From a virus: 30,744 nucleotides of DNA. The stretch lies in the IMG/VR virus record IMGVR_UViG_3300028275_000045, positions 1 to 30,744 of that record. One strand, written 5' to 3'. Positions 1 through 30,744 of this stretch are shown here, piece after piece. The position numbers and the translations under genes are program-made. Each line of letters begins with the position of its first letter. Position 1 is the stretch's first letter. Under the pieces are notes generated by a model that was not told the DNA's origin, did not search any database, and worked only from the letters and a program-made list of their open reading frames with translations.

Positions 1-1086
1 CTTCTTGCGGGGGAGACGGAAGATGGACGACATGTCCGACATACGAATGTGGCAGCGATAAAACCGGAAAAGCTTGCCATTGAAGATGCGACGGCAAGCC
101 CTGACAGAACAGAGGCCACCCAAAGACTGCACCAACCATTTCACTTGATCGGCCAGCCGCTGTGACACGGTGGTGAACTCTGCGCTCCCAGCCTTGCCAA
201 CGGTGCCATCGGTATCCATCAGCCCCTGCAAGACGGCCTGGCGAACCTCGACCGAGTTGTACAAAAAGCAGTCAGGAACATGTTTGGTGTGCGAATTCCT
301 GCCAATCAACCCCAGACGCTTCAGGGCGGTCTTCAGTTGCTTGGCCCCGGTCAGCCAATAACTGTAGTTGTTTGACTTGGAGGCCGAGATATCGCACTCG
401 CCATGATCGGCGACAGCAACAGCCAATTCCTTGTCGGCAGCGTAAAAACTCAGCTGTTTTTCGGTCATGGAGCCGTTGCCAAGCATCAGACCAACAACAT
501 ACGGATGGACAGGAACCGGCCTGGGACGGAAAAATACCGGCGCAGTCAGTCGAACATGCCACTTGGGCCGCTGTCCCCATCGATTATTTTTTTCCTTGTA
601 GTAGAGATCGTTCTTGATGTCTTTCAACGCAACGACTTCGGGGGACTTGCGCGCCTTGGCCGAAACCTCCCAAAGATGATCCATGCCGCATTCAGCCGTG
701 TCCCCGTTGTCGAAGGTGACGCGGTAAACCGGCTTGACTCCCTGAGGAAAAACGCCAACCACAGCACAGACCGAGCCGTCGGGGTGGCAAACGGCATCGC
801 CCACCGCCAAGTCGCCGATCTTGCGCGGGCCGTTGGGGGTGTAAACAGTAGCGGAAATTGGCTGTTCCTTGCCGGTCTTGGGCTGGCCTGAACAGGTGAT
901 CCAGGAACCCTCGGGAATGCCTCCGTGCAGGCCGACATTCAGGGCCGGGCCAACCGGCACCACCATCTTCTTGTGGCCTTCTTCCTCCAGCATGTCTCTG
1001 GCAGAAACAGCCACGCCTTCCCCGTACTGCTTGACCAGTTCTTTTTGCAGTTGTGTGTCATGACTTTCCTGCTTGCTCTTACTCAC
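1..1086 (-). CDS. RecA-like recombinase interrupted by a LAGLIDADG intein (3' end outside window)
   Basis: The frame is open from a GTG at 1086 to base 1 (362 codons) and runs off the window. The start has a GGAGG 9 nt upstream and overlaps the end of the previous gene by 8 bases. Residues 1-73 look like the N-terminus of a phage RecA/UvsX-type ATPase: 'VPVGPALNVGLHGGIPEG' followed by a Walker A motif 'GQPKTGK' (67-73) that lacks its final Ser/Thr. From about residue 74 the sequence becomes an intein: block A-like 'VYTPNGPRKIGDLAVGD', block B-like 'DHLWEV' (136-141), then two LAGLIDADG helices, 'VVGLMLGNGS' (197-206) and 'LQGLMDTDGT' (287-296). The intein C-terminus and the rest of RecA are not in the window. 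The first intein residue is Glu or Gln rather than Cys/Ser. RecA identity is inferred from the short N-extein; another RecA-fold ATPase is possible. Confidence 0.82.
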   Translation of the reverse strand, partial: MSKSKQESHDTQLQKELVKQYGEGVAVSARDMLEEEGHKKMVVPVGPALNVGLHGGIPEGSWITCSGQPKTGKEQPISATVYTPNGPRKIGDLAVGDAVCHPDGSVCAVVGVFPQGVKPVYRVTFDNGDTAECGMDHLWEVSAKARKSPEVVALKDIKNDLYYKEKNNRWGQRPKWHVRLTAPVFFRPRPVPVHPYVVGLMLGNGSMTEKQLSFYAADKELAVAVADHGECDISASKSNNYSYWLTGAKQLKTALKRLGLIGRNSHTKHVPDCFLYNSVEVRQAVLQGLMDTDGTVGKAGSAEFTTVSQRLADQVKWLVQSLGGLCSVRACRRIFNGKLFRFYRCHIRMSDMSSIFRLPRKK

Positions 1087-1534
1087 GCTCAAAATCCTCC
1101 AATTTGCTGCGCAAAGAACGACGGGGAATGAAATCCGGCCTAGGTGTTTGGTCGTTGACGATTGGATCGGGCGGGGGCGGTGGCGGCGCAGCAGCCAGAC
1201 TGGCTATTTCCGCATCGTATTTTTCCTGCTCCCTAGCCAAGACATCCTTGAAGAAGGGTGCCCCAAACGAAAAAACCTTTTTTCCCTCGGGTGACCGGAT
1301 CGCCCTTGAGATAACGGAGGGATGGTGTTTTTCCAAAAGCTTGAGCGCCAATCGCAACTGAAGAAGAAAAATCTTCTTCCAGCGCGGCAATTCCCAGAAC
1401 TTCGCTGGCAGAGAAGTCTTTTCCTTGGCAGCCTGGCGTTCGCACATCACTTCGGCCAGGATTTGTTGCGGAGCAACCCATCCACCGCCATAGCGACTTT
1501 CGTACCGACTGTGTTCAGTAGCTTTCTTTGCCAT
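1079..1534 (-). CDS. Hypothetical protein, 151 aa, upstream of recA-like gene
   Basis: An ATG at 1534 follows GAGGGG with suitable spacing. The product is basic in its first half (a Lys/Arg/Trp-rich helix region around residues 40-75). It then has a stretch of six prolines near residue 116 and a charged tail 'SKLEDFERE'. I do not recognise a family. The stop overlaps the GTG of the RecA/intein gene by 8 bases, and the RecA SD lies inside its last codons, so the two are probably translationally coupled. A role in recombination is only a guess from position. Confidence 0.7.
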   Translation of the reverse strand: MAKKATEHSRYESRYGGGWVAPQQILAEVMCERQAAKEKTSLPAKFWELPRWKKIFLLQLRLALKLLEKHHPSVISRAIRSPEGKKVFSFGAPFFKDVLAREQEKYDAEIASLAAAPPPPPPDPIVNDQTPRPDFIPRRSLRSKLEDFERE

Positions 1535-1569
1535 TCCCTAACCCCTCAGGTGAGAGAATAGGGGTGAGA

Positions 1570-1980
1570 CTAGGATGTTATCAAGGACTTACCCACAGTT
1601 TCTTGATCGTGACGATTTCGACGATCAGAATTTACAACCAAAAGCTCGGGCACTACCACGGTAAAGGTTTGTACAGTTTGCCCATCTTCTTCAAGATGCC
1701 CAAGCACGAATAAGTTGTACTGTTGGATTTGCGCCGACAGCGAAGCGCCCACCCCGGGTCGAAAGAAATAACCTTTGGCATCCCTCGGGCTGACTTCCAG
1801 CCTGGAAGAACGGAAGCGGACACAGACCGCACGGATTTTCTCAGGCAACCTGGCGAGATTAGCCCAGTCCTCATTCGTCCCGTCCACCACCGCAAAGTTC
1901 CCCTCGGCCATTTCGACCAACAGGAAAGCCCGGTCCATGGGGGCATCGGAGAGAGCCTGGGCCAGCGTCCCGTATCTCAC
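1570..1980 (-). CDS. Hypothetical protein, 136 aa
   Basis: The ORF begins with GTG at 1980, sharing one base with the TAG stop of the preceding gene; an internal ATG at residue 15 is an alternative start. The product is a mixed alpha/beta soluble protein with many Val/Phe strands ('RAFLLVEMAEGNFAVVDG', 'QTFTVVVPELLVV') and no membrane segment or metal motif. I recognise no family. SD support for the GTG is weak, so translation is probably coupled to the upstream gene. A gap of about 35 bases separates it from the next gene. Confidence 0.6.
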   Translation of the reverse strand: MRYGTLAQALSDAPMDRAFLLVEMAEGNFAVVDGTNEDWANLARLPEKIRAVCVRFRSSRLEVSPRDAKGYFFRPGVGASLSAQIQQYNLFVLGHLEEDGQTVQTFTVVVPELLVVNSDRRNRHDQETVGKSLITS

Positions 1981-2285
1981 TAGGCTTCGCCCCGGTAGAG
2001 ATCCTTGGCGTAGCGGGTCATGAACTTATTGCCAGCCCGCACAGCCTTGCCGTGGTCGTCTCCCTCAATGGCAGCCGCCTCCGTCATCACGGTCACGCCT
2101 TGGGAGGGGCGACCGAACTTGCCGGGCGACTTAGCCTTGGCTTTCTTGTAGGCGTCAGCGATTTGTTCAGGCTGGCAACCCAGATCCTCGGCGATCTCGG
2201 CAAGATTCTTCAGGCCCGCCAGAGACTCCAGATAGTAATGCTCAGCCTTGGTTAGAACCTTTGGTTCCACTTTCTTCTTGGCCAT
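1980..2285 (-). CDS. Small HTH-like protein, 101 aa
   Basis: I chose the ATG at 2285 because GAGGAG lies 6 nt upstream; the longer frame to 2381 runs back into the neighbouring gene. Residues 12-45 ('TKAEHYYLESLAGLKNLAEI' then 'AEDLGCQPEQIADAY') read like a small helix-turn-helix unit of the kind used to count or recognise DNA sites. They are followed by a basic Gly/Ser-rich stretch ('KSPGKFGRPSQG') and a conserved-looking helical tail. A DNA-binding or packaging-adaptor role is possible but not shown. Confidence 0.6.
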   Translation of the reverse strand: MAKKKVEPKVLTKAEHYYLESLAGLKNLAEIAEDLGCQPEQIADAYKKAKAKSPGKFGRPSQGVTVMTEAAAIEGDDHGKAVRAGNKFMTRYAKDLYRGEA

Positions 2286-2287
2286 GA

Positions 2288-2656
2288 TCAACTCCTCTGA
2301 GCCATGCGCAACATGGCTTGATTTCCGCTTTTCAAAAACTCGACATATTGGTCGAACGATGTCCTGCTGACCTCTCGCCAACAGAAACGCATTTTTCCGG
2401 TGTGGCTGTCAAAACGCACAAGGTCATCGTGGTGATGGTTGAGCGGGTTGTAGAACAGGCCAGAATCGATTCCGCGGGTGCAGACACGCACCTCGCATTT
2501 CTCAAGGCCGGTTTTCTCATGCACAGTAATACGCGCAACACACCCATGATTTTCAGGATCGATCAGGTTGGCTTTCTTGTCGTAGGAAGTCACCTCAACA
2601 GGATTGACTTTCTTCTCCAGGAATTTCTTGGCTTCGTCGATGATGCGACGGGTCAT
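2288..2656 (-). CDS. Hypothetical protein, 122 aa
   Basis: The ATG at 2656 overlaps the TGA of the upstream zinc-ribbon gene as ATGA. The protein is rich in His, Arg and Cys, with a block 'NPLNHHHDDLVRFDSHTGK' around residues 70-88, but the spacing does not match a metal site I know. There is no membrane segment or signal peptide. No family recognised. It sits in a run of small, closely coupled genes between recA and nrdJ. Confidence 0.6.
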   Translation of the reverse strand: MTRRIIDEAKKFLEKKVNPVEVTSYDKKANLIDPENHGCVARITVHEKTGLEKCEVRVCTRGIDSGLFYNPLNHHHDDLVRFDSHTGKMRFCWREVSRTSFDQYVEFLKSGNQAMLRMAQRS

Positions 2657-2988
2657 GCTTTGTCTCCGGGTGCCGTGTAGAACAGCACATTCTGCCCGTC
2701 AGCTTCCAGATGAGTCACCTGCGTGACGAGAACAGTATCTTCCGCATCGGTCTCGCTGGGCTTCTGTGCGCCAGAATAACGAAAGAGACCCTTCACCTCT
2801 TTCTGGAAAGAAGTGTCCCCGCAGTAGCAGCATTTGGCCTTGACCTGCCATTCAAACGGCTGGTCGGGCTGCACGGCCCAAACATCCACCAGAGGCTTGT
2901 TGCAACTTGAACATTCCAGAATGACATGCCCGCCATCCTGGAAGCCGAACTTGGTGGGTGGTTGGGTGTTCACGATGTTGCGCAACAT
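2653..2988 (-). CDS. Zinc-ribbon-like protein, 111 aa
   Basis: The ATG at 2988 follows GAGGAG with good spacing. Two Cys pairs, 'CSSC' (residues 26-29) and 'CCYC' (about 53-56), are separated by about 25 residues, as in a zinc ribbon that binds one Zn ion. The C-terminal half ('TEDTVLVTQVTHLEADGQ'-like) looks like beta strands. Zinc ribbons of this size act in nucleic-acid or protein contacts; no specific function can be named. It overlaps the downstream gene by ATGA and its start lies inside the end of the 70-aa gene upstream. Confidence 0.55.
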   Translation of the reverse strand: MLRNIVNTQPPTKFGFQDGGHVILECSSCNKPLVDVWAVQPDQPFEWQVKAKCCYCGDTSFQKEVKGLFRYSGAQKPSETDAEDTVLVTQVTHLEADGQNVLFYTAPGDKA

Positions 2989-3182
2989 TTCATCAACTCC
3001 TCGATTGCCTCGTTCAGACGACGCTCACAAGTCCATCTGTCAACACCCTTGAGATGAAGGGTGAGCCTCTTCTTCTCGACGGGATTCCCGGAGGCCGATC
3101 CGTCCGGTAGCCTCTCGTGAACCTCTGAAAAAAGATAGATGACAGCGACATGCGGATTGGTCGGGTCGTTCGGAGTGGTCAT
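2970..3182 (-). CDS. Hypothetical protein, 70 aa
   Basis: The ATG at 3182 is preceded by a strong GAGGAGGG and shares one base with the stop of the FmdB-like gene. The product has a beta-rich N-terminal half ('HVAVIYLFSEVHERL') and a C-terminal helix ending in 'KCCATS'. It overlaps the next gene by 19 bases. I recognise no family; the good SD and compact spacing support a real gene. Confidence 0.55.
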   Translation of the reverse strand: MTTPNDPTNPHVAVIYLFSEVHERLPDGSASGNPVEKKRLTLHLKGVDRWTCERRLNEAIEELMKCCATS

Positions 3183-3556
3183 TAGCCCTTGCCCTCCTCG
3201 ATGTATTTTTTGACATTCTTGATTTTCTTGAGATCAAGCGGTTTGTCGCTGTCCCTCCACCAGGGCTTTTTCCCAGCCTCCTTGCTAAGCATCTGCTGGG
3301 CCTTCTTGTTGCTGGCTTCGGTCTCAGCCGCAATCTCGTCAACCTTGGTTTTGCCGGCCGATTTGGCATTCCGCTCACCCAGCTGACCGATGGTGGTCGG
3401 GTCTTGTTGGCAAAAGGCGGCGATGCCACACCCGATCAGTCGTTCCAGGGTTTTCTTCTTGCAGTCTGGGCAGGTGCGCTTGACCTTGTCGGTGAACGAC
3501 TGGTAGACCTCAAACTCATGCCCGCAGCTGTTGCAGCGGTAATCGTAGGTCGGCAT
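3182..3556 (-). CDS. FmdB-type CxxC zinc-ribbon protein, 124 aa
   Basis: The N-terminus is the FmdB/CxxC_CxxC_SSSS zinc ribbon: 'MPTYDYRCNSCGHEFEVYQS' with Cys8/Cys11 and 'CPDC' (Cys29/Cys32), followed by 'LERLIG'. This family is common in bacteria and phages and is usually annotated as a regulatory protein. The direct function in phages is unknown. The tail (residues 45-124) is Lys/Glu-rich and helical. The ATG at 3556 shares a base with the TGA of the DUF2158-like gene (TGATG) and is preceded by AGAGGA. Confidence 0.8.
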   Translation of the reverse strand: MPTYDYRCNSCGHEFEVYQSFTDKVKRTCPDCKKKTLERLIGCGIAAFCQQDPTTIGQLGERNAKSAGKTKVDEIAAETEASNKKAQQMLSKEAGKKPWWRDSDKPLDLKKIKNVKKYIEEGKG

Positions 3557-3795
3557 CAGTAGTCCTCTTCCTCGTCGTCGAAGTCGACATCCGCATTAGT
3601 GACATCAAGACACCAGCGTGACTCGGTCAGATTGACAGCCTGGCGAGGGAGGTTTTCCCGCAACAGATTGCCATTCAGGTCGGCATACGCCAAGACCAGA
3701 GTGTCATCGCTGGCAAAAGATATCACAGTCATCGGCGGCGAACCGCTGTTCAGGCAGACGACATCTCCAACCTCAAACCCCTCGCTCCGCGCCAT
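3556..3795 (-). CDS. DUF2158 (YodC)-like small protein, 79 aa
   Basis: I set the start at ATG 3795, after GAGGGG; a longer frame to 4089 only shadows the next gene. Residues 5-25 ('GFEVGDVVCLNSGSPPMTVI') match the DUF2158 pattern 'VGDVVxLkSGgPxMTV', followed by strands 'LVLAYADLNGNLLRENLP'. DUF2158 proteins are short beta-barrel-like proteins of unknown role. The C-terminus is strongly acidic ('VDFDDEEEDY'), which is odd for the family. It overlaps the upstream GT7-like gene by 23 bases. Confidence 0.65.
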   Translation of the reverse strand: MARSEGFEVGDVVCLNSGSPPMTVISFASDDTLVLAYADLNGNLLRENLPRQAVNLTESRWCLDVTNADVDFDDEEEDY

Positions 3796-4522
3796 CGTCT
3801 TCCCCTCGTGTGCGCCAGAAAGTGTGGAATTCATCCGGATCAGTTCCGTCTGTGTTGGCAAGCTCTTCCACCGCAGGAGGAGCCTGGGTGGTGGCCGGAG
3901 CTTCAGTCGTGGGGATGGCTGGGGCTGGTGTCGAGCCAAGCTCAGCTGTTGCCAGGACAACCTTGCCCTTGATCCCAGGCAGACTGTCTGTCGAGAGAAT
4001 CCGGTAAACCAGACTGGACATGCCATCCTTGGATCGGTCGTAGTTGGTGCCGACCCGCTTGCCAGCCTTGAACTGCTCCATGACATCAAATGTCAATGGT
4101 GGGAAGTTTGCCTCGCGACGGGACATGAAAATGCCCTTGCGGATGCATCGCTCAAACATGTCGGCGGTGTGGACATTCGTGCCGGGATAGCAGTTGGAGT
4201 AACCGTTGACCTCGCTGTAGATTTCCACGGGCATGATCTGCACGCCGCCCATCTCCACGAAGGCGTCTTCCAGGCGGTAGTCGGCATCCGACCCAGTAAG
4301 CGGCTCGGAAGAATGGAAGACGAAATAAGCGGCGTCCGTCACCTGAACCCCAACATTGCACAACCAACCAGCGTTCAACGGCCCCTCGTCGGCCTGGCGT
4401 ACCACCACAACCTCGTAGTTGAGATCGGGATTCTTTTTGGCGATCTGTTTGGTGAGCGCATCCAGAAAACCGTTGACATCGGCAGACTTGGAGGCGGGGA
4501 CGATGAAGGCGATCTTGTGCAT
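3773..4522 (-). CDS. GT7-like (beta-1,4-galactosyltransferase-fold) protein, catalytic motifs lost
   Basis: The ATG at 4522 follows GGAAG. The core resembles family GT7: 'CNVGVQ' (55-60), a strand leading to the place of the catalytic DVD, then 'GGVQIMPVEIYSEVNGYSN' (92-110), and a C-terminal 'SKDGMSSLVYRIL' (164-176) like the GT7 'DGLNSLTYxVL' segment. However the DxD position reads 'FHSSEP' (69-74), and the region where GT7 has WGWGGED reads 'CYPGTNVHTADMF' (111-123). It therefore probably binds a sugar or nucleotide-sugar without transferring it, or uses other residues. A Thr/Pro/Ala linker (about 198-218) and an acidic tail follow. There is no signal peptide. Confidence 0.65.
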   Translation of the reverse strand: MHKIAFIVPASKSADVNGFLDALTKQIAKKNPDLNYEVVVVRQADEGPLNAGWLCNVGVQVTDAAYFVFHSSEPLTGSDADYRLEDAFVEMGGVQIMPVEIYSEVNGYSNCYPGTNVHTADMFERCIRKGIFMSRREANFPPLTFDVMEQFKAGKRVGTNYDRSKDGMSSLVYRILSTDSLPGIKGKVVLATAELGSTPAPAIPTTEAPATTQAPPAVEELANTDGTDPDEFHTFWRTRGEDDGAERGV

Positions 4523-4525
4523 GGA

Positions 4526-5044
4526 TTACTTCCTCTTTTTTGCCTTGTTCTGAATGGACTGCGAGGTGCGGATGGCCCATTCCACGCCAGAGGTGCCACC
4601 CCAACCCAACCAGGCGACAATGGCCGGTATGGTCCAGGGCTTGGTCTTCGCCTCGGGTTTATTGCGGGCTTTCTCGTAATTGCTGCGATGCCGGTTGAAA
4701 GAGGCCATCCTTTTCACCGTCGACGCAGAAAGCTTGGCGCCGTTTGCCAGATCGCGGGCGCGTGCCCAGCCCACAGGCGTCATTCCCTTGCATTCCTTGC
4801 CATACTTCTCTTTCCACTTCAAAACCTTGCGGGCATTGTTGCGGGCCGACTCAGGGGGGTCATATCCCTCCGAGGCCTTGCTCAACACATTCAGGACTTC
4901 GGTGGCCAGAATCGTGCAGGCCTCATTGACCTTGTTCTCGTTGACAAACTCAAGAGCTTGCTTAGGATTCAGCCCGGCCTGCTGGAGGATCGCCTCGACT
5001 TCTTCCAGGAAAATATTGAGGGGTGTGTTGCTATTCTTGCTCAT
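4526..5044 (-). CDS. Conserved phage-type protein with C-terminal 'AWLGWGGTSGVEWA' domain, 172 aa
   Basis: The ATG at 5044 follows AAGGG. Residues about 85-160 carry the pattern 'VGWARARDLANGAKLSASTV', 'MASFNRHRSNYE' and 'AWLGWGGTSGVEWA'. I know this as a recurring module in phage proteins, including the tails of some prohead proteases, but its function is not known to me. The N-terminal 80 residues are helical with no recognised motif. It is the first gene after nrdJ and is preceded by the 19-bp repeated element at 5072-5090, so it may head its own transcript. Confidence 0.65.
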   Translation of the reverse strand: MSKNSNTPLNIFLEEVEAILQQAGLNPKQALEFVNENKVNEACTILATEVLNVLSKASEGYDPPESARNNARKVLKWKEKYGKECKGMTPVGWARARDLANGAKLSASTVKRMASFNRHRSNYEKARNKPEAKTKPWTIPAIVAWLGWGGTSGVEWAIRTSQSIQNKAKKRK

Positions 5045-5071
5045 GACGGTCCCTTAGGGGTGGGTTTGATC

Positions 5072-5090
5072 CTACCGATAGTAACCAGAA
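5072..5090 (-). promoter_or_regulatory. Copy A of a 19-bp repeated upstream element (candidate phage promoter)
   Basis: On the minus strand it reads TTCTGGTTACTATCGGTAG. An almost identical copy (one mismatch) lies at 15059-15077. This copy ends 27 bases before the ATG at 5044, and the SD lies between. Position and conservation suggest a promoter or operator used by one of the two phage sigma-like factors; this is inference. Confidence 0.45.
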
Positions 5091-5118
5091 GGCCCGGCCG
5101 AATGACTCGACCGGGCCT
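5090..5118 (-). terminator. GC-rich hairpin after nrdJ
   Basis: The minus strand has AGGCCCGG, a 13-nt loop region and CCGGGCCT, a perfect 8-bp stem 22 bases after the nrdJ stop. There is no clear U-run; the stem is followed directly by the repeated element at 5072-5090. It could be a weak terminator or an RNA-stabilising hairpin. Confidence 0.4.
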
Positions 5119-5140
5119 CAAGAATTGTTTTTTGGTGGTT

Positions 5141-6790
5141 TTAGCTACCGCAAGTTCCACCCTTGCCACCAATTACACAGACATCATGCTCTAGGTACTC
5201 CACGCCCTGTTGCTTGGCGGCCTCGTCATAGTCCACGGAGACTAGGGGCTGGCCACCGCGGGCACCATCGGGGTAAACCGTGAAGCCACGCAAGCGAGGG
5301 GCATACTTGGACAGGGTTGCGGCGAAGTCCTCAATCTTGTCCTCGTTGTTCAGTTCCGACCCCCAGCTGGGCATGTTGATCGTCGACGAGATGGACTGGT
5401 CAACATAATCCTGGGTGTCAGCCTGGAACTTGAGGCGACGCTCGTAATCCCGGGCTAGGTCGATGGCCGACTCGATCTTGTGGGGGTCCACGCCGTATCG
5501 CTCGATCAGGTCCTTGGCGGCGCTGTCCACGACATATTGATAGTGCCACTGGGTACCGTTCTTGAGGTAGCGTCGTTTGTAAGCCACGGCAAAGACCGGT
5601 TCGATGCCGGTGGTCGTGCCAGCCAGAATACCGATGGAGCCGGTGGGGGCAATCGCCCGCTTGGCCACGGGTTCGCTGATGCCCAGCTTGGCCGAGAACG
5701 AACGGGAAACGGCATCAGACTCGTCCCGGTAGATCGCCAGCCACTTGTGGAGGTCATCGGTGACTTCGTAGCGACTGCCCCGCTGCACCAGCCACTCGTG
5801 CATACCCATCAGCCCCAGCCCAAGTCGGCGATTCTTCTCACGAATTGCGTAGACTTTGTCGTAGGGCAGATGCGCCACCATGGTGCCACAAATCAAGAAC
5901 TTGGTGGCCAACTCGACAATCTGACGGAACTCTTCGGCAGTCTCAATACGAGACATGTTCAGAGAGCCGAGATTACACACATCAGAGTCGTCCTCTGAGG
6001 TCACTTCCGTGCAGGCATTGCGCAGGGTCTCGTTCTGCTTGTCGCCGAAGTTGAAAGACCATCCAGGCTCCCCGGTCTCCATGGCCTGACGGCAGTTGAT
6101 CAAAAAGACTTCGTTCTTGTGGCGGTCGGGCAGGTTCAGCCAAGCGTCATCGTAGTTGGCCGAAATATTGGTCATGTCCAACGGGGCGGGATAGTTGAAA
6201 TCGGCGACCTTGCAGTCCCACACCGTCTTGTCGGTCCCTGGCACCTTCATGGAGTGCCAATCCTTGGCGTACAAGAAGTTTTTAATGTCTTGGTGCTGCC
6301 AGTTCAGCGAGGCGTAGATCGCCGACCGCCGGGAGCCACCCTGCATGACCTCGCGACCGATCTCGTTAATCATCCTCATCTTAGAGACAGGGCCAGAGGC
6401 CTCCCCACCCGTCCGCTTCAGAGGCGTGCCTTTGGGGCGGTAAATGGAATAGTCCACCCCAATGCCACCACCAGTTGCCAAGCACGACTCTGCCTTCCAG
6501 GACAACATGGCCCAGTCTTCACGAGTATCCTCTTCTGCTCTCAAAAGATAGCAATTGTTAAATGCTTTGATAGGCCTGCCAGCATAATAGATATAGCGAC
6601 CGCCGGGCAGAAATTTCATTTCGGCGATGGCTTGGGTCAGGGTTGCTTTTTCGTCGGCGGTCATCCATTCCCGGCAGACATCTTCGACCAGCACTTTGGC
6701 CAATTTTTCCCAGGTTTCACAACCTTCGTGCCTATACTTATAGTTAAAGATATCTTCTGAAAACTTGTTACGAAAAACGCTTGCAGACAT
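5141..6790 (-). CDS. nrdJ: Adenosylcobalamin-dependent (class II) ribonucleotide reductase, 549 aa
   Basis: The enzyme reduces ribonucleotides to deoxyribonucleotides using a 5'-deoxyadenosyl radical from coenzyme B12. I see the reductase barrel landmarks: 'GGRYIYYAG' (63-71), redox Cys80 in 'FNNCYL', the active-site 'NACTE' (Asn258, Cys260, Glu262), the partner Cys272 in 'DVCNLGSLNM', and the phosphate-binding 'PTGSIGILAGTTTGIEP'. The C-terminus ends in 'CVIGGKGGTCGS', a Cys pair for re-reduction. At 549 aa it is shorter than typical cellular class II enzymes (over 700 aa). No class I radical subunit is present in the window. I chose ATG 6790 because GGAGG lies 8 nt upstream; the longer frame uses TTG 6805. 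ThyX at 16196-16990 would use its product pool. Confidence 0.87.
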   Translation of the reverse strand: MSASVFRNKFSEDIFNYKYRHEGCETWEKLAKVLVEDVCREWMTADEKATLTQAIAEMKFLPGGRYIYYAGRPIKAFNNCYLLRAEEDTREDWAMLSWKAESCLATGGGIGVDYSIYRPKGTPLKRTGGEASGPVSKMRMINEIGREVMQGGSRRSAIYASLNWQHQDIKNFLYAKDWHSMKVPGTDKTVWDCKVADFNYPAPLDMTNISANYDDAWLNLPDRHKNEVFLINCRQAMETGEPGWSFNFGDKQNETLRNACTEVTSEDDSDVCNLGSLNMSRIETAEEFRQIVELATKFLICGTMVAHLPYDKVYAIREKNRRLGLGLMGMHEWLVQRGSRYEVTDDLHKWLAIYRDESDAVSRSFSAKLGISEPVAKRAIAPTGSIGILAGTTTGIEPVFAVAYKRRYLKNGTQWHYQYVVDSAAKDLIERYGVDPHKIESAIDLARDYERRLKFQADTQDYVDQSISSTINMPSWGSELNNEDKIEDFAATLSKYAPRLRGFTVYPDGARGGQPLVSVDYDEAAKQQGVEYLEHDVCVIGGKGGTCGS

Positions 6791-6805
6791 GACAAAAACC
6801 TCCAA

Positions 6806-6940
6806 GGAACCGATGCCGAACCGGCCCTGAGTAAAACGCTAGTAAATAACGGCAACAAAAAAGTACACCAAGACCCCATCTTGGGACCTGTCAAAGAATA
6901 GGCCGAAAACGACCTATTTTCTAACTGTTTTTTGAAAAGA
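6806..6940 (-). promoter_or_regulatory. Intergenic leader of nrdJ with two hairpins
   Basis: The 150 bases between the fibre gene and nrdJ hold no gene. On the minus strand there is a 9-bp stem with a TTTT loop (6897-6918, AATAGGTCG/CGGCCTATT) that could end the fibre transcript. A second 6-bp stem lies at 6868-6884 (CCAAGA/TCTTGG), followed 4 bases later by TTTTTT. A small GCCG/CGGC hairpin lies near the nrdJ SD. No cobalamin-riboswitch core is recognisable in so short a space. Confidence 0.4.
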
Positions 6941-9900
6941 TTATCCTGGCGGAGATGTGCTGGTCACCCCGCCACCTCCACCACCCCCACCACATCCTGC
7001 ATTGAGGCAATCCTGCTCGGAAGCGTAAGTTCCAACCGTGTAGCTTCCTGTGGAAACACAGCCATAGATAAAGCTGTTCCCGGTAGTTGCGACTATCTCA
7101 CAATTGTACCTGTAAGACGGCGCAGCTGTTGTTGAAGTCGTGCTGGTGCTTGTGGTTGTTGAGGTTGTGGTCGTAGTAACCGGAGCAGCTGTCGTGGTCG
7201 TTGTAGCCGAACCAGTTGTGGTAGTCGTTGTGGTCGGCGCAGCCGTCGTAGTGGTCGTGGTTGTTGTGGTTGTTGTGGTGGTAGTAGTTCCACACCCCGA
7301 GTTTATACAATCATTATTACTGGTATAAGGTCCACCAACAATAGTATGTTCATATTGAGGGCTATCTAAGCTATCAAGATATCCACATCTATCTAAAATC
7401 ATTGCGCCAGTAAATTTATCTCTTGAATAAAAACAATAACGACCAGCTACAAACGGGGGTGTTGTTGTGGTGGTGGTCGGCGCAGCCGTCGTAGTTGTGG
7501 TCGTTCCCAACGAAGCACAAGCCACATTGCACGCGCCCGATGAGACATAAGGCCCGGTATAAGTCACCAAAGGATTGGCGGGTGGGCGCGTTGATATATA
7601 GCTGCACCCAGTAGTGCCTTGATAAGAATCATTGACACAATAATATCCAGCCACCCAAGGTGCTGGGGTAGTGGTGGGCGGGGAAGTCGTGTCAGGTACA
7701 GGATCGTCTCCAAAACATCCAGCACCATAAATAATCGACTGACGATTGTCGTCTAGATCATCATTTTGAATAACTAGCGTGCCAGTTATGGTGGTGATGT
7801 AACGAATCGAAGGAGAGGTTCCACCCATCGTGAAGGACAATTCCTGGGTAGCCGCTTTGGTCGAATCAAAGTGGTAATAATTTACGGAATTGCTGGAAAC
7901 AGTCCCAATTCCAGAGCCACCAGACCAAACAGGCGAGAAAGCACCCGTCATCCTCATGGCGAATTTGGGATTTTTCAAATATTTCAAATTGAGATTGTAG
8001 GTGGCTGGCCCGGTTGGATTGGCTCCACCAAACTTCCATCTTTCCGGAAGATACCAGTCTGTCTCGTTGGCACTCATCTCGTAATGAACGCCGGGAGTCT
8101 GCAATTTTAGCGTGATATATTTGAAGACAATTGATGTGTTCGTGAATTTGAAAACAATGAATTCGCCTGCGTCGCAAGCCAATCGCTTTTGCGAAGAGTC
8201 ATACAGGTTTGTGTAAGTGACAGATGGTGACCCAGAAGCATTCCAGTTGCGGAATATTTCTAGCTTAATTCCGCCAGAATTCTGTCCACCAGCCCACAGA
8301 TAATAATTGGCAGAATATTTCGACCTAAATCGATAATAACGGGTTTCGCCAGCGTCAACAGTCGAAGTGAAGTAATTGACGCCACCAAGCTCTTCCAAAT
8401 CCTGAAGTTCAGTATCAGCTTCGTAGGGCCATGCGTTAACGGGCGTGTAACCGCCTGACTGTGGATCGGTCGCACGAACAGTATGGCTTTCATTGGTTGA
8501 TGTTAAGACTTCCACAGACCAACTTGGCACACGCAAGATTCTTGATCCATAACCCGTATCGGCAATCATGCCGAGCTTCCATTCTCCGTTGGGGCTGTCT
8601 CCAAATAGATCAGTCAATGTTGTGCCAAACGGGGCCGATGAATCCGGCCAATATGTGACATTTTGATTGCCGTTGGGATTGGGGCGGAAATTTCCTCCAG
8701 AACCGAAAGAAAACAACGAGTCTCCGCTGTCGTTAGTAAAGACATAAGTCTGTTCTGTGATATTGCCGCTATTTGCCAGGGCGCCAGCCAGCAAGAGATC
8801 TTTGCCTGACGGTGCTTTCAACATCAACACGCTTGTGCCAACCGAAGAAAAAGATGACACATCGTGCAGAGTTACTTTCAAACCAGCTATGACGCCGGAC
8901 ATGCCAGAAAATTGGAGGCTCGTCCTGTAAACATCCCCGCCGGTTGCCTCACCAGGAGGGTTGGTAAATTGCATCTGGACTTCCGGAACATTGGAAGGCC
9001 ACGCTGGTGGTGGGGGAAGTGTGTCCGGGTCCATGTTGATACGAATGAACATGTCCGGTTGTGCGCAATAAGTACAGACCGGATCATAGATGATGGCGTC
9101 TTCACCGATACCACTTTCGTAGCCATGCAACGAGCAATCGTAGCTAAAAGGCGCCTTTTCTTCTAATGTTACCGTTAAGACCACATCGCCGCCCCAGAAC
9201 CCATCTGCCACATTGCCAGACGCAGGATTGGTGGCCGAAGGAACCAGTCGGTTGAACCCATCTGTGTCAAATAAACGAAAAGGATGAGTGCTGGTGTTTT
9301 GCAGACGGAATGTGTAGGTCAAATTGGCGACTGATTTGGGGATCATGCTGCTGACCACATACCAGTTTGTGCCGTCGTCGCTGAACTCAAAATGATTGCC
9401 GGAGATACCGTTCGTGTTGGAAGACGAGCGGACATAGGTTAAGGATTTGAGGCATGTTGCTGGCAGCGGGTAGGGGCTTGCGGTCGTGGTTGTTGTGCTG
9501 GTGGTCGTGCTGGTTGTGGTAGTGGTCGGGCCGCTGGTAGTCGTTGTGGAAGTTGTCGTGGAAGTCGTGGTTGTTGTAGTGGTTGTGGTCGTGGTGCAAC
9601 AGGCTCCCAGGACGCGATAACCCAAAGAAGCGGCGTCATAAACCAGCGTTACCCCACCCAACGGAAAAACAGGGTAGTCATCCAGATCAAGAACCAGCAG
9701 TTTGGAGCCGGACGGTGCTGTCACCGAAGCGTGCTTTAGGTAGAATGTGTCAGTCTCGGAAATATTCAGCAGATAGACAGTTTCACCATCTGCGATTGAC
9801 TCTACGCCATGGATTTCATAACCATTGATCGGCGGATCAACACGCAGGATATTCTTGCCATAGCGAGGCAGTTCCAGAGTGCTTACCCCAGACAGAGACG

Positions 9901-10582
9901 GGGTGTGGCTTGAGAGGGCGACCGCCGAGTTCGCCAACATCTGGTAAGTGCCGACATGCCTCCAGGCGGTTGAGTGCTGGCTGACCATCACGCCGTCGAC
10001 GCGCACAAGGTCATAGCCGGAAGGCCTGCCGGTGTCTCTGTCCCAAACCACCTTCTGCAAAGCCACAGCCTGGGCAGAATTATCCCAGTAGGCAAACACA
10101 TCCACGCATTTGCCAGCTACTTCGTTGGCCGACACATAGGGGGCGATATTCAGCGTGAACTTGCGCCAACGGCTTTCCAAGGTGTCCCACAAGGAAATGT
10201 TGTTGCCCTGAAGTGGAGCCAAATAGACAGTTCCAGAGCCTGGAGCCTCTGTGTCCGTCGCCGAAAACGACAGGGCAGCATTGGCAATACCGTTATTGTC
10301 CAACACATCTAGAAGACCATCCCGCGTCACGGTGTGGGCGATGGGGTCGCCAGCGGCGTGTAGGACGGCTGTGGTACCTTCCCTTCCTCGCAAAACTGTC
10401 AGCGTGTTTGTCTGGTCATCAACAGCTGTGACCCGCATCACCTCTTGACCGCAGGTCACTTCAAAGGGTGGGTGGGGGAACTTCAGGATATTGACAACGA
10501 CGATCTCGGTGTCGGTTGAACTGATCGCTGAACCGAGGTAGGTGACAGCCTGGTTGGAAAAACGGTGGAGTTGACCGGCCAT
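6941..10582 (-). CDS. Large Thr-rich virion/adhesin protein with P-domain-like module and three Cys-rich repeats, 1213 aa
   Basis: The ATG at 10582 follows GAGG. Domains in order: residues 1-328 are paralogous to the 11296-12414 protein (a beta-rich virion head module); 329-368 is a nearly pure Thr/Ser linker; 370-500 is a beta-sandwich-like region; about 535-695 resembles a P/Homo B (proprotein-convertase P) domain ('FSGMSGVIAGLKVTLHDVSS', 'LKAPSGKDLLLAG', 'SPNGEWKLGMIADTG'); 700-955 holds two further beta-rich modules. Three Cys-rich repeats follow (about 981-1023, 1049-1098, 1161-1199), each ending 'GxYxSxxxCxxxxC' and separated by Thr-rich linkers. The C-terminus is a run of glycines. No signal peptide. 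Best read as a tail fibre or surface-binding virion protein; the mucin-like linkers could be glycosylated by the glycosyltransferases nearby. Confidence 0.75.
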   Translation of the reverse strand: MAGQLHRFSNQAVTYLGSAISSTDTEIVVVNILKFPHPPFEVTCGQEVMRVTAVDDQTNTLTVLRGREGTTAVLHAAGDPIAHTVTRDGLLDVLDNNGIANAALSFSATDTEAPGSGTVYLAPLQGNNISLWDTLESRWRKFTLNIAPYVSANEVAGKCVDVFAYWDNSAQAVALQKVVWDRDTGRPSGYDLVRVDGVMVSQHSTAWRHVGTYQMLANSAVALSSHTPSLSGVSTLELPRYGKNILRVDPPINGYEIHGVESIADGETVYLLNISETDTFYLKHASVTAPSGSKLLVLDLDDYPVFPLGGVTLVYDAASLGYRVLGACCTTTTTTTTTTTSTTTSTTTTSGPTTTTTSTTTSTTTTTASPYPLPATCLKSLTYVRSSSNTNGISGNHFEFSDDGTNWYVVSSMIPKSVANLTYTFRLQNTSTHPFRLFDTDGFNRLVPSATNPASGNVADGFWGGDVVLTVTLEEKAPFSYDCSLHGYESGIGEDAIIYDPVCTYCAQPDMFIRINMDPDTLPPPPAWPSNVPEVQMQFTNPPGEATGGDVYRTSLQFSGMSGVIAGLKVTLHDVSSFSSVGTSVLMLKAPSGKDLLLAGALANSGNITEQTYVFTNDSGDSLFSFGSGGNFRPNPNGNQNVTYWPDSSAPFGTTLTDLFGDSPNGEWKLGMIADTGYGSRILRVPSWSVEVLTSTNESHTVRATDPQSGGYTPVNAWPYEADTELQDLEELGGVNYFTSTVDAGETRYYRFRSKYSANYYLWAGGQNSGGIKLEIFRNWNASGSPSVTYTNLYDSSQKRLACDAGEFIVFKFTNTSIVFKYITLKLQTPGVHYEMSANETDWYLPERWKFGGANPTGPATYNLNLKYLKNPKFAMRMTGAFSPVWSGGSGIGTVSSNSVNYYHFDSTKAATQELSFTMGGTSPSIRYITTITGTLVIQNDDLDDNRQSIIYGAGCFGDDPVPDTTSPPTTTPAPWVAGYYCVNDSYQGTTGCSYISTRPPANPLVTYTGPYVSSGACNVACASLGTTTTTTAAPTTTTTTPPFVAGRYCFYSRDKFTGAMILDRCGYLDSLDSPQYEHTIVGGPYTSNNDCINSGCGTTTTTTTTTTTTTTTAAPTTTTTTTGSATTTTTAAPVTTTTTSTTTSTSTTSTTAAPSYRYNCEIVATTGNSFIYGCVSTGSYTVGTYASEQDCLNAGCGGGGGGGGVTSTSPPG

Positions 10583-10585
10583 GAA

Positions 10586-11293
10586 TTATTCCTCGATGCC
10601 GAACAGCGTGCCGGTGACGGTGACGGACGGCGAGTTGGGGGTTTGGGTGAGTTTGAGGACATTGTTGGCTGCTGACAACAGGCGCCCACCCGGCAGGTCA
10701 AACCGGAAGGCCGTGTCTGCCGTGATCATGGGGGTGCGGAAGACAAAGTTGCCGGATGAGTTGTCTTCAAAGAGCAGCGAGACATTGCCGGAGACCGACA
10801 GGATACCGCCCAACAGCCGGATTTTCTTGCCGGAAGCCGGAGTCCAGACAGTTGCCAAAACACCGACGGAAACGGCGCTGAGGTCTTTGTAAACAGCCGG
10901 AATAAGGGTGGGAGAATACGCAGTGCCATTGAAAACAAATGGCGCAACCGCAAGTGTTGAGACACCCACTGGCCCTATGTTTGCCGCAGTAAACGCATTG
11001 CTCAAAGGAGTCCAAGCATTGCCGTTAGACATGGAGGCGCCAAATCCTGGAAGAATACCGCCAGAAGTAGGTTGAGAAGCAGCAATTCCGGAAACCGCCA
11101 CATTCCAGGTGCCATTCTGGGCGGCGTGAACAGCTAAACCGCTGGCCCCCACCGTGGCCTTGCTGGTGCCGTTCAGGGTGCCGTCCATCAGCTTCACATA
11201 CTGGACCTTGCACGATCCCAGCGTGGCATCGTTGACCTCGTCGGCGGCGATGGACACACCAGCACCCGGAGTGATTTGCACATTGTCGGCCAT
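10586..11293 (-). CDS. Virion structural (tail/fibre-associated) protein, 235 aa
   Basis: The ATG at 11293 follows GAGGG. The N-terminus 'MADNVQITPGAGVSIAADEV', followed by 'VQYVKLMDGT', is a pattern common in phage virion proteins of unknown role. The rest is beta-rich, with many Gly/Ser/Thr/Val residues, and ends 'VTVTGTLFGIEE'. It lies between two paralogous virion proteins with 2-3 base gaps, so it probably forms part of the same tail or fibre assembly. Confidence 0.72.
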   Translation of the reverse strand: MADNVQITPGAGVSIAADEVNDATLGSCKVQYVKLMDGTLNGTSKATVGASGLAVHAAQNGTWNVAVSGIAASQPTSGGILPGFGASMSNGNAWTPLSNAFTAANIGPVGVSTLAVAPFVFNGTAYSPTLIPAVYKDLSAVSVGVLATVWTPASGKKIRLLGGILSVSGNVSLLFEDNSSGNFVFRTPMITADTAFRFDLPGGRLLSAANNVLKLTQTPNSPSVTVTGTLFGIEE

Positions 11294-11295
11294 TG

Positions 11296-12414
11296 TCAGT
11301 TCCCTCGGTAAAGAATGATGTCGCCGGATTCATTGGCGTATGCCAGCAGATTGCCCTCTCCGTCTTCCAGAGCGTCTTGAACGATGTCTGGATCGGTCTC
11401 GCGGGAAGGGCGGAAGAAACAGTTGGCCACAAATCTCCAGGCTCGGCTGACCACATCGTAGATGCAGGCCACGCCCCCGCCTGGCGGGATGGGCAGATCG
11501 CCTTTTTGGGGCAGTAGGAATTTCTCGTTGGTCAACGCCGACGCAGAAGCGTGCTTCAGCAACACTCCTTGGGAAGATGACACATTGCTCAGGATCACCA
11601 TCTTGCCGTCTCGCGCTGACTGTAGGCCGTGCAAGACCACGGCGCTCACGGTCGGATTAAGCCGCACAACCTTGAATCCTTCGTGGCGGGCGGTCAAATT
11701 ATTGGCCGCACTCAAGGTGACCCGGTACGCATTTGGCGTGAACAAGGTACCTTGTTTCTGAATTGTCCCGACATAACGCCTAGGGACAAGGCTGTAGCTA
11801 TCTGTTCTAGTCGCCACCCCATCCCTGAGGGTCGTTGTCGGGCGAGAGCTGGATGTTGACCAAACAGCCATGAAATACATGACCTTTTGGAGCGATTCAT
11901 TCCAATGGGCAAAAATGTCAGCGGCTTCCCCGTCAGCCAGAATCGGCAGCAGGGTTTCCGTCCCCGCCGGAAAGCGTCTCCAGCCATTTGTCATGGGGTC
12001 GAGCAGCGAAACACCGTTCCCGCTCAAGGGCTGAAGTGTGATGGAGATGCCAGGGACGGGACGGACAGAGACATATCCCTTGTCGTCGGCAACGGTCAGG
12101 AAGGCTTTTTGGGTCAAAACGGGCTGGACTGGCCTACCAACAAGATGCTTGACGGCCTGGGTGGATTCCTGAGCGCGTAGAACGGTCAGGATCAATTCGG
12201 GTGAGGGCTGGGTGAGGGAAAGAAGTAGGCCGACGGGCAACGCTAACCGGGATGACAAGGCTTGGACAGTACAGATTTCTGAATCGATGACGATGTCGAA
12301 AGGGGGATTCTGGGGAAACTCCGGCGAGTAATTGACGACAATCTGGTTGGAAACCGCATCGACTGACTCTAAGAGTGTCGTTGCAGCACCGCCAAATCGC
12401 CGGAAATCAGTCAT
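11296..12414 (-). CDS. Virion protein paralogous to the N-terminal module of the 1213-aa fibre, 372 aa
   Basis: I chose ATG 12414 (after GAGGGG); the longer frame to 12435 lies inside the upstream gene. It aligns along most of its length with residues 1-328 of the 1213-aa protein: 'LTVLRAQESTQAV' versus 'LTVLRGREGTTAV', 'RRYVGTIQ' versus 'WRHVGTYQ', 'VVLHGLQSARDGKMVILSN' versus 'YEIHGVESIADGETVYLLN', and 'PPGGGVACIYD' versus 'PLGGVTLVYD'. It lacks the Thr linkers and distal domains and ends in a unique 35-residue tail. Probably a baseplate- or fibre-base protein. Confidence 0.72.
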   Translation of the reverse strand: MTDFRRFGGAATTLLESVDAVSNQIVVNYSPEFPQNPPFDIVIDSEICTVQALSSRLALPVGLLLSLTQPSPELILTVLRAQESTQAVKHLVGRPVQPVLTQKAFLTVADDKGYVSVRPVPGISITLQPLSGNGVSLLDPMTNGWRRFPAGTETLLPILADGEAADIFAHWNESLQKVMYFMAVWSTSSSRPTTTLRDGVATRTDSYSLVPRRYVGTIQKQGTLFTPNAYRVTLSAANNLTARHEGFKVVRLNPTVSAVVLHGLQSARDGKMVILSNVSSSQGVLLKHASASALTNEKFLLPQKGDLPIPPGGGVACIYDVVSRAWRFVANCFFRPSRETDPDIVQDALEDGEGNLLAYANESGDIILYRGN

Positions 12415-12736
12415 CGTCGAACCGCCCCTCGGCAAAAGCTAGTCGAAGGGCCTCGGTCGCCTGTTGCGCCTGTTCGTCGGAAAAACCGGCCCGGATCAAC
12501 TGCTTATACACCTTGTGGCGGGTGTACATCCGGGTGATGGGGCCGTTACCTCGAGCCAGCCCCTGAAGGGCAGAACGCGCCTTCTTGCATTCCCAAAGCA
12601 ATCGCAATGCCTGGATGCCGACGGAGATAATCATCAGGATGGTGAACGGGTCGAAACCGACCAGTTTTTCTTCCAGATAACCTTGCAGTACCGGGAATTC
12701 GCCGCTCTTGGCCGGTTTAATTTCCGAATCTGTCAT
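12407..12736 (-). CDS. Predicted membrane-associated small protein, 109 aa
   Basis: The ATG at 12736 has a near-ideal AAGGAGG 7 nt upstream. Residues 29-48 ('FDPFTILMIISVGIQALRLL') form one hydrophobic segment. A basic stretch and a helical C-terminal half with an acidic end ('EGRFDDD') follow. One membrane segment with a cytoplasmic tail would fit a holin-like or virion-membrane protein, but no family is recognised. It overlaps the exported 70-aa gene upstream by 20 bases and the virion gene downstream by 8. Confidence 0.6.
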   Translation of the reverse strand: MTDSEIKPAKSGEFPVLQGYLEEKLVGFDPFTILMIISVGIQALRLLWECKKARSALQGLARGNGPITRMYTRHKVYKQLIRAGFSDEQAQQATEALRLAFAEGRFDDD

Positions 12737-12929
12737 CGATAGGCCTCCTTGGTCCCCTGCGCCACCAGCACTTCACTTTGCTGTCCCACCACCAACGCTC
12801 AAGATTGTCTGGATTGTGGGCGAGAGCGGCACCATAGGGAGCCAGCCAGTCAGCGGACGGAATCAGGTTGAACGCTTCAGCGGGCGGCGCAGTGCCTATC
12901 AGGAGTGTTCCAAGGAAAGCACTTTTCAT
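12717..12929 (-). CDS. Small Trp-rich protein with signal-peptide-like N-terminus, 70 aa
   Basis: The ATG at 12929 overlaps the TGA of the peptidase gene as ATGA. The first 19 residues ('MKSAFLGTLLIGTAPPAEA') look like a short signal peptide with an AEA cleavage site. The mature part is rich in Trp, Arg and Pro ('LERWWWDSKVKCWWRRGPRR'). Such a short exported peptide could act in the envelope, but no family is recognised. The SD of the next gene lies inside its 3' end. Confidence 0.5.
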   Translation of the reverse strand: MKSAFLGTLLIGTAPPAEAFNLIPSADWLAPYGAALAHNPDNLERWWWDSKVKCWWRRGPRRPIDDRFGN

Positions 12930-13861
12930 TTGCCGACCAGATCAAACAGGGCCATGTGGATATCCTGGCTGGGGAAGTTGTCGTATTGACTGACCAGGAA
13001 AGTGTCGCCCTGCCCGATCATTCGCTCAATAGTCTTGCGTTTGACCTTCAGGGTGCCGCGTGGCATCTCCTCGCCCGTTCCAGGGTTCTTGACCACGCCG
13101 TGGACATCCCCCCAGGAATTGGCGATGTAGACATGCTCCTGATCAACCAGGCAGTAGTCGTAGATGCACATTTGGTGCGCCCAAGATCCGGAGGGGTCGT
13201 GGTACCCGTCTGCCCCAGGTGTCATCTCAAAACCCTGGTCGCTGGCAACCGTGCAGGAATAACCGTTGGCCAATCCGGCGATCAGGTCATCCCAAGTCTT
13301 CACCTTGGCCGCCGAGCGCACCAGATACTTCTTGCCGACTTCCAGAAACTTGCTGTCTGGCCCCTTTTTGCCCCAGGCCCTGGCTATGTCTTTGCCATAA
13401 GGCGGACAACCATCCTTGTCGGCAAAAATGGTGCCGTGCTTCATCACGCCAGCAGCTGCCCAGGAGCCGATGGAGCCATCCCCAGAGATGCGCCCACCAC
13501 CGATCTGCACTCGGCTGACGCCGTAGATGTAGGGGGCAAAGACCGGATGAAACTCTTCTGCGTCGCCGCGCACGAGGATGTCGCAGCACGCAAGGTACTC
13601 GACGGCGTGCTTCATCCCCCAGGAGACACAGTCCCCGATCAGCTGGACGCTCAGCTTGCCGCCAATGTCACGATTCAGGACTTTGCGGGCAACCCGGTAG
13701 TTTTCTGAAAACTTCGGGGGTGCGCCGATGGCTCCGACAATCTGGAAGTCAACGAAATTGTAATCGTCCTTGACCATCTGGTAGCCGATAGCCGCTTCTT
13801 CGGCCCCGGGCCAGCCAGACTGGTTGCCATTCTTGTAGGCGTCAATAATCTCGTTGTCCAT
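12926..13861 (-). CDS. Papain-like (C1-type) cysteine peptidase, 311 aa
   Basis: The papain-fold catalytic residues are visible in order: Gln73 and Cys78 in 'QLIGDCVSWG' (compare QGxCGSCWA), His229 in 'GSWAHQMCIYDY', and Asn248 in 'IANSWGDVHG'. This predicts a thiol endopeptidase or amidase. There is no N-terminal signal peptide; the first 60 residues have no clear propeptide pattern. Placed between virion genes and exported small proteins, it may mature virion proteins or cut a host envelope target. SD at ATG 13861 is weak (GGGTGAG). It follows an 81-base spacer with inverted repeats. Confidence 0.78.
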   Translation of the reverse strand: MDNEIIDAYKNGNQSGWPGAEEAAIGYQMVKDDYNFVDFQIVGAIGAPPKFSENYRVARKVLNRDIGGKLSVQLIGDCVSWGMKHAVEYLACCDILVRGDAEEFHPVFAPYIYGVSRVQIGGGRISGDGSIGSWAAAGVMKHGTIFADKDGCPPYGKDIARAWGKKGPDSKFLEVGKKYLVRSAAKVKTWDDLIAGLANGYSCTVASDQGFEMTPGADGYHDPSGSWAHQMCIYDYCLVDQEHVYIANSWGDVHGVVKNPGTGEEMPRGTLKVKRKTIERMIGQGDTFLVSQYDNFPSQDIHMALFDLVGK

Positions 13862-13889
13862 GTCATCTCACCCAAAATCTTAATGTTTC

Positions 13890-13934
13890 TGTCCGGACAT
13901 AACGGTCATCTGTCCGGAGTAGGCTCCGGACAGA
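13890..13934 (-). repeat. Inverted-repeat cluster of TGTCCGGACA-type sites
   Basis: TGTCCGGACA at 13890-13899 is a perfect 10-bp palindrome. At 13909-13934 the same half-site forms a perfect 11-bp stem with a 4-base loop (TCTGTCCGGAG/CTCCGGACAGA). There is no U-run on the minus strand. The cluster lies between the 272-aa gene and the peptidase start and may be an operator or a regulatory hairpin. Confidence 0.6.
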
Positions 13935-13942
13935 ACGACAAG

Positions 13943-14761
13943 TTATTTCACGGCTTTCAGGCCGGTGGCAATCTCCCGCCAAGCATCGGCGTAGTCTTCG
14001 GCGGTGGTGATTTTTTTAGTCTTGTACATGTCGTACAAAACTTTCTGTAGTTCGTTGCCAAATTCCTCCCACGGCTCCGGGGTCAGGTTGGCCGAGGCCA
14101 AAGCCGAGTTGTTGGCATCCTTGGTCGCTTTCAGGATGGCGTCGCCGGTCTTGTAGGCGCCAGCGGCCACGGAAGAAGCGATGGACTCAAAGGCTTCCGA
14201 CAAAACCGATGCGGCCTTGTCTCGCGGGGCAGCGACCTTGGATGTGGCTAACAGGTAGGTGGTTTTGGCCAGCCCGAACCGCCCGTCCGGCAGCGTTGGG
14301 GTGGGGGTGGGGGTCGGAGCGGGTCCCGGGCCTGGGGTGGGGTTGGGAGTTGGACCCGGGATCGGTTCGGACTGGCCAATTTGTAGCTCAGCGGTCAGGA
14401 CTTTGATCCTGGTCTGAGCATCTGTGATCTTGTCGCCCTCCTTAGTTACATATAAGTAACTGACGGACGCAATGACAAGTAGTTTTTTCGGCGTGACACC
14501 AGCGCCAAAGAAAATCCCGTCGCCGGTTGGACGAACGCGTTTGGGGGTGTTCCCCTCAAACACCTTCCAATCGACGCTGGATGAGACAAGATTGGCTGGC
14601 TTATTCTCAATCGGTGACAAGCCAAGATCAACCAGTTCGCCAAGCGGCACAGGCTTTTCCGCACCGACAATCGACTGCTGAGGCAGGGGGTATTTGTCTT
14701 GCGCAAAAGCGCCTAGCGCAAAAGACAGGACAAACGACAGGGCAAGGAAAGCCTTACGCAC
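13943..14761 (-). CDS. Secreted protein with Pro-rich linker, 272 aa
   Basis: The frame starts with GTG at 14761, after GAGGTG. Residues 1-20 ('MRKAFLALSFVLSFALGAFA') are a clear signal peptide followed by QDKYPLPQQ. A beta-rich domain (about 35-130) is joined by a Pro/Thr/Gly linker (135-157) to an Ala-rich helical C-terminal domain (160-272, ending 'DYADAWREIATGLKAVK'). The two-domain layout suggests an exported protein that acts in the host envelope, but I recognise no family. The operon spacing is 8 bases from the 85-aa gene. Confidence 0.68.
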   Translation of the reverse strand: MRKAFLALSFVLSFALGAFAQDKYPLPQQSIVGAEKPVPLGELVDLGLSPIENKPANLVSSSVDWKVFEGNTPKRVRPTGDGIFFGAGVTPKKLLVIASVSYLYVTKEGDKITDAQTRIKVLTAELQIGQSEPIPGPTPNPTPGPGPAPTPTPTPTLPDGRFGLAKTTYLLATSKVAAPRDKAASVLSEAFESIASSVAAGAYKTGDAILKATKDANNSALASANLTPEPWEEFGNELQKVLYDMYKTKKITTAEDYADAWREIATGLKAVK

Positions 14762-14769
14762 GGGTCACC

Positions 14770-15027
14770 TCAGTTGACAGGGCCGATCTTGGTGGGAACA
14801 AATTGGGTCAGGGCCAGGTTGAGTTCGGCCAAGGAAGGTTCCTTGCCATCCTCAAACAGGTTCAGAATGTAGGTGGCGAATTCGGCGAACCAGGGCTGGC
14901 TGGCCAGCTTGGTCAGGGCCTCGATTGCCTTGTCGTCGGCTTGGCCGGGGATCATCTTCTGAATCCATCCAGCTGCGCTGACAACGATTTCAACATAACG
15001 CTTGACTTGGTCGACATTGGTAGCCAT
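14770..15027 (-). CDS. Hypothetical helical protein, 85 aa
   Basis: The ATG at 15027 follows AGGAGAG. It is a small helical protein with two amphipathic helices ('VKRYVEIVVSAAGWIQKMIP' and 'FAEFATYILNLFEDGKEPSL') and no clear membrane segment. No family recognised. It is the first gene after the second copy of the 19-bp element (15059-15077), 31 bases downstream of it. Confidence 0.6.
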   Translation of the reverse strand: MATNVDQVKRYVEIVVSAAGWIQKMIPGQADDKAIEALTKLASQPWFAEFATYILNLFEDGKEPSLAELNLALTQFVPTKIGPVN

Positions 15028-15058
15028 ATATCTCTCCTGGTAAGGACATTCCGCCGAG

Positions 15059-15077
15059 CTACCGATACTAACCAGAA
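15059..15077 (-). promoter_or_regulatory. Copy B of the 19-bp repeated upstream element
   Basis: Minus strand TTCTGGTTAGTATCGGTAG differs from the copy at 5072-5090 at one base. It overlaps the last codons and stop of the sigma-like gene yet is conserved. It ends 31 bases before the next ATG. Candidate phage promoter. Confidence 0.45.
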
Positions 15078-15583
15078 CAGCTCTCTAGGCGTTCCTTCAA
15101 TTTTTGCATCGCCTCAGCCTTGCGTTTTCTGGCCGCCTGCTTGGACAAACCAAATCTGGCAGAAACTTCCCGCAGGCTGTGGTTCTCAATGAAGTAAAAC
15201 TGGATAATGTTGCGGTCTTCCTCATCCAGCTGGCTGATCGCCTCCCTGACCCATTCCTCGTCGACGGAAGGGAAGGTCTCCTCGCCGATTTCAGCGGGGG
15301 AGGCATTCTCAATAGGCACAGTCATGGACACAACCTTGGTGCGCTTTTTTCGCAACTCGCGTTGGCATTCCCATTCGCAAAACCGGAACAGGCTGGTCGT
15401 GAACTTCTGGTTGTAAGACGGGTCATGGCACTGGAGGGTGCGCCACAGGGCATTAAGGCTGCATGTGTCCAGATCGTCTGCGTTGATCAGGCCGGCGTAT
15501 TTGGAGGTGACCTTCCGCATGATGTTGCGGTTGTCCTCAACAGCCATGGCGTCTTTGAGCTGCTGGTTGGTTACCTCACGCAC
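15068..15583 (-). CDS. Sigma-70-like factor, about 171 aa
   Basis: The frame is open to 15862, but the upstream part lies inside the neighbouring gene and reads as low-complexity Arg/Ser/Pro. I favour GTG 15583 (or 15589, just after GGGAG). A region 2-like part ('DDLDTCSLNALWRTL' to 'FRFCEWECQRELRKKR') is followed by a linker and a region 4-like HTH ('ISQLDEEDRNIIQFYFIENH' and 'LREVSARFGLSKQAARKRK'). Sigma factors direct RNA polymerase to promoters; a phage copy would drive a middle or late gene class. The frame overlaps the end of the 207-aa gene. Confidence 0.72.
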   Translation of the reverse strand: MREVTNQQLKDAMAVEDNRNIMRKVTSKYAGLINADDLDTCSLNALWRTLQCHDPSYNQKFTTSLFRFCEWECQRELRKKRTKVVSMTVPIENASPAEIGEETFPSVDEEWVREAISQLDEEDRNIIQFYFIENHSLREVSARFGLSKQAARKRKAEAMQKLKERLESCSG

Positions 15584-16199
15584 GACCACTTTTCTCCCAG
15601 CTGGAGGCGACGATGCTGCCGTCAAGCCCCTGGTCGGCAATGGTCTGGATAACAGTTTCCGAATCGGCTCCAGTACCAGCCCACAAAGTCCCGTCCGGTA
15701 ATCGACAAATAGCCCAAGCTTCATTCTTGTGTTCCTTTTGCATCCTCTTGACGAGGATATTGATGGCGGCGTCCTGCTTTTTACTGATTGGTTTGGGCGG
15801 GGGAGGCTCCGGTTCCCCGCACAAGGCATAGTCGATAGCCTTTTGCACCTCGGTCGTGTCAAACAGGTTGCCTATGCCAATCCACATCCTGTACCGCGTC
15901 CAGACCCTGAGGATCTCAACGCCAGGAATTTGCTCGACAGACTCGACAACCGATTCGGTGATGTCGAAGTTGGTGTGGGCGACCCAGAGTTTGTACAGCT
16001 TGCTCGACAACCCGTGTTCGCCAACGGGAACAAGGCCATAGGGACCAGCGATCATGCGAACATGACGGGACTGGTCGCCGTCGTTGTCGTCCTCGGAAAA
16101 AGAGTCGGTGGTGGACTGTTCGCCAGAAAGCTCTGGGTCTTTGGTGTCCTGCCAGCGCAGCGGATCGACCCACTTAAGCCATTGAATCTTGTTTCTCAT
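15576..16199 (-). CDS. Conserved orphan phage protein, 207 aa
   Basis: The ATG at 16199 overlaps the ThyX stop as ATGA. Residues about 72-115 hold 'WVAHTNFDITESVVESVEQI', then 'PGVEILRVWTRYRMWIGIG' and 'LFDTTEVQKAI', a module I recognise as recurring in phage genomes but with no known function. The N-terminal 45 residues are acidic and low-complexity; a Pro-rich stretch (near 128-135) precedes a C-terminal domain with 'EAWAICRLPDGTLWAGTG'. Confidence 0.65.
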   Translation of the reverse strand: MRNKIQWLKWVDPLRWQDTKDPELSGEQSTTDSFSEDDNDGDQSRHVRMIAGPYGLVPVGEHGLSSKLYKLWVAHTNFDITESVVESVEQIPGVEILRVWTRYRMWIGIGNLFDTTEVQKAIDYALCGEPEPPPPKPISKKQDAAINILVKRMQKEHKNEAWAICRLPDGTLWAGTGADSETVIQTIADQGLDGSIVASSWEKSGRA

Positions 16200-16990
16200 C
16201 TGCCGTCCTCTCCAGCGAAGAACTTCCGGTACTGTTTCCAGCCCCGGAAATTGCCTACACCGATATCGGCCATCAACGCCACGGCCGAATGCTCAAAGGG
16301 GGACCAGTGTCCCGACTCTGCCAGGCTGTCGTGGAGAGCAAAATCCTTCTGTGGGTCAATTTGGCCATCGAAGGTTTCGTAGGAGAGTCGGGCGGCGCGG
16401 GCGGTGGCCACCTTGAGTCGCTCCTCGTTGGTCAGACCCTCGCAGCGGTCACCAAAGGGGATGTGCCACTCCCCTGGATTCAGGAAAGCTGGCACGCTGG
16501 CCTCCATTGCGTCCCTTATCTCGTAAGCAACCTTCTGTATTTCTGGCTGGGCATCCGGGTGGCAGCGCAGCTTGAAGAAATTCTGCCATTCTGTGGCAGT
16601 CACCAGCACGCTGACCTGCATCCATGGTTCCAGCAGCCGATTGACGATCTGCTTGTGGACATTGATTGAGAGCATTTCCCTCGCCTTGATCACCGCATTG
16701 TTTCTGGCCTGGAGCCAGATGGTCTCGGCAACCGGTTGGTCGGCTGGAGAAAGCTCGGCGTGAGCCTGCATGCCAGATTGATTTTTTCCCCAATGCACAG
16801 GCATAGCCGGATCTTTTTCAACCTGCTCAATGATCTTGGCGGTCGGGATCGCCCGGCTGGAGGCAGCGTTGCGCGAAAACAGCCGGTGCGTATTCCATTC
16901 CGCTAGGATGAATCTGGGAAAACGGACGACAAGCGTGGTGATCCGGTTGCCAGCCGGATTGATGGAGTCGGCGATCACTCTGGCTGACAT
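16196..16990 (-). CDS. thyX: FAD-dependent thymidylate synthase ThyX, 264 aa
   Basis: ThyX methylates dUMP to dTMP using methylene-tetrahydrofolate, NADPH and FAD. The signature motif RHR-x7-S appears as Thr34-His35-Arg36 followed by Ser44 ('THRLFSRNAASS'), so the first Arg is Thr. Further family features are 'ATEWQNFFKLRCHPDAQPEI' (substrate-binding Arg and 'AQxEI') and the C-terminal 'WSPFEHSAVA'. Length is slightly over the usual 220-250 aa. SD is AAGGA at a rather long distance from ATG 16990. The stop of the upstream gene is 3 bases away. It complements NrdJ in supplying dNTPs. Confidence 0.9.
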   Translation of the reverse strand: MSARVIADSINPAGNRITTLVVRFPRFILAEWNTHRLFSRNAASSRAIPTAKIIEQVEKDPAMPVHWGKNQSGMQAHAELSPADQPVAETIWLQARNNAVIKAREMLSINVHKQIVNRLLEPWMQVSVLVTATEWQNFFKLRCHPDAQPEIQKVAYEIRDAMEASVPAFLNPGEWHIPFGDRCEGLTNEERLKVATARAARLSYETFDGQIDPQKDFALHDSLAESGHWSPFEHSAVALMADIGVGNFRGWKQYRKFFAGEDGR

Positions 16991-16993
16991 CGG

Positions 16994-17410
16994 TCAAGAT
17001 TCCTTCCTGAAAAGAAAAGCGTCGGTTGGACTGACTACGGGCACTTCCTTGTTGTCGGCTCCAGGCAACCCCAAGGACATACCCACATGCATGGCCTTCA
17101 TGGCGTACTCAAACTCGGCCACGCGGTCATTGATGATTCCGCAGCGGGCTATGGCGAAGTTCACGACCGGCAAGATTTTGCCTGTCTGAATCAGAGCCAG
17201 CAGCGTGCCAAGCTTTTCGGCGTTGTCGACCGCCTCCGAAGTTGTCTCGGGATGGGGCACATCCATGGTGCATCGAATGTCGTCACCGTCGAGGATAAAA
17301 TGCACCTTGATCTGGACATCATTCAGATTTTTTGTGCCGCCATCAGCATGTTGCTTAGGTGCAGCGGGTCGGCCACGCCTTGCCTTCCTAGGCTTGTCCA
17401 TGTTTTCCAT
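16994..17410 (-). CDS. Hypothetical protein with basic AT-hook-like N-terminus, 138 aa
   Basis: The ATG at 17410 follows a strong GAGGAGGG at 6 nt spacing, which decides this start even though it lies 88 bases inside the upstream gene. The N-terminus 'KPRKARRGRPAAPKQ' has an RGRP core as in AT-hooks. The remainder ('VQIKVHFILDGDDIRCTMDV', then helices) is a small alpha/beta domain. No family recognised. Probably part of the nucleotide/DNA block with ThyX. Confidence 0.6.
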   Translation of the reverse strand: MENMDKPRKARRGRPAAPKQHADGGTKNLNDVQIKVHFILDGDDIRCTMDVPHPETTSEAVDNAEKLGTLLALIQTGKILPVVNFAIARCGIINDRVAEFEYAMKAMHVGMSLGLPGADNKEVPVVSPTDAFLFRKES

Positions 17411-17727
17411 TCGTAACCCTCCTCTCGAACAGCCAACTCTTCAGGAACCATACCGCCATAGACCAACAGGATGGACCATGGTTCGACCGACAGGGTGACC
17501 ACGGCACCCAGACGCATCTCGACCCAGCCCTTGTCCCCGATCCTGGCGCCGACACCAACCAGCCTGCGCAGGAAATCCGAGGTGGTCTGCAACGGCTCTT
17601 GTCCTGGGACAGCCGAAGTTGTTGGCATTCGGTAGGGCTGTTCTTTGGACACCAGAAACTTGATCTCGCCGTTTGTCCCGAACGGAACACAGGCCAGAGC
17701 CACGGCTACCTGGAGGTCACACCCCAT
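17323..17727 (-). CDS. Hypothetical protein, possible degenerate Nudix-like fold, 134 aa
   Basis: The ATG at 17727 overlaps the GT4 gene by 11 bases. The first 90 residues ('EIKFLVSKEQPYRMPTTSAV' then 'PGQEPLQTTSDFLRRLVG') have the strand-loop-helix layout of a Nudix domain, but the REXXEE catalytic motif is absent, so hydrolase activity is not expected. Its last 30 residues overlap the start of the 138-aa gene in another frame. The Nudix resemblance is weak and this may be an unrelated orphan. Confidence 0.5.
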   Translation of the reverse strand: MGCDLQVAVALACVPFGTNGEIKFLVSKEQPYRMPTTSAVPGQEPLQTTSDFLRRLVGVGARIGDKGWVEMRLGAVVTLSVEPWSILLVYGGMVPEELAVREEGYEWKTWTSLGRQGVADPLHLSNMLMAAQKI

Positions 17728-18793
17728 CGATAACTCCTAAAACAGAACAAATTTTTCTGGCGGCACTCTCCCAGGAGAGACTTTTGGCGGTCTCAATACC
17801 GGCTTCGTTTATGGTCAGCTTTTCCTGTTGACGCTGCTCGTGGATCGCCCTCATGGCTTTTGCGGTCTCGTCTATTGCGGATTCCCGCAACTGATACCAT
17901 CTCCCCTGCCCCGTGAACCACTTCCCGTCATAGGCAGGTTCAAGGGGACCTGTGGGGATGAGGGTGGCGTTTTGCTTGGTCAAATAATCAAGGTGGGCGG
18001 TGCAGGCCGTGGCGATAACATGACGCCCCATCGAAAGCAGCTCGAGGGCTTCCAGGTTCCATCCTTCCCCGCGGCTCGGGAAAACCCCGCAGTGCGCCGA
18101 CGCAAACAGGGCTGCCACCTCGTTCTGTGTCTCCAAGCGCATGGGGATGCGTATCTTGTCGCCAAGCTTGGATTTCTTGTAGTAGTCCACCCACTCGTTG
18201 GTCTCTTCAGGCGTCAGGAACGGGTTGTCACACAACATGACCAATTCGACATCGTCATCCGGCCTGAATGCCTTCAGGAAAGCCTGGAGCAATAGGTCGT
18301 GACCCTTGCGGATTTCCCACTTGCCTGCGTTGATGAAGCGGGTGGGGCCTTCTTGGGGGAGGGGTTTATCGCCGAAGATGTTGCGGTCCACGCCGCAATG
18401 AATGGTCTCGATTCTGGCTGTCATGCCTGACCGCCTCATCACATCAGCGGACCACTCTCCGAACGCAAACACGCAATCCATCTGGCTGAGTTGGTAGATT
18501 TCCTCGTGCTTCAAGGAATCCAGCTCAAAGAAGGTCGCCGCGGAACGCTTGGACTTAGTGGGGTGCTGCGACAAATCCCAGGCGTGCCAGAGGCGGAAGG
18601 ACGGGTGGTGCGGATTGTAGAACTTGGCCCGCTCCACAGCCTTGGCGAACGCCGCCATTTCGCTGTTGGCGACCACGGCATTGCCGATGGGAAACAGGGC
18701 TGGCTTGACGCCGATCTCAATCATCGCCTTCACGAGGTTGCGACCGACCGTGCCATAGCCAAGTTCGTTGACCGGTGAGCAGACATTGATCAA
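17717..18793 (-). CDS. GT4-type (GT-B) glycosyltransferase, 358 aa
   Basis: The C-terminal half has the retaining GT-B signature: 'FINAGKWEIRKGHDLLLQAF' (the usual G(K/R)xxxxKG segment), 'ALFASAHCGVFPSRGEGWNL' and 'EALELLSMGRHVIAT', with the EX7E motif in 'EGWNLEALE'. The N-terminal half starts 'INVCSPVNELGYGTVGRNL', the acceptor-side Rossmann domain. It would transfer a sugar from a nucleotide-sugar to a glycan or protein. The start overlaps the GT2 stop as ATGA. Acceptor unknown; candidates are host surface glycans or the Thr-rich fibre. Confidence 0.82.
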   Translation of the reverse strand: MINVCSPVNELGYGTVGRNLVKAMIEIGVKPALFPIGNAVVANSEMAAFAKAVERAKFYNPHHPSFRLWHAWDLSQHPTKSKRSAATFFELDSLKHEEIYQLSQMDCVFAFGEWSADVMRRSGMTARIETIHCGVDRNIFGDKPLPQEGPTRFINAGKWEIRKGHDLLLQAFLKAFRPDDDVELVMLCDNPFLTPEETNEWVDYYKKSKLGDKIRIPMRLETQNEVAALFASAHCGVFPSRGEGWNLEALELLSMGRHVIATACTAHLDYLTKQNATLIPTGPLEPAYDGKWFTGQGRWYQLRESAIDETAKAMRAIHEQRQQEKLTINEAGIETAKSLSWESAARKICSVLGVIDGV

Positions 18794-19506
18794 GGGAGGA
18801 ACTCCGTGTAGTCGTAGGACCAGCGCGGCTCCAGATCGACCACTCCTGAGGGCAGCTGCCCCGACAGGATGCGCTCCTTGATGAAGCCTTCCACCAGAGA
18901 CGAGACCTTTTCGGAAGACCAGCCGCTGACGTGGTAAGACTGCACGGATGACCAGCGATAAATATAAAAACGATCCTTGTCCGGGATGGTCTTTGAGAAT
19001 TCGCCATACCTACGGATCAGATCCTGGAACAGCAGGGAATCGGCCCCACACCAGTCGACATGCCGGTACCCACCAACATCCCAAAAGACCTTCTTGGTCA
19101 GCATCAGGCAGGAGTGGAACAGGTTGCTGGCATATTCAATGTGACGGGGTTTTTCTTCGTAAAAGCCAAGGCCGGTGTGGAACAACCCCCGCCACATCCC
19201 CTCAAAGGAATAAGTCAAACGGTGCGGCAAGAAGATGTCGTCATCGTCCCAGACAGCCAAGATGTCGCCAGTCGCCTCCCTGGCGGTCAGATTAAATTTT
19301 TCACCCAGATTGGCGACCCGTTCGGGAAGATTGACTATCTTGACCTCGGGATGGTCAAACCGCAGTTCCTGTTCCGGTAAATCATTAACAATCACCAGCT
19401 CCTTGGGGCCAGGATAGTCCTGGAGCAGGAAAGAGTGCATCGCCTCTTCCAGAGCATGGGGCCTGCCGTATGTGGGGCACAGGCAACTGATTTTCGGGTA
19501 AATCAC
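18790..19506 (-). CDS. GT2-type (GT-A) glycosyltransferase, 238 aa
   Basis: The fold starts 'PKISCLCPTYGRPHALEEAM' and has the DxD-type acidic run 'WDDDDIFLP' near residue 89-97 (counted from GTG 19506), as in family GT2. I chose GTG 19506, which has AGGA upstream; the longer frame to GTG 19542 runs through a terminator hairpin. C-terminal residues hold 'DKDRFYIYRWSSVQSYHVSG'. GT2 proteins transfer sugars by inversion. With the GT4 gene coupled by ATGA, it probably builds or decorates one glycan. Confidence 0.8.
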   Translation of the reverse strand: MIYPKISCLCPTYGRPHALEEAMHSFLLQDYPGPKELVIVNDLPEQELRFDHPEVKIVNLPERVANLGEKFNLTAREATGDILAVWDDDDIFLPHRLTYSFEGMWRGLFHTGLGFYEEKPRHIEYASNLFHSCLMLTKKVFWDVGGYRHVDWCGADSLLFQDLIRRYGEFSKTIPDKDRFYIYRWSSVQSYHVSGWSSEKVSSLVEGFIKERILSGQLPSGVVDLEPRWSYDYTEFLP

Positions 19507-19550
19507 AACAAAAAATCCTATTGGGTAGCACAATTGCAACACCCAATAGG
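19507..19550 (-). terminator. Intrinsic terminator immediately before the GT2 start
   Basis: Minus strand CCTATTGGGT, a 14-nt loop and ACCCAATAGG form a perfect 10-bp stem (19517-19550) followed by ATTTTTTGTT. The U-run ends at the GTG of the GT2 gene, and the AGGA used as its SD is in the 3' arm. It ends the upstream transcript and may control GT2 expression. Confidence 0.75.
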
Positions 19551-19575
19551 AGGATAGGTCGGATATTACAAACGA

Positions 19576-19755
19576 TCAATTATTATTTGAGCTTGGAACT
19601 TCAACAACTCGGACATTGCGATACCCGTCCTCAATAAATTCCTGAGCTTTTTTCCAGGCTTTTTGCCAATTGATACCATGATCTGGATAGCTAGCTAGTC
19701 GGACGGATCGTTTTTTCTCCGGTGGAGTCCCATGCACCTCGTAACTGGCACACAT
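19576..19755 (-). CDS. Small hypothetical protein, 59 aa
   Basis: Direct translation from ATG 19755 gives 59 residues ending at TGA 19576; GAGGGG lies about 8 nt upstream of the start. The sequence 'ASYPDHGINWQKAWKKAQEF', then 'IEDGYRNVRVVEVP', is a helix plus strand, like a small nucleic-acid or protein-binding unit. No family recognised. It lies between the membrane/coiled-coil gene and the terminator at 19507-19550. Confidence 0.6.
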   Translation of the reverse strand: MCASYEVHGTPPEKKRSVRLASYPDHGINWQKAWKKAQEFIEDGYRNVRVVEVPSSNNN

Positions 19756-19766
19756 GGGTCACCCCC

Positions 19767-20063
19767 TCAGTTTACATTTGTTTCTTCGGTCACTCTCTCA
19801 AGAGAAGACATGCGACGGCTGTGATTTTTCACATGGGTCGACAAATCAGCCATATTCCGGACGAGATTTTCTTGGTTGACGGTGATTTTATCTACCGCGC
19901 AACTGACATCATCCAGGAATTTGATGTGGCGTTCAGCAACTGGAACAAAAATCCGGTTGGCTGCCCAGATTGCCGCCTTATACAAGGCGAAACCGCAAAC
20001 ACACAACAGGAAGATTGGCAGGCCAAATCTTTCCAGGATTTGCAACGCAGTCTGTGTGTCCAT
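19767..20063 (-). CDS. Membrane protein with coiled-coil tail, holin- or spanin-like, 98 aa
   Basis: I chose ATG 20063 because GGAGGT lies 6 nt upstream. The N-terminal helix 'LERFGLPIFLLCVCGFALYK' then 'AAIWAANRIF' spans the membrane once. It is followed by 'PVAERHIKFLDDV' and a Ser/Asn-rich heptad-like tail. A single membrane helix with a long soluble tail is typical of phage holin-like or inner-membrane spanin proteins; no family is assigned. Confidence 0.6.
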   Translation of the reverse strand: MDTQTALQILERFGLPIFLLCVCGFALYKAAIWAANRIFVPVAERHIKFLDDVSCAVDKITVNQENLVRNMADLSTHVKNHSRRMSSLERVTEETNVN

Positions 20064-20117
20064 GGCCGTACCTCCGGCGATGCCAGATAGGGATAACACC
20101 TACCCAGCAATACACCG

Positions 20118-20384
20118 TCAAATGGTTACGGCAGCCTTCAAAAACGAGGTCTGAATCCACCCCCGAAGGAGCAGATTCTCCATCGCCAGACTGATCTCCC
20201 GGACGCCTCCATGGATGGGGCCATCGTCGGGATGTTCCTTGACCCAGGAGAGGACAATATCTGCCATCTGCTTGGACGAAACCGGAGCTTCTGGCATCAA
20301 AGAATAAACCAAACTCTCGGTAGCCGTATCAAACCGGGTCGATGGTCGCTTCGCCGCCTTCACGAAATACGCAATCTGACTCAT
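20118..20384 (-). CDS. Hypothetical protein, 88 aa
   Basis: I chose ATG 20384, about 10 nt after AGGAGG. It overlaps the DUF5522-like gene by 56 bases in another frame. The product has two or three helices ('SSKQMADIVLSWVKEHPDDG', 'REISLAMENLLLRGWIQTS') that read like a small winged-helix or HTH-like domain, with no diagnostic motif. Function unknown. Confidence 0.55.
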   Translation of the reverse strand: MSQIAYFVKAAKRPSTRFDTATESLVYSLMPEAPVSSKQMADIVLSWVKEHPDDGPIHGGVREISLAMENLLLRGWIQTSFLKAAVTI

Positions 20385-20532
20385 TATCCTGGGTCCTCCT
20401 ACCCATATTGACCGGGTAGGGGCAGTGGCGGCACCCGCCGTGGCAACATTTTCCACGGCTCAGAAGGTAAGTCCTTGTCAGGACATAACTTCCGTTTTCC
20501 AAATAATAATCCTTCCCCTCGACCAGGCTCAC
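20329..20532 (-). CDS. DUF5522-like CCxxxCRHCPY protein, 67 aa, GTG start
   Basis: Translation from GTG 20532 gives 67 residues beginning 'MSLVEGKDYYLENGSYVLTR' and containing 'RGKCCHGGCRHCPY' (Cys29, Cys30, Cys34, Cys37). This is the hallmark of the small DUF5522 family (DYYxExGxxVFTexYHxxRGxCCxxxCRHCPY). The family's function is unknown. The GTG overlaps the TGA of the upstream gene (GTGA), so translation should be coupled. Its last 18 codons overlap the start of the next gene. Confidence 0.7.
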   Translation of the reverse strand: MSLVEGKDYYLENGSYVLTRTYLLSRGKCCHGGCRHCPYPVNMGRRTQDNESDCVFREGGEATIDPV

Positions 20533-20882
20533 GAAAGCGTCAACAGGTAAAGGGTCTTGTAGGACAGGGCCAGCGCATTGTCGATGATGTTCTGGTGGTA
20601 GCTCTGGACACCCGGGATCATTTGGTTGGCTGCCTTCAGGATGGCGCACAATTCCTTGAGGTAAACCACGAAGTCAACATTGGGAGGGGGCGCCTGCACA
20701 TTCAGGGACAACAGGCCAAATTCACCCTGGATGACCTCAGCCAACTCGTCGGCAATCTCCAGAATACCATCGTAAAACTCATTCATGGCCTTGTGGGCGG
20801 CGTAAGAGCGAGTGGCAAGATGGGCGTTGTGGGCTGCTTGACGAGCTTCAAACAACTTGCTGATCAGAATGGAAAAATCCAT
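20529..20882 (-). CDS. DUF5856-like (ferritin-like) small phage protein, 117 aa
   Basis: Residues 1-60 ('FSILISKLFEARQAAHNAHL', then 'ATRSYAAHKAMNEFYDGILE') match the pattern I know from phage DUF5856 proteins, a four-helix ferritin-like fold with a conserved His/Asp/Glu set. The family's function is unknown; Dps-like roles are speculation. The ATG at 20882 is preceded by GAGG ('CCCGAGGTAAAACC'). The stop overlaps the downstream GTG. Confidence 0.65.
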   Translation of the reverse strand: MDFSILISKLFEARQAAHNAHLATRSYAAHKAMNEFYDGILEIADELAEVIQGEFGLLSLNVQAPPPNVDFVVYLKELCAILKAANQMIPGVQSYHQNIIDNALALSYKTLYLLTLS

Positions 20883-20896
20883 GGTTTTACCTCGGG

Positions 20897-21163
20897 TCAG
20901 ACGATGCTGTTGCCAACACAGAAAAACCCGCGAGAAGATGCAGCTGGCGGGTTGGTCTGGCGCACACTCACCTGAGAAACGGTGGCTGCTTCCGTCCCGC
21001 TCGGCAGGACGGAGTAATCGACACCAAAAGCCTTCTTTTTAAGAATCTGCTTTTGTTCAGCGTAAAATTGATCGGTGATGACCTGGGTTGTCTGGGTCAG
21101 GGCTTCATTGCCGTGCGGAATCATCTGCCCGGAAACGACAGGATTGCCATAGAGATTGGGCAT
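20897..21163 (-). CDS. Hypothetical protein, 88 aa
   Basis: The ATG at 21163 follows AGAGGA. The product is a small soluble protein: a Gly/Pro-rich start ('MPNLYGNPVVSGQMIPHGNE'), a central helix with Lys-rich end, and a beta-like tail ending 'GFFCVGNSIV'. I recognise no family. It may be a virion or assembly component. Confidence 0.5.
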   Translation of the reverse strand: MPNLYGNPVVSGQMIPHGNEALTQTTQVITDQFYAEQKQILKKKAFGVDYSVLPSGTEAATVSQVSVRQTNPPAASSRGFFCVGNSIV

Positions 21164-21235
21164 GGGTCTAGTCCTCTGGGGGTGGATAGCGTAATTGAAT
21201 ACACCACCCCAGAAGACCAGACCCCCCAGACAAAA

Positions 21236-21565
21236 TCAGGCGGTGATCTTGTCGTTGCTCATTTTTCTCAAGTCGATAGCCACAACATCCTTGTCAAACA
21301 GACCGCCCCCCTGATTGATCCTGGAGACCAGATTGTTCAAGGCCTTGACATCAATCGGTTTGCCGTGCTTCCGTTTCATTTTTTTCAGATTCACACCCAG
21401 AGAACGATAAGATGACGCACGAGATAAAACTATATCTTTAGACATACTTTGAGTGTTTTTGGCCTTGGCAACCCGTCGCAATTTTTCAACCACTTCTGGA
21501 ACCGACTCACTGGTCTCCCAAGCCATGATGAACTCTTCTGGTGAAACCTGATAATTAGTCTTCAT
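21236..21565 (-). CDS. HTH-like DNA-binding protein, 109 aa
   Basis: I chose ATG 21565 after GGGGGG, not the frame start at 21595. The sequence 'EEFIMAWETSESVPEVVEKL' followed by 'LSRASSYRSLGVNLKKMKR' has the layout of a small phage DNA-binding HTH family: a 'FVxxWxxSxSVxEVA' helix pair, then 'SxRASxxRxxGVxLKKM'. A basic tail follows. It would be a regulator or a small DNA-binding protein. It is preceded by a long structured intergenic region and by the upstream element TTATTGGGGGGTT. Confidence 0.6.
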   Translation of the reverse strand: MKTNYQVSPEEFIMAWETSESVPEVVEKLRRVAKAKNTQSMSKDIVLSRASSYRSLGVNLKKMKRKHGKPIDVKALNNLVSRINQGGGLFDKDVVAIDLRKMSNDKITA

Positions 21566-21630
21566 AACAACCCCCCAATAATAGTGTTCCCCCAAAACCT
21601 AAGTACGACATTAAACACACAATCGAACAT
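21562..21630 (-). CDS. Possible 22-aa hydrophobic leader peptide
   Basis: An ATG at 21630 opens a 22-codon frame ('MFDCVFNVVLRFWGNTIIGG' plus LL) whose TGA overlaps the HTH-gene ATG as ATGA. It is hydrophobic and could be a coupled leader peptide. SD support is poor, so I rate it only as possible. Confidence 0.25.
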   Translation of the reverse strand: MFDCVFNVVLRFWGNTIIGGLL

Positions 21631-21799
21631 CCTATCGGCTACTTTCCCCCGTGAGCCGACACTCCATTATTGTTCAATCGGCCAATAAGTAAAATTATTT
21701 TTTCACGCCTTGCTGATAAAAAGCCTCAAAACTATTGTTTAAGTACCATCCTGCAAGGGGTATGACTCTCCGGCCAGAAACCTCTGGCAGAGTCAAAAG

Positions 21800-21828
21800 G
21801 CCTCCGGGGAGTAGTGATCCCCGGGGGC
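21800..21828. terminator. Bidirectional terminator-like hairpin
   Basis: An 11-bp stem (GCCCCCGGGGA/TCCCCGGAGGC with one wobble pair) is followed by CTTTTG on the minus strand and by TTTTCTTTTG on the plus strand, so it could stop transcription in both directions. Confidence 0.55.
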
Positions 21829-21843
21829 TTTTCTTTTGCCAAC

Positions 21844-21874
21844 AAAAAAACCCGCCCGGAATCATCCGGACGGG
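21844..21874 (-). terminator. Intrinsic terminator of the DUF932-like gene
   Basis: CCCGTCCGGA, a TGAT loop and TCCGGGCGGG (one G-T pair) form a 10-bp stem followed by TTTTTTTG on the minus strand, 26 bases after the stop at 21900. Confidence 0.85.
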
Positions 21875-21899
21875 CTTGTCTTTAAGACTGTTTTTTAAG

Positions 21900-23090
21900 T
21901 TAGGAAGCCAGGCCAAGAACTTTGTCCACGGTCTCTGTCTTCATAGCCCTAGCCCGGTTGCGGAGACCATCCCACTCGTTGCCGGACAAACCAGCCAGTT
22001 TGCCGCCAATGATATCAAAGCTGTACCATTGCTCGTTGGACAAACCCTGCCCGGCCCGGGTGAAGGCGTTGATCACCCCGAACAGGTTGTTGCGGCTGGA
22101 GTCGGCCGCCAGCAACTCTTCCTGGTAGGCGCCCAAAACCTTGCTGATGGGTTCGCGGGCAATCTTGAACTCGGTAGCCAGGGCAGCGAAAAGCGGGTAA
22201 ATCGAACCGCTGTCCCATTTCTTGGCCCGGGTATCTAGCAGTTGACCGATACCGCGGGGCAACAGGGGAATCTGGTTTTCCAGATTTTGTCGAATCGCCA
22301 CATACAGGACTTCGTAGTCCGGTTCGCCATTGTGGCGCATCTTCAGGGATTCGCCCTTCTTCTGATCCCAGATGCACCCGTTCATGCAGATGGCCCGGAA
22401 AACAGACGGCAACGAGAACAGGTGACGGGTGCCGACCTCGGAGTTGCCGATAGACAGCATTCCACCGTAGTCGCTGTCGGACTCTTCCCGGATGGAATCT
22501 GGGATCAGGATGTTGCCGTAAATCGTGTCGCTATCCCCCCGCCAGTGCGACAACATGCCGCCAGGTATGATTTCCTGGAGGGTCTTGAGGAACCATTCGT
22601 TGTTGACCTCCATGTACCGGTTGCTGAGGACGGCGCGAAGGGTGCCATCCTGACGGCAACGCCAGAACAGGTTCTTGTCGCTATCAAGATGGCGCAGACC
22701 GTTCTCAAAAACACGAACCAGCGTCTCGTGATCTTGGGTGTCGGTGCTGGCATACAGCTTCGTCGGCAGGAAGTTGCCGACATTTGCCCAGCGGGAAAGC
22801 TGGTTGAGGGCGTGTTGGGTGGGCTTGAAATCCCTGCCGGACGCCTGGTCGCGGATGACAAAACGGCCAGAGTCGGTCAAAGCGGGACGGAACTGGGTGA
22901 TCGTTGCCTCAAAGTCTTCCGTCTGGCTGCGTCCGTCGTAAAGCCTTTCCAGGCCTTGATCAAAAGTGATGCACTTGTCCAGCCACTTCTTGGACACATT
23001 GCGGAAATCCTGCTTGGCACCCATTTCCTGGTGCTGATGCACGAAATCGCCATTGTTACCCGATCCCACCAAAACGCTGCTGTTGCTCAT
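21900..23090 (-). CDS. DUF932-like phage/plasmid protein, 396 aa
   Basis: I chose ATG 23090 ('MSNSSVLVGSGNNGDFV'), with AAGGA upstream. The central part ('RCRQDGTLRAVLSNRYMEVN', then 'NEWFLKTLQEII' and 'SLPSVFRAICMNGCIW') resembles the DUF932 family found on plasmids and phages; DUF932 function is unknown. Long alpha/beta domain, no membrane segment. It has its own sigma-70-like promoter (23148-23175) and terminator, so it is probably expressed separately and perhaps early. Confidence 0.6.
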   Translation of the reverse strand: MSNSSVLVGSGNNGDFVHQHQEMGAKQDFRNVSKKWLDKCITFDQGLERLYDGRSQTEDFEATITQFRPALTDSGRFVIRDQASGRDFKPTQHALNQLSRWANVGNFLPTKLYASTDTQDHETLVRVFENGLRHLDSDKNLFWRCRQDGTLRAVLSNRYMEVNNEWFLKTLQEIIPGGMLSHWRGDSDTIYGNILIPDSIREESDSDYGGMLSIGNSEVGTRHLFSLPSVFRAICMNGCIWDQKKGESLKMRHNGEPDYEVLYVAIRQNLENQIPLLPRGIGQLLDTRAKKWDSGSIYPLFAALATEFKIAREPISKVLGAYQEELLAADSSRNNLFGVINAFTRAGQGLSNEQWYSFDIIGGKLAGLSGNEWDGLRNRARAMKTETVDKVLGLAS

Positions 23091-23147
23091 CGCTCTTTTC
23101 CTTGTCTCACGACTTTTTCGGTTGCAACTCTTGCTCCCGACATTCAA

Positions 23148-23175
23148 ATAATAGCAAGCTGGACAGAGTTGACAA
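23148..23175 (-). promoter_or_regulatory. Sigma-70-type promoter upstream of the DUF932-like gene
   Basis: On the minus strand TTGTCA (23170-23175), a 16-bp spacer and TATTAT (23148-23153), with an extended TGC just before the -10. The start site would lie near 23141, giving a leader of about 50 nt. A second TTGTCAAC lies further upstream (about 23214-23221). Confidence 0.6.
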
Positions 23176-23231
23176 TAGTTTTTTCAAAATTATGTTTGTC
23201 TGGATTATTAATTGGGTTGACAAAAAGACTT

Positions 23232-23262
23232 ACGCGCACCCCTGACTAGCAAAGATGCGCGT
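23232..23262 (-). terminator. Hairpin after the second sigma-like gene
   Basis: ACGCGCA and TGCGCGT form a perfect 7-bp stem with a 17-nt loop, followed by AAGTCTTTTTG on the minus strand, 28 bases past the sigma-like stop. Probable terminator, weaker than the others because of the loop size. Confidence 0.5.
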
Positions 23263-23289
23263 TGAAAAAATCAAGGATGTCTAGACAGA

Positions 23290-23817
23290 CTACATTTTGC
23301 CAATCGAACAAAGCCGATTGTGCGTGCTGCGGATTTCTCCAAAAATCTGATGAACCCGCTGCCTAGAAATACCCATCTCCTGCTTGATTTCCGTCGTGTT
23401 TTTCCCCGCCACGACCAGATCAACAATCTTAGACGCCTTATCATTCAGGTGTCTTTTGATGACATCGGGCCTCTCATCCGGATCTTCGTGCAGATAGAAG
23501 GGTTCGTTTATCCAGCACTTGACCGTGGTATCGACAGGTATTTCCTTGTTCTGCCTCCTCTTCTTGCGGTAGGCCACCAGGAAAGACCAACGGATACGGT
23601 TGATCAGATACCCGAGGAAAGTCATCCGGCGGGAACTGTCGTAATTCTGGAGTGCCATCCACAAGGCAATGCCAGCAATTTGCATGGCCTCATCCTTGTC
23701 AAACTTACCGGTCCACGATTGGCAATGCTTGTGCAGACACGGCTCATACTGCTTGTAGGCCTCGGCGTACTGCTCGTTCGTGACTTTGCACACACCTTTT
23801 TTCGTGATGATGCTCAT
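23290..23817 (-). CDS. Second sigma-70-like factor, 175 aa
   Basis: The ATG at 23817 overlaps the upstream stop by ATGA. Region 2-like sequence: 'FDKDEAMQIAGIALWMALQN' followed by 'FLGYLINRIRWSFLVAYRKK'. Region 4-like HTH: 'IVDLVVAGKNTTEIKQEMGI' then 'SRQRVHQIF'. It differs from the first factor (15068-15583), so the phage may run two promoter programmes. It is one of a cluster with the membrane/coiled-coil and HNH genes. Confidence 0.72.
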   Translation of the reverse strand: MSIITKKGVCKVTNEQYAEAYKQYEPCLHKHCQSWTGKFDKDEAMQIAGIALWMALQNYDSSRRMTFLGYLINRIRWSFLVAYRKKRRQNKEIPVDTTVKCWINEPFYLHEDPDERPDVIKRHLNDKASKIVDLVVAGKNTTEIKQEMGISRQRVHQIFGEIRSTHNRLCSIGKM

Positions 23818-24200
23818 TCGGCACCATCCTTCCTGGCTTTGGCCATGGCCTGGTTGGGGCGGGCCGGGAAGCCAAACTGCTTGATGGCTGCATGATAACC
23901 GTCAGCATAGCCTCCATCGCCGACAGCAAGGATGGCCGCATCGTAACCATCTTTGTAGGCGCTGGCATTTTCGGGCGCCCCGGCACGGATGACGGCGTCG
24001 CGATAACCTTCCTCGTAGCTGGGTTTTGTGCGAAGCTCGGCAATCTCGTCATCCAGGAGCTGCGACCGCTGCTTTTCAAATCGCAGACTGGCCTCCGTTG
24101 CCTTGATGCGCATTTCCATGTTTAGGATCGGGCGAACCGAGAACTGCCAGATACAACTGATCCAGACAACCACAAACAATGTCAATCCCCAGCTTTTCAT
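23814..24200 (-). CDS. Membrane-anchored protein with coiled coil and GY repeats, 128 aa
   Basis: Residues 1-25 ('SWGLTLFVVVWISCIWQFSV') form a single N-terminal membrane segment, followed by a heptad-like coiled coil (about 30-58). Residues about 62-112 contain three repeats: 'YEEGYRDAVIRAG', 'YKDGYDAAILAVG' and 'YADGYHAAIKQFG'. The layout (anchor, coiled coil, small repeats) is like an inner-membrane spanin, but the repeats are unusual. A short basic tail ends the protein. ATGA-coupled to the sigma-like gene. Confidence 0.6.
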   Translation of the reverse strand: MKSWGLTLFVVVWISCIWQFSVRPILNMEMRIKATEASLRFEKQRSQLLDDEIAELRTKPSYEEGYRDAVIRAGAPENASAYKDGYDAAILAVGDGGYADGYHAAIKQFGFPARPNQAMAKARKDGAE

Positions 24201-24622
24201 GGTCTCTCCTTAACCTTTTCTAAAAACCAAGCCGCATCCTTGCTCACATCGACATTCCAGCTTTTCCACCTGAGCAAGTGCCCGAAGTAGAAATGGCACA
24301 AAGGACACAATGTGATCAGATTTTCGGCGTCCAATTCAAGACAAGGCTCACAATGGAAAGGTTTCTTGTGGTGAACCTGAAGACTTTTGTCCGAACCACA
24401 GGCTGCGCAACGGGGGTTGGCATCCAGGTGTTGTCTTCTAACTTTCGGCCACTCCGAAGCCCGCTGCCCCTGAAAGCCTTCAAAACTATTGACCGCTGCC
24501 AACATGGCTATCAGCACATCGGCCAAATCATCCAATGTTTCACCGGAGACAACGGCTGGTCTTCCTTCGTTGTCTGACACAAAGAAACAGCCGTTCTCTC
24601 CGAGCGAAACCTTGAACATCAT
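24197..24622 (-). CDS. HNH endonuclease, 141 aa
   Basis: An HNH nuclease fold is clear in the second half: 'CAAC' (Cys72, Cys75), the catalytic His pair in 'LQVHHKKPF' (His84, His85), Asn101 in 'ENLITLCPLCH' and Cys106/Cys109/His110. Such nucleases nick or cut DNA; in phages they are homing or packaging enzymes. The N-terminal 60 residues are a separate beta-like domain. The ATG shares one base with the preceding TGA (TGATG). Confidence 0.85.
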   Translation of the reverse strand: MMFKVSLGENGCFFVSDNEGRPAVVSGETLDDLADVLIAMLAAVNSFEGFQGQRASEWPKVRRQHLDANPRCAACGSDKSLQVHHKKPFHCEPCLELDAENLITLCPLCHFYFGHLLRWKSWNVDVSKDAAWFLEKVKERP

Positions 24623-25143
24623 CAGCCCCGCAGGGAATCGCGCAAATCCTGCACAGCTCCCTCGATGCGAGAAAGAATGTCGTTGAGGGTGCTGCTCTTG
24701 GACTTCTCCTTCTTCTTGCTGGAGCGGGGATGTCCGTCCGGCAGCAGGTCGTTGTCCTGCTTGTAGTTGGGGTTGGACGGCCTACCCCTGCGCAACAGGT
24801 ACAGGAAGGCTTCGATCCGCTTCAGGCCCCAACGGGTCCGATCCATGCCTGGAGCATGGCTGGTGCTGAACGCTCCGGCCCCGCGACGAAAGACGGCCTT
24901 CAACATGGCCATATTGGCCTTGTATTTCGGGTCTTTGGCGTTGTGTTCTTCCATCAACTTGCGAATTTTTTTCTCGGTCTCCGCTGAAACCTCGATGGAA
25001 TTGTTTGGCTTAGAAGCAGAATCCTTGGGGTTCTTTTTGCTGCCCCGCTTCCTTTCGTCTGGCTTTGCCGGCTTTTTCCTGGGATCGTCCTTCTTTGGGC
25101 GACCATACTGCAAAGCTTTGGCAACATCTTCGTCGAGAGACAT
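24622..25143 (-). CDS. Conserved phage protein with 'GAFSTSHAPG' domain, 173 aa
   Basis: I chose ATG 25143 (AAGGAG 7 nt upstream), not the GTG at 25149. The N-terminal half is very basic (Lys/Arg/Ser runs). The C-terminal half holds 'VFRRGAGAFSTSHAPGMDR' followed by 'RIEAFLYLLRRGRPSNP' and 'QDNDLLPDGHP', a module I have seen in other phage proteins, function unknown. Probably a DNA-interacting protein. Confidence 0.6.
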   Translation of the reverse strand: MSLDEDVAKALQYGRPKKDDPRKKPAKPDERKRGSKKNPKDSASKPNNSIEVSAETEKKIRKLMEEHNAKDPKYKANMAMLKAVFRRGAGAFSTSHAPGMDRTRWGLKRIEAFLYLLRRGRPSNPNYKQDNDLLPDGHPRSSKKKEKSKSSTLNDILSRIEGAVQDLRDSLRG

Positions 25144-25175
25144 CCCCACACTCCTTGAGAAAAGTTTTAACCAGC

Positions 25176-25216
25176 AAAAAGCTTAGGATTTTACATAGGG
25201 TGTTGGCAAGCTTTTT
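25176..25216. terminator. Possible A/T-flanked hairpin
   Basis: AAAAAGCTT and AAGCTTTTT form a 9-bp stem around a 23-base loop between two genes. The stem is A/T-rich and the loop long, so a terminator is only possible. Confidence 0.3.
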
Positions 25217-25223
25217 TGTTTTT

Positions 25224-25502
25224 TTATTCGGAGCTTTCCTGAATTGCCAGGTTTAGCTCTTCGAGTGACATTGAAGACACGAAACTTGGAGTGCGTTCCC
25301 CAACCCACGCTCCGATAACATTGAATTCAAAAAACTCACGGGCTTCTTCTTCGGTCATGCCATCGCGGTACATGTAAATAGCGATGATTTTTTCAATGTC
25401 ATAGACTGCGATCGTCGGTTGATTGAACCGGTGCAAAACACCAATAAAAGCACCTTCGAGGCCGTCACACAGCAAAATGCCTTCAAGGTCATCCACAATC
25501 AA
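25224..25502 (-). CDS. Conserved small phage protein, 92 aa
   Basis: The C-terminal half ('DGMTEEEAREFFEFNVIGAW', 'GERTPSFV') matches a small orphan pattern that recurs in many phage genomes. The N-terminal half is beta-rich ('GILLCDGLEGAFIGVLHRF'). No known function. The frame begins with ATG 25502, 14 bases inside the end of the next upstream gene. Confidence 0.6.
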   Translation of the reverse strand: MIVDDLEGILLCDGLEGAFIGVLHRFNQPTIAVYDIEKIIAIYMYRDGMTEEEAREFFEFNVIGAWVGERTPSFVSSMSLEELNLAIQESSE

Positions 25503-25947
25503 GCTCCTTCAGTCCCATGCGAATCAAAATACCCCTACCCTCTGTTTCGTCGCCGCCATACCTGAAGGTCGATTCACTTTCGTGTGAAAACCCTAGCGAT
25601 GTTGGCAATTGAAAATACGGGAAGGGGTTACCATCAAAAGAGCCGTGTCTCTCGTAATAATCAAGTGGCACAACCTTGAAATAACAATTGCCGCAAATGT
25701 CGTCTCCGACAAATCTAAAACCCCACTGAAAATAATCGGTTGTTCGCCCCTTCTGGGAATTCAACATGGTCCTGACTGTCTCAAGGAAGGCTTCGGCGTC
25801 TTCCTCGGTAGGATGGTGGCCGATAGTCAACTTGGACACAAAACGACCGCTTTCTGTCCTAACGACATGTCCGCGCAAGAGTCTGACACCAGCCTCGCGG
25901 GTTCCGCGCTCACAGGCTTTCAGGTACTCCAGCTTCTTGCGATTCAT
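25489..25947 (-). CDS. Hypothetical protein, 152 aa
   Basis: I chose ATG 25947 (GAGGG upstream); the frame start at 25956 lacks SD support. It is an alpha/beta protein with a Cys pair ('DICGNCYFKV') and a Tyr/Phe-rich centre ('PLDYYERHGSFDGNPFPYF'). No family recognised. It overlaps its neighbours on both sides by a few bases. Confidence 0.5.
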   Translation of the reverse strand: MNRKKLEYLKACERGTREAGVRLLRGHVVRTESGRFVSKLTIGHHPTEEDAEAFLETVRTMLNSQKGRTTDYFQWGFRFVGDDICGNCYFKVVPLDYYERHGSFDGNPFPYFQLPTSLGFSHESESTFRYGGDETEGRGILIRMGLKELDCG

Positions 25948-26294
25948 GCGTCCCAACCCTCAACAACGCCTTTGCTTTCCAGCATGATCGACAAACGCTC
26001 TTCTAGTTCTTCGACCTGAGCCTTCAGCTTCAAATTTTCATTGATCAATTGCATCGATTCTCTTCCAACCCGACACACCTCGTTGTCTAAGCTTTCGATC
26101 TCGTCCTGGCTCTCGCGGACCAATCGCAGGAGCCTCGAGTGTTTTTTCAAAAAGTCTGGCAAAAGTTTTCGGCAGGTATGGATGAAATTCAAATCAAGAA
26201 GGTCGGCCACACCCAACTCAGCAAATCTGTCTGCCGACGAGGCAAGGTCGATTGCTTTCTTGAGTTCCCAGTATTCGTTGTCGTTATCTGTCAT
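25944..26294 (-). CDS. Coiled-coil protein, 116 aa
   Basis: The ATG at 26294 follows GAGGAGG at about 6 nt. The product is helical throughout, with a Leu-rich heptad pattern (residues about 55-110: 'DEIESLDNEVCRVG', 'LKLKAQVEELEERLSIM'). It is a probable coiled coil, perhaps an assembly or interaction protein. No catalytic motif. Confidence 0.55.
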   Translation of the reverse strand: MTDNDNEYWELKKAIDLASSADRFAELGVADLLDLNFIHTCRKLLPDFLKKHSRLLRLVRESQDEIESLDNEVCRVGRESMQLINENLKLKAQVEELEERLSIMLESKGVVEGWDA

Positions 26295-26357
26295 CGCAAC
26301 CTCCTCATCATGGCGAAAAATGCATTTTGCAAAACACAGCGACTTAGTGGGGCGGAT

Positions 26358-26891
26358 TCATCTCTTGATCCACTTCAACCAGGAACTGTCTGGGAAAATA
26401 AAGTCAGGCTTGCCAACGACTTCATCCACAGCCTTGATCACGCCTGGCCAGCCTCCGTTGTAGTCGTGGCCGGTGATGGCCAGCTTGCAGCGAGGCAACC
26501 AGAACTCAATGTCGGCCTTGGCGCCCTCGTAAGTGTGCATGGCGTCGACATAGACAGCATCGACAGACTGGAGGCACGACAACGACTTGAAGTCGTCCGA
26601 AGTGCCTTTCAGCTTGACCAGTCTTTCGCACCCAAAAACCCTGCGATCAAACGCTTTTTCAACAGCGGTCATGTTCTCGTTGCTGGCGGCATCGTTTGGG
26701 TCGTAGCCTGGCAACCAGGGATCGATGCACCAGATGGTGGAATCAGGCAAGGATTCGTGCCAGATGACAGCGGATTCCCCGGAAAAAGAACCAATTTCGA
26801 CAAAATGGCTAACCGCACCCTTGGAAAGCAAAGACTTTGCCAAATCCCTCAAGGATTGCTTGTAGCCGTCATTCGGTCGCATCACATACAT
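26358..26891 (-). CDS. Class I SAM-dependent methyltransferase (Methyltransf_24-like), 177 aa
   Basis: I chose ATG 26891, 5 nt after GGGGGG. SAM-binding motif I is 'HFVEIGSFSGESA' (about 29-41); the acidic second strand is 'TIWCIDPWLPG'; 'VDAVYVDAMHTYEGAKADIE' is the family motif with the ligand-contacting Asp and His; 'HDYNGGWPGVIKAVDEV' follows. It would methylate a small molecule or sugar residue. Nearby glycosyltransferases make a glycan-modifying role possible. Preceded by tandem terminators. Confidence 0.75.
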   Translation of the reverse strand: MYVMRPNDGYKQSLRDLAKSLLSKGAVSHFVEIGSFSGESAVIWHESLPDSTIWCIDPWLPGYDPNDAASNENMTAVEKAFDRRVFGCERLVKLKGTSDDFKSLSCLQSVDAVYVDAMHTYEGAKADIEFWLPRCKLAITGHDYNGGWPGVIKAVDEVVGKPDFIFPDSSWLKWIKR

Positions 26892-26902
26892 AAGAACCCC
26901 CC

Positions 26903-26939
26903 AATAAAAAAGGCGGCGACCTTTTGGGGTCACCGCCTC
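26903..26939 (-). terminator. Intrinsic terminator before the methyltransferase gene
   Basis: AGGCGGTGACC and GGTCGCCGCCT (one G-T pair) form an 11-bp stem followed by TTTTTTATT on the minus strand. Confidence 0.85.
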
Positions 26940-26941
26940 TG

Positions 26942-26965
26942 AAAAGCCCGATTCGTTTATCGGGC
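26942..26965 (-). terminator. Intrinsic terminator after the 31-aa microgene
   Basis: GCCCGAT, a 6-nt loop and ATCGGGC form a perfect 7-bp stem followed by TTTTC. The TAA of the microgene lies inside the stem. It is immediately followed by the second terminator at 26903-26939. Confidence 0.65.
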
Positions 26966-27052
26966 CGTCGCCCTCTTGTTGTTGGCCGCTATCCTTGTCA
27001 AGGCTGCGATCAACTCTTTCCTGCGAACAATCTTCTTCCTGATCTTGTTCAT
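26957..27052 (-). CDS. Basic microprotein, 31 aa
   Basis: ATG 27052 follows AAGGAAGGAG at good spacing. The 31 residues ('MNKIRKKIVRRKELIAALTR' then 'IAANNKRATAR') carry 12 Lys/Arg and form one amphipathic helix. The frame lies between the tRNA-Met and two terminators, so it is probably transcribed with the tRNA. No homologue is known to me; a nucleic-acid- or RNA-polymerase-binding role is speculation. Confidence 0.5.
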   Translation of the reverse strand: MNKIRKKIVRRKELIAALTRIAANNKRATAR

Positions 27053-27080
27053 AGGGGACTCCTTCCTTTGAGAAAACCAT

Positions 27081-27153
27081 TGCGGGAGGCTGGACTCGAA
27101 CCAGCGATCTCCACCTTATGAGGGTGGCGAGATAGCCTCTTCTCTACTCCCGT
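27081..27153 (-). tRNA. tRNA-Met(CAT)
   Basis: A 73-nt cloverleaf: acceptor ACGGGAG/CTCCCGC, D-arm GAGA/TCTC, anticodon arm CCACC-CTCATAA-GGTGG (anticodon CAT), a 5-nt variable loop and T-arm GCTGG-TTCGAGT-CCAGC, discriminator A. CCA is not encoded. The first acceptor pair is A-C. It could read AUG as Met, or AUA if lysidine-modified (Ile2). Confidence 0.88.
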
Positions 27154-27242
27154 ACAACGCACGACAAGGGATGGCAAGCCGTGCGTGTATTGTCAACCGT
27201 GCCGACCGGAAACCCAATCCTAAACACGGTCAACAATTTTTC

Positions 27243-27596
27243 TTAGTACCGGCAGCATGCGTAAAACATGCCGTTGCGTCCCTGTGCAACGCCGATCTCG
27301 CGGGGAGAACCGCCGAAACGGGGCTTGCAGCAGGAATTGATGGCAGCCTGGGGGGTGGAACCCATACCCACGCCCTCAAAGCGATATCCGCCGCGGAAAA
27401 AGTGGCCAATCCTGCCAATTCCGGCCAGATAAGCAGCCACTTCCTGGGCGTTAGTAACCGTGGTAACGGTGGTTGTGGTCTGGGTCTGGGTTACGGTTTT
27501 GGTTCCTGTCACAACCGCCTTACGACGTAAAGGGCCAGCCGAAGCTGCGGAAGCCACCATAGCCAGAGCCAACAGACCAAAAACAAATCGCTTCAT
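27243..27596 (-). CDS. Planctomycete-type small secreted Cys-rich protein, 117 aa
   Basis: I chose ATG 27596 ('MKRFVFGLLALAMVASAASA'), with GAGG upstream; residues 1-20 are a signal peptide. A Thr-rich stretch follows ('TVTQTQTTTTVTTV'), then a globular domain with 'GVGMGSTPQAAINSCCKP' and the C-terminal 'VAQGRNGMFYACCRY'. The latter motif resembles a family of small secreted proteins of Planctomycetes. Function unknown. It suggests a planctomycete host or acquisition from one. Confidence 0.65.
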   Translation of the reverse strand: MKRFVFGLLALAMVASAASAGPLRRKAVVTGTKTVTQTQTTTTVTTVTNAQEVAAYLAGIGRIGHFFRGGYRFEGVGMGSTPQAAINSCCKPRFGGSPREIGVAQGRNGMFYACCRY

Positions 27597-27612
27597 AGTT
27601 ACCTCGTCCTTG

Positions 27613-27635
27613 AAAAAAGGCACAGGCCGCCTGCC
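27613..27635 (-). terminator. Probable terminator upstream of the secreted-protein gene
   Basis: A GC-rich imperfect hairpin (GGCAGGCGGCCTGTGCC) is followed by TTTTTTC on the minus strand. It would end the transcript of the 33-aa and 180-aa genes. Confidence 0.45.
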
Positions 27636-27678
27636 CACGCCGACTCCTTATGGTAAACCATTCAGGGAAACCGTCTAG

Positions 27679-27780
27679 TTATCTCCAAGAATTTTTTCGG
27701 AGAAGCATCCAAGCAATGAAAGTAAAGCTGGCCACGCAAGCTAGGTCAGATATACATCGGTAAAGATCGTATTCTTTCAC
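27679..27780 (-). CDS. Single-pass membrane microprotein, 33 aa
   Basis: GTG 27780 overlaps the TGA of the 180-aa gene (GTGA). Direct translation gives 33 residues with one hydrophobic segment ('ISDLACVASFTFIAWMLL') and a basic end ('RKNSWR'), matching a small membrane peptide. Coupled translation and the terminator after it support a real gene. Function unknown. Confidence 0.45.
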   Translation of the reverse strand: MKEYDLYRCISDLACVASFTFIAWMLLRKNSWR

Positions 27781-28319
27781 GGCAAGAATCTCCAAGTCGG
27801 GGTTGGGTTAGGAAGCCAGCCAGCTTCGTAGGCTTCGCCACCCAAAATTTCGCGCAATTGATCTAGTTTCAAACGCTTGGAGTAGAGTGGTATGTTTCGG
27901 TATTGATCGTCAAGCAAATCGTACACTTTATAAATTAAGTCGTTTTCCCGTTGTACGATCAACCAAAAATCCCGGGACTCACCATAACCCTGCAAGATAT
28001 TCCGACGACAAACTTCATCAAACGGTCGATTGTATTTATTCGCCCAAATCATGTAACAAGTCGTTCCTTCCACATAAAAATCGATATAAAAAAATTTCTT
28101 GGCATCTGCCAGTTTTGCCCGACAGGTCAGCGTTTGCTCGTAGGCGTCACGAGCTTTGTTCAAGGAAGTACAGTCTGGATAAGCAAAAAGCTCTAGGTCC
28201 TGGGCGACCTGGGCGATCAGATTCCTGACGAAAGGATTTTCTTGGACTGCGGTTGGGGGAACCCAGACCCGTTCAAAGACGATGAGGTAGGCAATTACCA
28301 GCTTGCCCAATCCCACCAT
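27777..28319 (-). CDS. Hypothetical protein, 180 aa
   Basis: The frame starts at ATG 28319, one base after the upstream stop. The N-terminus is hydrophobic ('GLGKLVIAYLIVFERVWVPP'), perhaps a signal anchor. The rest is soluble, rich in Tyr and Asp ('FFYIDFYVEGTTCYMIWANK', 'YDLLDDQYRNIPL'). No family recognised. Confidence 0.5.
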   Translation of the reverse strand: MVGLGKLVIAYLIVFERVWVPPTAVQENPFVRNLIAQVAQDLELFAYPDCTSLNKARDAYEQTLTCRAKLADAKKFFYIDFYVEGTTCYMIWANKYNRPFDEVCRRNILQGYGESRDFWLIVQRENDLIYKVYDLLDDQYRNIPLYSKRLKLDQLREILGGEAYEAGWLPNPTPTWRFLP

Positions 28320-28320
28320 G

Positions 28321-28641
28321 TCACACCGTATGAGTCCCTTCGACCCCGCGCTTGGTCCTGTTGGCCGTCCGATGCTGGCACCAATGAAGGGCTTCTTCCA
28401 GCTTGGTGATGGCCAGGGCGTTCTCTCGGCAGGCGAACTTGCCCGACTGGTAATGTTGCAGGCGGTCGATGGCGGCTTGAATTACCCCTTCGACGAAGGC
28501 TCCATTCGGCTCCTTACGAAACCCGTCCACGGCCAGCGGGCCATTCTGCCAATCGATTTGAATGCCAGTCCCCCAAGTGCGACCCCCAGCCGGGTTGCCG
28601 TTGTCGTCCACTTCGTGTTGGGATTTGATTTCTTGCAGCAT
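28321..28641 (-). CDS. Conserved small phage protein ending 'RGVEGTH', 106 aa
   Basis: I chose ATG 28641 with AAGGA upstream; the longer frame to 28731 runs into the tRNA-like element. The sequence 'GGRTWGTGIQIDWQNGPL', 'NGAFVEGVIQAAIDRLQ', 'KFACRENALAITKLEEAL' and 'RTKRGVEGTHTV' resembles a small protein family common in phages of several hosts, with no established function. Confidence 0.65.
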   Translation of the reverse strand: MLQEIKSQHEVDDNGNPAGGRTWGTGIQIDWQNGPLAVDGFRKEPNGAFVEGVIQAAIDRLQHYQSGKFACRENALAITKLEEALHWCQHRTANRTKRGVEGTHTV

Positions 28642-28658
28642 GGTCTTTCCTTGGTTAT

Positions 28659-28747
28659 CGCCGAAAGAGGGACTCGAACCCTCATTATCGAGTATGCGGC
28701 CCGATATCTTCTGGTAGCGCCTCAACCGCACTCAAACACTACCTGGC
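28659..28747 (-). pseudogene. Possible degenerate class II tRNA (Ser/Leu-like)
   Basis: A perfect T-arm (GAGGG-TTCGAGT-CCCTC) is followed by TTTCGGC and G. Upstream are a Ser-like D-arm ('TTTGAGTGCGGTTGAGGC') and a 7-bp long-variable-arm stem (TATCGGG/CTCGATA, one wobble). The 89-nt span fits a class II tRNA, but the acceptor pairs poorly and the 3' half of the anticodon stem is missing. It is probably a tRNA relic. Confidence 0.4.
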
Positions 28748-28832
28748 CCATGGCTGCTGGCCTGTCACACGGTCGGCTCACGCCGAAGGGGATGGTGCGG
28801 CCCCGGCAGCTTAGATCATTCCGGCAATGGTA
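28748..28832. other. Intergenic stretch between desaturase gene and tRNA-like relic
   Basis: Together with the relic this makes a 190-base gap without a gene. I see no ORF of note and no clear terminator in these bases; a weak GCCGA/TCGGC pairing is the only structure. Confidence 0.5.
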
Positions 28833-29360
28833 TTAACCTTGCTTGGGTCGAACGCGTAAAAAAAAGAAAACGATTTTTTCCAGCCAGCGCCAGAAACCGA
28901 TGGAGTCAAACAAGGGGTTTAGCCAACTAGACATGACGCAAAAGTGCGTGGCATAAGGACTTATATGATGTCGGGCGTGGTGGCGGGCGTTCTGCAAGAT
29001 GCCAGTTTCTTGGAGGATTTTGACCGGGCGGGGAACGCTGCCCTGATGGGTCCAGGCGTGGAGTTGGTTCGCCTGCGAGGCGAAAATGCCGACTAACATC
29101 CCCCACCAAAGCTCCTGGTATCCCAGCCAAGCTGCGATCAAAAGACAGGGAATCATCGTGGTGTTGTTGCGATCCCAGTAGCTCCCACGGAGAAATGCGC
29201 GGGGTTCGCTGTGGTGCAATTCGTTGGGGGCGGCAACTAGGGGGCCGAAAATAGGCCAGGAGGTTTTGGCGTACCGGTCTTCAAACCAGTGGAAAAGGCC
29301 GGTCAGAAAGTCGGCGGTGAGCCAGGCAGTCAGAATGTAACCAACCCAGTACCAGAACAT
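28833..29360 (-). CDS. TMEM189/CarF-type lipid desaturase (plasmanylethanolamine desaturase family), 175 aa
   Basis: I chose ATG 29360, 6 nt after GAGG. The family's histidines are present (numbering from the ATG 4 codons earlier): 'TGLFHWFEDRY' (His28), 'PNELHHSEPRAF' (His53, His54), 'NQLHAWTHQ' (His105, His109), 'ARHHARHH' (His131, 132, 135, 136) and His143, together a di-iron-type ligand set. Hydrophobic stretches flank them, as in a membrane enzyme. Homologues introduce the vinyl-ether double bond of plasmalogens. A phage copy would alter host membrane lipids. 'WLNPLFDSIGFWRWLE' near the C-terminus is also typical. Confidence 0.82.
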   Translation of the reverse strand: MFWYWVGYILTAWLTADFLTGLFHWFEDRYAKTSWPIFGPLVAAPNELHHSEPRAFLRGSYWDRNNTTMIPCLLIAAWLGYQELWWGMLVGIFASQANQLHAWTHQGSVPRPVKILQETGILQNARHHARHHISPYATHFCVMSSWLNPLFDSIGFWRWLEKIVFFFLRVRPKQG

Positions 29361-29370
29361 CGGAAGCCTC

Positions 29371-29394
29371 ATTTGGGATTAAAATGTCCCAAAT
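29371..29394 (-). promoter_or_regulatory. Hairpin in the desaturase leader
   Basis: ATTTGGGA and TCCCAAAT form a perfect 8-bp stem with an 8-base loop, just 10 bases before the start at 29360. There is no U-run. It may influence translation or be an operator. Confidence 0.4.
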
Positions 29395-29447
29395 AAATAC
29401 ACCCGAGCTTGAGTAGTTCATTCGATGGGAGAATTCAAAGAGGTGTG

Positions 29448-29681
29448 TTATACCGGCAGTTCGCCAATTGGTCGCCAGTACAAAATAAAGTCTGTGTCCC
29501 AAGGGCTACGGTAGGAACCAAACTCGGAATACTGAATCACATTAGGCCAAATCATATTTCGCATGACAATCAGGCACAATTCTCCTTCTTGTGGCTTTTC
29601 AGTTTTTGCATCACGCCAGCGAAGCTGGTCGCGCAGCCTAACCAACTCGTCTACAGCTACAGAATAAAGGCTACTCATCAT
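29448..29681 (-). CDS. DUF551-like protein, 77 aa (paralogue of 29877-30206)
   Basis: The ATG at 29681 overlaps the microgene stop (ATGA). The pattern 'LRDQLRWRDAKTEKPQEGEL' to 'YWRPIGELPV' is shared with the 109-aa gene and resembles DUF551 (W.. ExxP ... W.P.PEPP), a short beta-domain of unknown role. The start helix is distinct. The duplicate DNA (for example GCCAGCGAAGCTGGTCGCGC) indicates a local copy event. Confidence 0.55.
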   Translation of the reverse strand: MMSSLYSVAVDELVRLRDQLRWRDAKTEKPQEGELCLIVMRNMIWPNVIQYSEFGSYRSPWDTDFILYWRPIGELPV

Positions 29682-29791
29682 CCACCCTTCTTTTTTTTGA
29701 CTCGTATAAAACTCATTCCAAACAAAAACAAATACGCTAACATCTGCCCGCCAAAATAGCCAGCAATTAAAAATAGCAGCGGCTTATCCAC
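29678..29791 (-). CDS. Single-pass membrane microprotein, 37 aa
   Basis: GTG 29791 is preceded by AGGAG at 6 nt. The product has one hydrophobic segment ('LLFLIAGYFGGQMLAYLFLF') and a basic end ('RVKKKKGG'), giving a membrane peptide with the positive end inside. It overlaps the upstream microgene by 8 bases and the downstream gene by ATGA. Function unknown. Confidence 0.55.
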   Translation of the reverse strand: MDKPLLFLIAGYFGGQMLAYLFLFGMSFIRVKKKKGG

Positions 29792-29873
29792 AATCAACTC
29801 CTGGAGTATTTGAACAATTGCAATAACTTCCAATCAGCAAGCCAACGCAGTCTGGGCAGAACCAATTGCTCAT
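29784..29873 (-). CDS. Cys-rich microprotein, 29 aa
   Basis: ATG 29873 follows GGGAG. The translation 'MSNWFCPDCVGLLIGSYCNC' plus 'SNTPGVDCG' has 'CPDC' and 'CNC' and a final Cys, similar to a minimal zinc-binding knuckle. It lies between two coupled genes (3 bases after one stop, 8-base overlap with the next). Function unknown. Confidence 0.45.
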   Translation of the reverse strand: MSNWFCPDCVGLLIGSYCNCSNTPGVDCG

Positions 29874-29876
29874 CGC

Positions 29877-30206
29877 TCACTCTCCCGGCAGTTCGCCAAT
29901 TGATCGCCAATAACGAACAAGTGGCCGAAACCCACCACGCAAACAAAACTCGGAGCCGTTCCAAAACAATAGGCAAGTGTCGTCGTTTCCTTCATCGTCG
30001 ATGATGGTCATGTATTCGTCTTTCTCCTCCGGCTTCTCCTCCGGCCACTTACGCCAGCGAAGCTGGTCGCGCAGCGTGTTTACTTCATTGCACCAAAGCG
30101 CATTCTTTCTGCGGGCCTCTTCCAGTCTTGCCCAGAGAGCTTTGATCCGAGGATCGCTGCTTGTCTCAGCGAATACTTTCATTTCAGGGAGACCGAACAA
30201 CATCAT
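29877..30206 (-). CDS. DUF551-like protein, 109 aa
   Basis: ATG 30206 (or 30203) follows GGGAGG. Residues 1-45 form a helix. The C-terminal half 'LRDQLRWRKWPEEKPEEKDE' to 'YWRSIGELPGE' matches the 77-aa paralogue and resembles DUF551. The family occurs in phages and bacteria, function unknown. Confidence 0.55.
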   Translation of the reverse strand: MMLFGLPEMKVFAETSSDPRIKALWARLEEARRKNALWCNEVNTLRDQLRWRKWPEEKPEEKDEYMTIIDDEGNDDTCLLFWNGSEFCLRGGFRPLVRYWRSIGELPGE

Positions 30207-30215
30207 TTACCTCCC

Positions 30216-30251
30216 GAAAAAGCCCAGCCAGCCACAAGGACCGGCTGGGCT
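30216..30251 (-). terminator. Intrinsic terminator upstream of the DUF551-like operon
   Basis: AGCCCAGCC/GGCTGGGCT form a 9-bp stem with a loop of about 13 bases, followed by TTTTTC on the minus strand. It ends the transcript from the 30344-30727 gene. Confidence 0.75.
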
Positions 30252-30343
30252 GTCAGTCATTTACCCCATTTTTCTGCCGCCTGCTCTCCAGCCCAGAGCA
30301 GAACGACACCTATAGCAGCTTTAACCGCCGCTATCGTTTCTCA

Positions 30344-30727
30344 TTATTCACTCTCCTTTGGCAGTGGGCTGATGGCCAGAAAATTCATCATCTCAACCGA
30401 ACACATCGGGCATAGCCGATAGTTGGTGTAGAGCTTGTAGCCGGTCATCATCGAGAACTTGATACACGCCGCTTCCTTGGAGCATCGAAAGCAGTTGCAA
30501 ACCTTAGTTATGGTGAAACCGTCAGCAATTTCACGGTCATGCTTGTGGTCGCTCATTCCAAACCTCCTTTGGTTTACTCCGCTTATCTTGTTAAAGATAA
30601 CCCGCATTTCTTCGGGCATATCAACGCCAGAATGACGCATATACCACCGAACAATCCGACGAAGTTCTTCGTTTTGCGCCTCGCATTCGGCAATGTGCTT
30701 GCTTAAACTAGCCTCATTTGGCGGCAA
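30344..30727 (-). CDS. Cys-rich protein, possible two-start ORF (5' end may be beyond window)
   Basis: The frame is open to the window edge; TTG 30727 is only a nominal start and no ATG lies upstream. Residues 1-50 are helical. Within the frame an ATG at 30556 has AAGGAGG at 6 nt, a near-perfect SD, and gives a 70-aa product. That part has 'CNCFRCSKEAACIKF' and 'CPMCSVEMM', Cys spacing like a zinc-binding domain. The short form may be made separately, or the SD may be chance. Function unknown. Confidence 0.5.
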   Translation of the reverse strand: MPPNEASLSKHIAECEAQNEELRRIVRWYMRHSGVDMPEEMRVIFNKISGVNQRRFGMSDHKHDREIADGFTITKVCNCFRCSKEAACIKFSMMTGYKLYTNYRLCPMCSVEMMNFLAISPLPKESE

Positions 30728-30744
30728 ATGATTGCCGCAAGACT

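Follow-up and report, generated by a model that had tools for sequence, protein, structure and literature searches.

Which lipid chemistry might a tailed phage bring into its host with a single small membrane enzyme? The question is raised by a gene at 28833-29360 of the window, the whole 30,744-nucleotide stretch of IMG/VR virus record IMGVR_UViG_3300028275_000045 that was analysed here. A sequence-only reading had called this gene a phage-encoded TMEM189/CarF-type lipid desaturase. Its assignment to a PF10520 lipid desaturase of a tailed phage stands; the TMEM189/CarF function is not supported, with glycine at the position of mouse H131 and asparagine at that of mouse F118. The gene and its surroundings are as follows.

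28833-29360, minus strand: PF10520 lipid desaturase gene, 175 aa from the preferred ATG at 29360
29367-29370, minus strand: GAGG, probable ribosome-binding site for start 29360, read from the sequence
27780-28319, minus strand: next larger gene downstream of the desaturase, function not assigned; it adjoins the desaturase in a 149 kb relative too (86% identity)

This virus record belongs to a tailed phage. Among the products of the window are a phage-type ribonucleotide reductase (RNR), ThyX and a sigma factor, and there are matches to tail fibres. The 149 kb contig G001, which encodes terminase, portal and DnaB, runs colinear with most of the window's larger minus-strand genes, and protein identities between the two are typically 57-86%, reaching 99%. 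This colinearity rules out a bacterial contig or a misassembly, and with it the bacterial flanks that could have overturned the sequence-only reading. Phage genes likewise flank the relative in the isolate vB_EliS-L02.

Several other features of the window deserve mention. The RNR (5141-6805) is 98.7% identical in protein and 91% in DNA to that of the 149 kb relative, with neighbours at about 70-80%, an excess that suggests recent exchange or strong constraint. An open-ended reading frame at 1-1092, which matches LAGLIDADG homing endonuclease and, weakly, Hint, is probably an intein in a protein running off the left end. At 6941-10582 lies a 1213 aa tail-fibre-like protein with 15% threonine and long threonine runs, and glycosyltransferases are encoded at 17717-18793 and 18790-19542, with a weak one at 3773-4522; glycosylation of the threonine-rich fibre is possible. 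A search for DNA matches in 392 Planctomycetota genomes returned mostly tRNA-Met and short weak matches, and no host for the window phage. The tRNA-Met gene itself (27080-27154) is about 75-83% identical to the matching stretches in those genomes.

The desaturase reading frame is open on the minus strand from 28833 to 29372 without an internal stop, and an alternative in-frame ATG at 29372 would give 179 aa. We prefer the start at 29360: GAGG lies just 5' of it, and the nearest homologue, 74% identical, begins at the matching methionine. This bears out the start given in the sequence-only reading. Against this homologue, dN is 0.17 and dS 1.29 (dN/dS about 0.13-0.19), and changes fall mainly on third codon positions (77, versus 35 and 22 at the other two), a pattern that indicates purifying selection.

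By profile comparison, the protein is assigned to PF10520 (Lipid_desat), the Kua/CarF/TMEM189/FAD4 superfamily. The match covers residues 17-178 and profile positions 1-174 of 175 (E 6e-40), and its 137.6 bits against a curated cut-off of 26.4 indicate full-length membership; the presence of such a gene in the window is far beyond chance. No matching PHROGs family was found for it. The catalytic positions, numbered from the methionine at 29372, lie as follows.

29289-29291, minus strand: first conserved histidine, H28, in an HW box; invariant in 86 of 86 sequences
29277-29279, minus strand: essential aspartate D32, equivalent of human D99 and mouse D100; invariant
29211-29225, minus strand: NELHH box with H53 and H54, and with Asn50 at the PEDS1/FAD4 Phe118 place, from the alignment
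29184-29186, minus strand: Gly63 at the PEDS1-specific ninth-histidine place (CarF H113, mouse H131), from the alignment
29046-29060, minus strand: HAWTH box with H105 and H109; histidines invariant
28965-28979, minus strand: HARHH box with H132, H135 and H136; histidines invariant

All eight family histidines (H28, H53, H54, H105, H109, H132, H135 and H136) are present, and together with D32 they are invariant in all 86 aligned sequences. The sequence-only reading had reported every family histidine cluster; this is correct for the eight shared histidines, and relatives do not lose them, but the ninth, PEDS1-only histidine is absent. At that position the window protein has Gly and its relatives Gly or Gln; histidine occurs there in 1 of the 86, a distant megaphage copy. 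The place of mouse F118 is taken by Asn, as in many bacterial homologues. Human TMEM189 and Arabidopsis FAD4 served as references in these comparisons. The TMEM189 residues used match the published positions D99 and F117, and H130 is in place as expected from its mouse homologue H131.

An AlphaFold2 model of the protein has a mean pLDDT of 95.6 and a pTM of 0.90. Its best viral fold neighbour is a Harvfovirus protein annotated "Lipid desaturase domain" (E 3.4e-6, TM 0.67). The PDB held no sequence relative of the PF10520 family when queried with the window protein, the profile and human TMEM189, and the best fold neighbour there, the fatty-acid hydroxylase Scs7p, is weak (E 0.34, TM 0.44). Hydroxylation of lipids or fatty acids, or some other di-iron oxidation, in place of desaturation has in its favour that neighbour, the active-site change from Phe to Asn and a weak FA_hydroxylase match (E 3e-4, below its cut-off). 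We regard this as unlikely: FA_hydroxylase scores 21.7 bits against 137.6 for PF10520, and the known characterised PF10520 members (PEDS1 and FAD4) are desaturases.

The same residues bear on another alternative, a true plasmalogen-forming PEDS1, which would introduce the vinyl-ether bond into the alkyl phospholipids that an ether-lipid host makes. Eight histidines are common to PEDS1 and FAD4, and mouse H131 marks PEDS1; D100A abolishes the mouse activity, whereas H131A keeps 7.4% and F118A 5.9% (PMC8960569). The phage protein retains the eight histidines and the D100 equivalent, D32, and its changes fall at the two positions where the mouse mutants stay partly active. Planctomycetota, possible hosts of related phages, also carry full-motif PEDS1-like copies and have ether-lipid genes (PMC11868695). 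However, Gly or Gln for H131 and Asn for F118 weaken the plasmalogen reading, and the plant and alphaproteobacterial homologues that were tested could not replace CarF, which the same review confines to myxobacteria, a few Leptospira and Alphaproteobacteria (PMC9131029). In the tree, too, the phage branch is separate from TMEM189 and from the PEDS1-like copies of planctomycetes. Taken together, a plasmalogen-forming PEDS1 is quite improbable, and the phage enzyme is probably something else.

The tree has 75 rows. Because its viral sequences were collected with patterns derived from phages, bacteria are sampled less evenly in it. In this tree, 24 viral rows and one Pirellulaceae gene (L086) form one clade (support 98/89), to which the copies of the Erythrobacter phage and the Novosphingobium prophage attach (81/96). 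L086 is the only sampled bacterial chromosomal copy that does not fall outside the phage clade; it looks chromosomal, flanked by what we judge from their sequences to be sulfatase-like and M56-peptidase-like reading frames. The copy of a 595 kb phage (LR756511, L009) groups with FAD4 (98/80), and a topology that forces it among the other phages fails the AU test (p 0.0002), but this placement is tentative because FAD4 is a long branch. The window protein does not join FAD4; only L009 does.

Many Planctomycetota homologues carry the full PEDS1 motif; the Asn form occurs in other Planctomycetota and in most Hyphomonadaceae. The window protein belongs to a third, "N-type" branch of PF10520 that it shares with many bacterial homologues and that is distinct from the PEDS1 and FAD4 types. 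The gene neighbours of the bacterial N-type copies show no lipid theme. Several of the Planctomycetota genomes L131-L148 carry PF10520 genes with the full PEDS1 motif, a group outside those to which the review confines CarF.

Relatives of the gene are common in phages. A profile scan of IMG/VR found at least 114 stretches encoding them, a redundant set with many near-copies of the same phages, of which 80 were kept. Searches with tblastn found relatives in the uncultured phage of 595 kb and in vB_EliS-L02, a cultured phage of Erythrobacter. The relative in vB_EliS-L02, UIS25202.1, is 36% identical, is annotated as hypothetical and lies between phoH and portal. The paper on vB_EliS-L02 lists fourteen auxiliary metabolic genes, none lipid-related. 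A Novosphingobium Mu-like prophage has an intact copy, with a Phage_tail_S gene on one side and the tail-sheath region on the other, and the carriers span phages with different packaging genes (terminases).

In several lineages the desaturase sits among late structural genes. The order in the L088/L040 lineage is terminase, portal, protease/MCP, decoration, trypsin-like protease, desaturase, head-tail joining, neck and tape measure; in L029 and its kin, protease and desaturase precede the terminase and portal just downstream. The window lineage differs, with the desaturase outside any structural cassette and no trypsin-like protease.

6777-7937 of L088 and homologues: trypsin-like protease, adjoining the desaturase

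This protease gene lies directly upstream of the desaturase, within 234 bases, at each of the 28 loci in which it was detected; many of these loci are near-copies. Its product keeps serine-protease-like NAHVAG and GGRSGSS motifs and, as read from its sequence, has a signal peptide and a C-terminal membrane helix. That the desaturase is a mere passenger, a captured host gene without benefit to the phage, might be read from its differing location between lineages and the copy on a Pirellulaceae contig, but purifying selection, an active site invariant in 86 sequences, a deep phage clade and recurrence in phages with different terminases make this very improbable.

We therefore consider it likely that the gene encodes a small, N-type membrane di-iron lipid desaturase, made by the phage in its host and altering the host membrane. 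The protein is probably active. By family analogy, its eight-histidine di-iron site would use O2 and electrons supplied by the host; a simple motif search gave no convincing ferredoxin or cytochrome b5 candidate, and host electron donors are therefore assumed. Two hydrogens would be taken from a fatty chain while it is part of an intact membrane phospholipid, and the double bond would probably lie close to the glycerol end, where FAD4 and PEDS1 place theirs. The host membrane would change at a late stage of infection or at about the time of assembly and lysis. We infer catalysis, substrate, timing and benefit, the timing (late expression) being borrowed from relatives. With Asn at the F118 place and Gly at that of H131, activity might be weak or the chemistry different, such as hydroxylation.

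A bolder proposal, which we hold to be doubtful, is that a largely viral subfamily modifies membrane lipids in a way that cells are not known to do. In several unrelated tailed phages its expression would coincide with that of the late genes, and one branch would act together with the secreted, membrane-anchored trypsin-like protease encoded upstream to remodel the host envelope. The action of phages on the membrane lipids of infected bacteria has been little studied, and a mostly viral branch that several unrelated tailed phages maintain, often amid late structural genes, suggests that a phospholipid change helps assembly, lysis or the exclusion of rivals. Since the carrier vB_EliS-L02 and its host, Erythrobacter litoralis DSM 8509, are both cultured, the question is directly testable.

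Phage lipid desaturases as a kind are already known, and what seems to be new here is the PF10520 family in phages. Roitman 2018 is said to describe fatty-acid desaturases of cyanophages. The sequence-only reading had seen no phage gene of this type described, and the open-licence literature likewise yielded no report of PF10520, plasmanylethanolamine desaturase or TMEM189 in phages, an absence that is not proof. Phage-borne lipid desaturases of other families have been reported (PMC7300359, citing Roitman 2018; PMC7678222). Those of cyanophages, Arctic brine (vFAD) and Baikal Nitrospirota viruses resemble the present enzyme in being phage-borne and proposed to alter host membranes. Unlike it, the Arctic brine vFAD resemble stearoyl-CoA desaturase 4ZYO and the Baikal gene is called an acyl-CoA desaturase, and the available parts of both accounts do not mention PF10520.

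Within PF10520, the phage protein shares with CarF/TMEM189/PEDS1 the eight histidines, the D99/D100 equivalent and membrane helices around the histidine boxes. It differs in having Gly for H131 and Asn for F118, in its separate tree branch and in its length (175-179 aa versus 281 and 270 aa for CarF and TMEM189). Plant FAD4, the 3-trans desaturase of phosphatidylglycerol, has the same eight histidines and likewise lacks H131, but its sequence carries Phe at the F118 place, as L009 also does, where the window protein has Asn. The N-type bacterial proteins of Hyphomonadaceae, Phycisphaerales, Verrucomicrobiota and others mostly have Asn for F118 and lack the ninth histidine, and they show mainly 34-40% identity.
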